A stretch of 61,498 nt of DNA from Desulfobulbaceae bacterium (GTDB lineage: Bacteria > Desulfobacterota > Desulfobulbia > Desulfobulbales > VMSU01), in assembly GCA_015231515.1 (NCBI GenBank), contig JADGBM010000006.1:1-61498 (forward strand), read 5' to 3'. The position numbers were made by a program, and so were the translations under genes. Under the pieces are notes generated by a model. It searched no databases. It was given only the letters and a program-made list of their open reading frames with translations, and had not been told where the DNA came from. Positions 1 through 61,498 of this stretch are shown here, piece after piece (the stretch's first letter is position 1; every line of letters starts with the position of its first letter).

Positions 1-2
1 AT

Positions 3-995
3 TTAGGGGTGAAATTCCCCTTAGAACTCCTCGATACAGCCAACCTGATCAGTGCTGAACCAAAAAAGATTTTGTATGTGAACTCGTATCATGAGGGCTA
101 TATCTGGAGTGATACTATAGAAAAAGGGCTGTTAAAGGCCTTAAATGTCAAGACTAATCCTGATGGCACGTTTGATGGTTCGCACAGTGGTATCAGTGTG
201 CAATTTTTCAGGATGGACACTAAGCTTAATACTTCTGAAAATTTTAAAAAGAGTGCCGCTCTTTCCGCCAAAAATCTTATTGATACGTGGAAGCCTGATA
301 TAGTTTTGACAAGCGATGATAATGCCGCAAAATACCTGATTGCTCCCTACTATAAAAACTCTTCAATTCCATTTGTGTTCTGTGGTTTGAATTGGGATGC
401 GAGCCTGTATGGGTTTCCTCGGGAAAATATAACAGGGATGGTCGAAATTAATCCTGTTCTTGAAACGATTGATATCTTAAGGCAGTACGCCAATGGTGAT
501 CGGTTAGGGTACATTGGTGCAAAAGTTTTATCCGAAGAAAAAGAACTGCAGTATTTGCAAGAGGTTTTAAATATAAAATTTGCCGGTGGCGCACTTGTGA
601 TCAATTTTGACCAATGGAAAAAAGAGTATGTCAAACTTCAAAACACCGTGGACATGCTCGTCTGGCTGACACCTATGGGTATTGTCGGGTGGGATGACAA
701 GCTGGCTGATCAGTTTATTCTGGAAAACACGAAAATCCCATCTGCTGGAACTGGTGATAACAATATCCGTTTTGCCCTACTGGGCAAAGTGAAGCTTGCT
801 GAGGAGCAGGGTTGGTGGTTAGGAAAAACAGCTCTCAGGGTCTTGGAAGGGATTTCACCTGAGGCGATCCCGATAGCCACCAATTCGCAGTCCAAAATAT
901 TTCTCAATATGCAGCTGGCTAACAAGATGGGCATTGTCTTCCCTATGGATTTATTGCAGCAAGCGACATTTTTGAATACAGTCGAGGACGAATAA
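3..995 (+). CDS. ABC-type substrate-binding protein (PF04392-like), 5' end outside window
   Basis: The frame is open from the window edge, so this is the C-terminal part of a longer protein. The first possible start in view (GTG at 9) is unlikely, because no signal peptide follows. The domain starting around KKILYVNSYHEGYIWS is typical of periplasmic binding proteins that often precede sensor kinases in Deltaproteobacteria. The residues before it (LGVKFPLELLDTA) resemble this protein's own C-terminus (MGIVFPMDLLQQA), which suggests a tandem two-domain protein with the first domain off-window. It ends 7 nt before the hybrid kinase at 1003, so the two are probably co-transcribed and the protein may feed a ligand signal to that kinase. 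Family assignment is fairly sure; ligand unknown. Confidence 0.8.
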   Translation, partial: LGVKFPLELLDTANLISAEPKKILYVNSYHEGYIWSDTIEKGLLKALNVKTNPDGTFDGSHSGISVQFFRMDTKLNTSENFKKSAALSAKNLIDTWKPDIVLTSDDNAAKYLIAPYYKNSSIPFVFCGLNWDASLYGFPRENITGMVEINPVLETIDILRQYANGDRLGYIGAKVLSEEKELQYLQEVLNIKFAGGALVINFDQWKKEYVKLQNTVDMLVWLTPMGIVGWDDKLADQFILENTKIPSAGTGDNNIRFALLGKVKLAEEQGWWLGKTALRVLEGISPEAIPIATNSQSKIFLNMQLANKMGIVFPMDLLQQATFLNTVEDE

Positions 996-1002
996 GGATA
1001 GT

Positions 1003-3717
1003 ATGAAGAAAGATTCTATCACCTTCAAATTGCTGTTTTTTATTGTTGCAGCTTTTTCGTTTACTACCATAAGCATCCTGCTTATGGCCGATATAGAACT
1101 TACTAAGATAATCGACAGAAGTCAAAAAATCGCTTTTGCCGAAAAGATCGAGACAATCTATGGGCTCATTCAGCGGAAAAATGAACAACTCAAGAAAACA
1201 GGTCTTGTGGAGGCGTATTTTAATGATTTTCAGCACTCAACCTTAGAAATTCTCAAAAAGAGCAACTATAACCGCTCTGATCTGCTGATTTATCCGTTCA
1301 TTATCGATACCAACGGGATTGTTGTAATGCATCCGAAACTGCCTTCAGGTGATATCTCCTTGGTAGGGTCTGAGGTTACAGGCAAGATGCTGGCTGAAAA
1401 TCAGGGTGAGTTTAATTATTCATACCTTGGTCAAAAAAAGTGGTGTGTTTTTAAACATTTTCCTGAGTGGAACTGGGTTATCGCCTACACCGTACCTCTG
1501 GACTTAAAATATGGTGATGCCCGTAAATTCCGCAAGCTTCTCATTTTTATTATGGGAGGCATAACTTTTGTCGTGCTGCTGGTTTTGTCGCTGATTGTGA
1601 CACGATTCACACAACCAATCACTAATTTGACCAGGGCTGCTAAAGCGATTGCCGAAGGTAAACTTGATCAGCAAATTGATAGTGGCGGTAAAGATGAAGT
1701 CGGTATTCTGGCCCATAGTTTTGTTAATATGCGAGACTCGATTCAGCAAAAAATTTCTGCGTTAATCAAAGAAAATTCAGAACGAAGAAAGGCTGAAGAG
1801 ACACTTAGTCGTCAAAATGAGTATATCTACAATATCATTGAATCCTTAACACACCCTTTTTATGTCATCGATGTTAATGATTATTCCATCCAGTTAGCAA
1901 ACTCTGCCAGCGGCTTTAAAGCAGGAGACAAGTATACTTGCTATGGTCATATTAGACAGGGCGATAGTCCTTGTAATAGCGATGAACAACCTTGTCCGCT
2001 TGAGGGTATACGCCAAAGCAAAAAACCGGCAATGGTAGAGCATGTCAATTATGATGCGGATGGTTCACCTCGAAATATTGAGGTTCACGCATATCCTGTT
2101 TTCAACCAAGATGGAGATCTTACTCAGATGATTGAGTATGGGATTGATGTTACCTTGCGCAAACAGGCCCAGGCAGAACTCGCAGCAGAAAAAGAACGAC
2201 TATCTGTAACCTTGCGAAGTATTGGCGATGGAGTCATTACTACTGATATCTCTGGAAAGATTACTTTACTTAATAAAGTTGCAGAAAATCTTACAGGATG
2301 GAGCAGTGATGAGGCCTGTGGCCGCCATCTAGAAGAAGTTTTCCACATAATTAATGAAAAAACCAGGGCTGTATGTGAAAATCCTGTTAATAAAGTACTG
2401 GCCTCCAGTCAAATTGTCGGCTTGGCAAACCATACAGCACTCATAGCAAAGGATGGTCGAGAAATTGCGATTGCCGACAGTGGTGCACCTATACAGGATG
2501 ATCTGAGCCGGATTATTGGCGTGGTTTTGGTCTTTAGAGACGTGACAGAGCAGATTAAAACTGAACAAACTCTTATGAAAATGCAAAAGATAGAGTCTGT
2601 GGGAGTTTTAGCAGGTGGCATTGCCCATGATTTTAATAATATCCTGGCCGCAATTTTAGGAAATATTAATCTAGCCCAGTTTGACGAAACTCTCACGGAG
2701 AGGACAAGAAAGCTTTTGGCAGAAGCTGAAAAGGCATCATTAAGAGCAAAGGGTCTTACCCAGCAGTTATTGACTTTTTCCCGGGGTGGTGATCCAATCA
2801 AGGAAACTTCTTCCTTGAAGAATGTCATAATGGAGTCGGCAGGATTTGTTCTACGTGGAGACAAGGTTACCTGTCAATATGATATTCCTGATGATTTATG
2901 GCTAGCCGATATCGATAAAGGTCAAATAAGTCAGGTTGTACAGAATATCGTGCTTAATGCCAGAAATGCTATGCCGAAAGGTGGGGTGCTTCAGATAGAG
3001 TGTAAGAATCTGGACTCCATGGATCAAAAATCACTTTATCATGGTAAAAATAAAAAGTTTGTGAAGATCTCTTTTCATGACACCGGCATTGGAATTTCAA
3101 GTGAATTGATTGACAAGATATTTGATCCATACTTTTCAACCAAGAGTGAGGGCAGCGGATTAGGGCTGGCGATCTGTCACTCGATTATCAATAAACATAA
3201 TGGGTATATTTCGGTCGATTCGCTGCCAGGGAAGGGAACGACTTTCAACGTCTATCTGCCAGTCTCTGTTACCCCCCCAGCTCAACTATCATCAACAATT
3301 GATACACCCACAGATTCTGAATCTGCTCGAATTTTATTTATGGATGATGACGAGATGGTCAGAAATATTGCTCGAGAGATGTTAACCTATTTAGGTCATG
3401 AGGTAGTAAGCGCCAATGATGGAAATACAGCTATTGAGTTGTATCAAAAGGCTATAGACTCCGGGGACTCTTTTGATCTGGTAATTATGGATCTCACTAT
3501 ACCAGGAGGGATGGGCGGTGCGGAAGCGGTTCAGCGACTTCGGCAAATTAACCACGATGCCAAGGTCGTTGTTACGAGCGGCTATTCTAATGATCCAATC
3601 ATGGCAAATTATACCCAATACGGTTTTTGTGCGACCCTGGTAAAACCTTTCCAGACGGAGGATCTGTCAAAGGTGCTTTCGCAAGTTCTTATGGGCGATA
3701 TACAAGAGTTTGTTTGA
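1003..3717 (+). CDS. Hybrid sensor histidine kinase (Cache-HAMP-PAS-PAS-HisKA-HATPase-REC)
   Basis: Membrane sensor kinase of 904 residues. Order: TM segment near 6-28, periplasmic Cache-like domain to about 175 (YPFIIDTNGIVVMHP), second TM near 178-200, HAMP, a first PAS with a Cys-rich insertion (CYGH...PCN...PCPL) around 315-335, a second PAS near 395-515, HisKA with phospho-acceptor His542 in the motif GGIAHDFNN, an HATPase with the GSGLGLAI box, and a C-terminal receiver with Asp830 in LVIMDLTIPGG. All phosphorelay residues are present, so it should autophosphorylate and pass phosphate to its own receiver. It lies directly downstream of the substrate-binding protein, which may be its periplasmic partner. 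No output regulator is adjacent. Confidence 0.93.
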   Translation: MKKDSITFKLLFFIVAAFSFTTISILLMADIELTKIIDRSQKIAFAEKIETIYGLIQRKNEQLKKTGLVEAYFNDFQHSTLEILKKSNYNRSDLLIYPFIIDTNGIVVMHPKLPSGDISLVGSEVTGKMLAENQGEFNYSYLGQKKWCVFKHFPEWNWVIAYTVPLDLKYGDARKFRKLLIFIMGGITFVVLLVLSLIVTRFTQPITNLTRAAKAIAEGKLDQQIDSGGKDEVGILAHSFVNMRDSIQQKISALIKENSERRKAEETLSRQNEYIYNIIESLTHPFYVIDVNDYSIQLANSASGFKAGDKYTCYGHIRQGDSPCNSDEQPCPLEGIRQSKKPAMVEHVNYDADGSPRNIEVHAYPVFNQDGDLTQMIEYGIDVTLRKQAQAELAAEKERLSVTLRSIGDGVITTDISGKITLLNKVAENLTGWSSDEACGRHLEEVFHIINEKTRAVCENPVNKVLASSQIVGLANHTALIAKDGREIAIADSGAPIQDDLSRIIGVVLVFRDVTEQIKTEQTLMKMQKIESVGVLAGGIAHDFNNILAAILGNINLAQFDETLTERTRKLLAEAEKASLRAKGLTQQLLTFSRGGDPIKETSSLKNVIMESAGFVLRGDKVTCQYDIPDDLWLADIDKGQISQVVQNIVLNARNAMPKGGVLQIECKNLDSMDQKSLYHGKNKKFVKISFHDTGIGISSELIDKIFDPYFSTKSEGSGLGLAICHSIINKHNGYISVDSLPGKGTTFNVYLPVSVTPPAQLSSTIDTPTDSESARILFMDDDEMVRNIAREMLTYLGHEVVSANDGNTAIELYQKAIDSGDSFDLVIMDLTIPGGMGGAEAVQRLRQINHDAKVVVTSGYSNDPIMANYTQYGFCATLVKPFQTEDLSKVLSQVLMGDIQEFV

Positions 3718-3776
3718 GGTATGAAAGGCAATAAGGCCTTTTCTGTTTTTTTTGAAATCCGCATGAGAAATGAGGA

Positions 3777-4871
3777 ATGATTATGACGACAACGCATCTT
3801 TTTAAACCACTATCTTTTGGTGAACTGACTGTATCCAATAGAGTTGCTCTGGCGCCCATGACGCGTGGCAGGGCCGGGAGTGCTCGTATTCCCGGAGATC
3901 TTATGGCAGAATATTATCTGCAGCGGGCTGGAGCGGGGCTGATTATCACTGAGGCCTCGGTAATTTCAACGGAGGGAATCGGCTGGATTGACTCACCTGG
4001 AATCTATAGCACTGCCATGGTAGACGGTTGGCGTATGGTGACGGAGAGGGTGAAACCAACCGCCACTCCCATGTTTTTGCAATTATGGCATTGTGGTCGG
4101 GCCTCCCATAGCGATTTTCATGGCGGCTCGCTTCCTCAATCGGCCTCGGCGGTCAAATTGAATGGCGACCATATCCATACTCCGAGGGGCAATAAACCCT
4201 ACGAAACACCTCGGGCCATGACAGTTGATGAGATCCATAAAACGGTTGATGATTATCGCCGAGCAGCGGAAAATGCCAAAAAAGCCGGTTTTGATGGGGT
4301 TGAGGTGCACGGTGCTAACGGGTACCTCATCAATCAGTTTTTAGACGGCAGCACGAACCTCAGAACAGATCAATATGGCGGAAGTCTCGAAAATCGATTC
4401 CGATTCTTCCGCGAGGTGCTCGAGGCGGTGCTTGAGGTCTGGCCGGCAGAGCGTGTTGGAGCACGAATTTCACCAAATGGTGTTTTTAATGATATGGGCT
4501 GTGACGATTTCCGTGAGCTTTTTCTTTATGTCACCGGAGAAATCAACAAACTGAAACTTGGTTACCTGCATATCATGGATGGTCTGGCCTTTGGTTTTCA
4601 TGGGAAGGGGGAGCCCATGACTTTAGCTGAGTTCCGTCCCCTCTACGATGGCGTCATTATCGGCAACTGTGGTTACAGCAGGGATATGGCTGAAAAACGT
4701 CTGGCAGAAGGAACAGCCGATATTATCGCTATTGGTCGGCCCTATATCAGCAATCCTGATCTGGTGGAGCGTTTCAGGAATAATTGGCCATTGAACCCCT
4801 GTGAAGATATGAGCCTGTGGTACACCTCGGGACCGGAAGGGTACACAGACTATGAGCCTTATAGGCCTTGA
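3777..4871 (+). CDS. NADH:flavin oxidoreductase, Old Yellow Enzyme family
   Basis: FMN-dependent ene-reductase-like enzyme of 364 residues, probably cytosolic. The N-terminus LFKPLSFGELTVSNRVALAPMTRGRA, the QLWHCGRASH motif and GVEVHGANGYLINQFL followed by YGGSLENRFRF are hallmarks of the OYE/NemA/OPR branch. The C-terminus carries the phosphate-binding IAIGRPYISNPDLVERF motif. Family members reduce activated C=C bonds or nitro groups with NAD(P)H; the substrate cannot be told from sequence. Two in-frame ATGs occur (3777 and 3783); the second is better spaced from the GAGG at 3772-3775 and would give MTTTHLFK. It stands alone, convergent with the CheD-HDOD gene. Confidence 0.92.
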   Translation: MIMTTTHLFKPLSFGELTVSNRVALAPMTRGRAGSARIPGDLMAEYYLQRAGAGLIITEASVISTEGIGWIDSPGIYSTAMVDGWRMVTERVKPTATPMFLQLWHCGRASHSDFHGGSLPQSASAVKLNGDHIHTPRGNKPYETPRAMTVDEIHKTVDDYRRAAENAKKAGFDGVEVHGANGYLINQFLDGSTNLRTDQYGGSLENRFRFFREVLEAVLEVWPAERVGARISPNGVFNDMGCDDFRELFLYVTGEINKLKLGYLHIMDGLAFGFHGKGEPMTLAEFRPLYDGVIIGNCGYSRDMAEKRLAEGTADIIAIGRPYISNPDLVERFRNNWPLNPCEDMSLWYTSGPEGYTDYEPYRP

Positions 4872-4932
4872 TTTTCTGGGCGAGACGATATTTTTCGATT
4901 ATAGACCGAGAAGGATTCCTTCTCCGACTTGG

Positions 4933-6264
4933 CTAAAGAGACGTTATTTTGTTCCACTCTACTTGAGAAATAATGTCGTTGAGATCAGTGACCTTGAGGT
5001 TGAGGTGAGAGAGTTTTTTTTCAAAACCAACGGTTGAACATAACGATTCAAGTTCAACGCCGGCCATGAACCACGAGGCAACAATATCAGCTATATTTAC
5101 TACATAGAGCAGTTCGGAGTCGACTTTGGCGTTTTCAGGGTAGTGGTGAGATGCTATAACCTCACTTAAATTCTCAGGTATATTCCAACGAACGGCTAAC
5201 TTTTTACCTATTTGCTGGTGGTCTGTTCTAAATATAGTCTGCTCTGTATGGAGTAACCCTTTTTTGGTCTCAGCGTCGGTATTGTAAAAATCTGACATGC
5301 TTAACGCTACGTACTGGTCGAGCACAACCTTGCCTATATCATGGAGAAGGCCTGCGGTATAAGCAGTTTGCGGGTCAACCTGCTGAGTTTTGTCGGCAAT
5401 GACCTGGGCTAAAAGCGCAACAGCAATGGCGTGTTTGAAAAGTCCTCCTCGAACCAGTGAGTAGCCGCCTGCCATTTGATCAAAAAATGTTTTTAACGAT
5501 GTACTAATCAGCAGTTCGAGAAGATGCAGTTCTCCCAGGATTAAAACGGCTCTTTCAAGTGTGTCAATTTTTATTTTGGAGCTTATATGAACTGTATTGC
5601 AATAGCTGATGACTTTAGCGGTCAGTAGCTGTTCATGACCAAGTATGTCGGTAATTTCGGATAATTTATAATAGTCTTTGTGCAAAAGGCGAATCAGCTG
5701 TAGCGTTATCTGAGGAATTGGCTTGGCGGTGATTATTGCATTTTGGATCTGTTCCTCGGTTGGAGGTGTAACTGTCTCGGTTTTTTTTGTGGTCGGGGGA
5801 AGCATCTGCGCAATCTTAACCTGCCAGTTCGAAGTGTCTAACCCCATTTTCATGCCATAGTAGCCGCCTGTCTCGCAACTTTTTATCGGGATTTTGTGAC
5901 GGACAAGAAACTGGTTGGCACACTCTGCAATACGACCACCTATATCGAGATTTAAGTCGTGCTCCGAAAAAGGGAAACCTAGAGAGCCTCCGGCAACCAC
6001 TGCGGTAAGGGAATTTATGGCTGCCCCTTCCTTAACAAGGTCGTCGAGGAAAAGGGCTAGGGCGGATGAGGCATAGCACTTTGGGCGCCAGGCATTGTCA
6101 TGAGAATCGATATCCGGTAAGAGTATGTGGCACAAACCCCCAACATTGGCTGTTGAGTCATAAATTGCCACTGCGACGCACGTGCCAAGCAGGGCTTCAA
6201 GGCGCAATGACTTTCCTGATGATTCAATTCTATACTCACCGGCTGAGACTACTTTGTTTTCCAT
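4933..6264 (-). CDS. CheD-like deamidase domain fused to an HDOD domain
   Basis: Protein of 443 residues with two recognisable parts. Residues 1-150 match CheD, the chemoreceptor glutamine deamidase: LLGTCVAVAIYD with Cys29 and GGLCHILLP with His46, spaced 17 residues apart as in the known catalytic pair, then the conserved GG(S)LG and INIG-like segments (DLNLDIGGR). A short Thr/Pro/Glu-rich linker near 150-165 leads to an HDOD domain (about 165-380) with an HDIGKVVLD motif. CheD normally acts with CheC/CheY in chemotaxis, and HDOD domains are signalling scaffolds. No che genes are nearby, so it may link receptor modification to another output. Both halves look intact. Confidence 0.85.
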   Translation of the reverse strand: MENKVVSAGEYRIESSGKSLRLEALLGTCVAVAIYDSTANVGGLCHILLPDIDSHDNAWRPKCYASSALALFLDDLVKEGAAINSLTAVVAGGSLGFPFSEHDLNLDIGGRIAECANQFLVRHKIPIKSCETGGYYGMKMGLDTSNWQVKIAQMLPPTTKKTETVTPPTEEQIQNAIITAKPIPQITLQLIRLLHKDYYKLSEITDILGHEQLLTAKVISYCNTVHISSKIKIDTLERAVLILGELHLLELLISTSLKTFFDQMAGGYSLVRGGLFKHAIAVALLAQVIADKTQQVDPQTAYTAGLLHDIGKVVLDQYVALSMSDFYNTDAETKKGLLHTEQTIFRTDHQQIGKKLAVRWNIPENLSEVIASHHYPENAKVDSELLYVVNIADIVASWFMAGVELESLCSTVGFEKKLSHLNLKVTDLNDIISQVEWNKITSL

Positions 6265-6391
6265 ATTCGATTTCTTATGTTTTAGCGATTAATTGTAAAT
6301 TATGCCTGACAAATATCAGTAATTTTACTATGACTGTCAATTGTTGTTTTCACAATCATTTTTATGTCCTTCAGGTCAAATCTTCAAATAT

Positions 6392-8125
6392 ATGAACGCC
6401 AGAGAACGATATTCTACAACAAGTCAAACTAATAAACTTTTGTTAGTTGGTCTGCTGACTCTTTTTGTCATAGGCATTGGCCTTTTTAGCCTCTTTCAAA
6501 TGTTTAGTGATTTTCAAACGGTGCTCACGCGTGAGACAGAAAAACACTCTTTGCTGATGAGGCAACATTTGCTGGTGGGTGAATTAGTTGCCACTGTTGA
6601 AAGTGATGTCCGGGACATACGGTTTTATGTCCATGAACCTATGGAGCTAGATCGTGTTAGTTCGGCTCTGCTTACATCTTTAAACGCTGTGGTGAATGAT
6701 TTGGAGCATTTATCCAGTTTTGAAAAGAGAGATTTGGTTTTTGAGACTGTATTACAATATCAAGAATCCCTGGCATCGTATCTGAGTTTAAATCAAACAT
6801 TACGACTAACTCATGAGCAGCTTCATGTCATGAACAGCAGTTTCTTGGACAAACTTAATGCTATTGAGGTTGCAACAGGAGAGCTTATGATTGAGAGCGT
6901 CCTGGCTGGTGCGGATTTGAAGGGCTTGCAACAGATCTATAGCCTGATTCCTTATTGTCGGGAACAGGTTCTTCGGGCAAGCATCTTTTTGGAGGATGAT
7001 ACCGCAGCTCGAAGTAATCGATTTTTGCCACATACTGTCCCTGAACTATTGATATCAGATTTAATTGTTAACTCAATCACAACTATGGAGCGAACACTCG
7101 AAACAATTACCTCTGCCTCAGGTGAAATAGTGGTTCATGTTCAGGATATTCTCGAAGAAATACCGAGGTATCGAACCCTGGTAAATGAACTTCAAACTAA
7201 AATCACACAGGCAGATACTGATGAAAACACTATAGCTTCCTTGAGGGAGACACTGCTGATAAATCTTAAAAAAATCGGTGAGAATGTTCATCTTAATGAA
7301 CTTTCCGGCAATATGAGTACCTTAGTCAAGCGTTCTTCATTGGTAGCTGCTTTTGTTTGTTTAGTCATTTTTGGTGTAACTATCTTTGCCTGGGGCTTTA
7401 TTCGTCATTTAACGAATCAGATGGAAGATAGTCGAAACAGCGCATTGGTAGCCAAAAATGAGCTTAAGCTAACCAATGATCAGCTTAATTTAGAGATGAA
7501 GGAGCGCCAACTGGCTGAAGTACACTTGCGGGAAAGCGAGGAGCGCTTTCGGGCTTTGATCGAAAAATCCAGTGATATCGTTGTTATTTTGAATAAAGAC
7601 GGACAGTATAAGTATGTCAGCCCGGCTGTTTCTGCTTTTGGATATTTCCCTGATGAAATGATCGGCAAACTGCCCCAGGACTTTGTCCTTGATGAAGATA
7701 AGAGTTTAATTACGGAAACCATTAAGCAGTCAATGGAAGTTCCAGAAAAATCTATCAGAACGAGCGTTATTCGTTTCTGTCATAAAAACGGTTCAGTCTT
7801 TAGAGTGGAGGGTCTAGTCACCAATCTACTGGATCATCCAGGTGTTGAAGGAGTGGTTTTTACCGGTCGTGATGTGACAGAGAGAGAACGAATGATAGAA
7901 GAGCTGCAAACAGCCTTGAACGAGGTGAGAACCTTGCAGGGGCTGTTGCCTATTTGCGCATCATGTAAGAAAATTCGTGATGACAGTGGGTTGTGGGAGA
8001 ATATCGAAGCCTATATTCAAAGCAACTCAAATGCCGTATTTTCCCACGGCATTTGTCCTGATTGTGCTAAGTCGTTGTATCCTGAGTTTGCTGAGCAGAT
8101 GTTTCCTGGTGATAGTAAAACCTAG
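6392..8125 (+). CDS. Membrane PAS-domain sensor with C-terminal Cys motif, no kinase
   Basis: I chose the ATG at 6392 (MNARERYSTT) because it directly precedes the first TM helix; an ATG at 6341 would add 17 unlikely residues. The 577-residue product has TM helices near 15-37 and about 330-350, a long helical periplasmic region between them, a coiled linker, and one PAS domain (ESEERFRALIEKSSDIVVIL). It ends in LPICASCKKIRDDSGLW...HGICPDCAKSLYPEF. This CxxC...CxxC tail is known from many PAS signalling proteins and probably binds metal. No HisKA, HATPase or GGDEF follows, so the output partner is unknown. Its end overlaps the small gene on the other strand by 4 bp. Confidence 0.85.
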   Translation: MNARERYSTTSQTNKLLLVGLLTLFVIGIGLFSLFQMFSDFQTVLTRETEKHSLLMRQHLLVGELVATVESDVRDIRFYVHEPMELDRVSSALLTSLNAVVNDLEHLSSFEKRDLVFETVLQYQESLASYLSLNQTLRLTHEQLHVMNSSFLDKLNAIEVATGELMIESVLAGADLKGLQQIYSLIPYCREQVLRASIFLEDDTAARSNRFLPHTVPELLISDLIVNSITTMERTLETITSASGEIVVHVQDILEEIPRYRTLVNELQTKITQADTDENTIASLRETLLINLKKIGENVHLNELSGNMSTLVKRSSLVAAFVCLVIFGVTIFAWGFIRHLTNQMEDSRNSALVAKNELKLTNDQLNLEMKERQLAEVHLRESEERFRALIEKSSDIVVILNKDGQYKYVSPAVSAFGYFPDEMIGKLPQDFVLDEDKSLITETIKQSMEVPEKSIRTSVIRFCHKNGSVFRVEGLVTNLLDHPGVEGVVFTGRDVTERERMIEELQTALNEVRTLQGLLPICASCKKIRDDSGLWENIEAYIQSNSNAVFSHGICPDCAKSLYPEFAEQMFPGDSKT

Positions 8126-8322
8126 TCGTTGGCAGAATGAGGCTTGATAAAATTGTCATTGAGAAAGGCACACTCCTTTGGTGATAAATTATAGCGGATC
8201 TGTGCTTTCTCAATGATTTCCCGGCGCTCCATCTCTGGATGCGTAATCACCATTTCAGTGATCCAACGCAGGGTTTTTTTTAGTTTATCACCCTTGGGGC
8301 TCAGTGAATCAACGCCTTCCAT
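8122..8322 (-). CDS. Small conserved-looking protein downstream of glgB
   Basis: A 66-residue, highly charged and helical protein (LKKTLRWITEMVITHPEMERREIIEKAQ) with no domain I recognise. It starts 3 nt after the glgB stop on the same strand, so it is probably translated from the glgB message. The pattern resembles short helical proteins of unknown function; Pro and Glu placement suggests two to three helices. It might be specific to this lineage. The tight spacing to glgB is the main support that it is real. Confidence 0.6.
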   Translation of the reverse strand: MEGVDSLSPKGDKLKKTLRWITEMVITHPEMERREIIEKAQIRYNLSPKECAFLNDNFIKPHSAND

Positions 8323-8325
8323 TGA

Positions 8326-10524
8326 TTAATACTCCGGTTTGTAAATTACCCCTGCAAGTGGTGGCACGGAGACTCGTATATGCATGGGCGCTTCGCCAAA
8401 CGGCTCATGGAAGGGTTTTTTAAGGTCAGGATTGTTCAGGTCGCTTCCACCGAATTCTTTGCTGTCAGAGTTTAAGATCTGCCTGTAGTTCACGTCTTCT
8501 AAAACACCTACTTTGTAATTGTGGTGTGCCTCCGGGGTAAAGTTGAGCAGACAGATTAAGTGATCTTTAGGATTCTTACCTTTTCTGGCAAAAGCGATGA
8601 TACTATTGTTGACATCTTTAAAGTCCAGCCATTGAAAACCATCATAATTGTGATCATTTTCCCATAAAGAAGGGTTCTCACGATAGAAGTTGTTGAGGGT
8701 TTTAACGAAGGATTGGACTTGTTTATGTTTGGGGCGTTCTTCGACAAGATGCCAGTCTAAGCTGACCTTACAGTACCATTCCGACAGCTGACCAAATTCA
8801 CAGCCCATAAATAGTGTTTTCTTGCCTGGATGTGTCCATAGATAGAAAAACAGCAATCGTAAGTTGGCAAATTGCTGCCATTCGTCTCCGGGCATTTTGG
8901 AAAGCAGAGATCGCTTGCCGTGTACGACTTCGTCGTGTGAAAGCGGCAGCACAAAGTTTTCAGAAAAAGCGTACAGTAAGGAGAAGGTTAAGGCGTTGTG
9001 ATGGAATTTTCGGTACAAAGGGTCTTTGCTGAAATACGAAAGGGTGTCATTCATCCAACCCATATTCCATTTGTAGCCAAAACCCAGACCGCCAGCTACC
9101 GCCGGCTTGGAAACACCATAAAAACTTGTCGACTCTTCAGCTATCATGACTACGCCAGGATAACGATCGTATATTATCGTGTTTAAGTGTTTCATGAACT
9201 CGATTGCTTCAAGGTTCTCTTTACCGCCATGCTGATTTGGAACCCATTGTCCGGCTGTTCTTGCGTAATCTAGGTAAAGCATCGAGGCAACTGCATCGAC
9301 ACGCATTCCATCAATGTGAAATTTGTCGTACCAGAACAATGCGTTGGAGATAAGAAAGCTGCTGACTTCCTTTCTGCCGTAATTGAAAATATATGTCCCC
9401 CATTCTGGGTGTTCACCTTGTCTCGGATCGTAATGCTCATAAAGTGATGAACCGTCGAACCGACCGAGGCTGTGTCCGTCTGTTGGGAAATGAGAAGGGA
9501 CCCAGTCAAGGATAACGCCGATACCTGCCTCATGGCATCTATCGATGAAATGCATGAAATCGGTCGGGGTGCCGAACCGACTGGTTACAGAAAAATACCC
9601 TGTTACCTGGTATCCCCAGGACTCATCTAGCGGGTGCTCCATAACCGGCATAAGCTCAATATGGGTAAAACCCATCTCTTTAACATAGGGTACTAAGCTG
9701 TCGGCCAATTCATTATAGGTCAAAAAACGTTCAGGATTGGCAGGATCACGCTTCCATGAACCAAGGTGAAGTTCATAGATGGACATTGGACTGTTATACG
9801 GAGTAAATTGTGACCGATTCTTCATCCAGGCTGAATCCTTCCATTCATAGGTATTCATTTCATGAACCTTGGAGGCAGTTTTCGGACGAATTTCAGAGGT
9901 AAATTGCAGAGGATCAATTTTTTCAAGAATGTTCATTTGTTGAGTGCGGATTTCGTACTTATATAAATCGCCTTCTTTAATGTCTGGAATAAAAAGTTCC
10001 CATATTCCAGATGAGCCAATGACACGCATCTGATGTACACGACCGTCCCAGAAATTAAAATCGCCGATAACGCTGACTCGTCTGGCTGAAGGGGCCCAGA
10101 CCCGAAATAAAGTGCCTTTGACATCGTCAATGACACGAACCTGTGCTCCGAGTTTGTCATAGATGTTGTAGTGTGTACCGGCATTGAAGAGGTGTTGGTC
10201 AAAATCTGTCAATCGTGGTAAGGCGCGATACGGGTCATTGATCAGTTTAACTTCCTGGTTGTATAGGGTGATTTCAAACTTATATTTGAAAGGTTCCTGG
10301 TAGTCGGAAATTACCGCTTCAAACAGGCCGTCATCACGCATCTTATACATGTCTGTTTTGGTGTTGCCGGTTACAAGGCGAACAGATTCAGCTAAAGGCT
10401 GAAATGAGCGAACGACAGCGGTACGGGCCTCTTTGTCAATAACATGGAAGCCGAGCACACAAAATGGGTCGTGTTGGTCAGAGTTTAAGACTCGATCGAG
10501 TTCTTTAACGACATCAAGTGACAT
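8326..10524 (-). CDS. glgB: 1,4-alpha-glucan branching enzyme GlgB
   Basis: A 732-residue glycogen branching enzyme, which makes alpha-1,6 branches in glycogen. It has an N-terminal domain (DPFCVLGFH), a CBM48 domain, then a GH13 barrel with DWVPSHFP, the nucleophile region GMRVDAVASMLYLDY, the acid/base region MIAEEST and the LSHDEVVHG motif, then a C-terminal beta domain. Length is usual for the family (about 720-740). It is followed 3 nt later by a 66-codon gene. The ATG at 10524 is preceded by AAGAGA. The phosphohexomutase and ppsA genes nearby also belong to carbon storage and gluconeogenesis, though they are not in one operon. Confidence 0.97.
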   Translation of the reverse strand: MSLDVVKELDRVLNSDQHDPFCVLGFHVIDKEARTAVVRSFQPLAESVRLVTGNTKTDMYKMRDDGLFEAVISDYQEPFKYKFEITLYNQEVKLINDPYRALPRLTDFDQHLFNAGTHYNIYDKLGAQVRVIDDVKGTLFRVWAPSARRVSVIGDFNFWDGRVHQMRVIGSSGIWELFIPDIKEGDLYKYEIRTQQMNILEKIDPLQFTSEIRPKTASKVHEMNTYEWKDSAWMKNRSQFTPYNSPMSIYELHLGSWKRDPANPERFLTYNELADSLVPYVKEMGFTHIELMPVMEHPLDESWGYQVTGYFSVTSRFGTPTDFMHFIDRCHEAGIGVILDWVPSHFPTDGHSLGRFDGSSLYEHYDPRQGEHPEWGTYIFNYGRKEVSSFLISNALFWYDKFHIDGMRVDAVASMLYLDYARTAGQWVPNQHGGKENLEAIEFMKHLNTIIYDRYPGVVMIAEESTSFYGVSKPAVAGGLGFGYKWNMGWMNDTLSYFSKDPLYRKFHHNALTFSLLYAFSENFVLPLSHDEVVHGKRSLLSKMPGDEWQQFANLRLLFFYLWTHPGKKTLFMGCEFGQLSEWYCKVSLDWHLVEERPKHKQVQSFVKTLNNFYRENPSLWENDHNYDGFQWLDFKDVNNSIIAFARKGKNPKDHLICLLNFTPEAHHNYKVGVLEDVNYRQILNSDSKEFGGSDLNNPDLKKPFHEPFGEAPMHIRVSVPPLAGVIYKPEY

Positions 10525-10742
10525 GATTTTTCTCTTTTTTTGAATTTATAGTGTGTTGTAACGATAAAACTGAAATTACAACCAAGTTGAAAAGAATTTA
10601 TATCGGTATTATGAGCTTAGCACAAAAAAAATATTCAGGAAAATAATTTCAATATTCTATCTGTATTAATATAGCATATCAATGTATCATTAAAAAATTA
10701 ATAAAATGTCGCTCTGTTAAATTAGATGAAATTAGAAAAAAC
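10525..10742. promoter_or_regulatory. Divergent AT-rich spacer between glgB and yqgE
   Basis: This 218-bp spacer separates the divergent glgB and yqgE-like genes and must hold both promoters. It is rich in A and T runs (for example around 10620-10700). I could not pick a convincing -35/-10 pair, so no exact promoter is given. Confidence 0.4.
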
Positions 10743-11291
10743 ATGGAATCTTTACAAGGAAACTTTTTAATCGCTACACCCCAGATGCCGGATCCCCGCT
10801 TCAGGGAGCAGGTTATTTATATCTGCTCTCACAACGATGAGGGCGCTATGGGGCTTATTGTTAATCATCCCAGTGAATTTTCACTTCTTGAGGTCTTTTT
10901 AAGCGCTAATGTCGAGGTTAGCGGGACTGATTTTCCTCAAATTTATATTGGTGGGCCTGTCGAAGTTGAAGCGGCGTTCTTTTTATATTCTTCGGATTAT
11001 GTCGGGAAAAATCAACTGTCAATCTCTGATGATGTCAGTTTGTCACGTGATCCGCAGATTCTGCATGATATAGCAGGAGGTGTCGGCCCTCAGTCGTATA
11101 TGTTTATTTTAGGGTATTCCGGCTGGGCACCGGGACAGCTTGAGGCTGAACTCACTGTCAACGGGTGGTTAACCCTGCCTGCCAAAAACGAAATTCTTTT
11201 CCACACTGAAAACTCTGAAAAATGGAAAAATGCTGCGATGCAATTTGGTATTGATATTTCACTGTATTCTGATGAGATCGGTACGGCTTGA
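10743..11291 (+). CDS. yqgE: UPF0301 family protein YqgE/AlgH
   Basis: A 182-residue member of the YqgE/AlgH family. It begins with the typical pattern of a protein whose N-terminus reads LQGNFLIATPQMPDPRF followed by VIYICSHNDEGAMGLIVNHP, and has the family's YIGGPV and FILGYSGWAPGQLEAEL motifs. The molecular role is not established; in pseudomonads AlgH affects alginate expression. No TM or signal sequence is visible, so a cytosolic protein is likely. It is followed after about 150 bp by the cysteine-cluster protein and rlmH, which may form the same unit. Confidence 0.93.
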   Translation: MESLQGNFLIATPQMPDPRFREQVIYICSHNDEGAMGLIVNHPSEFSLLEVFLSANVEVSGTDFPQIYIGGPVEVEAAFFLYSSDYVGKNQLSISDDVSLSRDPQILHDIAGGVGPQSYMFILGYSGWAPGQLEAELTVNGWLTLPAKNEILFHTENSEKWKNAAMQFGIDISLYSDEIGTA

Positions 11292-11443
11292 GATGTTTTT
11301 TTTCAGAGGTTTTCGTTGCGAAATGGCATTATTGAGTGTTAATAGTCTTTTTTTTGTTAAGGCTGAGACTATCTCATAATTTGTCGCTGCTTTAATCTCT
11401 GAATCCCGTCCGCAGAACATTAATTTTGATCTAGGGTTTTTAT

Positions 11444-11824
11444 ATGACGAATGAAGGTGGAATTTTCCAGTGTCGTGAGTGTGGCTTTTGTTGCCATGGT
11501 GAAACTACCGTTTCACTTGATGAAAATGATCTGAATACTATGGCGTCTTATATTGGCTTGCCGATTGGCGAACTTAAGAAGAGATATCTCAGAGAAACAG
11601 ACAACGTTGTCCAGATGAAAATAGTTGACGGGCATTGTATCTTTTTTAATGGCGGTTGTACTATTCACCCCGGGAAGCCGTGGCGGTGTACTCAGTGGCC
11701 TCTTCACCCTTCAATTCTTCAGGACAGGAACAACTTCGAAACAATCAAGGCCTCATGTCCTGGAATTTCTAAGAGTGTAAGTTATGAAGAGTTTTGTGAG
11801 AAATTGAAAATCCTGCTCCAGTAA
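11444..11824 (+). CDS. YkgJ-type cysteine cluster protein
   Basis: A 126-residue protein with the Zn/Fe-chelating cysteine pattern of the YkgJ/UPF0153 family: CRECGFCCHGETTVSL near the N-terminus, then CIFFNGGCTIHPGKPWRCTQWP, and a later Cys (SCPGI). Members are thought to bind an iron-sulfur cluster or zinc, and their function is mostly unknown. The stop lies 5 nt before rlmH, so the two genes are probably translationally linked. A single-gene role cannot be assigned from sequence. Confidence 0.88.
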   Translation: MTNEGGIFQCRECGFCCHGETTVSLDENDLNTMASYIGLPIGELKKRYLRETDNVVQMKIVDGHCIFFNGGCTIHPGKPWRCTQWPLHPSILQDRNNFETIKASCPGISKSVSYEEFCEKLKILLQ

Positions 11825-11829
11825 GATAC

Positions 11830-12294
11830 ATGAAAATTGAATGCCTTTTTGTCGGTAAAACCTCTGAGCGCTACCTTGAGGACGGCATTGCCGATTTTCA
11901 CAAACGCCTAAAGCCTTATGCCGATGTTTCTTTTAAAATTATCAGGGATGTAAAGTCTAAAGCCAGTGATTCTGAGATAAAAAAAAGAGAGGGGCAGGGG
12001 ATACTGAAAGCGGTCTCAAAAGATGCTTTCTTAGTGGTGCTTGATCCCCGTGGAGTTAAGTTAACATCTGAAGGACTGGCCCAGCAGATTGCTGGGTGGC
12101 AGGAGCAAAACAGGAAACTAGTTTCATTTATTGTGGGTGGCTCTAACGGCCTTTCTACCGAAGTCCAGGAGCAGGCTGATTATAAATTGTCACTGTCACC
12201 AATGACATTCACCCATGACATGACACGTTTGATATTACTCGAACAGCTTTACAGAGCACACTCAATAATTGCCGGTACCAAATATCATAAGTAG
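11830..12294 (+). CDS. rlmH: 23S rRNA (pseudouridine1915-N3)-methyltransferase RlmH
   Basis: A 154-residue SPOUT methyltransferase with the full RlmH signature: the N-terminal KIECLFVGKT, LDPRGVKLTSEGLAQQI, the knot residues FIVGGSNGLS and the C-terminal LSPMTFTHDMTRLILLEQLYRAHSIIAGTKYHK. It methylates pseudouridine 1915 in helix 69 of 23S rRNA using SAM. Length matches the family. It follows the cysteine cluster gene by 5 nt and ends convergently with the phosphohexomutase. Confidence 0.97.
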   Translation: MKIECLFVGKTSERYLEDGIADFHKRLKPYADVSFKIIRDVKSKASDSEIKKREGQGILKAVSKDAFLVVLDPRGVKLTSEGLAQQIAGWQEQNRKLVSFIVGGSNGLSTEVQEQADYKLSLSPMTFTHDMTRLILLEQLYRAHSIIAGTKYHK

Positions 12295-12324
12295 TTAAGT
12301 CGCGCTGCTTGATCAAACCCCCTT

Positions 12325-14055
12325 TTAGACAAGACCAAGATCAGACAAGATCTTTTTTGCAACAGCGAATAGATCTTCTTTTTGTCTCTCATTACGCGCT
12401 TCAACATAGAACCGGACCTTGGGTTCAGTTCCTGATGGTCTGATCATCAGCCATGATTGGTCTTCAAAAACAAATTTAAAGCCGTCTATGTCAATAACCT
12501 GTTTTATGGCAAGATCTTTTTCTCCAACTTTAATTACAGAGCCTTTTGTGTACTTACTCAATCCTGAAAGGGTATTGATGAGGGTATCGCCCTTTTCTGA
12601 GACCTCAACGCCGTCTTTGTCAGGGTAGAATTCTCCGTATTCCTGCTGAATCGTCTTTAGGTAGTCGCCAAGATTCATCTGCAAAGTAATGGTCATGTCC
12701 AAGGCTAACAGTAGACCAATGTAGGCATCTTTTTCAGGCGTGTGTCCGATTATTGTTATCCCGTCAGACTCCTCAAAACAGACAAGGGCCTTATCAATAA
12801 CCGGTTTAAACTCTTTAAAGCCAACTTTTGGTTCAAAAACCGTTTCGTTAAGTTGTTCGGCAATAGCGTTAGCAAAATTACTTGTAGCAACTGTTTTGGC
12901 GACCATTCCATTTTTATGCTTTTTCTCGTGGAGGTAATGGTAGGCCATAGCACCGAAATAATTCATGTTAATTTCTGTGGTACCATCGGTGAAGCGAATT
13001 CTATCGGCATCGGGATCCATAATAACGCCAAGTTTCAATGGGCCCCGCATGGTGGATAATGCTTCAACTACGGGAATCATGTTCGTTGTAGAGGGCTCAG
13101 GGGCAATTCCCCCAAAAGTCGTGTCTTCCCTGGTTCTGAGAAACTGTAGGCGATCGGATGAAAAGGAGTTGAAAAACGACGCTATGTCTACACGACTTGC
13201 GCCATGCACACAGTCAATTACCACACAAATAGCATCATTATTTATGAAGTCGTTAATGATTGCTTTATAATTAAGACCGTGTTTCTGCTCACCGGAAGTA
13301 GTTAGATCAACCCAGTCCTGAAGTGATTTTATTGGGCAGATGAGCGAATTATTGCGAGAAAATGATTCTGTTGTGTTGCTGGAAATAAGAAGGTTTGCGC
13401 GCCGTGTGATTTCCTCGGTCAAAACAGGGCTCGCAGGGCCTGCATCAGCGCCGTTAAACTTGAAACCCGCGTACTGTAATGGGTTGTGACTGGGGGTCAG
13501 GTTGATGGAAAAAGCAGCTTGACGCTGAAGGACCGAGGCCGACAACAGGCCGGTTGATGATTCGCCGGCATAATAGACTTTTATGCCGTTTGAGGTAAGG
13601 ACGTCAATTATTCTGATTGCTAACATCTCATTGCCAAACCTGTTATCAAAGCCCAGAACACAGCCTCGACGCTGTGTTTCTTCAAAACTTGCTACGTTAA
13701 GTTCAGAGTCGAGTTGGGCATTATTGCCAATGCTCTGGTACATATTGATTATTGCTTGTGTGACAATACCTACAGAATGGCAATAAATATCATCACCAAT
13801 AATACCTCTCCAGCCTGATGTGCCGAATTTAATGGAAGTAGATGGGGGATTGGTATTGGACAGTATTTTTTTGCGAACGCGACCGTATACCGTGTTGATA
13901 TGTTCCTGATATAAACTATATGACTGGCTTTTTGCCGGTTGTTGATTCCGCAACTTTACAAGTTCTTGTATCTGGTCGAAATAAGTAATGGTTGAAGAAG
14001 AGTTAGTGATAAAGTTTTCGGTGAGTGATTCAGAGGCTTTGTGGGGTGAAATCAT
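12325..14055 (-). CDS. Phosphoglucomutase/phosphomannomutase family protein
   Basis: A 576-residue alpha-D-phosphohexomutase. Visible motifs are FGTSGWRGIIGDDI (N-terminal), the active-site phosphoserine loop LTPSHNPLQYAGFKFN, the metal-binding DPDADRIRF, and the sugar and phosphate loops FEESDGI and RPSGTEPKVRFYVEAR. It interconverts hexose 1- and 6-phosphates, feeding glycogen, trehalose or cell-wall sugar nucleotides. Whether it prefers glucose or mannose cannot be told. It is a single gene, divergent from ppsA, with the ppsA promoter lying in the shared spacer. Confidence 0.93.
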   Translation of the reverse strand: MISPHKASESLTENFITNSSSTITYFDQIQELVKLRNQQPAKSQSYSLYQEHINTVYGRVRKKILSNTNPPSTSIKFGTSGWRGIIGDDIYCHSVGIVTQAIINMYQSIGNNAQLDSELNVASFEETQRRGCVLGFDNRFGNEMLAIRIIDVLTSNGIKVYYAGESSTGLLSASVLQRQAAFSINLTPSHNPLQYAGFKFNGADAGPASPVLTEEITRRANLLISSNTTESFSRNNSLICPIKSLQDWVDLTTSGEQKHGLNYKAIINDFINNDAICVVIDCVHGASRVDIASFFNSFSSDRLQFLRTREDTTFGGIAPEPSTTNMIPVVEALSTMRGPLKLGVIMDPDADRIRFTDGTTEINMNYFGAMAYHYLHEKKHKNGMVAKTVATSNFANAIAEQLNETVFEPKVGFKEFKPVIDKALVCFEESDGITIIGHTPEKDAYIGLLLALDMTITLQMNLGDYLKTIQQEYGEFYPDKDGVEVSEKGDTLINTLSGLSKYTKGSVIKVGEKDLAIKQVIDIDGFKFVFEDQSWLMIRPSGTEPKVRFYVEARNERQKEDLFAVAKKILSDLGLV

Positions 14056-14195
14056 GAGTACTCCAGCTGAGGATAAGGATCTTTGTTGAGAAACGTTGTA
14101 TATCTTCTACCTTTCAGATAGAATGACATAAATAAAGTTATTATAAAAAGAAATTAATTGATTCCGGTTACTTTTTTTTCTAAGGTTAAAGTTAG

Positions 14196-14224
14196 TTGAC
14201 CTATAGGTACACCTATAATATAGT
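14196..14224 (+). promoter_or_regulatory. Probable sigma70-type promoter of ppsA
   Basis: TTGACC at 14196-14201 and TATAGT at 14219-14224 are separated by exactly 17 nt and lie about 80 nt before the ppsA start. The spacer holds the small palindrome ACCTATAGGT followed by ACCTATAAT, which could be a protein-binding site. The site is read by eye only. Confidence 0.6.
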
Positions 14225-14306
14225 AAAAAGTTCAATGAATTGGTATTCAGGATGAATGAGATGTTTTTTTTATTTTCGATAAATATTACTTAACAGGGAG
14301 AAGGTA

Positions 14307-16748
14307 ATGTCTGAGAAGCATGATGAAAAATTAATTCTTTGGTTTGATGAAATTGGAATTGAGGATGTGCCCCTCGTCGGTGGAAAAAATGCCTCGTTAG
14401 GTGAAATGTATCAGCATTTAACCTCAAAAGGTGTCGCTGTACCACATGGTTTTGCAATTACTGCTCATGCCTATCGACACTTGTTGAAGACTGCTGGCAT
14501 TGCTCAAGCTATTGAAGATGCGCTTGACGGTCTTGACACCCATGACCTTCACAATCTCCAGGCTCGTGGTGAGAAGGCCAGAAACATTATCCGTAATGCT
14601 CAATTTCCTCAGGATCTTGTTGATGCAATTGCAAAAAGTTATGCAAAGATGGAAGAAGAATACGGTGCTAATGTTGATGTTGCTGTTCGTTCTTCAGCAA
14701 CTGCTGAAGACCTTCCAGATGCCTCTTTTGCGGGTCAGCAGGAAACCTATCTGAACATCCATGGTATGGATGCCCTTATTGACAACTGTAAGAAATGTTT
14801 TGCCTCTCTTTTCACCAATCGAGCAATCTCCTATCGTCATGACAAGGGTTTTGGTCAGTTTGACGTATATCTTTCTATTACCGTTCAGAAAATGGTTCGA
14901 AGCGATTCGTCTTCTTCTGGAGTTCTTTTTTCAATTGATACTGAATCTGGATTTGAAGATGCCGTTTTTATTACCGGCGCCTGGGGTCTTGGGGAGAATG
15001 TAGTCCAGGGTGCTGTCAACCCGGACGAATATTATGTCTTTAAACCAACCTTGAAAGAGGGAAAACGCCCTATTGTCGGGAAAAAGGTCGGTTCAAAAGA
15101 GATCAAGATGATCTACGATAACGATCCCAACACTGAAGAACCAGTTAAAAATATCAGTACCACCGTTGAAGAACGCAACTCGTACGTCATTAGTGATGAT
15201 GAGATTTTACAGCTTGCTAAATGGGCTTGTATAATTGAAGACCACTACAAGAAAGGGATGGATATTGAATGGGCAAAAGATGGTGACGGCAAAGAGGTCG
15301 GCACCGGTAAGTTGTTTATTGTCCAGGCTCGACCGGAGACGGTACATTCTCAAACGTCTAAAGGAGTAATGGAGACCTATAAGCTAAAGGAAACCGGCAA
15401 GGTTGTTGCCGAAGGTCTTGCTGTTGGCTCTAAGATTGGCCAGGGTGTCGCAAATGTTATTGATAATGTTGTTGATATACACAGCTTTAAGAAGGGACAA
15501 GTGCTGGTAACCGATATGACCGATCCCGACTGGGAACCGATTATGAAAATTGCTGCAGCCATCGTTACCAATCGTGGCGGTCGTACCTGTCATGCTGCAA
15601 TTATTTCTCGTGAGCTTGGTATTCCTTGTGTTATTGGGACCGGTGATGGTTCGAAAAAAATTAAATCAGGCCAGGAAATAACAGCCTCATCTGCAGAAGG
15701 TGAGACGGGTTACGTTTATGACGGTCTGCTCGATTTTGAAATAGAGAGAGTTGATCTTGGTGATCTGCCTGCGACCAAAACCAAGATCATGATGAATTTG
15801 GCGATACCTGAAAAAGCTTTTACTGAGTGTCAAATTCCAAATGATGGTGTGGGCTTGGCTCGTGAGGAGTTTATTATTAACTCTCACATCGGAATGCACC
15901 CTCTGGCCCTGTTGAACTATGAGGATCTTAAGAAATCTAATGACCCTGCAGAACAGGAAATTGCTCGCCAGATTGATGCTAAAACCGGAACACATAAAGA
16001 TAAGAAACAGTTTTTTATTGATAAGGTTGCTGAAGGTGTTGGCCGAATTGCCGCAGGTTTCTATCCGAAAGATGTCATTGTTCGACTATCTGATTTCAAG
16101 AGTAATGAGTATGCCAATTTACTTGGCGGTAGCTTGTATGAACCAGATGAAGAAAATCCTATGATAGGTTGGCGTGGAGCTTCTCGTTACTACGACCCTA
16201 AGTATAGGCCGGCTTTTGAGCTTGAGTGCCAGGGGTTGTTGAAAGCTCGGAATGACATGGGACTCAACAATATCAAGTTGATGGTTCCTTTTTGTCGTAC
16301 TCCGGAGGAAGGGAAAAAAGTTATCGAAGTTATGAGAGAGTGTGGTCTGGTTCAGGGCGAAAACGGTTTGGAACTTTATGTTATGTGTGAAATACCGAGC
16401 AATGTCATCTGCGCTGATGCCTTTGCCGATATATTTGATGGGTTCTCCATCGGTTCTAATGACTTGACACAGTTAACCTACGGTTTAGATCGTGATTCAG
16501 GACTTATTTCAGGTATTGCCGACGAGCGAGATCCTGCTGTCAAAGAGATGATCCGCATGGTAATTCAGACCGCTAAACGACGCGGTAAAAAAATTGGTAT
16601 CTGTGGTCAGGGGCCATCTGACTTTCCTGAGTTTGCTACCTTCCTGGTAGAATTAGGTATCGACTCGATGAGTCTTATTCCTGATACTGCCGTGAAAACA
16701 AGACTGGCGGTAGCTAAAAAGGAAAAAGAGATGGGGGTTGCCCCTTAA
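14307..16748 (+). CDS. ppsA: Phosphoenolpyruvate synthase
   Basis: An 813-residue PEP synthase that makes PEP from pyruvate, ATP and water, the first step of gluconeogenesis from C3 acids. Domains in order: the ATP-binding domain (VGGKNASLGEMYQHL; RSSATAEDLPDASFAGQQETYL), the phosphohistidine swivel domain (GGRTCHAAIISRELGIPCVIG, catalytic His in TCH), and the PEP-utilising TIM barrel with MVPFCRTPEEGKKV, SIGSNDLTQLTYGLDRDS and GICGQGPSDFP. Length is close to the usual 800. The start is preceded by AGGGAGAAGG. A promoter lies upstream and a rho-independent terminator downstream, so it is probably monocistronic. Confidence 0.97.
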   Translation: MSEKHDEKLILWFDEIGIEDVPLVGGKNASLGEMYQHLTSKGVAVPHGFAITAHAYRHLLKTAGIAQAIEDALDGLDTHDLHNLQARGEKARNIIRNAQFPQDLVDAIAKSYAKMEEEYGANVDVAVRSSATAEDLPDASFAGQQETYLNIHGMDALIDNCKKCFASLFTNRAISYRHDKGFGQFDVYLSITVQKMVRSDSSSSGVLFSIDTESGFEDAVFITGAWGLGENVVQGAVNPDEYYVFKPTLKEGKRPIVGKKVGSKEIKMIYDNDPNTEEPVKNISTTVEERNSYVISDDEILQLAKWACIIEDHYKKGMDIEWAKDGDGKEVGTGKLFIVQARPETVHSQTSKGVMETYKLKETGKVVAEGLAVGSKIGQGVANVIDNVVDIHSFKKGQVLVTDMTDPDWEPIMKIAAAIVTNRGGRTCHAAIISRELGIPCVIGTGDGSKKIKSGQEITASSAEGETGYVYDGLLDFEIERVDLGDLPATKTKIMMNLAIPEKAFTECQIPNDGVGLAREEFIINSHIGMHPLALLNYEDLKKSNDPAEQEIARQIDAKTGTHKDKKQFFIDKVAEGVGRIAAGFYPKDVIVRLSDFKSNEYANLLGGSLYEPDEENPMIGWRGASRYYDPKYRPAFELECQGLLKARNDMGLNNIKLMVPFCRTPEEGKKVIEVMRECGLVQGENGLELYVMCEIPSNVICADAFADIFDGFSIGSNDLTQLTYGLDRDSGLISGIADERDPAVKEMIRMVIQTAKRRGKKIGICGQGPSDFPEFATFLVELGIDSMSLIPDTAVKTRLAVAKKEKEMGVAP

Positions 16749-16780
16749 ATTAGTAGCTTTCAGGTTCTTAAATTATGTGG

Positions 16781-16806
16781 AAAGAGCCCATTTTGGGCTC
16801 TTTTTA
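16781..16806 (+). terminator. Rho-independent terminator after ppsA
   Basis: The arms AAAGAGCCC and GGGCTCTTT form a perfect stem with a short ATTTT-type loop, followed by a T run (TTTTTATTTT). It is 33 nt downstream of the ppsA stop. It would also isolate the small gene at 16851. Confidence 0.9.
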
Positions 16807-16850
16807 TTTTAGCTCTAGTACAAAAAATCAGTATTGTCTGGAAAGGTGTT

Positions 16851-17015
16851 ATGCATAAATGGATATTAAAGGATGAAACAGTTGTTTGTCTCTGTGAGGG
16901 GTGTTCAAAAAAAGATTATGAAAATCTGGTTATGCGGGAGCAGTGGAGGGCAAATGATAAGAACAGCACAGTCTCGTGTGACCGTTGCGGGAAAAAAGAT
17001 GAGATAATTTTCTAA
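16851..17015 (+). CDS. Small zinc-ribbon-like protein (54 aa)
   Basis: This short gene reads MHKWILKDETVVCLCEGC at the start and ends CDRCGKKDEIIF. Cys13, Cys15, Cys18, Cys43 and Cys46 form a likely zinc ribbon. The ATG is preceded by GGAAAGGTG at a good distance, and codon use looks like the neighbours. It lies after the ppsA terminator and so would need its own promoter, perhaps around 16800-16845. Function unknown; it may be a nucleic-acid or redox-linked small protein. It is confined to a gap between ppsA and the convergent PilZ gene. Confidence 0.6.
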   Translation: MHKWILKDETVVCLCEGCSKKDYENLVMREQWRANDKNSTVSCDRCGKKDEIIF

Positions 17016-17043
17016 GCAAACGACCGGCTGAACAGTTTTTCGC

Positions 17044-17394
17044 TTATTGACCGAGAACCGCAACTCTGTTTACGACTTTAAGTACAGCTTCTTTGACTCG
17101 TACCCCTGGTTTTATAAACTTTACCGCCATGCCATGATCTTTCGGGTCAGCAGCTGAAGTATTAACCCACATGACCTTTGCGTCAACTTCAAGATTTGTC
17201 AACGTACCTAATTTGAATTTCAGTTTTATTTTTTCGGACACGCTGGGTGGGTTTTCTGTATACAAAAACATGCCATCGGCGGATACATCTCTGGTGCTTG
17301 AGATTATATAGTCACCATCATGGATGTAGTTAACGTTAAATACTACAGGAACTCGTTTTGCCACTCGACGTTCTTTGTTTTTTTTGTCTTTCAT
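17044..17394 (-). CDS. PilZ domain protein
   Basis: I take the ATG at 17394 (MKDKKNKERRVAKR), which has AAGGAG 7 nt upstream; a longer frame start inside the HDOD gene is not credible. The 116-residue product is one PilZ domain with the c-di-GMP motifs RRVAKR and DVSADG (DxSxxG). It probably binds c-di-GMP in the cytosol. It starts 19 nt after the HDOD gene stop on the same strand, so the pair is likely one operon and may join c-di-GMP to HDOD signalling. A PilZ protein of similar size lies at 19336. Confidence 0.85.
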   Translation of the reverse strand: MKDKKNKERRVAKRVPVVFNVNYIHDGDYIISSTRDVSADGMFLYTENPPSVSEKIKLKFKLGTLTNLEVDAKVMWVNTSAADPKDHGMAVKFIKPGVRVKEAVLKVVNRVAVLGQ

Positions 17395-17413
17395 TGACAC
17401 TCCTTTATCCAGA

Positions 17414-18271
17414 TCAGCTAAACTGCAATGTACTTGTGTCGTTAAATTTCTCATAAAACTCGTAAATAATTGATTCCATGTTTTCTTTAAAAGATGGAAT
17501 ATTCGGCAGATCTTTATTAGCTGAAAAATCCTCTTCAACCGTAAAGAAATAACTGTCTGGTGTTGATGCCTTAATGCCCATTGACTCGGTGAGATAGTTG
17601 GCAAGGTAGACAATCTGGTTGTTCAAGCTGTTGCCGCACGCTTTCAGGTTGTGGTGGGACTCGACTGGACTGACTATGTCAGCTGGAAGGCCCCACTCTT
17701 TTAACAAAACCGCACCGACTTTGGCATGATTTGTGTGAAGTAGGAACTGCTCAAGTTCCAGAATGGATGATTTGGGGTCAAGTTCCTCTCCTCGATTCAT
17801 GCTTTCAATCTGAAGTGGTCGGTTCAGAATTATTTTGCCAACATCATGCAGCAAGGCAGAGGTATAGAGAGTTGAAACAGCCGTGTACTTTGCCCATTTT
17901 CCAATAATAGATGAAAGCATGGCACAGGCATAGGAATGTTTCCAGAGAAAGCCTGGCTCAAGGTTGTAGGCCTGTTGGGGAGAGTTCAGAACACCAACCG
18001 AGGCGGAGGTGATCGCCAGCATCTTAACAGTGTCGATACCAAGCCTGACAATAATGTCAGTTATTGAGTTGATCTCCTGCATATGGCCGAAATAGGCAGA
18101 GTTGGCAAGCTTTAACATGTTTGCCATAAGGCTTGGATCCTGCTTGATAATTTTTGATAAAGCAGGAATGCTGCACTCAGACTCATTGGCCGTCTTTAAA
18201 ACCTCAAGTGCTATCTCCGGGCGGGGGATTAACTTGTCTATTTTTTTTATAAATTCTAGTTCTATTGACAT
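17414..18271 (-). CDS. HDOD domain protein
   Basis: A 285-residue protein that is essentially one HDOD domain: LIPRPEIALEVLKTANESECSIPALSKIIKQDPSL, LKLANSAYFG, and LLHDVGKIILNRPLQ with the HD-like motif, then LLKEWGLP and SHH. HDOD proteins lack assured phosphohydrolase activity and act as signalling modules in many Deltaproteobacteria. It is upstream of, and probably co-transcribed with, the PilZ protein. No TM segment or second domain is visible. The ATG at 18271 has a weak ribosome site. Confidence 0.88.
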   Translation of the reverse strand: MSIELEFIKKIDKLIPRPEIALEVLKTANESECSIPALSKIIKQDPSLMANMLKLANSAYFGHMQEINSITDIIVRLGIDTVKMLAITSASVGVLNSPQQAYNLEPGFLWKHSYACAMLSSIIGKWAKYTAVSTLYTSALLHDVGKIILNRPLQIESMNRGEELDPKSSILELEQFLLHTNHAKVGAVLLKEWGLPADIVSPVESHHNLKACGNSLNNQIVYLANYLTESMGIKASTPDSYFFTVEEDFSANKDLPNIPSFKENMESIIYEFYEKFNDTSTLQFS

Positions 18272-18463
18272 GGCTACTTGTCTTTCTTAGAGTTGGCGAT
18301 ATCGGCAAAACGACCGTATTGTTTAAGTTCTGCAACAATGGTATTTTAAACAGTATCATGTTTACCATACAGAAATTAACAATGTCAATTAAGACCTAAT
18401 CCGGATAAACCGCAAATAAGGATCTTTACATGTGTAACTGTTGATTGAGGGGCTTTCCAGAAA

Positions 18464-19204
18464 ATGAAAAAAACTGTTAACCGTTCAACTCTAGATGAAT
18501 GTCATTACGCGATTGCAACTTTTATTGAAAATCACACTAAAGACGTGCTGACCAAAAGTGACAGCTATACAATTGCCTTGTCAGGAGGGAGAACACCAGT
18601 TGGTCTTTTTAAAGTGTTATCTAATGATAGGTATCGACATTCGATTGAGTGGGCGAAAGTACGTTTCTTCTGGAGTGATGAACGATTTGTGCCTCCAACT
18701 GATCCAGCCAGTAATTTTTTAATGGCCTTTGACTCGTTGCTGTCGCATTTGCCTGTCCCTGAAAATCATATTTTCAGGGCGCCGACAGAGGCTAAAAACT
18801 GTGCAGAGGCAGCAGTTCAGTATCAACAGATTATAAGCGATTATTTTTCAGCTCAAGATGCAGATTGCTCAGAGTATATAAAGGCAGACAGGTATCCCCG
18901 GTTTGATCTTATTTTGCTTGGTATGGGGGCTGATGGCCATACGGCATCATTATTCCCAGGGCATCCAGCCCTTCAGGATGCAAATCTTATCGCTGCTGTA
19001 GAGTCGGAGTTTGCCAACCCGCCGGTTCCCCGGTTGACATTTACGCTTCCACTTATAAATAGTGCAGATACAGTTGTTTTTATGGTAAATGGTAAAGATA
19101 AAATTAAAGTTCTTGAGTCTTTTATCGGTTCAAACGTTAAAAATTGCCTGATTCCAGCATCAATGGTTGCTCCCCAAAATCAGCTCATCTGGTATATTGC
19201 TTAA
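18464..19204 (+). CDS. pgl: 6-phosphogluconolactonase
   Basis: A 246-residue DevB-type 6-phosphogluconolactonase of the pentose phosphate pathway. It has the LSGGRTPVGLFKVL motif, VRFFWSDERFVPPTDPASNFLMA and LILLGMGADGHTASLFPGHP, plus a C-terminal FMVNGKDKIKVL. Length is normal. No glucose-6-phosphate dehydrogenase gene is adjacent. It stands on its own between the HDOD operon and a PilZ gene; the start has a GGGGC-type site (TTGAGGGGCTTTCC) upstream. Confidence 0.93.
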   Translation: MKKTVNRSTLDECHYAIATFIENHTKDVLTKSDSYTIALSGGRTPVGLFKVLSNDRYRHSIEWAKVRFFWSDERFVPPTDPASNFLMAFDSLLSHLPVPENHIFRAPTEAKNCAEAAVQYQQIISDYFSAQDADCSEYIKADRYPRFDLILLGMGADGHTASLFPGHPALQDANLIAAVESEFANPPVPRLTFTLPLINSADTVVFMVNGKDKIKVLESFIGSNVKNCLIPASMVAPQNQLIWYIA

Positions 19205-19335
19205 ATAGTGACTTGACCCAGTTAAGCAGGGTAACCTTTTTACAGATTATAATTATAACCAGGGTTGCATGAAAGGCTGCTCGAATAAATGTTTCGAGTG
19301 GATCAATCAGGCAATGCCAATTAACGAGTAGGAGC

Positions 19336-19695
19336 ATGAGCAAGAAAGACAGCGAAGAGCGTCGGCGACATTCCCGACTGTCGGTACCGTTTAAGGCAAA
19401 ACTGAAATTGCCCCACGATATTGTGTTATCCGGACAAACACGTAATATTAGTTTTGGCGGAGCCTTTGTTGAGTTAGAGGCAGTTCCGCCTTTAAAGAAA
19501 GGTGATTATGTAAGTTTGGTTTTGTTGTCGCGTGTTGAGTTTACCTGCAAGCTGATTCATTCAAATATGAGAGGAATTGGTTTTGAATTTGATTTTATTT
19601 TAATCAAATATTATGAAGTTTTTAAGGAGATGATGCTTCATAACGCACCAGACCGTGATCGAATGATTAAGGAACTGGGACGCTGGACTGAATGA
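19336..19695 (+). CDS. PilZ domain protein
   Basis: A 119-residue single-domain PilZ protein. The c-di-GMP-binding signature is visible as RRRHSRLSVP and NISFGG (NxSxxG), so binding is plausible. The ATG follows TAGGAGC at the right distance. No partner gene is close: pgl is upstream and an S4 protein downstream. It resembles the PilZ protein at 17044 in size and layout but is not a close copy. Its effector target is unknown. Confidence 0.86.
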   Translation: MSKKDSEERRRHSRLSVPFKAKLKLPHDIVLSGQTRNISFGGAFVELEAVPPLKKGDYVSLVLLSRVEFTCKLIHSNMRGIGFEFDFILIKYYEVFKEMMLHNAPDRDRMIKELGRWTE

Positions 19696-19771
19696 ATGAT
19701 TTTTGGCTTTTTATACACTCAAGTCAGATCCTTTTGGCACCTGGCAACTCTCGCTTACCTAAAGTCTGATA

Positions 19772-20206
19772 GTGTCTGAAATGAGCGAAACGATAACGGT
19801 ACGACTTGATAAATGGCTGTGGGCTGCCCGTTTTTTCAAGACTCGTTCAATTGCCACTCAGGCCGTAAATGGCGGGAAGGTTCATTGTAACGCTAAACGT
19901 GTTAAGGCTGCTAAAACAGTCCAGATTGGTGATGAACTGGTTATTCAACGGGGCCAGGTTACATGTACTGTGATTGTTGATGGACTCAATGATAAAAGGA
20001 GACCCGCAAAAGAAGCTGTTGCGCTTTACACCGAAACTCCCGATAGCATTAAGTCTCGAGAGGAGAGTAGTGAGCAAAAGCGATTGATGCGAACTATCAA
20101 TGGAAATTATGGCCCCCAGAAAAGGCCGAGTAAGCGTGATAGGCGCCTTATTATAAATTTTACCCGAAAATCTGAAATAATGGAGTTACGCGATGAAGAA
20201 AATTGA
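19772..20206 (+). CDS. hslR: S4 domain RNA-binding protein, Hsp15 (HslR) type
   Basis: A 144-residue protein beginning with an S4 domain ([41 protein letters not shown]), the hallmark of ribosome-associated Hsp15, followed by a basic tail ([11 protein letters not shown]). Hsp15 in E. coli recycles stalled 50S subunits carrying nascent chains. Its 3' end overlaps the start of the IMP cyclohydrolase gene by 14 bp, so the two are probably translationally coupled in an operon with purN and pyrR. A second start (ATG four codons later) is possible. Confidence 0.85.
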
Positions 20207-20807
20207 AAGGGCACTAATTAGTCTGACAGACAAATCTGGAATAGAAGGTTTTGCCAAAGACCTCGATGATCTTGGTATAGAAATTCTATCAACAGGCGGA
20301 ACTGCTAAGAAAATTCGTGAGCATGGTATCAATGTTGTTGGTGTTTCCGATTTCACCGGCTTTCCGGAAATGCTTGACGGTCGTGTAAAGACCTTACATC
20401 CTAAAGTACACGGAGGAATTCTTGCCCAGAGGGATAATAAAAAACATCAGCAGCAAATGGCTGAGCATGGAATCAAACCAATCGATTTGATTGCGGTCAA
20501 TCTGTATGCCTTTGATAAGGCAACTTCTGATCCCAGCTGTACCTTGGCCAATGCCATTGAAAATATCGATATAGGTGGCCCGACTATGCTTCGGGCAGCT
20601 GCCAAGAACTTTCAAGATATCACCGTAATTGTCGATCCTGCTGATTATCCTCTGGTTATTTCTGAGATTAAGGCGCATGGTAACACCACATTGAAAACAC
20701 GTTTTTATTTGATGTGTAAGGTTTTTGATCTTACCAGTAAATATGACACTGCAATAATTGAGTGGCTAAAAAAGGTAGATGTTGATACGAACCCACACTT
20801 TTCTTAA
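20193..20807 (+). CDS. purH: Stand-alone IMP cyclohydrolase (PurH N-terminal domain)
   Basis: A 204-residue protein that covers only the cyclohydrolase half of Pur[57 protein letters not shown] and [16 protein letters not shown]. It closes FAICAR to IMP, the last step of purine synthesis. The AICAR transformylase half (about 320 residues in normal PurH) is absent, so another gene or enzyme must supply it. This split form is known in some Deltaproteobacteria and archaea. It overlaps hslR by 14 bp and is followed by purN. Confidence 0.9.
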
Positions 20808-20820
20808 TTGGAGTGATAGT

Positions 20821-21396
20821 ATGAAAATGGCGGTTCTTTTATCCGGGACAGGGCGTACACTTGATAATTTTCATGAGTGTATCAGAAACGGCACAATGCA
20901 GGGCAGTATCGAGGTAGTTATTTCAAACAAGGCTGGTGTGCTTGGCTTAGAAAAGGCCGAGAAGTATGGGTATCCTGCCTTTCACGCAGCAGATAATCGA
21001 TCGATTAACGATATTCTTGACGACTATGCTGTCGATTTGGTTCTTTTGGCTGGTTTCTTGAAATTATATACGCCACCGGAAAAACTAAAGAAGTCCGTCT
21101 TGAATGTGCATCCATCCTTGATACCAGCATTTTGTGGCGATGGTTTCTATGGTATGAAAGTGCATCGTGCCGTTAAAAGTAAAGGGGTGAAGGTTAGCGG
21201 CTGTACCGTGCATTTTGCCAATGAGGTATATGATGATGGTCCCATTGTCGTGCAGAAATGTGTGGCGTTAGCCGATGAGGATACGCCCGAGGATATTGCC
21301 GCTAAAGTTTTTGAGGCGGAGTGTAGTGCTTTTCCCGAAGCTGTTAATAAAGTAACGGAAAAAGGTATAGATTATTTCTGGTCGGAGGCCAACTAA
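20821..21396 (+). CDS. purN: Phosphoribosylglycinamide formyltransferase PurN
   Basis: I choose the ATG at 20821 (MKMAVLLSGTGRTLDNF), which fits the family start; an ATG at 20779 would lie inside the previous gene. The 191-residue product has the GxGxx-type loop, LVLLAGFLKLYTP and LNVHPSLIPAFCGDGFYGMKVHRAV, with the catalytic NVHPSL Asn/His. It transfers a formyl group from 10-formyl-THF to GAR in purine synthesis. It is 13 nt after the IMP cyclohydrolase gene and 2 nt before pyrR, so it belongs to the same operon. Confidence 0.92.
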   Translation: MKMAVLLSGTGRTLDNFHECIRNGTMQGSIEVVISNKAGVLGLEKAEKYGYPAFHAADNRSINDILDDYAVDLVLLAGFLKLYTPPEKLKKSVLNVHPSLIPAFCGDGFYGMKVHRAVKSKGVKVSGCTVHFANEVYDDGPIVVQKCVALADEDTPEDIAAKVFEAECSAFPEAVNKVTEKGIDYFWSEAN

Positions 21397-21398
21397 CT

Positions 21399-21950
21399 GT
21401 GACAGTTTTTAATCGGCAGATAATGTCTGCTCCTGATATGGATCGTTCTCTTGCTCGAATTGTACTGCAGATTATTGAGCAGAATAATGGTGTCAAAAAT
21501 CTTGCTATAGTCGGAATTCATACCGGTGGAGTCTATCTTGCTGATAGGATTAAAAATCTTATCTATGAGCAGGAAAAAACAGATGTGCCTATTGGTAGTT
21601 TGGATATTTCGCTGTATAGAGATGATTGGAGTCTTGCAGCCCAGAACCCAATGGTGAAAATGACCGATATTAAGTTTACCGTTGAAGATTTCACCATTGT
21701 GCTTGTTGATGATGTTCTCTTTACCGGAAGAACTATTCGGGCTGCCCTTGATGCTATTATGGATTTTGGCAGACCGCGGTCAATACAGTTAGCAGTGCTT
21801 ATTGATCGTAAATGCGGTCGTGAACTTCCTGTACAGGCTAATTATGTCGGTCATGAGGTGCTGGAAAACATAAATGAGCATGTTGATGTTTTACTCAAGG
21901 AGAAGGATGGACATGACGAAGTTCTTCTTGTCTGGGATGACAAGAGATAG
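21399..21950 (+). CDS. pyrR: PyrR bifunctional regulator/uracil phosphoribosyltransferase
   Basis: A 183-residue PRTase-fold protein with GTG start (GGAGG 10 nt upstream). The PRPP loop VLVDDVLFTGRTIRAALDAIMD, the GIHTGGVYLA motif and LIDRKCGRELPVQANYVG are typical of PyrR. In Gram-positives PyrR binds pyr mRNA and controls attenuation; in proteobacteria it can act as a UMP-forming enzyme. It lies at the end of the hslR-purH-purN run, linking purine and pyrimidine control in one transcript. I saw no pyr attenuator next to it. Confidence 0.92.
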   Translation: MTVFNRQIMSAPDMDRSLARIVLQIIEQNNGVKNLAIVGIHTGGVYLADRIKNLIYEQEKTDVPIGSLDISLYRDDWSLAAQNPMVKMTDIKFTVEDFTIVLVDDVLFTGRTIRAALDAIMDFGRPRSIQLAVLIDRKCGRELPVQANYVGHEVLENINEHVDVLLKEKDGHDEVLLVWDDKR

Positions 21951-22009
21951 GTATATCTCATTTACGATTCGATACATTTTGTCCAAAACATAACGCTATT
22001 ATTTGTCTT

Positions 22010-23398
22010 TTGAACACTCCTATGGGCATAAATAAAAAAGAAGCGCATCCTGATTTGGCTGAGATCAAAGAAAGGGTTAAACAAAAACGTCATGATTATA
22101 TCGTCTACGATTTCAGTCGAAAGAAAAATGATATATTAAAAACCTTTTTTGACTTATCTCAGGAGTTTGATTCACTTCAAGATTTATATAGGATTTGCGT
22201 AACAGTTCCCTTTGAGTTCTTTGACGTTGATAGCAGACTGTATCTCTTAAATGATATGCGTGATGGATTGTCCCTTGTTTGTGACAGTAAATACGGTATT
22301 CATGAGCCGCCATTGTCACCACCGTCCTATGTTAAGTTGACGGATGCCGCCTATGAAGATGCGAACTCATACCTGGTACCGATCTACAGTAAACCTCTTC
22401 ACTCCGTCGAAAATAATGAAAAATCTGACTCAGTTGGTGTCATTGGGATTTTTGAAGTCTTTCCTTTAGCCAAGCTGACAAAATCGGATAAATTTTTCTT
22501 TACTAAATACACCAACAGGATTGGCTATAATCTCCGTAAACGCCTTCTTGCTCAGCAGAATATTACGCACATTAAGTTTATTAACAATTTAGTCAGTGAC
22601 ATCGAGCACAATGTTATCGTGCCCAATATGTATTATAAGCACCTGTTTAAGCAGTTGAGGAATAAGATTGGCGAACTGAGTAAAATTGTTAAGACAATCG
22701 AGGAGTATAAAAACTCAACTGGTAGCGACACTGATATGTGTCACAAGATGATCCGTCAGATAACTCAAATCGAACAAAACCTGTCCTCATCATATGAAGA
22801 GATTGACAAACATCACGGAAACCAAAGTTTATTCCTGGAAAGTTTGTTCAGAAGGGATCATTTTCAGGAAGGTAGAATAGTACTTCACCCCCAAAACTGT
22901 AGACTCGACAAAGATATTCTTCACCCTCAGTTGGAGCATTACCGGAAGAGGATGATATCTCGAGGCATCTATATTGAAACACCAGTTGATCTGCATAGTG
23001 AGGAGATTGAACTGCACGTTGATTTAGGCCTGATATCTCAAGTGTATGCCAATCTTTTTTCTAATGCTGTTAAGTATACTGAGACCATAATTGATCACAA
23101 CAATAGACCCAGGAAGGCGATTGCTTATGGGCGTAAAATTATGCCGGATCATTTTGCCCCTGGTCATGACGGAATTAAACTCAATGTCTTTTCTACCGGT
23201 CCAACTCTTAATGACTATGACGCACAATCAATTTTCATAGACGGATTTATGGGGAATAACTGTTATAATCTGAACAGTAGTGGCCATGGTTTGGCTTTTG
23301 TTAAATATGTTGTTGAACTTCACGGTGGTCAAGTTGGATATGAGCCTACACCTGGAGGAAACAATTTTTTCTTCGTTCTGCCGCTTCTTCCCAAATAA
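22010..23398 (+). CDS. Atypical cytosolic sensor histidine kinase
   Basis: A 462-residue protein with no TM segment. The TTG at 22010 is the earliest start; the ATG at 22022 is the more likely one, leaving 458 residues. The N-terminal half looks GAF-like (YRICVTVPFEFFDVDSRLYL). A helical region with NNLVSDIEHNVIVPNMYYK is the probable DHp, with His in an unusual context, and the C-terminal HATPase has an N box (LISQVYANLFSNAVKYT) and GHGLAFVKYVVELHGG. It probably senses an intracellular signal. No response regulator is adjacent. It may be co-expressed with the U32 gene 11 nt downstream. Confidence 0.75.
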   Translation: MNTPMGINKKEAHPDLAEIKERVKQKRHDYIVYDFSRKKNDILKTFFDLSQEFDSLQDLYRICVTVPFEFFDVDSRLYLLNDMRDGLSLVCDSKYGIHEPPLSPPSYVKLTDAAYEDANSYLVPIYSKPLHSVENNEKSDSVGVIGIFEVFPLAKLTKSDKFFFTKYTNRIGYNLRKRLLAQQNITHIKFINNLVSDIEHNVIVPNMYYKHLFKQLRNKIGELSKIVKTIEEYKNSTGSDTDMCHKMIRQITQIEQNLSSSYEEIDKHHGNQSLFLESLFRRDHFQEGRIVLHPQNCRLDKDILHPQLEHYRKRMISRGIYIETPVDLHSEEIELHVDLGLISQVYANLFSNAVKYTETIIDHNNRPRKAIAYGRKIMPDHFAPGHDGIKLNVFSTGPTLNDYDAQSIFIDGFMGNNCYNLNSSGHGLAFVKYVVELHGGQVGYEPTPGGNNFFFVLPLLPK

Positions 23399-23409
23399 GA
23401 AGGTTCTTT

Positions 23410-25710
23410 TTGCTAGAAACCCAGCCCTTTCCTGAAACCCAGAAACCCAGCCACCTTTTGGATAAGCTCGAACTGCTTGCCCCGGCAGGAACCATTGAGG
23501 TTTTTGAAGCCGCAGTTCAAAGTGGTGCCGATGCTATATATATCGGTGCACCTATGGCAAATGCCCGCGCCCTGGCTAAGCACTTTAGTTTTGAAGAGAT
23601 AGCTGCCCTTGTTTCATTTGCTCACAAGAATGGTGTTAAGGTGTATGTGGCGATGAATTCATTGATTAAAAATGATGAACTTGGTGCTGTAGTTACTTCT
23701 CTTTCTATCTTTGAGGGGATTGGTGTTGACGCAGTTATTATTCAGGATCTTGGTATCTATTCGATTGCCCGACGCTATTTCCCGCGACTTCGACTCCATG
23801 CCAGTACCTTGTTAGGCGCGCATAACTCCCTTGCCGTTAAGAAAATGGCCGACATGGGCTTTGCTCGCATAGTTTTGGCTCGTGAAATGGGCATTTCTGA
23901 AATAGAGGCCGCCGGTGGTGTTTCCCGGGCAGAGCTTGAGGTCTTTGTCCATGGGGCAATGTGCTTTTCCTATTCAGGTCTGTGTCTGGCCAGTAGTTTT
24001 CTGGGGGGCAAAAGTGGATTGCGCGGCAGATGTGTTCAGCCCTGCCGACGAAAATATAGTTGGAAGGGCAAACACAAGGGCAGTCCGAATGGTTATTTCT
24101 TTTCCATGAACGACCTGAACGGCATCCACTTTCTGAAGGCAATTCAAGAGGCTGGGGTGAACTCCTTAAAGATCGAAGGTCGCATGCGCAGTCTTCAATA
24201 TATTAAAAATGTTGTTAAGGCCTATCGCCTCGTCATTGACCACGACTCATCCGCTGATTCCCTTGAAACGGCTCAGGGCTACCTTGCTCGGGCTATGGGG
24301 CGGAAAACCTCAGCCGGATTTTTTTCCCTGCCCCAGCAGGAAGATATTATTTCATCGCATCATTCTGGAAATATTGGTCTTTTTATGGGCAGTATTTCTC
24401 AAATATCTGGCAATAAAGCTGTTCTGGATTTACAGGCAGATATTGAGGTTGGAGATAGGCTGAGGATTCATTCTGAGGATTCCGGTGAAAGAAACTCTTT
24501 TACTGTCCGTAATATATGGCTTGCCCAGAAACCTGTTAGTTCAGCCACCAAACAAACGCAGGTTTCCATCGAAGTACCCGCTTCTGCCAAATCAAGTGAT
24601 CCAGTCTATAAAGTTGATACGGCAGATTCACGTCTCGTTGCGGCCCAACCACAACAGGTCAATTGGCAACAGTTTAAAAAAGATATCGTTAAAGAAAAAA
24701 GTCGGAAGCGTATTAAAACGATCACTGATGAGCTCTCTTCGGTAGTTTCACTCCCTCGTCCAACCCCCAATAGAAGAGTGGATACTCCACAGCGCCACAT
24801 GAGCAAAGGCTTTTCTCGAAAAAAAGATGTCTCGCATAAAATTGATAAAAAACTCTTCAGACCTGCGTTGCCGCTATGGCTTAAGGTAGATAGTTTTATA
24901 CAGCTGAGAAAACTGCCCAGAGACCATTTCTTTTCTCGCATCGTTGTTTTGTTGACCCATGACAGCTTTTCCCAATTCAAGAGAAGTGGTGTGTCCGGCC
25001 TTTCTCCAAAAATGATCTGCTGGTCTCTGCCGCCGGTAATTCATGAAGCAAATGTCAGGTTTTATCGTGAGGCAATTAGCCTATTGTTGAATAAAGGCTA
25101 TTGTGACTGGCAATTGGGCCATTTTAGCCAGAGTGGTTTTTTTGAAGATTACTCCAGGAGTCAGGGGGCTGATCCGTTGCCAGTGAGCTTCCCTGGTAAA
25201 AAGATTAAAAGTCGTAAACCTCGTTATCAGAAGGTTACTTATCACGGTAACTATACCCTTAACTGTATAAATTCTTATTCATTAGAAGAGCTCCAGCGCC
25301 AGGGTTTAAGAACGGCTCAAATTGCCATAGAAGCAGATCGGCAGGTTGTTTCCTCTTTAGCTGCAAATGGCAGGATAGAAAAAGGAGTGACTGTTTATGG
25401 CTTTCCGTCCTTACTCACTGCGCGCGCTAGTCTGGATGTTTTTAAAACGTCAGCAGAGCTTATCAGCCCAAAAGGGGAGTCATTTCTCCTGAAAGAGGTT
25501 GAAGGTGTGACCCAGGTGATTTCACAGCAGCCTTTTTCGCTGCTTGATTATATCGGGGAACTTCATGAACTTGGTGTTGGTTACGGTGTTGTCGATCTTA
25601 CCAATACGGCTCAGGTTCGTGATCCCCTGGGAGAGGTTTTGAGCCGCATTGCAGGTAAAAAAAGACATCGAAGGCTGAGTACGTTTAACTATAATGGAAC
25701 ACTGTTTTAG
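23410..25710 (+). CDS. U32 peptidase family protein
   Basis: A 766-residue protein of the U32 collagenase-like family, wider than the usual 450 residues because of a C-terminal extension (DUF3656-like). The core starts LELLAPAGTIEVFEAAVQSGADAIYIG, followed by the Cys-rich segment HGAMCFSYSGLC...CVQPCRRKY that probably binds an Fe-S cluster, and LKIEGRMRS. Related members such as RlhA and TrhP hydroxylate rRNA or tRNA, so an RNA-modification role is more likely than proteolysis. The start is TTG at 23410 with AGAAGG 6-7 nt upstream; no in-frame ATG precedes the domain. GAAACCCAG is repeated three times in its first codons. Confidence 0.88.
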   Translation: MLETQPFPETQKPSHLLDKLELLAPAGTIEVFEAAVQSGADAIYIGAPMANARALAKHFSFEEIAALVSFAHKNGVKVYVAMNSLIKNDELGAVVTSLSIFEGIGVDAVIIQDLGIYSIARRYFPRLRLHASTLLGAHNSLAVKKMADMGFARIVLAREMGISEIEAAGGVSRAELEVFVHGAMCFSYSGLCLASSFLGGKSGLRGRCVQPCRRKYSWKGKHKGSPNGYFFSMNDLNGIHFLKAIQEAGVNSLKIEGRMRSLQYIKNVVKAYRLVIDHDSSADSLETAQGYLARAMGRKTSAGFFSLPQQEDIISSHHSGNIGLFMGSISQISGNKAVLDLQADIEVGDRLRIHSEDSGERNSFTVRNIWLAQKPVSSATKQTQVSIEVPASAKSSDPVYKVDTADSRLVAAQPQQVNWQQFKKDIVKEKSRKRIKTITDELSSVVSLPRPTPNRRVDTPQRHMSKGFSRKKDVSHKIDKKLFRPALPLWLKVDSFIQLRKLPRDHFFSRIVVLLTHDSFSQFKRSGVSGLSPKMICWSLPPVIHEANVRFYREAISLLLNKGYCDWQLGHFSQSGFFEDYSRSQGADPLPVSFPGKKIKSRKPRYQKVTYHGNYTLNCINSYSLEELQRQGLRTAQIAIEADRQVVSSLAANGRIEKGVTVYGFPSLLTARASLDVFKTSAELISPKGESFLLKEVEGVTQVISQQPFSLLDYIGELHELGVGYGVVDLTNTAQVRDPLGEVLSRIAGKKRHRRLSTFNYNGTLF

Positions 25711-25754
25711 CCCCTGTTTTGTATTTCTGACCACACGAGTCAGGTGAATTATGC

Positions 25755-25973
25755 TCAGGAAAATCCCGATGAGGATGAACAGCCGGAGAGGGCACCAGAC
25801 GGGATGGTGGTTGCCGTTGATGATGAAAGACGATAATTACCAACGGAAATTTTTTTAACTACATTTTGACTCGAGCACTTTTCGCAGTTGATTGGCTCAG
25901 TTGCAGTTGATGATGAAACGATCTTCTCAAAATTAACTTCACACGTATTGCAGTGATATTCGTATATAGGCAT
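25755..25973 (-). CDS. FmdB-type zinc ribbon protein
   Basis: A 72-residue protein with the FmdB/CxxC_CxxC_SSSS signature: MPIYEYHCNTC at the start and CEKCSSQ further on, followed by a Ser/Gly-rich tail. The four Cys form a zinc ribbon. It was first described as a putative regulator of formamidase expression, but most members have no assigned function. It is on the opposite strand to both neighbours and has a good ribosome site (AGAGGGG upstream). Confidence 0.85.
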   Translation of the reverse strand: MPIYEYHCNTCEVNFEKIVSSSTATEPINCEKCSSQNVVKKISVGNYRLSSSTATTIPSGALSGCSSSSGFS

Positions 25974-26094
25974 ATTTCCCCTCTGAAATTTGAGCTTTAT
26001 GTTTGAAACCCGGTCGACAGCTTGTGAGTTTGTACAGTATGAATGTCCACCTCAGCTGTCAACTTCAAAAACATTTTTGTAGGTAGAGCAAAAA

Positions 26095-26703
26095 ATGGAT
26101 ATTGATACTCATCTGCGTAATGCATTTCGTTTTATTAAAGAAGAGCCCTTATATGCGATTCTTGGCAGCTTAATAGTTTTAGTAATGAATGTTGCAACCA
26201 TTGGACTCTTATCTGGTCCGATTATTGGCGGCTACTTTATTGGTGTTCTGAAATTTGTCAGAGACGATCAGAAACCAGTGTTAAACGATCTGTTTGCTGG
26301 TTTTCAGCGCCTGGGCTATCTGTTCTCATTTATACTGGTGAGTATTCTTACTATTTTTGGTTTTTTGTTGCTGGTCATTCCTGGTCTGGTAATGATGACC
26401 TGGTGGATCTATGTACTACTTCTGATGATAGATACCAATATGCCATTATCACAAGCTATGGCGGTAAGTAGAAAGAAGGTTCAGGAAAAAGGGTTTTTTA
26501 GGCATTTTGTCTTCATCGCTATGTTAGCAGTGTTGCCAACGCTTATCATTAATCTCCTGGCTCTGTTTCTGCCTCCTCTGAAATTGTTACAGTTAGTTGT
26601 GATGCCGATTCAAAGCGCCTGTGTGGTAAGTTTATATGTTGAACAATTTTCAAGGACAGCGCCTCCGCCGATGGTAGAAATTCCATCCACAAATGGCCAG
26701 TAA
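26095..26703 (+). CDS. Multi-pass membrane protein
   Basis: A 202-residue protein with about four to five hydrophobic helices (YAILGSLIVLVMNVATIGLL; FSFILVSILTIFGFLLLVIPGLVMMTWW; FIAMLAVLPTLIINLLALFL). The pattern IPGLVMMTWWIY then AVSRKKVQEKG resembles the DUF975/YciC-type integral membrane family. It has a Pro-rich C-terminal tail. Function unknown; likely inner membrane. Its last 54 bp overlap the VanZ gene running the other way. Confidence 0.7.
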   Translation: MDIDTHLRNAFRFIKEEPLYAILGSLIVLVMNVATIGLLSGPIIGGYFIGVLKFVRDDQKPVLNDLFAGFQRLGYLFSFILVSILTIFGFLLLVIPGLVMMTWWIYVLLLMIDTNMPLSQAMAVSRKKVQEKGFFRHFVFIAMLAVLPTLIINLLALFLPPLKLLQLVVMPIQSACVVSLYVEQFSRTAPPPMVEIPSTNGQ

Positions 26704-27012
26704 AGCCCCTACACTGTCAGCCCAGACATCCAGAATGCTGGCATCGCGTAATGGAATGAACAGCTGATGGATCTCATCTGAAATGCCATAGGCGACGCAA
26801 AAAAACAAAATAAATATGTTCTGTCGTGATGACGGTTTTTTTTTGCCTGCATAGAGTAGTGTTAGTGCAAGAACAGCATATTCAAGGGCATGCCAAAATT
26901 TATCGTATCCAAGGAGACTAGGGGGATGGAGTTTATCGCCAGGTATGTGAGAGGCGATAAATATGGTGACCATGACACCAAGCGCAGGTAGGTAGCGAAC
27001 TCCTGATGTCAT
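26650..27012 (-). CDS. VanZ family membrane protein
   Basis: A 120-residue protein with the VanZ pattern: HIPGDKLHPP...DKFWHALEYAVLALTLLY, then ILFFCVAYGISDEIHQLFIPLRDASILDVWADSVGALLAI. Four TM helices are likely. VanZ gives teicoplanin resistance in enterococci, but in Gram-negatives the role is unknown, so no resistance should be assumed. Its 3' end overlaps the preceding membrane gene on the other strand by 54 bp. It lies after the SEC-C gene on the same strand. Confidence 0.85.
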   Translation of the reverse strand: MTSGVRYLPALGVMVTIFIASHIPGDKLHPPSLLGYDKFWHALEYAVLALTLLYAGKKKPSSRQNIFILFFCVAYGISDEIHQLFIPLRDASILDVWADSVGALLAICGWNFYHRRRRCP

Positions 27013-27044
27013 GGGGACGTTAGGCGGGGGAGGGTACTGTTCAG

Positions 27045-27551
27045 TTACTCTTTTTTGTCATCACTCAGATGAATACTGTTGAGGAGATCGGAGGAAAAGG
27101 TTTTTTCCATCTGTAGAAGGGCGTCTTTAATTGCTGCAGCAGGCAAGTTGTCATGTGTTTCTTCTTGTTGGTCGGCGTATGCGGTGGTGATGACCTTACC
27201 CTTGCTGACAACAAATTGATGCGACCAGTTTATCTCAATCGTTTCGTCTGATTCTTCAATATCCACATCAATCGTAACGCCATCTTTTGCTACAAGTACG
27301 GCATCTTTTTCTGAAAGCTCAAAGAGCCAACCATCGCCGTTGGCAGTAGATACAAAAATAAAAACCCCAATTAGTTTAATTGACTCTTTCCGGTTTACAG
27401 CTAATTCTTGAAGATGCTTAATCTCTTCGGTAACCGAAATCTTTTGTTTGGGAGCAGCAGTAGTTGTTATCGGTTTATCTTTTAAACAGCATTTTTTATA
27501 TTTTAAGCCGCTGCCACAAGGGCAGGGTTGATTGCGTCCAATTTTAGCCAT
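27045..27551 (-). CDS. SEC-C motif protein (YecA-like)
   Basis: A 168-residue protein with the SEC-C zinc-binding motif right at the N-terminus ([20 protein letters not shown]). The rest ([25 protein letters not shown]) has no family I recognise, and the C-terminus is charged. SEC-C motifs bind zinc and contact SecB or other proteins; here the motif is N-terminal rather than at the end as in SecA. It is upstream of the VanZ gene on the same strand, 32 nt away, so the two may be co-expressed. Confidence 0.8.
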
Positions 27552-27867
27552 GTAAATTCACCCAGTATAGTTTTAATAATTTTTGCTAACAGTTCTGAAT
27601 ATATTCTAAACTCATAAAAATGCAAGAATGATACGACTCGTTGTGTTATTGCCTGATATAATTGTCGTATTGATTCTAATGGTTGTAAAACAACCGATGA
27701 GCTCAAGAACTTTCTCAAGAGCTTCCCCTGCGTTTCGTAATAATCTACGTCGTAACTTTAACCGAGTACTTTGGGTCAATATTTCTGATACTCACTGTTA
27801 CTGTCAACCTCAAAAACTATGAACAACAGCATTAAAAAATAAAATCTTCGCATGTTTCTCCCTTTCA
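27552..27867. other. 316-bp spacer, no clear gene
   Basis: The spacer between the SEC-C gene and the antiporter gene, both on the minus strand, holds no confident gene. A 25-codon minus-strand frame (27853 down to 27776, MRRFYFLMLLFIVFE) has a good ribosome site (AAGGGAGAAAC) and a hydrophobic start, but stops at once; it could be a leader peptide or the broken start of a lost gene. A second helical frame (27503-27718, minus) has only a TTG start and runs into the SEC-C gene. Confidence 0.4.
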
Positions 27868-29835
27868 TTAAACCTCTGAAGCTCCCGCTAATTTATTAAA
27901 TGCATTACGTTCTAATGTATTGCCAACCACCGCAACCAGGTCACCACTTTGGAAGATATAATCAACTTTAGGATTTGAATAAAACTCTTTTCCATGGACA
28001 ATACCCACAATTGACGCCCCCGTTTTGGTTCGAACGGCGGCCTCCCCTAAATTAGTATTAGCCAGGGGGCTTCCGGGTGGAATAGTTACCCATGAGATTT
28101 CCATCATGTTTCTTATGTTGCCAAGTTTTGTTAAAAGTTCATGTCCTTCTTGAGATTGATGAATTGGTGAATACAGGTTTTGTCTAACAGCGTCAGTATA
28201 TTGTTGAATAACATTTACCGGGATATCCAAATGAAGAAGCGCTTGCCGCGCAATTTCCAACCCTGCTTCCATCTCAGGCAATACAGCCATATATATTCCA
28301 CTTTCATATAATGCCCGAGTTTGATCGATACCATTAGCCCGGGCGATGATATGCAGTTTGGGATTATGCTGATGTGATTGTTGTACAATGGATTGCGATG
28401 TCGTGACCTCTGGGGTGGTAATCAGTAGCAGTTTGGCAGAATCCACCTTGGCAAGTTCAAGAACAGTTGAGTGACTTATATCACCGTAAATGACCGGATA
28501 TTTTGCCGCTTTGCATTCAAGCATTCGTTGATGATTAAACTCAATGATGACAAAAGGGATAGCGAGTTGCGAGAGGGCCTGGGCGATGTGTTGTCCTACT
28601 CGTCCGCCACCGGCAATGATAACATGCTCCTTAAGTCCGGAATGAGGGATATTCTCTGTTTGCAACTGCTCATGTATAAACAGGCGCTTCTTTAGTTTGT
28701 AAAGGGGGGCGGCCATTGCCGACGCTAAAGGGGTCAGCATCATGCTCAATACCGACACGGCCAGTATAAGAGAATACATCTCCTGGTTAATAGATTTAGT
28801 TTCAAGACCCAATCGGGCAAGCACAAAGGAAAATTCACCAACCTGAAACAAACCGAGACCGACGGCGATTGGCACAATATTGACATAGCGGAACAGCATC
28901 GCCAGCACGGAGAAAATTGCACCTTTGAAGACAGCGATGGCTAAACAGAGGGAGAGGACCTGTACCCAGTTTTGGAATAGATATATCGGGTCGAGAAGCA
29001 TACCGACCGATGTGAAAAACAAAAGACCAAAAATATCTCTGAGGGGGGTAATGTCGCTCAGGGCCTGATGACCATAATCAGACTCGCTCAAAACCATTCC
29101 GGCAACAAAGGCGCCTAAAGCAAAAGAGAGCCCGAAAAGGTATGTGGCATAGCCTACCCCTAAACCTATGGCGGTTATGGATAAAATGAAAAGCTCTCTA
29201 GAGTTCCACTGCGCGACATGGGCCAGCAACCAAGGGAGCAGCTTTCTGCCCAAATAAAACATCAAGGCCAAAAAAACTATAGATTTGATGATGGCGACGG
29301 CCAAGATAGGCAGACCGGCCTCTGGGTTACTTAGTTGAGGGAGGACAATCATCATCGGAATGACGGCCAGATCCTGGATAATAAGCATGCCGATCATTAC
29401 CCGGCTGGAAAGGGTGCCAACAAGCCCTCTGCTCATAAGAGTTTTCAGGGTCACCATGGTGCTTGAAAGTGAAATTAAGGCACCAAACCATAATGCCTGG
29501 GTTGGAGAAAATCCTAAATGTCTGCCAAGAAAAAAGCCAAAACCGATAGTGAGCAGAATTTGTATCGGGGTTCCAAAGAGGGCAATATCTCTAACCGGCT
29601 TTAACTCACTGATAGAAAACTCCAACCCAAGAGCAAAGAGAAGAAGGGCCACGCCTATTTCAGCTAGGAGTTCGATCTCATGAATATCACCAACTGTAAA
29701 TCCGCCGGTGTGTGGGCCCACTACTACCCCAGCAACGATATAACCCAGAATCAACGGTTGCTTGAGCCGCTGGGCAATAAGCGCGCCAATCAGGGCGGCA
29801 ACCACAATGATGATAATATCAGCAGCTATACCCAC
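27868..29835 (-). CDS. CPA2-type cation:proton antiporter with RCK domains (KefB/YbaL-like)
   Basis: A 655-residue membrane transporter. Residues 1-385 form about 12 TM helices of a Na+/H+ exchanger ([23 protein letters not shown]), followed by a RCK_N/TrkA-N domain ([18 protein letters not shown], Rossmann GGGRVG), and a C-terminal RCK_C domain (near 570-655). Such proteins exchange K+ or Na+ for protons, often regulated by nucleotides. The start codon is GTG at 29835. It runs away from the REP region on its right. No glutathione-linked KefF or KefG gene is adjacent. Confidence 0.92.
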
Positions 29836-29956
29836 TCAGTTTACCTCACTTCAAAGAAATAATTCACAACGACCTGTAATGCGGTCTTATAATATCAAGT
29901 ACTTACAGAATATGCAAACTGGTGTTCCAGTGTAATATTATTTAAGCAGTAAATGC

Positions 29957-30096
29957 AGAAATGAATGCAGAAATGTGCAGAAATGGAGAAATGGATTAGA
30001 AATGTAGAAATGTGAGAAATGGGTGGAAATGTGTGAGAAATGGGTGGAGAAAGAAATGGAGAAAGAAATGGGGTCAAGTCCGCTCTTGGAAAGAAA
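29957..30096 (+). repeat. Degenerate GAAATG-type short repeats next to the REP pair
   Basis: This stretch is made of about a dozen imperfect units around GAAATG (GCAGAAATG, GAGAAATGG, TAGAAATGTG, AGAAATGGGTG), and grades into the tandem REP units (AAAGAAATGGGGTCAAG). It looks like slippage or repeated insertion beside the REP element. No gene is seen in it. Confidence 0.8.
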
Positions 30097-30117
30097 TGGG
30101 GTCAAGTCCGCTCTTGG
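30070..30117 (+). repeat. Left REP-like pair of the RAYT element
   Basis: Two direct copies of GGGGTCAAGTCCGCTCTTGG lie at 30070-30089 and 30098-30117, with GAAAGAAAT-type spacers. The arms TCAAG and CTTG fold over the loop TCCGCT. The second copy contains the last codons and stop of the RAYT gene. The right-hand pair at 31113-31169 is the reverse complement, so REPs face each other across the gene. Confidence 0.85.
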
Positions 30118-31082
30118 CTCTTATGTAGTATATTCTCTATTTCCAATATAGATTTTTGTAATTTCTTATCCCCACTCAGCTTGGTTTTAATCCGCTCGAC
30201 AGCAGTACTTACCGTACTGTAATTGTTGATGCCGAAATATCGACCAACACACGGGAGCGTTTCCCGACAATGACGACGAACCAGGTAAATCCCAATATTC
30301 CGGGGAAGGTTCTCACTCCCCCGTCTTGAAGCAAAAAGATTGTCCTGATTTGTCTTGTAGTATTTACACACCGCTGCAATTACCGCGTTTGCCGTTGGCG
30401 CTAGAATCTTCGACTCTGGAACTTCGACCCGGAAGCCCAAGTGAGAGAATTTCTCCTTAATGAATTCTTTGAACGAATCGTCGCCTAGAATCGACGGCAG
30501 GTTCTTTAAAGAATAAAAACGCTTGATCTCTTCAGAGTCACCATTGCATACAAAATCGATATATGCGGCCTTCCGCCTGCTTTTTTTATCATTAAGCATT
30601 GAAAGCAAATAGGCTTTGTTCAGCCATTGCCAATTTTTCGCCGGTGACACGTAACCATGATGGCTGCTCCAAGGGTAGTCATTGAGATTTTCCACTATAC
30701 CTGCCGAAATGGGATTCCTATGAATATATCTCAGAACATCCAAGAGGTGGTTGTCTGCCTCCACAAGCACTGTCTTATAACGCCCCCGGAACAACTGTCC
30801 TTCCTTCTTATGCCGCCGATTGTACCGCTGAGTGTATATCCCGTTGATATGGCGCATACAGCGGGCTAAGTTTCCGTCCGGCGTTTGAGCCAAAATATGG
30901 TAATGGTTTGACATCAGACAGTAAGCCGATATTCTAATGTTCCAACTATCAACCGTTTCTTGAAGAACTTTGATGAATGATTTGCGATCTGCATCGTCCT
31001 CAAATATTGCTTCAGCCCTCCGGCCCCGATTCATTAAATGATACCAGGCTCCAGGATATTCTATGCGTAACGGTCTCGACAT
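30102..31082 (-). mobile_element. REP-associated tyrosine transposase (RAYT) with DnaA-like C-terminal domain
   Basis: A 326-residue HUH-type transposase of the TnpA-REP class. It starts SRPLRIEYPGAWYHLMNRG, has the HUH pair His60/His62 (SNHYHIL), a likely catalytic Tyr in INGIYTQRYN around 83-87, and YIHRNPISAGIVENLNDYPWSS. The C-terminal part (about 225-310) resembles DnaA domain IV: VCKYYKTNQDNLFASRR, then RNIGIYLVRRH and NYSTVSTAVERI. It probably cuts and moves REP hairpins as single strands. The gene is intact. Its stop codon (CGG ACT TGA) is part of a REP copy, and matching inverted copies lie upstream of its start. Confidence 0.9.
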
Positions 31083-31112
31083 AAAAAATCTATATCAACT
31101 ATAGCCATTAAA

Positions 31113-31169
31113 GTCAAGAGCGGACTTGACCCCTCACCCTGTGTTAAAGTCAAGAGCGGACTTGACCCC
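31113..31169 (-). repeat. Right REP-like pair of the RAYT element
   Basis: Two copies of GTCAAGAGCGGACTTGAC (31113-31130 and 31149-31166) form a 6-bp stem with loop AGCGGA, each followed by CCCTCACCCT. They are the reverse complement of the copies left of the RAYT gene. The tail GACCCCTCACCCT is present a third time at 31177-31189. Confidence 0.87.
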
Positions 31170-31431
31170 TCACCCTGACCCCTCACCCTTGCAAATATAT
31201 CAATATTAGTTTTGTTTGTAATGAATATTGTTTTTCGGCACAGATCAACTGGTTTGAAATCAATAGAGGTGAACATAATTTTAGAAAGATTTTTTCCTTT
31301 GAGTAAGTAGGGAAAGTTACGGTATTATCATTTATACGAAATTCTGGAGACTTTTTTCTTGATAAGGGCACTCAACATACTAATCCGGATAACCTAATTT
31401 AATAGCGAGTGTCAATTGTGAGTGGTGTTTC

Positions 31432-31908
31432 ATGAAAATATGGGTAGACGCTGATGCATGCCCGGCCGTGATTAAAGATATATTATGTAAAGCGGCAGAG
31501 CGCACTGGTGTGCAACTAACTCTTGTTGCCAATCATTTTATGCGCGTTCCGCAGTCACGTGTTGTTGGTTTTCTCAAAGTGACTGCCGGTCTTGATGTGG
31601 CCGATAATGAAATTGTGAAAAGAGTTGCGATCAACGACCTTGTTGTTACCAGCGATATTCCCTTGGCTGCCAAAGTAGTCGATCAGGGCGCGATTGCTCT
31701 TAATCCACGAGGTGAACTCTATACAGCTGAAAATGTGAGAGATAGGCTGAGTATGCGGGATTTTATGGATAGTTTGCGCGGCAGTGGAATTGATACTGGC
31801 GGGCCATCTGCCCTCAGCCAAAACGATCGAAAACAATTTGCCGGCCAGCTTGACAAAATACTGACAAAATATCTCAGCCAGAAAGGTGATGGCTCAGCCG
31901 AGCTATGA
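31432..31908 (+). CDS. yaiI: UPF0178 family protein YaiI/YqxD
   Basis: A 158-residue protein that begins [18 protein letters not shown] and contains [25 protein letters not shown] and [14 protein letters not shown], all typical of UPF0178. The fold is PIN-like with conserved Asp residues, so a nuclease activity is possible but not shown. The gene sits between the RAYT element and the PBP gene, which is convergent and ends 1 nt away. It has a plain ATG with weak upstream GTG. Confidence 0.92.
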
Positions 31909-31909
31909 T

Positions 31910-34705
31910 TTATTGGCCTAATGAGTTCATTCGAATCAGTTTTTTCTCATCACAATAATATTCGACAAGCTTGTCAAACATATCATTTTTACCTGTGTAA
32001 ATCTGAATGTTGGGATTTAAAATCTGTTCTAAGGCCTCCTGGTAACTGTCAACGCCCTCGATAAAATTATAAATAGGTTCATTCCCACATTTTTTATTGA
32101 GCAGGGTGTCCATATAGGTGTTAACGTTGGCCCAATAAATATGATTATTTCTGAAGTGAGCGTTGTCCCGTTTGGCCCTGTCAACTTGAGTATCCATCAT
32201 TTTTTGAAGCTCGCTGTTAAATAGGTAGTCATAAATCTTGCCTGCAATCTGGGTTGGACCCTGGGTCGAATCGCCAACGCTTTTATAGCCCCCGGTATTG
32301 GTTGTCACGATTACAATCATTGAAATATTCTGGTCGGCGTGCTTAGCACGGTTAAGGTAGGGATTGAAATGACTTACAAATAAGGAAGTTCTGCCATTTG
32401 GGGCTGTTCCGGTTTTACCAGAAACAAGGTTTTTATGGTATTTGAACTGACTTTTCATGCTGGCACCGGAACCACGATTACAGACTTCATACAAAGCCTG
32501 CATCTCGTTTTCACGTTCTTTTTTTGAGTCAAAGAGGAGGATCTCATTCTTTCTCTCCTCGCTGTCAGCGTCAAAGATAACTTCATTATTAACCCTGATC
32601 CGCTTTACAAAGGAGGGGTGGCGGTAATAGCCATCGTAAAAAGCGTTGTAGACACCAAGCCATTGCTGAACCGGTACTTCATCTGCCCCAATGCCGAACG
32701 GCCAGTATTTTGCATTTTCGTGGTCATACTCAAGATTGATACGATCGAAACCGGAAAGCATGGCACTGCGAATTGTTGGTTTCGTGTATAAGCGAGCAAA
32801 TATAGTGTTAACGGAAAGTACCTGGGCCTCAAGGAGAGAGTAATTCCTGCCTAAATAACGGTTGTTGTTTTGTCCCTTGCCATCATATGGGTACCAGTTT
32901 CGGGGTAGCCATATCTTTTTCTCTTCCCTTTCGACATACTTGTACTCAAGAGGTTTGTCTTGAAACATACTTTGCAGGGTCGCGTTGCCTGCCAGCATTG
33001 TATAGTAGGCGATAATCGGTTTGATAGTCGAGGAAGGGGGAATTGTTGCTTTTTTATCCATCAGGTCGATAATAACCGCATGATTAGAGTCTGATTTGGA
33101 TTCTGGATCTGGCTGAACATCATCAACCGAATCACGGGAACCTTTCAAGAACTCCTTGCCGCCAATATAGGCAAGGAATCGACCTTTCTGGTTAGTAATG
33201 ATAACGCCAATGTTGAGATTCTTATAGAGGTATGTCATAAACTCTTCAAAGCTGTTGTATGGGGGTAAAATTCGTTTTTGTTCGTAAAGCTCAAGATCCT
33301 TTTTCCAGAGGGTTTCGTTTTTCCTTTCTAAGGCCTGGCGAAATGTTTTGTCTTCAATAAACTGGTTGATTATATCTTTAATTTTTTCTACCAGGTCAAT
33401 GTTGACCCCTGTTTCGATAACGACGTCACCTTTTTCATCCAGTATAAGTTTTGTACCGCTGATCTCTCTGCCTCTGACCATATAACTCCTTGATGTCACT
33501 TCTCGAATTACATTCCATGAAGTCCACTCTTCTTCACCATAAAGAGGTGATCTGAAATCACGAAAGCCGATGCGCCGAATGGACTCTTCATCACTGATCA
33601 GCCAGGATGTATGTTGTTCGGCAGAAATTTCCTTTAATGAAAGAAGGTAATTGAGGGCCATATTAATCTTGCCAATTGCACTTTTTGCATGAAAAAGTCG
33701 AGTTGGGCTAAGATCTGCAAAGCTTTTCCCTTTCCAGATATCATAAAGCGCTAATTGACGATTGTGGTTTGGAATAAAAGAGCCAATGGTAACCAGCTGC
33801 TGGTAGTTAAGTTCTGCGAGATCTTTTTTGAAATAGTTTTCGGCAGCCGAATTAAACCCATACATATTACTGCCAACTGGAACGGTGTTAATATAAAAGT
33901 CAAGGTTCAGCTCCTTGCCGAATTTTGCGACCAGAATGTACGAGAAAATTATCTCTTCAAGTTTATTGGAGATAGTACGATTTTCGTTGCCGAGTATTTT
34001 TTTTGCATTTTGCATAATGATTGTGCTGGCGCCACGTTTATCACCCATGAGGGTATCTTTTACTGCTCCGAACAGATTGATCCAGCTCACACCAGCGTGA
34101 ATAAAAAAGGAGTTGATGTACCAGGGATTTTGAGGGTGAGGAAGCAGGTAATGGTCTTCACAGGCCAGAAGCGCCATTTTTACATTGGGTGGTATGCTTT
34201 GAGTTACTTTGCGCTTACCATACGATTTAATAGTTGACCCGTTGTCGTCAACTATTTCGGCTGAGTGTGCGTATGTTTCAAGACTTTCCGGCAGGCGTGG
34301 TATTCCGGCAGTGTCGTAGAAAGCCCTGGCAAAAATAAATTCGGCAATATGCTGGGTGGGTCCAGGGATGAAATTTATAAAAAATAAGAGCAGCAAACAT
34401 ATAAAACTCCAGCGCAGAATCGAAGGTAGTCTCGAGGAAAATAGGTATAAAAACTGCCGAGCAGGACTGTCCCAGGGGAACATAGCGGTTTTTAATGGGT
34501 TGTTTTCTATGTTCTTGAGGTAGTTCTCATAACTTGATTCCAGGTGTTGGCTTTCCTTGAGCTTTTTGAGTACGACTTTCTCACTGATACCTTTGTCAAT
34601 TTCAGCAGAGGTAAATGTATGTTGAAAAGCTTTATACTTTATGGCCTGTTTCTTAAGGTCATTATCTGGCTGTTCAGGTGATTTATGGTCGTTATGTTCT
34701 GACAT
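31910..34705 (-). CDS. Class A penicillin-binding protein (transglycosylase/transpeptidase)
   Basis: A 931-residue peptidoglycan synthase. An N-terminal cytosolic part precedes a TM helix (around 100-120). The GT51 domain shows ACEDHYLLPHPQNPWY, GASTIIMQNAKKIL and YINTVPVGSNMYGFNSAAENYF. The transpeptidase domain has the nucleophile Ser559 in STIK (559-562), SVNTIF for the SxN motif, and KTGTA. The long spacing and the charged insertions differ from PBP1a/1b; it may serve a specialised wall function. It stands alone and ends 1 nt before the yaiI gene on the other strand. Confidence 0.88.
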   Translation of the reverse strand: MSEHNDHKSPEQPDNDLKKQAIKYKAFQHTFTSAEIDKGISEKVVLKKLKESQHLESSYENYLKNIENNPLKTAMFPWDSPARQFLYLFSSRLPSILRWSFICLLLLFFINFIPGPTQHIAEFIFARAFYDTAGIPRLPESLETYAHSAEIVDDNGSTIKSYGKRKVTQSIPPNVKMALLACEDHYLLPHPQNPWYINSFFIHAGVSWINLFGAVKDTLMGDKRGASTIIMQNAKKILGNENRTISNKLEEIIFSYILVAKFGKELNLDFYINTVPVGSNMYGFNSAAENYFKKDLAELNYQQLVTIGSFIPNHNRQLALYDIWKGKSFADLSPTRLFHAKSAIGKINMALNYLLSLKEISAEQHTSWLISDEESIRRIGFRDFRSPLYGEEEWTSWNVIREVTSRSYMVRGREISGTKLILDEKGDVVIETGVNIDLVEKIKDIINQFIEDKTFRQALERKNETLWKKDLELYEQKRILPPYNSFEEFMTYLYKNLNIGVIITNQKGRFLAYIGGKEFLKGSRDSVDDVQPDPESKSDSNHAVIIDLMDKKATIPPSSTIKPIIAYYTMLAGNATLQSMFQDKPLEYKYVEREEKKIWLPRNWYPYDGKGQNNNRYLGRNYSLLEAQVLSVNTIFARLYTKPTIRSAMLSGFDRINLEYDHENAKYWPFGIGADEVPVQQWLGVYNAFYDGYYRHPSFVKRIRVNNEVIFDADSEERKNEILLFDSKKERENEMQALYEVCNRGSGASMKSQFKYHKNLVSGKTGTAPNGRTSLFVSHFNPYLNRAKHADQNISMIVIVTTNTGGYKSVGDSTQGPTQIAGKIYDYLFNSELQKMMDTQVDRAKRDNAHFRNNHIYWANVNTYMDTLLNKKCGNEPIYNFIEGVDSYQEALEQILNPNIQIYTGKNDMFDKLVEYYCDEKKLIRMNSLGQ

Positions 34706-35028
34706 TATATATGGCTAATCAAGCATCGTTAGATGGTGGAATGTTGTTACGATATGAAGAAAATTGGGTTCATCCTGTCAGCAAACTAATCGACATACCT
34801 ACCTGCATGTTGAGTGAATAGTAACTATAAATTATTAAAAAGGCAAAAAATATGAAAATTTACAGATGGTTAAGTAATTTGAGCTATCAGCCGATTATAG
34901 TGTAAAGGATTTATGATGTTCGACATTTGTTTGATGAAAACAAATAAAGTATATAATGGTATTGAACTGATACCATTATATACTTTCACTCTGATTTTAT
35001 AACAGCTACATTATCAGGACAACCAATT
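34706..35028. promoter_or_regulatory. AT-rich divergent spacer before the pentapeptide gene
   Basis: This 323-bp spacer separates the PBP gene and the pentapeptide-repeat gene, which are transcribed away from each other. No gene was seen. Its key content is the perfect inverted repeat at 34946-34986 (see separate entry); the rest is A/T-rich. Confidence 0.6.
34946..34986 (+). promoter_or_regulatory. Perfect 17-bp inverted repeat containing a TATAAT box
   Basis: The arm AAAGTATATAATGGTAT (34946-34962) pairs perfectly with ATACCATTATATACTTT (34970-34986), with a 7-nt loop TGAACTG. TATAAT at 34952-34957 lies inside the left arm, with a weak -35 (TTGTTT) 18 nt upstream. It sits 42 nt before the start of the pentapeptide gene. 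It could be an operator for a dimeric repressor overlapping the promoter, or a 5'-UTR hairpin. No T run follows, so it is not a terminator. Confidence 0.75.
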
Positions 35029-37698
35029 ATGATTCAATTTCATTGCTCTAGTTGTGGATTTACCCAAGGGGTTCAGTCGAGGCATGCAGGCAAGTCAGTG
35101 CCGTGTCCTAAATGTAAGGCGCCTGTCGTCGTTGGTCAGAAAGGACAACCAGACCATAAATCTTCAACCTTGGCACTAAAGGAAAAACGAGGTGTAGCCT
35201 TATTTGACTGCCCGACGTGTGGTTTGAAAAAAAAGGCTGTCTCGAAGTTTTTAGATAAAACTGTTAAGTGCCCTCGTTGCAAAACTTCGGTGTTAATAGC
35301 CTGGAAAATGATCGATGTCGCAGAGTTAAAAGCGACTGTTGTTGATAACAAAATACCGCCAAAAAGAAGAGTTTTACCCTCGTTTAATGGAGTTCTTTTT
35401 TTGAAAAAAAGGATGCTGGCCTTAACCTCTGCATCATGTCTTATTCTTGTCGTAATTGTAGGCGGGTATCTTTTAATCAGTGGGAAAAATTCAACGCCAT
35501 TTGCAACTAATATCAACACTATTTCTTCGAGTAAAATTCCCGCCGATTCAATCTCACGTGCAGATACCTCAGACCTAAAGCGAATCTCTTCAGTTGAAAA
35601 TATCTTGCAGACGACAAAATCATTTCGCGGGCGAGATTTAAGTAACTATAATTTTTCTAGATTGGATTTACGAGGAGTCGATTTTCAGGATGCCAACCTA
35701 AGGGGGGCCATTTTTAATACCTCTGATTTACGAAAAGCCGATCTGCGTGGAGCAGATTTGACAGGTGCTGTCCTTTCACTTTCTGATCTTCGTGATGCAA
35801 ATCTATACGATGCTGTTTTCGTTAAGGCTGATTTAAGTAAGTCGAATCTGCGAAAGGTTAATGCAAAGCAGGCTGATTTTTCCAATGCAAATTTGAGCCA
35901 GACAGATTTTACCGATGCTAATCTTTTGGAGGCATCGTTTTTAGCGGCAATACTTTTTGAGGCCGATTTGACGAGTGCCAACTGCCTTAAAGCCCAATTT
36001 GCTAACGCTGATTTGAGCAGAACTCATTTGCATAAGGCCAATCTTATTGGCGCTGATTTTACCAACACTGACTTGTCAACTGTGGATCTGAGTGGTGCCG
36101 ACCTGTCAGAGGCGATTCTAAGAAAAACGGATCTGTCTCGCATAAATTTAAGCGCGGTTTCATTATCTAAAGCAAATCTAAGCATGGCTAGTTTGTATAA
36201 AACGGATTTATCTCATGCTGATTTAACCATGGCCGATCTCAGTTTTGCCGATCTAAGCAAAGCCATACTCGTTGAAGCTGATTTAAGTCGTGCAATTCTA
36301 AAAAAAGCCAATTTGCATCAAGCAGATCTTACGGATGCCACAGTTAAGTACACCGATCTGTCGGAAGCAAATATGACAGAAGTAACAATGAAAAATGTGG
36401 ATTTGTCAGGATCGAATCTGGCCGGTGTCAACCTTACTGGTGCCACATTGTCTGGGGCCAAAATGAATAATGTCGTTTTAAGTGAAGCAAATTTGACCGG
36501 GGCTGACCTGCAGAACGCTCTAATTACTGATAAATCAATTTTGCTTAAGGCAAACTTCACCAATGCCAACCTGAATAAAGTGAATTTGAGTAACGCTGTT
36601 TTGACTAAAGCCAATTTTACCAATGCTAATCTTCGAGAAGCTATTCTGGTGAAAGCGGATCTCACCTATGCCTATATGAATGAAGCCAATATGACTAAGG
36701 CTGATCTAACCCATGCTGATTTGACCAATGCTGATTTGAAATGGGCCAACTTAACTGGTGTCAATCTAACGACCTCCCTGAACCTGAAAGTTGAAAACTT
36801 TAAAAATGCATTTTTAAACGAGGCGAAGTTGACACGGTTCGATCTGCGCAACGCTGATTTAAGTAATGCCAATTTATCCTATGCTGATTTAAGCAATGCC
36901 GATTTGACTAATGCTGATATGACAGGGGCACGACTTGATAACGCTAATTTGAGAGATGCCGATCTGCGCTGGGCACGTTTAACTGACGCCGATCTTACCT
37001 CGGCTGATTTGACCTCAGCAAATTTAAATGATGCTGATGTCAATAGGGCGAATTTTGATCTGGCGGTATTAGCAAAGATTAAATTTGATAATGTGAAAAA
37101 CAGCGGAAAAACGCGAAATATCGAGAGTGCCAAGGGACTTGACAGCAAAATAGCCGCAGTGATTACGGAGCGGCAAAAAAAACTTGCTGAAAATTTATCA
37201 GATACAGCAAAACGATCTACAGAAGTCGATCAACGTGAGGTAAAGATCTGGGATCTTATGGTGGAAAAGCATGGTCGGGTTCTTATGAAATTTAAAAATG
37301 ATACTGAACTTATAAATTATTACGAGGGCTTGAGTGATATTGAGGCCAACCTGCTCAAGCACAGGATGTTTTCTGAGGGTGATTCTGGTGTCCTTGGCCA
37401 GGCTGGGGCTTTTCTAGGCGTGTTATTTAATATAAACTTTATGCCTGGTAATGTGGAAATTCCAGTGGAAGTTCGCTGGATTTCACCCGACAACTCAATC
37501 TATGCACAAAAAACCAAGGTCAAGTATATGCAGCATGTGGTGACATCCTATGAGTTGCCCCAGGAAAGTTCTAAAATTTTCGGGATATGGAATGTTGAAT
37601 TTTATTATGACGAGAACAGAATCGGCACCCAGAAAATTGAGGTTTTAAATGAGCAGGAATATCAGGCTCGAAATAGCAGTAAACTGCCTCAGGGATAA
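35029..37698 (+). CDS. Pentapeptide-repeat membrane protein with two N-terminal zinc ribbons
   Basis: An 889-residue protein. Residues 1-90 hold two zinc-ribbon-like units (Cys6/9/26/29 and Cys61/64/81/84), then a TM helix near 129-151. From about 198 to 690 follow dozens of A(D/N)LXX pentapeptide units (ADLRGADLTGA, ANLTGADLQNA), forming a long right-handed beta-helix. The last 110 residues (from about 775) are a separate domain ending GIWNVEFYYDENRIGTQKIEV, perhaps DUF3859-like. The helix would be periplasmic if the zinc ribbons are cytosolic. Function unknown. The codon bias of the repeats produces many antisense open frames that are not genes. Confidence 0.88.
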   Translation: MIQFHCSSCGFTQGVQSRHAGKSVPCPKCKAPVVVGQKGQPDHKSSTLALKEKRGVALFDCPTCGLKKKAVSKFLDKTVKCPRCKTSVLIAWKMIDVAELKATVVDNKIPPKRRVLPSFNGVLFLKKRMLALTSASCLILVVIVGGYLLISGKNSTPFATNINTISSSKIPADSISRADTSDLKRISSVENILQTTKSFRGRDLSNYNFSRLDLRGVDFQDANLRGAIFNTSDLRKADLRGADLTGAVLSLSDLRDANLYDAVFVKADLSKSNLRKVNAKQADFSNANLSQTDFTDANLLEASFLAAILFEADLTSANCLKAQFANADLSRTHLHKANLIGADFTNTDLSTVDLSGADLSEAILRKTDLSRINLSAVSLSKANLSMASLYKTDLSHADLTMADLSFADLSKAILVEADLSRAILKKANLHQADLTDATVKYTDLSEANMTEVTMKNVDLSGSNLAGVNLTGATLSGAKMNNVVLSEANLTGADLQNALITDKSILLKANFTNANLNKVNLSNAVLTKANFTNANLREAILVKADLTYAYMNEANMTKADLTHADLTNADLKWANLTGVNLTTSLNLKVENFKNAFLNEAKLTRFDLRNADLSNANLSYADLSNADLTNADMTGARLDNANLRDADLRWARLTDADLTSADLTSANLNDADVNRANFDLAVLAKIKFDNVKNSGKTRNIESAKGLDSKIAAVITERQKKLAENLSDTAKRSTEVDQREVKIWDLMVEKHGRVLMKFKNDTELINYYEGLSDIEANLLKHRMFSEGDSGVLGQAGAFLGVLFNINFMPGNVEIPVEVRWISPDNSIYAQKTKVKYMQHVVTSYELPQESSKIFGIWNVEFYYDENRIGTQKIEVLNEQEYQARNSSKLPQG

Positions 37699-37908
37699 CT
37701 ATCTTTCAGTCCGTCAAAGAGGCATATCAAAAATATTTTCACTGGTTAATTATTTGTCTTGCTTTCTTTTATTCCTGTACATATAAGATTGTGAAGTAGC
37801 AAAAATTGTGGTCCTGACTTTACACCTGGTAACGTGTTGATTTTTAACAAAATCAGGTGTGCAGAGGTGACAGACGTTTAGTAAATTTTAGCATAGGGAT
37901 AACCAGCC

Positions 37909-39183
37909 ATGGAACAGTTACTTGGAAGCAGTGAAATTGATGAACCTCCATCTATACAATCTGAACTATTGATCAGTAACTTGATCTTTAAGGATTCTCT
38001 CCCTGCAGTATCTCCTACCATCATTCCATTTCCTCTTCATCGAAGACCTGTTGTTAGAAAGAACCAGATTTCCCGGAAATTTCGTAATAAATTCTACCCA
38101 ACTATTAGCTCCAAAGAGTGGAACAGTTGGACATGGCAGGTTGCCAATCGTATTCGCACGGCTGATCGGCTAAAAACTATGCTTTCCCTGAGCGCTGAGG
38201 AAGAGTTGGCAATTTCCGGTGGTGAGATAAAATTACCTTTTTCCGTGACACCATACTACATGAGCCTGATTCCGGCCGATGATCTGACACACCCGATTCG
38301 GCGCGCCGTTATTCCCACAGTTAATGAGATGCAAAAAGGACCCGGAGAAGCTGACGACCCTCTGGGAGAAGATAACCAGAGTCCTGTTCACGGCTTGGTT
38401 CATCGTTATCCTGATAGAGTGCTGCTCCTTGTGCATGATTTCTGTTCTACTTATTGTCGGTATTGCACGCGATCGAGAATGGTGGGTCATGGTTCAATTA
38501 ATGCCAGTCAAAAACGTCTGGAGCAAGCCATCCAATATATAGCTGCGCATCCTGAGGTGAGAGATGTACTGCTTTCAGGAGGAGACCCTCTGCTGTTAAA
38601 TGATGATAAGCTTGAATGGCTTCTGGCACGATTGCGACTGATACCTCATCTTGAGGTTATTCGCATCGGCACCAAAATTCCGGCTGTACTCCCCCAGCGC
38701 ATCACTCCTAAGCTGGTGCGGATGCTTAAACGCTATAACCCTTTATGGATGAGCCTGCACTTTATGCATCCAGATGAATGTACCCCGGAAACGCTCCATG
38801 CCTGTAGTATGCTTGCCGATGCCGGTATCCCGCTCGGATCTCAGACTGTTCTGCTGAAAGGTATCAATGATGATGTAGACACCATGAAAAAATTGATGCA
38901 CGGTCTGATGAAAATGCGGGTACGTCCGTACTATCTGTATCAATGTGATCCTATTACTGGTTCTTCACACTTTCGTACGCCGGTTGCCAAGGGTCTGGAG
39001 ATTATCAAAGGATTACGTGGGAATACCAGTGGTTATGCAGTGCCTAATTATGTTATTGATGCCCCTGGCGGTGGAGGGAAGATTGCCCTTATGCCAGACT
39101 CTGTAATTGGATATGAAGGAGATAACCTTATACTGAAGAACTACGAGCAGCGCTGTTTCAGCTATCCTGACGTCAGCGAATAA
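37909..39183 (+). CDS. kamA: KamA-type radical SAM lysine 2,3-aminomutase family protein
   Basis: A 424-residue radical SAM enzyme with the aminomutase pattern: Cys179, Cys183 and Cys186 (CSTYCRYC) bind the 4Fe-4S cluster, and Lys391 in DAPGGGGKIAL should hold PLP. Other family motifs are VLLSGGDPLL, RIGTKIPAVLPQRI and YYLYQCD. Known members shift the amino group of alpha-lysine (or glutamate) to the beta position. Here it is followed by ATP-grasp and acetyltransferase genes, which fits production of a modified beta-amino acid. Its usual partners (a radical SAM reactivase or beta-lysine mutase) are not present. Substrate is inferred. Confidence 0.9.
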   Translation: MEQLLGSSEIDEPPSIQSELLISNLIFKDSLPAVSPTIIPFPLHRRPVVRKNQISRKFRNKFYPTISSKEWNSWTWQVANRIRTADRLKTMLSLSAEEELAISGGEIKLPFSVTPYYMSLIPADDLTHPIRRAVIPTVNEMQKGPGEADDPLGEDNQSPVHGLVHRYPDRVLLLVHDFCSTYCRYCTRSRMVGHGSINASQKRLEQAIQYIAAHPEVRDVLLSGGDPLLLNDDKLEWLLARLRLIPHLEVIRIGTKIPAVLPQRITPKLVRMLKRYNPLWMSLHFMHPDECTPETLHACSMLADAGIPLGSQTVLLKGINDDVDTMKKLMHGLMKMRVRPYYLYQCDPITGSSHFRTPVAKGLEIIKGLRGNTSGYAVPNYVIDAPGGGGKIALMPDSVIGYEGDNLILKNYEQRCFSYPDVSE

Positions 39184-39201
39184 GATTGATAAATTTCTCA
39201 C

Positions 39202-39233
39202 GAAACAGCTCGTCACTTCTGGCGGGCTGTTTC
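39202..39233 (+). promoter_or_regulatory. Hairpin between kamA and the first ATP-grasp gene
   Basis: GAAACAGC at 39202-39209 pairs with GCTGTTTC at 39226-39233, and the inner CG/GC pairs extend it. Only a weak T-rich tail follows (TGTTTATGG). It could be an attenuator or a message-processing site inside the operon. Confidence 0.45.
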
Positions 39234-39253
39234 TGTTTATGGAGTTGTGAATA

Positions 39254-40240
39254 ATGAATATTGGAATTACCTACGATCTGCGGTCTGAATATTTAGCAAT
39301 GGGATATAGCGAGGATGAGACCGCCGAGTTTGATCGTGACGAGACCATCCAGGCGGTTGACAGCACCTTGACCGAGCTTGGCCATGTAACTGAGCGTATC
39401 GGTCACATCAAGCAGCTTGCGAAAGCTTTGGTTGAGGGCAAAACCTGGGATCTGGTTTTTAACATCGCTGAAGGCATGTACGGCATTGGTCGTGAAGCCC
39501 AGGTTCCAGCACTCCTGGATGCCTATTGTATACCGTACACCTTTTCTGATCCGTTGGTGATGAGCCTGACCTTGCACAAGGGGATGACCAAGGGGGTTCT
39601 GCGTAACGTTGGTGTACCAACTACCGATTTTTTGGTGGCCTCAACTGAAGATGACGCCAAGCAGATTCATTTTGAAGCGCCATATTTTATCAAGCCCGTT
39701 GCCGAGGGTACAGGTAAAGGTATTACGCCTTCGTCAATTGTCCGCAATGGGGCTGACCTTGCTGTCGGAGTCAGAAACTTACTCAAACAGTACCATCAAC
39801 CTGTTTTGATTGAACCGTATCTTTCCGGTAGGGAATTTACAGTGGGGGTTGTTGGTACCGGCCGGAATGCCAGAGTTATTGGCTCAATGGAGGTAATTCT
39901 TTTAAGCCACGCTGAACAGGGAGTCTACTCGTACATTAACAAAGAGAACTGTGAAGAGCTTGTTGAATATAGACTGGTCAACGGTGATACGGATACTATT
40001 GTGGCCGGGGCGGAAAAAATTGTTCTGGATGCCTGGAAAGCCCTTGGTTGTCGTGATGCAGGCAGGATTGACATTCGGTGTGATGCAAACAGTAAACCTC
40101 AATTTATTGAAGTTAATCCTCTGGCCGGTATTCATCCTGAACATTCTGATCTGCCGATCATCTGTACTAAAGTTGGCAAGAGCTACAAGAGCCTTATTGC
40201 TGACATCATTGAATCGGCCAGCAAGAGAATTGCTAAGTGA
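39254..40240 (+). CDS. D-alanine-D-alanine ligase-like ATP-grasp enzyme 1
   Basis: A 328-residue ATP-grasp ligase: GITYDLRSEYLAMGYSEDETAEFD, LVFNIAEGMYGIGREAQVPALLDA, PYFIKPVAEGTGKGI and RIDIRCDANSKPQFIEVNPLAGIHPEHSD. Such enzymes join two amino-acid-like substrates using ATP via an acyl phosphate. It differs from housekeeping Ddl in its N-terminal region and lies in an operon with kamA, so a dipeptide containing a beta-amino acid is a plausible product. Its stop overlaps the GTG start of the next ligase (GTGA). Confidence 0.88.
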   Translation: MNIGITYDLRSEYLAMGYSEDETAEFDRDETIQAVDSTLTELGHVTERIGHIKQLAKALVEGKTWDLVFNIAEGMYGIGREAQVPALLDAYCIPYTFSDPLVMSLTLHKGMTKGVLRNVGVPTTDFLVASTEDDAKQIHFEAPYFIKPVAEGTGKGITPSSIVRNGADLAVGVRNLLKQYHQPVLIEPYLSGREFTVGVVGTGRNARVIGSMEVILLSHAEQGVYSYINKENCEELVEYRLVNGDTDTIVAGAEKIVLDAWKALGCRDAGRIDIRCDANSKPQFIEVNPLAGIHPEHSDLPIICTKVGKSYKSLIADIIESASKRIAK

Positions 40241-41256
40241 AAATTGCAATAGTTCATAATCAGATACAGAGTAAAGATGCCCCTGATGCCACTGATGTTC
40301 TGGTTCAGGCTGACGCCATTGATAAAGCTCTGGTTGCGCTTGGTCACCAAACCCTTACTCTTACTTGCAGTCTGAACCTTGAAACAATTAGCAAACGGCT
40401 GTTTGAAGAAAAACCGGATCTTGTTTTTAACCTGGTAGAGGATCTGGAGGGCCATGGACGCCTCATTCATCTTTTTCCTGCACTGCTTGATGCCTTAAGG
40501 ATTCCTTACACAGGTTCCTCAGCTGAAGCGATTTTTTTAAGTTCACATAAAACCCTTGCCAAGGAAATCATGGTGCAGAATGCCTTGCCAACTCCTATGT
40601 GGCTTGGTGTTGATTCACATTTTGCACCGCTAGCTGAATCGTCTAAGCAATTTGTGCCACGGCCTTGGATCATAAAATCTCTCTGGGAACATGCCTCGCT
40701 TGGGCTCGATGCCGATTCAGTGCTTGTTGCTGAATCTCGAAATTTCTTGAAATCAGAGATGAATAAACGATCGGCAGCGCTGGGCGGAAGCTGTTTTGCG
40801 GAAGAATATATTGATGGGCGAGAGTTTAACCTTTCGTTGTTAAACTTTACGGAGGGGGTACGAGTTCTATCACCGGCTGAGATTGTTTTTAAGGACTACG
40901 CTCCAGAGATGATTCGTATTGTTGACTATCAGGCCAAGTGGCAGGAAGACTCTTTTGGTTACAGTAATACCGTGCGCAGCTTTGATTTTGATGAAACTGA
41001 CGTTGATCTGCTACATAATTTAACCCAAATTGCTTTAAAGTGTTGGCATGTCTTTGGGCTTAAAGGGTATGCTCGAGTTGATTTTCGAGTCGATCATGAC
41101 GGTCAGCCGTTTATTCTTGAAGTCAACGCTAACCCCTGTCTCTCTCCTGATGCCGGTTTTGCGGCAGCTATTCAGCAGTCCGGGATCGATTATGATGATG
41201 CAGTTGGTCATATTATTTCATCTGCAGGAGTTGCATCTCCACAAGGGAGAAAATAG
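40237..41256 (+). CDS. D-alanine-D-alanine ligase-like ATP-grasp enzyme 2
   Basis: A 339-residue ATP-grasp enzyme starting with GTG and overlapping the previous gene by 4 nt. It has KIAIVHNQIQSKDAPDATDVLVQADAI, LVFNLVEDLEGHGRLIHLFPALLDALRIPYTGSS, EYIDGREFNLSLLNF and RVDFRVDHDGQPFILEVNANPCLSPDAG. It shares the fold of enzyme 1 but the two are only distantly similar, so they may act in sequence or on different substrates. Two such ligases in one operon suggest a tripeptide-like product or a heterodimer. The third gene starts 2 nt after its stop. Confidence 0.88.
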   Translation: MKIAIVHNQIQSKDAPDATDVLVQADAIDKALVALGHQTLTLTCSLNLETISKRLFEEKPDLVFNLVEDLEGHGRLIHLFPALLDALRIPYTGSSAEAIFLSSHKTLAKEIMVQNALPTPMWLGVDSHFAPLAESSKQFVPRPWIIKSLWEHASLGLDADSVLVAESRNFLKSEMNKRSAALGGSCFAEEYIDGREFNLSLLNFTEGVRVLSPAEIVFKDYAPEMIRIVDYQAKWQEDSFGYSNTVRSFDFDETDVDLLHNLTQIALKCWHVFGLKGYARVDFRVDHDGQPFILEVNANPCLSPDAGFAAAIQQSGIDYDDAVGHIISSAGVASPQGRK

Positions 41257-41258
41257 CA

Positions 41259-43514
41259 ATGTTTCGCATTCGACGTATCTATGATGATATCCTGCCGGGT
41301 AATCAAGATAGTATCGGCCAGGTTCAGGATATTCTACGCTCCCGATTCAACGCAGTCTCCGCAGAGGAAATTGAATCTATCGGCGAGAAACTCAGGAATC
41401 CATTCAAGCAACGTTTTCGCTCAGTCCTTTTTGTAGCTGAAAAGGGAAAAGGCAAAGTTGTGGGGTTTGCGCTTTTGCTTCATGAGCCCGTGATCGGTTT
41501 CACTTATCTTGACTGGATTGCCATGGAAACCGGACGTGGCGGTTCCGGCATGGGCGGCGCTCTTTATGAACAGATTCGCAAGGAATCAGTGGCCCTTAAA
41601 GTAAAGGGCCTTTTTTTCGAATGTCTGCCTGATGATGAAAAGGAATGTTCAGATAAAAATCTGCTTAAAGAAAATCGGGCACGGCTTCGTTTTTATGAAC
41701 AGTATGGGGCAAGGCCATTAATAAATACTGGCTATGAGCTTCCGGTTAACCCCGGTGATAGTTGCATGCCGTACCTGGTTTATGACGGACTAAAAGAGCA
41801 GAAACCACCACATCGTGCTTTTGCACGTAAGGTGGTGCGGGCAATTTTGGAACGTAAATATGCAGAGTTATGCCCGGCAGAATATGTTACGAAAGTGGTC
41901 GATGGGTTCCGGGAAAATCCGGTTTCTTTACGAGAATTTCGCTATGTCAAGCCCGATGCCGTTGTCAATAATGTTGATGCTTTGGACTTTGAACATATTG
42001 CCCTGGTCATTAATGATAAGCACGATATTCATCATATAAGCGATAGAGGGTATGTCGAATCTCCTGTTCGCATAAAAAATATTGTCTCTGAGCTCGATAA
42101 AAGCGGTCTTTTTAGTAAAATTAACCCTCAAGCCTTTCCTGAGAGACATATCCACGAAGTTCATGCCCCTGACTTTGTTAACTACCTTAAGCGTGCTTGT
42201 AATGAGGTTCCTGAGGGGAAATCTCTCTATCCCTATATCTTTCCAATTCGAAATAAGACCCGCCCCCCGAAGGAACCATCAGTTCTCAGCGGGTATTACT
42301 GTTTCGATACTTTTACACCAATTAACAAAAATGCCTACCTGGCGGCCCGCCGAGCTGTGGACTGTGCTCTTACCGCTGCCCAGGAAGTTCTTAATGGCAG
42401 GAGACTTGCCTATGCCCTGGTAAGGCCTCCGGGGCATCATGCCGAAAACAGTGTGTTTGGTGGATTCTGCTACTTTAACAACAACGCCGTTGCCGCCCAA
42501 TATTTGAGTCAATATGGCAAAGTAGCCATTCTCGATATCGATTATCATCATGGCAACGGACAGCAGGATATATTTTACCGTCGTTCGGATATCCTGACTA
42601 TTTCGTTGCACGGTCACCCAAGTTTTGCGTATCCGTATTTTGCTGGTTTTGCCGAAGAGACAGGCGAGGGAGAGGGTGAAGGGTTTAATCTCAATTTACC
42701 TTTGCCGGAAAAACTCGACGGCGAAGGGTATCGCAAGGCCCTGGTTAAGGCACTTAATCGTATTGAAGCCTTTCATCCAGCTTTTCTGGTTGTTGCTCTT
42801 GGCCTTGATCCTGCCAAGGGTGATCCGACCGGCACCTGGAATCTTTTAGCTCGTGATTTTCGAATTAATGGTGAGGTGATTGGTTCTCTTGGGTTGCCCA
42901 CCGTAGTCGTTCAGGAAGGTGGCTATCGTACGGCAACATTGGGAAAAAATGCGCGCTCTTTTTTCTCTGGCCTTAGTGATGCCGTCCGTAAATGGGCCAA
43001 CTCCAAACATGAACAGAAAAACAAGCTGCATGGTCTTAAATTACGCTATGAAATTGCAGCAGAAGATTGCCAGCGCCTTAAGCAGATCGTCGCCTCGACA
43101 GGATTCTTTCATGACGATGAAGTCGAACTGGCTGTAGAACTCGCGGAGGAGAGGCTGTCGAAGGGTGATGCCAGCGGTTATTTCTTCGTGTTAGCTGAAC
43201 ATTATGGGCGTGTTGTTGGATACACCTGTTATGGCCCAATTCCATGCACAAAAAACAGTTATGACCTTTACTGGATAGCTGTTCATCCAGACTACCAGGG
43301 AAGGGGAGTTGGGAACCAGCTAATGCAGAACACAGAGCGTAATATTAAAAAAAATGGTGGTGAGCGGATCTATATTGATACCTCTCAGCGCCCCCAATAT
43401 ATATCCACTCGAACCTTTTATGAACGATTCGGCTACCATCTTGAGACCATATTGGCTGATTTTTACGGCCCCGATGATGGCAAAGTCATCTATTGTAAGA
43501 AATTGGTAAAATAA
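41259..43514 (+). CDS. GNAT-histone deacetylase-like-GNAT fusion protein
   Basis: A 751-residue protein with three enzyme parts. Residues 1-170 are an acetyltransferase-like (GNAT) domain (VVGFALLLHEP; GRGGSGMGGALYEQI). Residues about 250-590 are an HDAC/acetylpolyamine aminohydrolase-type Zn deacetylase: LVRPPGHHAE with His393/394, DIDYHHGNGQQ (Asp426, Asp428, His430/431), Asp517 in LGLDPAKGDPTG, and Tyr556 in QEGGY. The C-terminal 140 residues are a second GNAT domain (WIAVHPDYQGRGVGNQLM). All zinc ligands and the catalytic Tyr are present. It ends the kamA operon and could both add and remove acetyl groups on the pathway product. Confidence 0.9.
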   Translation: MFRIRRIYDDILPGNQDSIGQVQDILRSRFNAVSAEEIESIGEKLRNPFKQRFRSVLFVAEKGKGKVVGFALLLHEPVIGFTYLDWIAMETGRGGSGMGGALYEQIRKESVALKVKGLFFECLPDDEKECSDKNLLKENRARLRFYEQYGARPLINTGYELPVNPGDSCMPYLVYDGLKEQKPPHRAFARKVVRAILERKYAELCPAEYVTKVVDGFRENPVSLREFRYVKPDAVVNNVDALDFEHIALVINDKHDIHHISDRGYVESPVRIKNIVSELDKSGLFSKINPQAFPERHIHEVHAPDFVNYLKRACNEVPEGKSLYPYIFPIRNKTRPPKEPSVLSGYYCFDTFTPINKNAYLAARRAVDCALTAAQEVLNGRRLAYALVRPPGHHAENSVFGGFCYFNNNAVAAQYLSQYGKVAILDIDYHHGNGQQDIFYRRSDILTISLHGHPSFAYPYFAGFAEETGEGEGEGFNLNLPLPEKLDGEGYRKALVKALNRIEAFHPAFLVVALGLDPAKGDPTGTWNLLARDFRINGEVIGSLGLPTVVVQEGGYRTATLGKNARSFFSGLSDAVRKWANSKHEQKNKLHGLKLRYEIAAEDCQRLKQIVASTGFFHDDEVELAVELAEERLSKGDASGYFFVLAEHYGRVVGYTCYGPIPCTKNSYDLYWIAVHPDYQGRGVGNQLMQNTERNIKKNGGERIYIDTSQRPQYISTRTFYERFGYHLETILADFYGPDDGKVIYCKKLVK

Positions 43515-43558
43515 CATCCTCCGTTCTTGGCTTACTCTATAAGCTTCTTGTCTTATTC
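43505..43558 (+). repeat. Left copy of the island-flanking direct repeat
   Basis: This copy begins in the last codons of the GNAT-HDAC gene. Its core at 43521-43558 matches 54953-54990 in 35 of 38 positions (both contain CTTGGCTTACTCTAT and AGCTTCTTGTCTT). Read on the minus strand, it encodes D-K-K-L-I-E-stop, the same C-terminal end as the MFS gene at the right copy. It marks the left edge of the accessory island. Confidence 0.85.
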
Positions 43559-43684
43559 ACTATATGCTTCACTTGAAGTCGTCCGAATTCGCTCATGATT
43601 TTACAATAATTATGCACCTTGACTTGCATCCCAGTTGAGAATACAAATGAATATACTATTGAGACTCAAAAAGGAGGTCTTTTT

Positions 43685-43972
43685 ATGAAATTCCTGAGTG
43701 TGCGTGACTTAAAGGGAAAATCTTCTCAAATATGGAAGGAGTTGCCTGAAGAAAAAGAGATGGTTCTGACCAGCAATGGGAGGCCCATCGCAATTCTTAG
43801 CTCCATAAATGAAGATAATTTAGAACAGGTATTGTCGGCATTTAGACGGGCTCGCGCCATAGAAGCTGTGGCAGCGCTTCAATATAAATCAGCCGTCAAA
43901 GGCACTAGCAATCTCACAATGAAAGAAATTGACAAAGAAATCATAGCTGTTCGAAAACAGAGAAAAAAATGA
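43685..43972 (+). CDS. Phd/YefM-family antitoxin (TA pair 1)
   Basis: The ATG at 43685 is chosen because AAAAAGGAGG lies just upstream. The 95-residue product has the Phd/YefM N-terminal fold (MKFLSVRDLKGKSSQIWKELPEEKEMVLTSNGRPIAILS), followed by a helical C-terminus that would bind the toxin. It should repress its own promoter and neutralise the PIN protein. Its stop overlaps the toxin start by 4 nt, a typical arrangement. A possible -35 (TTGACT at 43619) lies upstream. Confidence 0.9.
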   Translation: MKFLSVRDLKGKSSQIWKELPEEKEMVLTSNGRPIAILSSINEDNLEQVLSAFRRARAIEAVAALQYKSAVKGTSNLTMKEIDKEIIAVRKQRKK

Positions 43973-44400
43973 AAATCGTCTTGGATACGAACGTTCTGGT
44001 TTCCGGCCTGCTCACCCCATTTGGGACGAGTGGTGAAATCATAAGGATGGTTTCATCGGGGCAACTTGTTTTATGCTACGATGCGAGGGTTTTGGCAGAA
44101 TATAGAGATGTTCTTCTTCGTCCCCGCTTTCAGTTCGACCCTGAGCATATTTCCGCACTGCTTGATTACATACAACATGCTGGTCAAGTCTATCCAACCC
44201 AACCATTACCAAATCCATTACCTGATCAAGATGACGAGCCATTTTTAGAAGTAGCCATTGCAGGAAAGGTATCTTGTCTGGGCACAGGTAATAAAGCGCA
44301 TTTTCCAAAAAGTTATTTGCAAGGTATGAAGCTTTTTTCTCCCACCGATTTTCTCAAATACTATAGAGGGAAAAAGGAAGATACAGAACAATTGCATTGA
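43969..44400 (+). CDS. PIN-domain toxin (COG1569 type, TA pair 1)
   Basis: A 143-residue PIN protein: VLDTNVLVSGLLTPFGTSGEI at the start with the catalytic Asp, EYRDVLLRPRF and DQDDEPFLEVAIAGKVSCLGTGN in the active-site region. The GN in place of the usual GD/RD in the last motif is also seen in other COG1569 proteins. Expected activity is RNA cleavage. It overlaps the Phd antitoxin by 4 nt, so the pair is a type II TA module. No feature suggests inactivation. Confidence 0.9.
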   Translation: MKIVLDTNVLVSGLLTPFGTSGEIIRMVSSGQLVLCYDARVLAEYRDVLLRPRFQFDPEHISALLDYIQHAGQVYPTQPLPNPLPDQDDEPFLEVAIAGKVSCLGTGNKAHFPKSYLQGMKLFSPTDFLKYYRGKKEDTEQLH

Positions 44401-44479
44401 GAGGCCCTACCCCTGACCTCGTGCAGAAAAAAAATCCCGATCATCTTCCGCTCAGCTCAATGCGATGGTTCGCTTTTGT

Positions 44480-44699
44480 CTATATGTGATTTGGCATAGT
44501 TTCATGGAAAATAGGTTTTACGGTTTTCCAAGATTTTGAATCATGCGCTGCATGCCAAAGATCATAATTTTTTTTGCAGGTTCAGCCATAACTCAGGGGT
44601 GGTGTCGAAAGCACGAGATAACCTCAAGGCCATGTCAGGTGTAACAGCACCACGGCAGTTGATAATTTTAGATAGAGTCTTCCTCTTTTTATAACCCCC
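44480..44699 (-). pseudogene. Frameshifted remnant of a HigA-type antitoxin
   Basis: Reading the minus strand gives KRKTLSKIINCRGAV then TPDMALRLSRAF then TTPELWLNLQ, the Xre/HigA signature, then a stop after an eight-A run. If the run had seven A (one less), the frame would continue NYDLWHAAHDSKSWKTV to a stop at 44480-44482. The N-terminal helix-turn-helix half is absent. So this is a decayed antitoxin with a +1 slip, and no toxin gene is adjacent. Confidence 0.8.
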
Positions 44700-44791
44700 A
44701 TTTTGACTACAAAAAAGGCGATATAAGGGGAGGAAACGAGCTCTTTTGACGAAAATATTTCGTGATATTAATCAGTTTATTGATTTGCTGG

Positions 44792-44819
44792 TTGATAAAT
44801 ATCATTAAAACACTATAAT
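44792..44819 (+). promoter_or_regulatory. Promoter of RHH/RelE TA pair
   Basis: TTGATA (44792-44797) and TATAAT (44814-44819) are 16 nt apart. It lies about 40 nt before the antitoxin start. The palindrome entry just downstream is the likely operator. Confidence 0.65.
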
Positions 44820-44823
44820 TGTG

Positions 44824-44835
44824 TATACATGTATA
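44824..44835. promoter_or_regulatory. Perfect 12-bp palindrome, likely antitoxin operator
   Basis: TATACATGTATA is a perfect palindrome placed right after the -10 box and before the RHH antitoxin start. Ribbon-helix-helix antitoxins bind such sites as dimers to control their own operon, so this is a likely autoregulatory operator. Its role is inferred. Confidence 0.6.
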
Positions 44836-44854
44836 GCATTCGGAGGAAGAAACC

Positions 44855-45079
44855 ATGTTAGCATTACGTTTACCCAAAGACATCGAACAACGGCTTGAGA
44901 GCCTGGCCAAAAAATCCGGCCGTTCAAAGTCGTTTTACGCGCGGGAGGCTATTCTTGAGCACTTAGACGATTTAGAGGCGACCTATCTTTCCTCTAAAAT
45001 CCTTAACCGCGTCGACAGCGGAGTTGAGCAAACTTACACTCTTGACGAGTTGGAGAAGGAACTTGGCCTGGAAGGTTAA
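44855..45079 (+). CDS. Ribbon-helix-helix antitoxin (TA pair 2)
   Basis: A 74-residue protein with a RHH N-terminus (MLALRLPKDIEQRLESLAKKSGRSKSFYAREAILEHL) and a negatively charged, helical C-terminus that binds the toxin (LDELEKELGLEG). It is preceded by CGGAGGAAG. It overlaps the RelE gene (TTG start at 45063) and should repress the promoter at 44792. It is the RelB/CopG type found with RelE partners. It looks intact. Confidence 0.9.
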   Translation: MLALRLPKDIEQRLESLAKKSGRSKSFYAREAILEHLDDLEATYLSSKILNRVDSGVEQTYTLDELEKELGLEG

Positions 45080-45335
45080 AGTTACGGAAACTGCAAAAAA
45101 ACAGTTAGCCAAGCTTGACGTACAAACACAAAAAGAGATCATTCAATATATGAGAGAGAGAATCTCTACAATTGAAGACCCTCGCCGCTTTGGCGCAGCA
45201 TTGCGACGTGAATTGACCGGTCGTTGGAAATATCGAGTCGGAGACTATCGGCTGATCTGCGAAATTCAAGAAGAGGACGTTGTTGTCCTCGTTTTAATGA
45301 TCGGGCACCGATGTAAAATTTACGGCGGTCATTGA
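45063..45335 (+). CDS. RelE/ParE-family toxin (TA pair 2)
   Basis: I choose the TTG at 45063 (LAWKVKVTETAKKQLAKL) because it overlaps the antitoxin end and has GGAGAAGGA upstream; a longer frame would start inside the antitoxin. The 90-residue product has the RelE pattern AWKVKVTETAKKQLAKLD, FGAALRRELTGRWKYRVGDYRLICEIQ and VLVLMIGHR. It likely cleaves mRNA on the ribosome. With the RHH antitoxin it forms a complete module. Confidence 0.88.
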   Translation: MAWKVKVTETAKKQLAKLDVQTQKEIIQYMRERISTIEDPRRFGAALRRELTGRWKYRVGDYRLICEIQEEDVVVLVLMIGHRCKIYGGH

Positions 45336-45361
45336 TCTATGTTTCATGCCTTTCTCGGAAT

Positions 45362-45380
45362 AAAACGGGGGCAGACCACG
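45362..45380 (+). repeat. REP-like element beside the RAYT remnant
   Basis: AAAACGGGGGCAGACCACG lies just left of the RAYT remnant. The same unit occurs at 46669-46687, and TGGTCTGTCCC, its reverse complement, occurs at 45854-45864 to the right of the remnant. It is of a different sequence class from the REPs at 30-31 kb. Confidence 0.7.
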
Positions 45381-45395
45381 CTTTTACAGGCAAAC

Positions 45396-45821
45396 TTATT
45401 GCTTACGCGGCCTCCGGGCAACTCCAGGTACCACTCGTCGCCCTAGTGCCTGTGCAATTTCTTTTTGGAATCGGTCATTGCCAAGAACAAAATTACCATT
45501 AGTAGCTTTGCGAATTTTATTTACCACACTAGACTCCAATTGATATCGAAATAATTCTCTGTAGGCTGTTTGTGTTTCTGACTTTTTTGCACCCAGCTGC
45601 CGGTAAAGAGTATGAGGTTTTGTGACCTTACAGATTTCTCCTTGAGCGTTAGCGCGGTAACTGGACCAAGGGTATTCGCCTGGGTGTTCACAACCAGCAT
45701 GTGAAAAGATAATCGTCATCCGCAAAAAAAAACATGCTTGGCGATTGTTGCCTCGCTGAATGATGTGAAAAGGAACTCCGGAATATATAAGGCGTGCTCG
45801 TCTTGGCATGCTTTCTGTCAA
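45396..45821 (-). pseudogene. Remnant of a second RAYT transposase
   Basis: The minus-strand frame opens PRRARLIYSGVPFHIIQRGNNRQACFF, the RAYT N-terminus, then breaks. The continuing family segment FFADDDYLFTCWL is present only in a shifted frame, and the frame resumes at HPGEYPWSSYRANAQG, skipping the part that should carry the HUH motif and Tyr. The C-terminus (GNDRFQKEIAQALGRRVVPGV) is present. So there is one frameshift and one large internal deletion, and the protein cannot be active. Confidence 0.85.
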
Positions 45822-46014
45822 GCCACAATTTCACATCGGCGCCAAGTAAAAAACCTGGTCTGTCCCATATTCTTTTCATATTCTTTTTTTGGAGCACAAC
45901 GCAGGAAATAAGGCGCGGGCCGATGAACTTGCCGCATCATGGGCGAGATAGTACCGTCCGATTTTCATATTAACAACAAGAATGTGGGAAGTGCCCCTAG
46001 TTCACCTTCTTCTG

Positions 46015-46350
46015 TCACAAGTCACTGGATCGAGCGTTGATATTATACGTTCTATCAGCAAGCAGATATTTCCGAAGTTTTCTTTCGCTGCGCATAACAT
46101 AAAGAATGTAGACTTTGTCTTGAGTATAGCGATAAAAAATACGGCAAGGCCCAACAATGACTTCACGGTATCTTGATTTCATCAATTCAAGAGGAACACG
46201 ACCTGATTCAGGAAAATCCTCAAGGCGCTCAACGCTTGAAAATACTTTTTTTACCAAATATTTCGCAGCTCCAAGTTTATCAAGAGCAATATACTCAGCA
46301 ATGTCATTGAGGTCAGCTAAAGCAGGCTCTGTCCAGATTATTTGAGCCAT
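46015..46350 (-). CDS. ParE/RelE-family toxin (TA pair 3)
   Basis: A 111-residue protein with the RelE/ParE pattern: IIWTEPALADLNDIAEYIALDK, LEDFPESGRVPLE, YREVIVGPCRIFYRYTQDKVYILYVMRSERKL. This fold either cleaves mRNA or poisons gyrase. It overlaps the Phd antitoxin by 13 bp. The two are transcribed on the minus strand from a site near 46600. Module is complete. Confidence 0.9.
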   Translation of the reverse strand: MAQIIWTEPALADLNDIAEYIALDKLGAAKYLVKKVFSSVERLEDFPESGRVPLELMKSRYREVIVGPCRIFYRYTQDKVYILYVMRSERKLRKYLLADRTYNINARSSDL

Positions 46351-46595
46351 TTACTCAATTTTGCTTTTGCCTCATCATGACCACATGTTCTCTTTTCCAA
46401 GACAGCATTTTCTCCACGAGATAGTCCTTCTAAAATTTGCATGCGCCTTTGCATTAAATCATAGTCATTGGCGTCAATGAGATATGCAGATGGTTTACCA
46501 TGCTCAGTTATTAAGACTGGTTCTTTGGTGTCATGTAATTCGGCTAATATCTTGGTAGCTTGGCGTTTTAGTGTTGTAACAATTTCTATTTTCAT
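46338..46595 (-). CDS. Phd/YefM antitoxin (TA pair 3)
   Basis: An 85-residue antitoxin: MKIEIVTTLKRQATKILAELHDTKEPVLITEHGKPSAYLIDANDY, typical of the Phd/YefM fold, with a charged C-terminal toxin-binding region. It probably represses its own promoter through the palindrome at 46599-46618. It overlaps the toxin gene by 13 bp. It differs from the Phd antitoxin at 43685 and so comes from a separate module. Confidence 0.9.
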   Translation of the reverse strand: MKIEIVTTLKRQATKILAELHDTKEPVLITEHGKPSAYLIDANDYDLMQRRMQILEGLSRGENAVLEKRTCGHDEAKAKLSKWLK

Positions 46596-46598
46596 AAT

Positions 46599-46618
46599 AG
46601 TGATACTATACTGTCACT
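46599..46618. promoter_or_regulatory. Operator-like palindrome before TA pair 3
   Basis: AGTGATACTATACTGTCACT is an imperfect palindrome matching its reverse complement in 16 of 20 positions. On the minus strand it includes TATAGT, a good -10, with TTGCAA about 15 nt upstream. It ends a few bases before the antitoxin start. Confidence 0.6.
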
Positions 46619-46668
46619 TCCAGTCTTGCAAGTTTTTTTATCCGGGTTGTCAGACACGGTAGACTTGT

Positions 46669-46757
46669 AAAACGGGGACAGACCACGATTTCCCAGGCAA
46701 TCTTGGCATAAATCGTGGTCCCCAATTGTTCCAATTGTTCCGATTGTTTCCAATTGA
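46669..46757. repeat. REP-type inverted pair plus CAATTGTT tandem repeats
   Basis: AAAACGGGGACAGACCACG (46669-46687) is followed after a short gap by ATCGTGGTCCCC (46712-46723), which pairs with it as a hairpin (ACCACGAT with ATCGTGGT). Then comes a run of CCAATTGTT-like units up to 46757. It resembles a two-REP unit (REPIN) and matches the copy near the RAYT remnant. Confidence 0.7.
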
Positions 46758-46774
46758 GTGGTGTGGAAGGTAAG

Positions 46775-47188
46775 TCATTTCAATAAAAGTAAAAACCCGT
46801 CCTGCTCAAAATGTCTATCCGCAGTAAAGGCACGCTGTAAACGCATGGACTTCATTACTACAAAGCTGGTGCAATCGGTCAATCCCCATTCTTTATCAGG
46901 ACGGGAGCAGTAAAGTTTGTATGCCATTTCGGAAAGTTCAGGTGTGATCGTCACAAGATCAACAGCGGTAGATGTTTGAATGAAGTTGAGCAATTTGATG
47001 GCAACATCACGCAGAGGAGGGCGCGCCAGGGAGTTTGCGATTTCGACAGCGACAAAATTTGTGGTAATCAATTTGGTTTTTTGTTGGAGTAGTTGATCGC
47101 GTACAGCGCAGGCGGCTTTATGTAAATTGTCAGATTTGTTGACAAGCGCAAGCCAGGCAACTGTATCGACAAAGGTAGCGCTTGTCAT
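46775..47188 (-). CDS. PIN-domain toxin (VapC-like, TA pair 4)
   Basis: A 137-residue PIN protein: TFVDTVAWLALVNKSDNLHKAA with the first catalytic Asp, AVEIANSLARPPL with Glu, and EWGLTDCTSFVVM...AFTADRHFEQ carrying the further acidic residues. It probably cleaves RNA. Its ATG overlaps the stop of the upstream antitoxin (ATGA) on the minus strand. Pair looks intact. Confidence 0.9.
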   Translation of the reverse strand: MTSATFVDTVAWLALVNKSDNLHKAACAVRDQLLQQKTKLITTNFVAVEIANSLARPPLRDVAIKLLNFIQTSTAVDLVTITPELSEMAYKLYCSRPDKEWGLTDCTSFVVMKSMRLQRAFTADRHFEQDGFLLLLK

Positions 47189-47421
47189 TGCTTCGGTATC
47201 CCATACAGGTAATGGTCATGCTGCGAGGCGAGGTCGGTAATGCCGGTGTCTAGTGCCAGCGAATCAAGATCAGCAAGGGTGGCTGCCTGTTTTTTTTTCG
47301 ATTTAGTTTTGACTGGCGTAAAGATTTCAGTTTTCAGAAAATGCACCATTTTCAATATTTTTTTTTGCGCATCAAGAGGTAATGCTTCGATCTCATGGCA
47401 TAATTGTTGTTGGATGTTCAT
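47185..47421 (-). CDS. Short antitoxin of TA pair 4 (DUF2281-like)
   Basis: I take the ATG at 47421 (MNIQQQLCHEIEALP), preceded by CGGAG; a longer open frame upstream (to 47676) has no conserved content. The 78-residue product has the leading helix LCHEIEALPLDAQKKILKMVHFLK found in DUF2281-type antitoxins, then a disordered Lys/Ala-rich stretch and LASQHDHYLYGIPKQ at the end. Its stop overlaps the PIN toxin start. The family label is an inference. Confidence 0.8.
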   Translation of the reverse strand: MNIQQQLCHEIEALPLDAQKKILKMVHFLKTEIFTPVKTKSKKKQAATLADLDSLALDTGITDLASQHDHYLYGIPKQ

Positions 47422-47730
47422 GTCGGGCTCCGTGTTTGTCTGTGTGCTCTGCTTCGCAAACAGAGATGAGGAGCCATCATTTGACCAAGCTGCCATCTCC
47501 GCTGTCTGTACAAAAGAATAGACCAAAAGGCACTGCAAAGTCAAACAGATTTTGCGGGGAACGGGAGTTGGGGCCGGTGCCTCTGGGGGCAGAGGTCTTG
47601 AAAGATAAGTTTTAGAATATGCATGTAAGGGAGGAATCAAGAGGTAGGTGTCGCATAAGGAATTGTTATTATGCACAAATAGCCAACACGGAAAGTTGAG
47701 TAAAAAGAAATCAGGAGGTTGGCACTCATA
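47422..47730. other. Intergenic stretch, no gene seen
   Basis: Upstream of TA pair 4 lies a stretch with no coding region I can support, though it must contain the pair's promoter. Long open frames here have no recognisable content. Confidence 0.5.
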
Positions 47731-47866
47731 TCAATCCAAATTGTTAGGCTTCGACACTTTCTGTCCTTGTTTGGTCAACCGGTATTTCTGCAATTTGCTT
47801 CTTGGCTTATCAGGGATTGCCATTTCAATAAGCTCTGCGTCTAATGCTGGCTGTAGATAAATAAAA
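47731..47866 (-). pseudogene. C-terminal remnant of a COG2865/AAA_4-type or Fic-linked regulator
   Basis: The minus frame reads KNNFFIYLQPALDAELIEMAIPDK with PRSKLQKYRLTKQGQKV to a stop at 47731-47733. This is the winged-helix tail (LLPALE..LIEMTIPDKP..RLQKYRLT) found at the end of AlbA-AAA_4 regulators and some Fic proteins. The frame is stopped upstream and no N-terminal part remains, so it is a gene end only. Confidence 0.7.
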
Positions 47867-48265
47867 AAATTGTTTTTTATGCCCCATTCTCAAAGCGATA
47901 AAGGGGTATCGAGTATCGCCTGGTTTTTTCGATTCTTCAATCACGCCGGTTCTTCCTCCTTCCGGTTGAAGGCCGGGTTTCTTGGTTTTTTCTGGAGAAC
48001 CGTTGCTGTCATCCTGTGGAATGGCAATGATTTGATACAGGAATTAATTTAATCCAAAAAAAAACATATCTATGACAATATTTGTCCTAGGTAATGAATT
48101 ACTCTTGAATTTAGTAACTCGCAAAGGCGTGTGCTAATAGGTTTAACGTTCTGAAGCTATAAGGCAGGAGTCAGACAACAAAATTGACCTTGTAGGGCGA
48201 AATTAATTAGTGAAATGACAGTATTACTTTGAGGGTGAGGCACCTATATTGATTGTCAACTTTAG
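47867..48265. other. Intergenic stretch with no gene
   Basis: About 400 bp of low-coding-potential DNA between the regulator remnant and the DUF4007 remnant. A 60-codon open frame on the plus strand (47870-48052) looks like chance sequence. Part of the lost DUF4007 N-terminus may have been here. Confidence 0.45.
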
Positions 48266-48536
48266 CCAAATGCCGTATATAAAATAAAAAACATGGTTAA
48301 CGCCATCCGGCATTGGCTCCGAGCTGCTCGACTTATTGTGATTACCCCGGACGAGAAAAAAACTCTCCCACTCGGCAAAGCAATCTTTTCCAAAGAAAAT
48401 GGCTGGGACCCTTGCTTTGAAGACGAGGCCACAATCTGGATCATTCGATGATGAAGACACTCGGCTTTACCTGTTAGCCAGCCTGATTGGAGATTGCTTG
48501 GCAGAGTGTGGCGATGGTGGCAATGTAAATGTGTAA
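48266..48536 (+). pseudogene. Broken DUF4007 gene upstream of the PAPS-reductase gene
   Basis: The frame with ATG at 48293 reads KNMVNAIRHWLRAARLI, then LPLGKAIFSKENGWDPCFED and EATIWIIR, then stops at 48449. This matches the DUF4007 segment GKNMV.AIR.W and GWDP.(L/F)ED.(A/G)T.W. Another frame (from 48447, DDEDTRLYLLASLIGDCLAEC) then runs to a stop at 48534-48536 and overlaps the next gene start by 8 nt, as the intact gene's tail would. So the N-terminus and a central part are lost and the frame is shifted. DUF4007 proteins are known neighbours of PAPS-reductase-like genes. Confidence 0.75.
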
Positions 48537-49329
48537 ATCAAAAAAAGTCCGGCATGTGCTTGGCATCTCAGGCGGCAAAGACAGTGCTGCCCTAGCGATT
48601 TACCTCAAACAACAAGGCAATATCCCGGAAATGGAATACTACTGTTCTGATACCGGCTGTGAGTTGCCCGAAACGTATGAGTTTATCGATAAACTGGAGA
48701 TGTATCTCGGTAAAAAAATAACTCGTATTGGTAACGATGCACCTTTTGAACATCATCTTTTCATGCTTGGCAATCTCTTGCCTTCACCCCGCCAGCGCTG
48801 GTGTACGGTAAAGATGAAATTGGAGCCATTTGAGAAATTTGTCGGTACTGATGAAGTTGTGAGTTACATCGGTATACGAGCTGATGAGTACCGGGAAGGA
48901 TATATCAGCACAAAACCAAATATAAAACCAGTTTTCCCTTTCATTCAAGATGGACTCACCAGAAAGGATATTTTCCAGATTCTCGAAGAATCAATTGGAA
49001 TTCCTGAGTATTACAAATGGCGCAGCCGCTCCGGTTGTTATTTTTGTTTTTTTCAACGACAGGAAGAGTGGCTTGGCCTTTATAAGCACCATCCTGACCT
49101 TTTTGAAAAGGCAATGGCTTTTGAAAAATATGACCCGGTAACTAAAGAAGGGTACACCTGGGTTGAAGGGATGTGTCTCAAAGATTTATTGGAAAGGAAA
49201 GATAAGATTTTTGAATTGGCTGACAAGAAAAGGCAGTTGAAGGACAATCGAAGTTGGCAACAAAAACTAATTGAAGATGGGTTAGATGATGACCCTGAGG
49301 ACCAAGCGTGTTTAATTTGCGCGTTGTGA
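48529..49329 (+). CDS. PAPS reductase family protein (DndC/CysH-like)
   Basis: A 266-residue ATP-pyrophosphatase-fold enzyme. The PP-loop is SGGKDS (14-19), followed by CSDTGCELPETYEFIDKLE, RQRWCTVKMKLEPFEKF, Cys170-Cys173 (CYFC) and a C-terminal Cys261-Cys264 (CLIC). The Cys pattern suggests an Fe-S cluster, as in DndC and SspD that place sulfur in DNA backbones. It is shorter than DndC (usually around 450-500). It is preceded by the broken DUF4007 gene and followed by an HNH endonuclease of the sulfur-binding class. No DndA, DndB, DndD or DndE gene is in view, so DNA sulfuration is not proven here. Confidence 0.85.
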   Translation: MCKSKKVRHVLGISGGKDSAALAIYLKQQGNIPEMEYYCSDTGCELPETYEFIDKLEMYLGKKITRIGNDAPFEHHLFMLGNLLPSPRQRWCTVKMKLEPFEKFVGTDEVVSYIGIRADEYREGYISTKPNIKPVFPFIQDGLTRKDIFQILEESIGIPEYYKWRSRSGCYFCFFQRQEEWLGLYKHHPDLFEKAMAFEKYDPVTKEGYTWVEGMCLKDLLERKDKIFELADKKRQLKDNRSWQQKLIEDGLDDDPEDQACLICAL

Positions 49330-49368
49330 GCCCCCACATATGAGTTCTAATCATCTGAGATTTGACTG

Positions 49369-50244
49369 TTGATTGATAAGTTTAACACATTAGCGATTTG
49401 GGAAAGAAATGGGGAGAGAGCACCCCATAAACCTTTATTGATATTATTTGCACTCGGTGAGTTTCTTCGAACCCCTCACCGGTCTATACCGTACCTGGAG
49501 GTTGATAAAAAACTTAGGGAGTTGCTTGAAGAATTTGGTCCAAACCGTGTCAACTACCACCCGGAATATCCATTTTGGCGGCTCCAGAAAGATGGGATAT
49601 GGGAAGTACATGGCGCGGATAAAATTGTGCTCACAAGTAGTGGTGATGCACGGAAAGGTGATCTGATCAAGGGAGATATTACCGGTTCACTTTCCGAGGA
49701 AATCAGAAAAGAGCTAACCCGTAATCCCAAGTTATTCCCCCAAATAGTCCAAAATATATTGAATGCCCATTTCCCCGCAACCATTCATGAAGATATATTG
49801 CAAAGTATTGGCATTGACCTATCTCTGAATGTTCAGGTTAAGTTGAAAAGAGGTTATGATTTCCGGAGCAAAATTTTACAAGCGTATGAATACCGCTGTT
49901 CTGTCTGCGGTTTTGATGTCAGATTGGGCCACACGCCAATTGCACTGGAGGCAGCACATATCAAATGGCACCAAGCTGGTGGGCCTGACGAAGAAATTAA
50001 TGGCTTGGCATTATGCGCACTGCACCATAAATTATTCGATCGAGGGGCATTTTCCTTGTCTGAAAACTTAGAAATTCTGGTTTCCGACAAGGCTAATGGC
50101 GCGCAAGGATTTAAAGAATGGCTTTTGGATTATCATGGCAGAAAAATATACTTTCCCCAACGTCAAACTTTTTATCCAAAGAGTGAATTTACCAAATGGC
50201 ATTCCGCAGAGGTTTTCAAAGGATACTCCAGGGAATTATTATAG
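49369..50244 (+). CDS. SBD-HNH restriction endonuclease (phosphorothioated-DNA-binding type)
   Basis: A 291-residue protein. The N-terminal part (about 15-150) matches the sulfur-binding domain of the McrA-like family: RAPHKPLLIL (17-26), HPEYPFWRLQKDGIWEV (64-80) and HFPATIHEDILQSIG (134-148). The C-terminal HNH nuclease has Cys177/Cys180, EAAHIKWH (195-201, His197), Asn211 and CALHHKLFD (Cys216, His219/220). Known members bind phosphorothioate DNA and cut nearby, acting as type IV restriction. The only in-frame start is TTG at 49369, right after a stop codon. It sits just after a PAPS-reductase gene. Confidence 0.85.
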   Translation: MIDKFNTLAIWERNGERAPHKPLLILFALGEFLRTPHRSIPYLEVDKKLRELLEEFGPNRVNYHPEYPFWRLQKDGIWEVHGADKIVLTSSGDARKGDLIKGDITGSLSEEIRKELTRNPKLFPQIVQNILNAHFPATIHEDILQSIGIDLSLNVQVKLKRGYDFRSKILQAYEYRCSVCGFDVRLGHTPIALEAAHIKWHQAGGPDEEINGLALCALHHKLFDRGAFSLSENLEILVSDKANGAQGFKEWLLDYHGRKIYFPQRQTFYPKSEFTKWHSAEVFKGYSRELL

Positions 50245-50337
50245 CTTATCAATAAGCACAGTGCCTACAAACCCACCTGTACTGTTGACGTGTTGACGTG
50301 ACGCCAGAACTAAACTATCCATTATAAGGCTTCACCT

Positions 50338-50922
50338 TTGAGTAACTTTTATGACGAAAACTACCGGCAGTACTTTGATTCAACTGTTGGTATTGATCCT
50401 TCCGCTTTCCTGCAACCTCTTGCCGACCGGCTGCGGCCACCGGCAACAATACTTGATGTTGGTTGTGGCTCTGGCCGTGATCTTCTGTGGCTTGCCAGTC
50501 GTGGTTATACTCCAACCGGTTTTGAACTGGCCCCAAAACTTGCTAGCCTGGCACGCGAACATGCCAACTGTCCCGTAATAGAAGGTGATTTTTGCCACTA
50601 TGATTTTTCTGCTCTTCGATTTTCCGCCCTTGTTTTTGTGGGTTCCTTGGTACACCTTCCCAAAGAGACTCTCCCCCTCATACTTAAGTCAACCTGTCTG
50701 GCCCTTGCCCCAGATGGCTTGCTGCTCATCACTCTGAAAGAAGGCCGTGGCTTTTCCTGTGCAGATGACGGTCGTGTTTTTACTTTATGGTCGAGAAAGG
50801 AAATTGAGAAAATTTTTGCGGCACACAACATTCAAGTCCTAGATTTTTCCAAGCAGGTTTCAAAATTACGATCAAATGATATTTGGCTTGGGTACGTGTT
50901 GAGGCTGAATAATGGGCCGTGA
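50338..50922 (+). CDS. Class I SAM-dependent methyltransferase
   Basis: A 194-residue methyltransferase with TTG start (SNFYDENYRQYFDST). Motif I is ILDVGCGSGRDLL (38-50), followed by EGDFCHYDF and an aromatic-rich tail (LSKQVSKLRSNDIWLGYVLRL). It lacks the NPPY/DPPY motif of DNA N6-adenine or N4-cytosine methyltransferases and so may modify a protein, RNA or small molecule. Its last 11 bp overlap the start of the helicase gene, so the two are translationally coupled. This linkage suggests that they act together. Confidence 0.85.
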   Translation: MSNFYDENYRQYFDSTVGIDPSAFLQPLADRLRPPATILDVGCGSGRDLLWLASRGYTPTGFELAPKLASLAREHANCPVIEGDFCHYDFSALRFSALVFVGSLVHLPKETLPLILKSTCLALAPDGLLLITLKEGRGFSCADDGRVFTLWSRKEIEKIFAAHNIQVLDFSKQVSKLRSNDIWLGYVLRLNNGP

Positions 50923-53900
50923 ATCGCATTGTTGCCTGGATGATCTGCATTATTGGCTTTTTGATCTTGGTTTTGAGCAAATTAATCAGGAGAATTCAGG
51001 CTGCACTTTTCACATGAAAGATGATGACATCTGCCTTGTTCTTGACACTGTTATCTGTGAACTTTCCGACTATCCTTATGTAGCTTATACCAGCCGACAG
51101 AATGAGTTGATGACTACTCATGGCCAGGTCTTTCGATTTCTCTATGATCAGGACAGCCCAGTTACTGACCTTCAACGAGAGATCACTATGTTTCTTGAGG
51201 GCGAGAGTGATCCAGAACTAATTAGACGCTTTGGTGGCAACCGGACAGAGCAGGAACCCGATCCGACGCTACCAGAAGCTACCTTTGAAGATTGTTTTTT
51301 GGATGCCTTTGGTGATCGGGATCGAATGGCTTTACACCGTGAATTTTCTTATGTCGATTTTAAAGGTGTTATCCGCTATGTCGACTATGCCCTGTTTGCT
51401 CTGTCAGCAAAATTTGCTATTGAGCTTAATGGCGAAAGTTTTCATCACCCGGCAGTAATTGGTCCACAGCGGTACCGATCTCAGCTATTTAAACAAAATT
51501 CTCTGGTTGCTGATGGCTTCAAAGTTTTTCGCTGGTCTTTACACGGTATGCGGGATCGCGAACGATTTATCCTAGAGCTTTCAAGATTCATGGGGCATTC
51601 CGGGCCTTTCCTCGATAAGTCAATTTTTAAACTAAGTCGCTCTGTACAGACTTTAAGTCACTCTACACAAGCTTTTTCTTTAAAAGATCATCAGCAACAA
51701 GCGCTGGAACAATTGAGTGATGCCAGAGAAGAAGGACGGAATACATTTTTACTTGTTCTGCCGACAGGAACAGGAAAAACAGAAATATTTATTGAAGATT
51801 TGGTTCGATTAAAAAAAATTGCTCCCGATTTGAAAGCACTGGTCATTGTTCCTACCAGGGAATTACGGAAGCAGACTCTTGCCAGGTTCAAACTCCGACT
51901 ACCTTATCATTTCCAAAATAGCATCTCCATTAATCTTCTAGATGAAAATACGGCCGACTTTTTCGTGCAAACAACAGCCTATCTTCATCGTCATTACTAT
52001 AAAATTGCGGCAGACCGCTTTGACTATATTGTCGTTGATGAAGCTCATCATGCAGCGGCCCAAGGCCTGCGAAGTATCCTTGCACATTTCAGCCCTACCC
52101 ATCTTCTTGGTGTCACTGCAACTCCAGAGCGTTTTGATCAGCAAAGTCTTGAAGAGATATTCGGTGAGTATGAACCTCAACTTTCACTAGAGGAAGCTAT
52201 CTGCCAACAACTTGTGCCTCCTGTTCGATGTTATAGAGCCAAGTCCAATATTGATCTCTCTGAAGTTCGATTCAATGGTCGTGAATTTGTTAAAAATGAT
52301 TTGCAAAGAACCCTACTGGTTCCTTCGCGGGACCAACTTATTGCCGATCTCTTGACCCGATATTTTGGTGGTGAATTTTCGTGCAAGCAGGGAGTTATTT
52401 TTTGCGTTGATATAAAACACGCTAGAAGGATGGCGGATCTTTTAAGAAATCAAGGTATAACAGCCGGTGCTGTTGATGGCAGAGATAGAAAAAATGCGGC
52501 CAAGGCGCAAAAAGCCTATGATGAAGGTTTGATCCGTTTTCTCTGCGCTTGCGACCTCCTTACCGAAGGATGGGATGCACCGCAAACTTCTATTCTGGTC
52601 ATGGCACGGCCAACTTTTTCGAAAGTGCTTTATTCGCAGCAACTTGGACGTGGTCTTCGTAATTATAAAGACAAGGAGGCTCTTTATGTTATCGATGTTG
52701 TTGATAATTATGGGGCCAAACTTCACCCTATGTCTTTGCATTCACTGCTAAAAGTTCCCAATTATCAGCCATTCACGAACTTGATTGAACCAGGGTCGCA
52801 AAGCCGCACCGAAGAGATTACCATTCTTGATGGCCTTTATGAGGGTGAGCGGCGGATTGAGCCAGTTGATATTTTCAGTTTCGAGGAGATGTATGGTTCT
52901 TTTCTGAATGAAGAGCAGTTGGCGAGAGAACTCTTCGTTTCCACTGGGACAGTTCGGCAGTGGCTCCGCAAAAGAAGAATTTTTTCCGATGTGCAATACC
53001 CCTTCGGGCGGAGGAACCTTCATTTTTTTGACCCCATACAGGTACCAAAGATACGCAAACAAGAGGGATTGCGGGAACACAATGCCGAAACAAGGGTAAC
53101 AGATTTTCTTGAGTTTCTTGAAAGTCGGGATTACACATTTTCATATAAGATAATATTCCTGCTTAGTTTTTTTAAAATACGCAATGAACGCTATGAGGCA
53201 TTCCTGCCAGACTTGCTTGAACTCTATCAACAATTTTATCAGAACCTTCTTGCCAGTAACAGTAAAAATGAGCGGGAATCATGCCCCTACAACCGCTTGG
53301 AATATGTAGATGATTTGACCTTACTTAAACGTAGTCTTCTTGAAAATCCTTTTGAGAAGTTTGAGAGAAAACGCTTCTTTTATCATTGTAAGGATTTGAA
53401 TTATCTGGCCATGGATCCTGTGCTTATTAACAATCTTACACCTGGTCATCATCAGAAAATTATTGAGCAGATGGTGCAAGATCTGCGTAATTATTTTGAT
53501 AAATTACAAGTATCACTATCGGTGTCTGATTATGCCTTTCTTTTACCTGAACCCCAGCAAGAAAAACCCCTGGCATTGTTTGTCGACCAGCCAACTGAAG
53601 AACAAAAGTATTCCACTGTACTTCCTTTTTATCCGCTCAGTATTGCGGCTGGTGAGTTTGGTGATTTATCTGTTCCAGATGAGCCGGAATCATGGTTTAG
53701 TGTGGAAGGTCTCACTACCAGACGAGCACTTTCAACACCAATGTTTGTTGCCCAAGTGCATGGGAAATCTATGGAACCAGTTATTCCGGATGGTGCATAT
53801 TGCCTATTTACTTTTGAAGTCGGAGGTACGAGAAATGGACGTATTGTGCTGGCCCAGAAAGCAGATATTTCCGACCAGGATACTGGCGCTAGTTTCACGG

Positions 53901-54082
53901 TTAAGACTTACCATTCGAGTAAAAGAGAAGACCAGCACACTGGCTGGCAACATGAAAACATTACTTTGCAACCGGCAAACTCCGACTATCAACAAATTAT
54001 TATTCCGATAGATGAAGCTGATGATTTCAAAATTATTGCCTTCTTCGTAGAGGTTTTAACCGGAAAACAGGTTGTGAGTTGA
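50912..54082 (+). CDS. Nuclease-SF2 helicase-HTH-S24 peptidase fusion
   Basis: A 1056-residue multidomain protein. After a short N-terminal domain comes a PD-(D/E)XK/DUF559-like nuclease segment (YVDYALFALSAKFAIELNGESFHH), then a DEAH-type SF2 helicase with Walker A LPTGTGKT (Lys289), DEAHHAAAQG, LLGVTATPERFD, and motif VI QQLGRGLRNYKDKE. A short helix-turn-helix (LARELFVSTGTVRQWLRKRR) follows. A long middle region precedes an S24/LexA-like peptidase: Ser953 in VHGKSMEPVIPDGAY and a likely Lys in TVKTYH. Autocleavage may switch the protein on or off. It overlaps the methyltransferase by 11 bp. I know no named system with exactly this set. Confidence 0.85.
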   Translation: MGRESHCCLDDLHYWLFDLGFEQINQENSGCTFHMKDDDICLVLDTVICELSDYPYVAYTSRQNELMTTHGQVFRFLYDQDSPVTDLQREITMFLEGESDPELIRRFGGNRTEQEPDPTLPEATFEDCFLDAFGDRDRMALHREFSYVDFKGVIRYVDYALFALSAKFAIELNGESFHHPAVIGPQRYRSQLFKQNSLVADGFKVFRWSLHGMRDRERFILELSRFMGHSGPFLDKSIFKLSRSVQTLSHSTQAFSLKDHQQQALEQLSDAREEGRNTFLLVLPTGTGKTEIFIEDLVRLKKIAPDLKALVIVPTRELRKQTLARFKLRLPYHFQNSISINLLDENTADFFVQTTAYLHRHYYKIAADRFDYIVVDEAHHAAAQGLRSILAHFSPTHLLGVTATPERFDQQSLEEIFGEYEPQLSLEEAICQQLVPPVRCYRAKSNIDLSEVRFNGREFVKNDLQRTLLVPSRDQLIADLLTRYFGGEFSCKQGVIFCVDIKHARRMADLLRNQGITAGAVDGRDRKNAAKAQKAYDEGLIRFLCACDLLTEGWDAPQTSILVMARPTFSKVLYSQQLGRGLRNYKDKEALYVIDVVDNYGAKLHPMSLHSLLKVPNYQPFTNLIEPGSQSRTEEITILDGLYEGERRIEPVDIFSFEEMYGSFLNEEQLARELFVSTGTVRQWLRKRRIFSDVQYPFGRRNLHFFDPIQVPKIRKQEGLREHNAETRVTDFLEFLESRDYTFSYKIIFLLSFFKIRNERYEAFLPDLLELYQQFYQNLLASNSKNERESCPYNRLEYVDDLTLLKRSLLENPFEKFERKRFFYHCKDLNYLAMDPVLINNLTPGHHQKIIEQMVQDLRNYFDKLQVSLSVSDYAFLLPEPQQEKPLALFVDQPTEEQKYSTVLPFYPLSIAAGEFGDLSVPDEPESWFSVEGLTTRRALSTPMFVAQVHGKSMEPVIPDGAYCLFTFEVGGTRNGRIVLAQKADISDQDTGASFTVKTYHSSKREDQHTGWQHENITLQPANSDYQQIIIPIDEADDFKIIAFFVEVLTGKQVVS

Positions 54083-54186
54083 CGAATGTGCCGTTTGCCC
54101 AGGCTTATCCAGAAAGACTAGGTGTTTTTAGAATAAAATGATGACAGAGAGCTTGCTGTCAATGGTCAGAACCACGGGCTCTAACC

Positions 54187-54546
54187 ATGTCTGTGTTTGA
54201 TTATCAGGTAATAAATAAACCTCTTAAAAGGGCTAGTATGCCAAATCTAAAGTTGAAATATTTACAGCACCTTAAAGAAATTATGGAAGACACCTATCTT
54301 CAATTGCGAGAAAAAGGATCTACACCCGAGGGTCGCGACGATTATATCAATGGTTTTATTGATGCTGGTGTATCGATAGAACTTGCGAGCAATGAAGAAG
54401 TGCAATCAGTGATTGAAGATACCAACATGGAGGTGTTCGGAATTACAATCAGAGAGCGTCAAAAAGTATATAAGAATATTGAATTGTCATATGATGAGTA
54501 CATTGATGTGCCGACATTTTTTCGTAAAGGTAAGTTTACATTATAA
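54187..54546 (+). CDS. Small protein of unknown family
   Basis: A 119-residue protein if the ATG at 54187 is used; ATG at 54238 (MPNLKLKYLQHLK) with AAAAGGG upstream is also possible and gives 102 residues. It is mostly helical and charged (LKEIMEDTYLQLREKGSTPEGRDDYINGFIDAGVSIE). No family was recognised. It is the last gene before the island's right edge and follows the helicase by about 100 bp, so it could be a late addition to the defence block or a separate gene. Confidence 0.55.
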   Translation: MSVFDYQVINKPLKRASMPNLKLKYLQHLKEIMEDTYLQLREKGSTPEGRDDYINGFIDAGVSIELASNEEVQSVIEDTNMEVFGITIRERQKVYKNIELSYDEYIDVPTFFRKGKFTL

Positions 54547-54937
54547 TGTCTTTATACGAGACAAGTTGTGGTGCTAATCAGGAAATAATTTGTTAATCAA
54601 GCGATGGAAAAATGGATCAAATATTACGCTGGTTACCCCTTATATTGTCATGTTTCAGCATTGTTCTTCTTATTGTTGGAGAGTTTGATAGGTCATACTC
54701 TCACCCCATGTACTTTTTATGATAATTTTCAAGTTAACACATAAGTTACACGTTCATTCCGGTATGTTGTCAGCTGGAGGTAGCACCCTTAAAGACAGGG
54801 GCATAAACTCCGACTCCGATCCATTCTATTCTCTTCACTGGACCCCGGCTTAAAGCATGCCGGGGTGACGGCTTGCGGAAGATTAGCGCTAATCAGATAA
54901 TTTGTTTATGGGTTTCTGGTGCAGTGAGGAGTAAGGG
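54547..54937. other. Gene-free stretch before the right island edge
   Basis: About 390 bp without a supported gene. It contains the perfect 8-bp hairpin ACCCCGGC/GCCGGGGT (54842-54866), described separately, and is otherwise AT-rich. Confidence 0.5.
54842..54866. repeat. Palindromic hairpin near the island edge
   Basis: ACCCCGGC (54842-54849) and GCCGGGGT (54859-54866) form an 8-bp GC-rich stem with a 9-nt loop (TTAAAGCAT). The pattern resembles dispersed palindromic repeats seen in many genomes. No T run follows, so it is not a good terminator. It lies about 70 bp left of the right direct repeat. Confidence 0.6.
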
Positions 54938-54990
54938 GGTAAATAGCACCCACCTTTCTTGGCTTACTCTATTAGCTTCTTGTCTTTTTC
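54938..54990 (+). repeat. Right copy of the island-flanking direct repeat
   Basis: The 38-bp core at 54953-54990 matches the left copy in 35 positions, and similarity continues upstream (GGTAAATA near 54938). The core includes the last codons and stop of the MFS gene, read on the minus strand. This marks the right border of the accessory island. Confidence 0.85.
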
Positions 54991-56376
54991 GGTATGCTGT
55001 TTCTGGTCGCGGAAAAAATATGTCATCAAATTAAAAGTTGCACCAGCAATTGGTTTAATATGACTGACACGAAAGATGAGTTCTCGACTCCTAATGGGCT
55101 CTACTTCTCTGACTTCATGGAAAATTTTCAGGAAAAAAGTAGCGGTCATTAGTCGAAGAAGGCCTGAAACAAGAAATACAAACAACAGCGCATGGCTGAA
55201 GTGAAAGGGTCCGATAGAAAAGTCAGGGGGTAGAAGTTTGGCGACCACACCACCTGACATGGAACCAGCCAGCACAAAGAAACCATTGATAACTCCTCGG
55301 TAGGCAACACAGCGTGCTCTTTTGGGGGGAGAGCAGGCATCGTATATGAAGTTGGCGGCAGCCAGATTAAAACCTGCCCACACAGCACCAGCGAAAATCT
55401 GTATGCTGCAGATGTAGATGATGTTTTCTGAAAAAACCCAACAGATCGGAACAATTGCGATTCCAAAACCACAGAGAGTGAGAATCTTTTTGTTACCAAA
55501 ACGGTCACTGATTTCGCCCCAATAACGGAAAGTCAAAAATTGAAAAAGAGTAGCAAGGCCTGAAATGGCAGTAAACTCGAAGTAACTGAAATTAAGGTCT
55601 CTGAGCATGTACAGTGCAAAATATGGTGATGAGAAAGAGACGCTGAAATTTGTTATAGCGAAGAAAAAAGAAAATTTGGCATAGTTTGACTTTGGTGCGC
55701 GTCGCAAAAACTGCCAAAACGAAAAAACATCCTCAGGTTGAACGCGATATGGTGGGTCATCATAACGATGTATCCAAAATGCCGAACAAAAACGAGCCAA
55801 CATGGCAATAATAAAAATGACAAGAAAACCAAGGGCGGCTTGCTCGGCATTTTTGAAGAAATGGAGGATGCTGCCGGCCAGCAGTAGACTGATAAAACTG
55901 CTCATCCCAGTTAGTCGGTTGCGGTTGCCGAAAAATCTACCTCGAATTTTAATAGGAACCAGGTCGCCCATGAGGCTGCTCCAGACAGGATATATGAAAC
56001 CGGTTGCTATATGATTGATGGTTACCAGGCAGATAAGTGAAATTGTGCCAAAATTGCCCGGCCCAAAAAGAAAAGGAAGCAGTGCCACTGGTAGCCAGAT
56101 TGCGCCCTGGAAGAGTGACCAGAAAAAAATAATGTTTTTGCGGCTTTGAAAACGATCAAGTGAAAGGGCGCTTATCCACTGCGATATTGCTTCACATAGG
56201 AGAGGCAGTGCCGCAAGTAGCCCGATCTGAAGTGTTGTTGCTCGCAGGAAAATACCAAAAGCGCCGAGGTAGGATTCGCCAGCACCGAGCATAATGGCAT
56301 GATATATCCCATCATTGATCGATGCCGTAAGCGGTTTGGCTGTACCTTCTTCTGGTGGGTTTTGACTATCGCTCAT
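54964..56376 (-). CDS. MFS transporter
   Basis: A 470-residue membrane protein with about 12 hydrophobic helices and MFS-like loops (LDRFQSRKNIIFFW after TM2 and YWGEISDRFGNKKILT in the second half). Substrate is unknown. The last codons (KDKKLIE stop) lie inside the right copy of the island repeat, and the left copy at 43.5 kb encodes the same ending, which suggests the gene's 3' end was the insertion site. Before the island came in, this gene would have been next to the kamA operon and convergent with it. Confidence 0.9.
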   Translation of the reverse strand: MSDSQNPPEEGTAKPLTASINDGIYHAIMLGAGESYLGAFGIFLRATTLQIGLLAALPLLCEAISQWISALSLDRFQSRKNIIFFWSLFQGAIWLPVALLPFLFGPGNFGTISLICLVTINHIATGFIYPVWSSLMGDLVPIKIRGRFFGNRNRLTGMSSFISLLLAGSILHFFKNAEQAALGFLVIFIIAMLARFCSAFWIHRYDDPPYRVQPEDVFSFWQFLRRAPKSNYAKFSFFFAITNFSVSFSSPYFALYMLRDLNFSYFEFTAISGLATLFQFLTFRYWGEISDRFGNKKILTLCGFGIAIVPICWVFSENIIYICSIQIFAGAVWAGFNLAAANFIYDACSPPKRARCVAYRGVINGFFVLAGSMSGGVVAKLLPPDFSIGPFHFSHALLFVFLVSGLLRLMTATFFLKIFHEVREVEPIRSRELIFRVSHIKPIAGATFNLMTYFFRDQKQHTEKDKKLIE

Positions 56377-56447
56377 GATGTGTCATTTTAATAAGCACCC
56401 TTTAACAGCATGGCGTAAACTCCGTATGAAAGAATTCTTGAGAGACG

Positions 56448-56481
56448 AAAAAAGGGGAATGCCCCATGCGAGACATCCCCC
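56448..56481 (-). terminator. Terminator after the actin-like gene
   Basis: On the minus strand GGGGGATG pairs with CATTCCCC (one G-T pair) around a 12-nt loop, followed by six T. It lies about 27 nt after the actin-like gene's stop. It also separates that gene from the MFS gene. Confidence 0.85.
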
Positions 56482-56508
56482 TCCTGATAAAAAAAGAAAA
56501 TATTTAAG

Positions 56509-57684
56509 CTAGATTTCTTCTGATAAGGCCATAACCATGGCACCTTTAGCGGTAGTATTGAGAGGGTCTTTGGCTATTCGTACTTCAGAAATATTGATCG
56601 GAAGATCAACTTCGTTTAAAGTTTTTTCAAACAACTCTTTGAAACCAACGGGCAAAACAGTTCCGCCGCTTAAGGAAATCGGAATTGATGTGTTAATCTT
56701 AGGAATTTTATCAGTTTTGAGTAACACATCTTTAAGGCTGTGTAAGAGACTGCTTACCAGTTCGATGTAGTAGATCTCTAAGGCAGTCTCCACACGACCT
56801 TTTGGCGGTTTGTTCAAACTAAATGATTTCTCTTTAATTGATTTAATGGTAGTAGCCTTTTCACCGACAGACATGCCGACCATGGTATCGATGAAATCAC
56901 CACCTTTTTGAATACTATAGGTGATAACCGGCACCGAGAGGTAGGCAAGACAGATATTGCACATACCGCCACCTAAACTAATGCCAATCCCAGTGAAATT
57001 GTCGTTAGCAAGTTCGGACATTACAGTTGCCAGGCCTTCATTGATAGAAGTGGGCTTATAGCCGAGACTGGTCAAATACATCTTTATAATTGATTCATGG
57101 TAAACGACCGAGTTGGGGCTGTCGATAGGGTCACCCGGTACACTGAAGCATATTATCTCTCCTTTAGAAGGATTTTTTTCTATAAGGGTATTTATAATTG
57201 ATTGTAAAACGGTAATGCCCTCATCTTCTTTGGCACTCAGTAACCCTTTTTCCATGGTCCTTCGGGTGTTGGCATTAAACATTTTAGCGAAGTTTTCAGC
57301 TGAAAAGCCAAGGATGTAAAATTGGTCATCTTTTTCATAGAACGAAACATCGTTCTCAACCAGAATTTTCTTGGTAAATTTTGAATAGGGAATTGTGAAA
57401 AAGGCGTTTAGCTGCTTAACCGTGTGAATTTGTCGGCCCTTGTTCTGAGCCATGACAATATGACTTGTTCCAATGTCAAGTCCAACGGGGCCTTTAGGTA
57501 TTTCGGCTGACTCTCCAATCTCTTTTTCTCGTGATACTACAGCCTTTTTTGATGCTTCAATCGCAGTATCGACATTTTCCATATCATTTGGCATGGTTTT
57601 ACTCTCCGGCTTGATATTTTGTTTTGTTGGCGCAGGGTTGACAGATCGTGGTGAGCTGTTACTTGGCGCTTTGTTGGTTTTCAT
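56509..57684 (-). CDS. Actin-fold ATPase of unknown role
   Basis: A 391-residue protein. The first 65 residues are Ser/Asn/Pro/Lys-rich and probably disordered. The remainder fits the actin/Hsp70 superfamily: phosphate-1 motif VGLDIGTSHIVMAQ, a connect-1-like helix (INEGLATVMSELA), phosphate-2 region GIGISLGGGMCNIC, and adenosine motif LSGGTVLPVGF. In the phosphate-2 loop the usual Asp is replaced by Ser. It may polymerise or act as a scaffold; MreB, FtsA, MamK and DnaK are all clearly different. It has its own terminator and is divergent from hrpA. Confidence 0.8.
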   Translation of the reverse strand: MKTNKAPSNSSPRSVNPAPTKQNIKPESKTMPNDMENVDTAIEASKKAVVSREKEIGESAEIPKGPVGLDIGTSHIVMAQNKGRQIHTVKQLNAFFTIPYSKFTKKILVENDVSFYEKDDQFYILGFSAENFAKMFNANTRRTMEKGLLSAKEDEGITVLQSIINTLIEKNPSKGEIICFSVPGDPIDSPNSVVYHESIIKMYLTSLGYKPTSINEGLATVMSELANDNFTGIGISLGGGMCNICLAYLSVPVITYSIQKGGDFIDTMVGMSVGEKATTIKSIKEKSFSLNKPPKGRVETALEIYYIELVSSLLHSLKDVLLKTDKIPKINTSIPISLSGGTVLPVGFKELFEKTLNEVDLPINISEVRIAKDPLNTTAKGAMVMALSEEI

Positions 57685-57797
57685 AAATTTAACATGGCCT
57701 ATTTAAAAAAAATAAAAGCTGGTATAACTTGCGTCATTACATGTAACTCGGCAAACTATCCAATAATATTAAATAATATTACAAAAATTAAATAGTT
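57685..57797. promoter_or_regulatory. Divergent spacer between the actin-like gene and hrpA
   Basis: This 113-bp A/T-rich spacer must hold two promoters facing away from each other. ATTAAATAATATTACAAAAATT-type stretches are present, but no -35/-10 pair stands out clearly enough to be listed. Confidence 0.35.
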
Positions 57798-60700
57798 GTG
57801 GTCAACAAATTTTACTTTCCAGAAAATCTGCCAATCTGTTCCGTTAAAGATGAATTAATTGAGTTGATTAAAAATCACCAGGTTTTAATTGTTGCTGGCG
57901 AGACAGGCTCCGGGAAAACAACGCAGTTACCAAAGCTGTGCCTGGTTGCTGATTGTGTTGGGCCTAAAAAGGTTATTGCCTGCACCCAGCCCAGAAGAAT
58001 TGCTGCATCCTCTGTTGCCAAGCGTGTATCTGAAGAGCTTGGCGAGGAGGGCCAGGAACTTGTCGGGTATCGAGTTCGTTTTGTAGACAAGACAAAGAGA
58101 AGCACAAAAATTAAATTTCTAACTGATGGTCTGTTGCTCGCAGAAGCTGCTGCTGATCCGTATCTTCGTTCCTATGATGTAATTATTGTCGATGAAGCCC
58201 ATGAACGAAGCCTCAATATTGATTTTTTGCTGGGCTTATTAAAAAAACTTATTAAAAAACGTCCGGAGTTAAAACTGATTATCTCCTCCGCGACCCTCGA
58301 TACTGAGAAGTTTTCTCGATTTTTTTCGAACGCCAAGGTTGCCTCCATTCCAGGAAAAACCTTCCCCATTGAAGTTCGGTATGCTCCTCCTGAATGTGAT
58401 GGTAAGACCGAGATATCTATAGTTGACGAAACGATAAGCGCCATAAGAGATGTTCTGGTTTCCAGCCGCTCTGGCGATATTCTTGTTTTTATGCCGACCG
58501 AGCGCGATATCAATGAGATCGTTGAGACTATAAATTCAGGATCACGTTCTTCGTTTTTACCCGGCACCCACAATCAGCCGGATTTTGAGGCGCTTCCTCT
58601 TTTTGGAAGAATGTCTGTTAAGGCCCAGGCCGCTATTTTTAACCAAAGCAAAAAACGTAAGATAATCATTGCCACCAATGTTGCGGAGACATCGATCACT
58701 GTTCCCGGCATACGTTTTGTTATCGACACCGGATTGGCTCGTATTGCATCTTATAGTCCTAAGATGAGAGCGACCAAGCTTCCTGTACAGCCAATATCAT
58801 CTTCAAGTGCTGATCAAAGAAAAGGACGATGCGGCAGGATTGGGCCAGGTGTCTGCATACGGCTCTATAGTGAAGAGAATTATCTGAACAGGCCCAAATA
58901 CACGCTGCCGGAAATAATGCGTTCAAACCTGGCTGAAGTGATATTACGAATGACAAATCTGCGCTTGGGGCACCCATCGAAGTTTCCATTCATAGATCCT
59001 CCTAAAAGCCGTTCGATTAAGGATGGAATAACGGTGCTGCATGAATTGGGCGCAATCTATGACAATAGTAAAAATATTCAGCTGACCAAGCATGGTAAAA
59101 TCATGGCTCGGCTTCCTTTAGACCCCTGCCTGGCACGAATTGTTCTGGAGGCGAAAGAACGAAATGTCCTTAATCAGATAATCATAATCGTTGCCGTATT
59201 AAGTCTGCAGGACCCACGAATCAGGCCACTTGGGGAAGAGCAGAAAGCGGACTCGGCCCATAAACAGTTTACAGACCCCGGCTCAGATTTTATTACTTAC
59301 CTCAATATCTGGAGAGCGTTTCATCATGTTGCCGGTAAGGTGAAAAGCCAGTCCATGCTTCGCAAATACTGTCTGCAGAACTTTCTTGTCTATCAGCGAA
59401 TGCGTGAATGGATGGATATTTATGAGCAGATTTGTCGAGGGCTTGAACATAAAACTCAGTTTTCAATTCTTTCAACACCGGAAAATCATGATTCTATTCA
59501 TCAGTCATTATTGTCAGGTCTGATCCGTAATATTGCCTTTAAAAAGGAAAAAAAACTTTATACAGCCGCTTACGGCAAGGAAGTGATGATTTTTCCTGGC
59601 TCGGGGCAGTTTGCTAATCCGCCGCAGTGGTTGCTGGCCGCTGAACTTGTTGAAACCAACCGCTTGTACGCGCGAACAATAGGGGCAATTGATCCTAAAT
59701 GGCTAGAAAAAATTGCCGGAAATCTTTGTAAACGTTCGTACTCGGACCCTCACTGGGAAAAACGAAAAGGGCAGGTGGTTGCTTATGAAAAAACGACCCT
59801 GTTTGGTCTGGTCATTAATGAAAGCAGAAAAGTTTCATATAGTGCAATTGACCGAAATGTATGCCGGGAAATTTTTATCCAGTCAGCCCTTGTTGAAGGC
59901 CAAACCACTCAACGGATTGATTTCTTGGATAAAAACAGGGCGACAATTCAAAGGCTTCAGGATATTGAGGACAAGGTGCGAACTCGGCACGTTATTGATG
60001 AGTATACTATATTTACCTTTTATGACTCCCGAATACCGCATCATATTGTCAGTATGGCGAGTCTGATAAAGGCGTTACCGGTTATCAGCTCATCGCTGAT
60101 TATGTCGGAAAGTGACGTCTGTACCGATGACTACGATCTGCGCCACGATGATAAATTCCCAACAACACTTACCTGTGAAAAATTTGAGTTTCAACTTTCC
60201 TATAAATTTGAACCGGGATCCATTGAAGATGGGGTCACTGTTTTAATCCCATCCTCAACGCTGCTGCATATAAATCCTTTGCCCTTTGAGTGGCTGGTTC
60301 CCGGTCTGCTTTCTGAACGAGTTCTGGCACTGTTAAAATCCTTACCAAAATCGGTACGTAAACATCTTGTTCCGGTCAACAAAACAACCGAGTTTCTTAT
60401 CTCGCAGCTTGAGTTTGGTAAAGGTTCACTCCAAGGGCAACTGTCTGCGCTTATAGCAAAAAACTATCAAGTGACGATCGAAAGGCAGATGTGGCAGCCC
60501 GATTTGCTTCCCAACCATCTGAAAATGCGTTTTTGTTTAGTAAATGACAAGGCTAAGGTTCTGGAACATACCAGAAATTTTAACGATTTGTTTAAATGTA
60601 ATTATGAACCCTCCGGCACTCCAAGCCTTACCACACTTAAAGTTAACTGGGAAAAGGAGGTGATTGATCTCTTTGATGATTGGGCCATTAAACGTATTCC

Positions 60701-61498
60701 AGTCGATAGCTCAAACGGGCTTAGCGGCTATCTCTTTCCTGGCCTAGTTGACAGGGGTGATGGACGGGTTGGTGTTAAACTGTTTTTGCAGGCAGAAGAA
60801 CAGATTAAAAGTCATCGCTTGGGCCTTTTGGTTCTTTATAAAACAGCATTGGCCAAACAGGTCAAGTTGTGTGAAAAGGAGTTGAAATTTCAGCAAGATG
60901 ATTGGGCTCTGGTCAACTGGCTTGGTGGTTTTAAAGATGTAAATCGGCAGATGCTGGATTTCATCTTGCTGGAACTGTTTTGTGACGATCAAAGGCTTGA
61001 CCGAGACCAGAATGAATTTAATCAAAAAGTAATAAAGCTACGAGAGGATGGTTTTTTTAGTACTGCTGCCTTTGTCTTTAAGAAAGTGCGAGAGATTCTT
61101 GCTGTACGTCGAAAGGTCTATGATATTTTGTCCAAGTATGCCGCCTTGTCCCAATCAAATATTGTGGCAGCGCGGCAGTTTGCTGATTTTTTTGTAGAAC
61201 TTGAACGAATCTTGCCGCATGATTTTTTACAACGGTATTCGATGCCTGAGGCTGAACAGGCCTGTCGTTATCTGGAGGCCCTGAAAATTATTGCTGAACG
61301 GGCCTACGTTTCACCAGTAAATCACACTAAAAAAGCATCATTGATTGTACGTTTTTCTGAGGAGTTGGCGGCCCTTTTGAAAATTCTCGATAGCATTCAT
61401 GTGCCAGCCAGAAAAACTGTTGTTTCAGCCATGATTGATGAATTTAAGATACTGATCGAAGAGTATAAAATATCTGTGTTTGCACCAGAAATGAAAAC
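57798..61498 (+). CDS. hrpA: ATP-dependent RNA helicase HrpA, 3' end outside window
   Basis: The reading frame runs from a GTG at 57798 to the window edge without a stop (about 1233 codons), so almost the whole protein is present. It begins VNKFYFPENLPICSVKDEL and has Walker A GETGSGKTT (Lys40), DEAH (132-135), ATNVAETSITVPGI and QRKGRCGRIGPG, followed by the HA2 and OB-fold regions (PHHIVSMASLIK) and the long HrpA-specific C-terminal DUF3418-type domain. The frame's last codons (EEYKISVFAPEMK) match the family's end (SLFAQELGT). HrpA resolves stalled or colliding ribosomes and may process mRNA. GTG is the only early start, since a stop lies 3 codons upstream. Confidence 0.95.
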   Translation, partial: MVNKFYFPENLPICSVKDELIELIKNHQVLIVAGETGSGKTTQLPKLCLVADCVGPKKVIACTQPRRIAASSVAKRVSEELGEEGQELVGYRVRFVDKTKRSTKIKFLTDGLLLAEAAADPYLRSYDVIIVDEAHERSLNIDFLLGLLKKLIKKRPELKLIISSATLDTEKFSRFFSNAKVASIPGKTFPIEVRYAPPECDGKTEISIVDETISAIRDVLVSSRSGDILVFMPTERDINEIVETINSGSRSSFLPGTHNQPDFEALPLFGRMSVKAQAAIFNQSKKRKIIIATNVAETSITVPGIRFVIDTGLARIASYSPKMRATKLPVQPISSSSADQRKGRCGRIGPGVCIRLYSEENYLNRPKYTLPEIMRSNLAEVILRMTNLRLGHPSKFPFIDPPKSRSIKDGITVLHELGAIYDNSKNIQLTKHGKIMARLPLDPCLARIVLEAKERNVLNQIIIIVAVLSLQDPRIRPLGEEQKADSAHKQFTDPGSDFITYLNIWRAFHHVAGKVKSQSMLRKYCLQNFLVYQRMREWMDIYEQICRGLEHKTQFSILSTPENHDSIHQSLLSGLIRNIAFKKEKKLYTAAYGKEVMIFPGSGQFANPPQWLLAAELVETNRLYARTIGAIDPKWLEKIAGNLCKRSYSDPHWEKRKGQVVAYEKTTLFGLVINESRKVSYSAIDRNVCREIFIQSALVEGQTTQRIDFLDKNRATIQRLQDIEDKVRTRHVIDEYTIFTFYDSRIPHHIVSMASLIKALPVISSSLIMSESDVCTDDYDLRHDDKFPTTLTCEKFEFQLSYKFEPGSIEDGVTVLIPSSTLLHINPLPFEWLVPGLLSERVLALLKSLPKSVRKHLVPVNKTTEFLISQLEFGKGSLQGQLSALIAKNYQVTIERQMWQPDLLPNHLKMRFCLVNDKAKVLEHTRNFNDLFKCNYEPSGTPSLTTLKVNWEKEVIDLFDDWAIKRIPVDSSNGLSGYLFPGLVDRGDGRVGVKLFLQAEEQIKSHRLGLLVLYKTALAKQVKLCEKELKFQQDDWALVNWLGGFKDVNRQMLDFILLELFCDDQRLDRDQNEFNQKVIKLREDGFFSTAAFVFKKVREILAVRRKVYDILSKYAALSQSNIVAARQFADFFVELERILPHDFLQRYSMPEAEQACRYLEALKIIAERAYVSPVNHTKKASLIVRFSEELAALLKILDSIHVPARKTVVSAMIDEFKILIEEYKISVFAPEMK

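Follow-up and report, generated by a model that had tools for sequence, protein, structure and literature searches.

Results

Five elements on one strand

The window (i.e., the whole 61,498-nucleotide stretch of the Desulfobulbaceae contig that was analysed) carries on its + strand, between 48.29 and 54.08 kb, a DUF4007 fragment, sspD, a gene for an SBD-HNH nuclease, a small methyltransferase gene, and a gene for a 1056-aa nuclease-helicase-S24 protein. All five were recovered by matches to Pfam, PADLOC and NCBIfam, and their family matches are strong enough that chance can be dismissed; the gene identities and the phosphorothioate (PT) link proposed in the original prediction are right. That prediction also described the genes as mostly overlapping or closely spaced, which holds for the short gaps (39 bp from sspD to the SBD-HNH gene and 93 bp from there to the methyltransferase gene) but not for the overlaps, of which there is only one, the 11 bp shared by the methyltransferase and helicase genes. 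The SBD-HNH and methyltransferase genes both start with TTG. Base composition is flat across the block, and promoter-like sites occur within it no more often than expected by chance.

An origin of the block from a phage or plasmid was considered and rejected: no close relative of the helicase, the SBD-HNH protein or the methyltransferase was present in viral contigs, and plasmids yielded only distant relatives of the helicase. Upstream of the block are a toxin-antitoxin cluster at 43619-47676 (Phd with PIN_3, two ParE, and PIN), which encloses a truncated ORF (45396-45821) that resembles an IS200/REP-type transposase to the eye and has no Pfam match, and, at 41259-43514, a fusion of a histone-deacetylase-like domain with a GNAT acetyltransferase, adjoining an ATP-grasp ligase-like gene. 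A 119-aa orphan ORF (54187-54546) lies 3' of the helicase gene, and the only relative seen (L047:13644-13970, E 1.3e-6) is located close to an Ssp locus.

A collapsed Ssp cassette

In Ssp systems, SspB is the DUF4007 protein, SspC an AAA+ ATPase and SspD a PAPS reductase (PMC12839542), and the association of DUF4007 with PAPS reductases noted in the original prediction is this known SspB-SspD pair. Of 80 loci in other genomes that encode relatives of this SspD, 77 also have sspC and 71 have sspB, arranged B-C-D. In the window, sspB survives as an internal fragment of 53 codons (48287..48445, + strand) that matches positions 44-97 of the 288 in PF13182 (E 2.3e-11, match at 48287-48448) and lacks the N-terminus and most of the C-terminus, so the DUF4007 gene is broken, as had been proposed. 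The fragment aligns at 70% identity with residues 52-104 of the SspB of locus L002 (312 aa), with no SspB-like sequence on either side of it in that comparison, and at 68% identity with residues 50-102 of SspB in G087, a genome of the same order and the nearest relative. Joined to it, and forming a deletion scar at 48441..48500 (+ strand), are the probable last codons of sspC: by a short match, 10 of the 20 residues (50%) agree with the C-terminal end of G087 SspC (E 0.008), and the scar sits directly before sspD, where the end of SspC always falls.

A piece of SspB followed immediately by residues from the end of SspC is the pattern expected from one internal deletion. A standard sspB-sspC-sspD cassette would have been destroyed by a deletion from about codon 104 of sspB to the end of sspC, approximately 4 kb by the G087 coordinates, the start of sspB having been lost as well. 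What remains at 48287-49329 is an Ssp phosphorothioation cassette that has collapsed, with sspB and sspC lost. The closest Ssp locus, that of G087 (L212, 8110-13309), has sspB, sspC in three frames and sspD, with transposases on both sides; its split sspC reflects either real decay or assembly errors.

The host genome is a draft (95% complete, 225 contigs), and a further PT system could have escaped this assembly. Within it, the 53-codon stub is the sole DUF4007 match, so that there is no full-length SspB, and neither SspC (by a query for which this genome offered no positive control) nor DndC (TIGR03183) was detected; the presence of PT genes outside the window was rejected on these grounds, and the working sulfur-adding system once envisaged here is not supported by the same evidence. 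Because only sspD is whole, marking of the cell's own DNA should have ceased, and, judging from the broken marking genes, host DNA should be free of phosphorothioate.

The DndC/CysH-like enzyme of the original prediction is SspD itself (48529..49329, + strand), an orphaned PAPS-reductase/ATP-pyrophosphatase-like sulfurtransferase that covers the whole PADLOC SspD profile (6.5e-100). It retains the motifs SGGKDS, QRWCT, GCYFC and CLIC, is changed at only one of 75 near-invariant positions, and is 76% identical to G087 SspD; dN against G087 is not raised, and dS is saturated, so the dN/dS ratio is unusable. Because SspD is undecayed though it is expected to be useless alone, either the loss of its partners was recent or SspD has another use. 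Another orphan SspD, 53% identical, is encoded by a phage (L199:7869-8783, an IMG/VR contig), where terminase and portal genes flank it.

A predicted phosphorothioate-dependent nuclease and its linkage to SspD

The gene at 49369..50244 (+ strand) encodes a predicted SBD-HNH phosphorothioate-dependent restriction endonuclease, which scores 358.9 bits against NF045808 (PT-DNA_restrict; cut-off 180) over residues 3-284, has an HNH_2 Pfam match with the HNH around residues 177-230, and matches the solved sulfur-binding domains 5zmm and 7cc9. Enzymes of the SBD-HNH type cut PT-DNA, and HK and YP residues line the sulfur cavity of PT-binding enzymes (PMC6224610, PMC7461809); the corresponding H20-K21 and Y67-P68 are present here. 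Such nucleases are not expected in cells whose PT marking has the same specificity, and fewer than 3.6% of them lie near dnd genes, for which mutated clusters or inactive enzymes have been suggested as explanation (PMC7461809). The position of this SBD-HNH gene beside broken ssp genes fits the mutated-cluster suggestion.

A connection between SspD and SBD-HNH outside the window, whose absence would have spoken against any joint system, does exist, in that a full-length close SBD-HNH gene lies directly beside sspD at two of the 80 other SspD loci (L027 and L046). At L027, 61 bp separate SBD-HNH from an intact SspD downstream of it, neither sspB nor sspC is nearby, and the genome contains no DUF4007 at all. 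At L046, the adjoining pair is flanked by an N-truncated sspC and, on its other side, by type-4-BREX-like SspB, SspC, PglZ and BrxL; the downstream SspB and SspC are complete, so SspD has another partner there, and L046 may still mark DNA. In a test of 50 SspD genomes, five had a full-scoring SBD-HNH: beside SspD in L027 and L046, and elsewhere in L031, L078 and L034, the L034 copy having an internal stop. Among 395 genomes of the phylum, SBD-HNH exceeded its cut-off in two and SspD was found in 12, and the two occurred together only in the genome of the window, which speaks against a single joint system. SspD and SBD-HNH meet more often than chance predicts, yet rarely, and the link between them is real.

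A conflict between marking by SspD and cutting by SBD-HNH explains most of this pattern. The window, L027 and L046 agree with a rule by which intact SBD-HNH accompanies only broken sspBC, as do the SBD-only stubs by intact sspBCD in L015, L051 and L200. As a strict rule, however, it is contradicted by two of the 50 genomes, L031 and L078, in which intact SBD-HNH and apparently intact sspBCD coexist; these count against the conflict explanation, and because both sets of genes are kept intact, the rule is a tendency at most. The SBD-only proteins, which lack HNH and are encoded upstream of sspBCD (L051:4719-5285 and L015:4727-5164, both on the - strand, and L200:2159-2662, on the + strand of a viral contig), are either decayed remnants or independent readers of PT. 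Directly 3' of sspBCD at two further loci (L063:10788-13148 and L076:10785-13127), the SBD is fused to a P-loop NTPase of ~780 aa, possibly a further type of Ssp effector.

A recurrent methyltransferase and nuclease-helicase pair

The third unit, METHYLTRANSFERASE plus the nuclease-helicase-S24 gene (50338-54082, + strand), is an overlapping gene pair. The methyltransferase (50338..50922, + strand) belongs to the small class I SAM-dependent kind (Methyltransf_25, 1.1e-13). Its partner (50912..54082, + strand) is assigned nuclease, SF2 helicase, HTH-like and S24 domains, with Pfam matches to ResIII (6.3e-33), Helicase_C, and Peptidase_S24 (5.3e-08). The N-terminal domain (51269..51616, + strand) is a predicted Vsr/DUF559-like PD-(D/E)XK nuclease, in which D158, E171-x-N173-G, H178 and Q195 do not vary among four relatives, the most distant of them at 31% identity. 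Neither the domain library nor a profile search of solved structures returned a match for this domain and its single-sequence structure prediction had a pLDDT of 33; the putative fold is read from the motifs only.

At the C-terminus, a LexA/UmuD-like S24 domain (53495..54079, + strand) shows, in an alignment of 11 relatives, a LexA-type Ala-Gly site (A913-G914) and Ser-Lys dyad (S953 and K998), conserved in close relatives, which makes the predicted LexA-like cleavage switch plausible. A profile search of solved structures with this domain alone gave nothing. The same site and dyad persist in almost all those Schlafen-group-3 helicases of the same order that bear an S24 domain. Counting against a switch, the relative beside SBD-HNH in G078 has lost both the lysine and the Ala-Gly site, and that in G176 has lost the lysine. 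Schlafen-group-3 helicases with a C-terminal S24-like domain were seen in several genomes of the order (L134:1022-4293, in G078, and L137, L138, L139, L140 and L141), and the gene in G078 lies 45 bp before a full-scoring SBD-HNH gene.

The pair recurs in other taxa without its neighbors. Methyltransferase and helicase genes overlap or abut in G069, where the helicase is a full-length relative with 68% identity, and in G163, where it is frameshifted; in G176 and on a Pseudoalteromonas plasmid, the methyltransferase is paired with a PLD-helicase-S24 protein, in which PLD replaces the Vsr-like nuclease; a pair lacking S24 occurs on MT836124, a gut contig that carries a phage label, and G253 retains a remnant. 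No sspD was found in the genomes G069, G163, G176 or G253. Relatives of the methyltransferase adjoin SBD-HNH-like genes in G087, G197 and G222 (from a survey of neighbors) and sspA-sspB-sspC-sspD on plasmids of Devosia and Ensifer, so this methyltransferase often accompanies defence nucleases. Together with the nuclease-helicase-S24 protein, it forms a separate two-gene module, of which the databases and papers searched contain no description as a system.

Discussion

The block is probably best explained as a piece of a defence island made up of three units, i.e., an Ssp remnant, an SBD-HNH nuclease, and a methyltransferase with its nuclease-helicase-S24 partner. Our confidence in this anatomy is high, and in the mechanism moderate. 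With the marking genes of the host broken and its DNA presumably unmarked, SBD-HNH would be tolerable in this cell, where it is predicted from its domains to bind phosphorothioate in incoming DNA that had been marked by the Dnd or Ssp systems of others and to cut nearby. The helicase would probably move along invading or damaged DNA, which the Vsr-like domain would cut, and, upon a DNA-damage signal (a RecA filament), the S24 domain would probably cleave itself at A913-G914 and alter this activity. We infer RecA-triggered self-cleavage by analogy to LexA and UmuD; a role of the methyltransferase in the module and an anti-phage function are likewise predictions.

That all five genes constitute one sulfur-adding or sulfur-sensing defence system, as the original prediction had it, might be argued from their common strand and short gaps and from the ssp genes beside the methyltransferases of this family on the Devosia and Ensifer plasmids. 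A joint system is nonetheless unlikely, indeed highly improbable: sspB is broken and sspC absent, no second locus with all five genes was found among those surveyed, and a five-gene operon is rejected because the methyltransferase-helicase pair occurs alone. If, at the other extreme, the whole block were decaying defence-island debris with no present function, then the sspB/sspC scar, the truncated transposase-like ORF and the many toxin-antitoxin genes would be readily accounted for; this is very unlikely, however, given that SspD, SBD-HNH, the methyltransferase and the helicase (1056 aa) all have intact genes whose catalytic motifs are conserved.

Two narrower alternatives concern the individual units. 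SspD and SBD-HNH could be a working pair independent of SspB and SspC, with SspD kept to help the nuclease by delivering or sensing sulfur, or to hold it in restraint. The L027 genome, which is without DUF4007, is a second independent case of this arrangement, the L046 genes are likewise adjacent and next to a truncated SspC, SspD is undecayed in all three places, and the single orphan SspD of 80 adjoins SBD-HNH as compared with one of the 79 others (arithmetic p ~0.025). Such a pair is still doubtful, since cases are very few, the gene order in L027 and L046 is reversed relative to the window, the L046 SspD has its type-4-BREX-like partners, and the phage contig L199 carries an orphan SspD without SBD-HNH. 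The methyltransferase and nuclease-helicase-S24 protein, for their part, might serve DNA repair in the SOS response and not defence: the helicase part matches RadD (6e-24, far below the cut-off), a LexA-like domain is present, and a RadD-like helicase needs no foreign target. This is unlikely in that the pair is patchy (its nuclease part occurs in only a handful of genomes of the class), sits among toxin-antitoxin and restriction genes, has its nuclease swapped for PLD, as in restriction helicases, and is broken in G163 and G253 and therefore dispensable. For both bolder readings to hold jointly, i.e., for orphan SspD with SBD-HNH to be a recurrent stripped-down unit and for the methyltransferase and nuclease-helicase to be an undescribed, DNA-damage-triggered defence module switched by self-cleavage, strikes us as distinctly unlikely.

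The three-unit block thus joins the known, an Ssp marking system (here collapsed) with a type of nuclease that fits its collapse, to a less well described two-gene module. The former supplies a naturally occurring case of the conflict that is predicted when a cell both puts sulfur into its DNA and possesses a nuclease for DNA so marked, and the scar of the deletion can still be read; the latter is a recurrent methyltransferase and nuclease-helicase-LexA-like pair whose switch, if it works, would tie a restriction-type enzyme directly to damage of the DNA.

The remnant shares with the SspABCD system of single-strand phosphorothioation a full-length SspD and, in standard order, an SspB fragment and the probable end of SspC; it differs in that sspB is cut to 53 codons, sspC is deleted, there is no sspA, and neither SspE nor SspFGH was found beside it. 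The DndABCDE system requires DndC, which the TIGR03183 search did not find in the draft genome. With EcoWI, SprMcrA and Bsp305I (NF045808), the nuclease has in common its domains, its length, the HK/YP cavity residues and a score twice the cut-off, and it differs in its rare position 39 bp from sspD. The helicase has the nuclease-SF2 helicase core of the PLD/HKD-SF2 helicase restriction enzymes (PADLOC mREase_IV, 3e-41; TIGR04095, 7e-13), i.e., the SauUSI-type type IV enzymes with DUF3427 and the Dnd-associated TIGR04095 proteins, but falls outside both groups, since a Pfam scan finds neither DUF3427 nor PLD and TIGR04095 yields 48 bits against a cut-off of 600; it bears a Vsr/DUF559-like nuclease instead of PLD and S24 instead of DUF3427, and is accompanied by an overlapping methyltransferase gene. 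As in the LexA/UmuD-type S24 autoproteases, an Ala-Gly site is followed by a GxSM serine and a downstream lysine, but the predicted self-cleaving domain here ends a nuclease-helicase, and not a DNA-binding or polymerase subunit.
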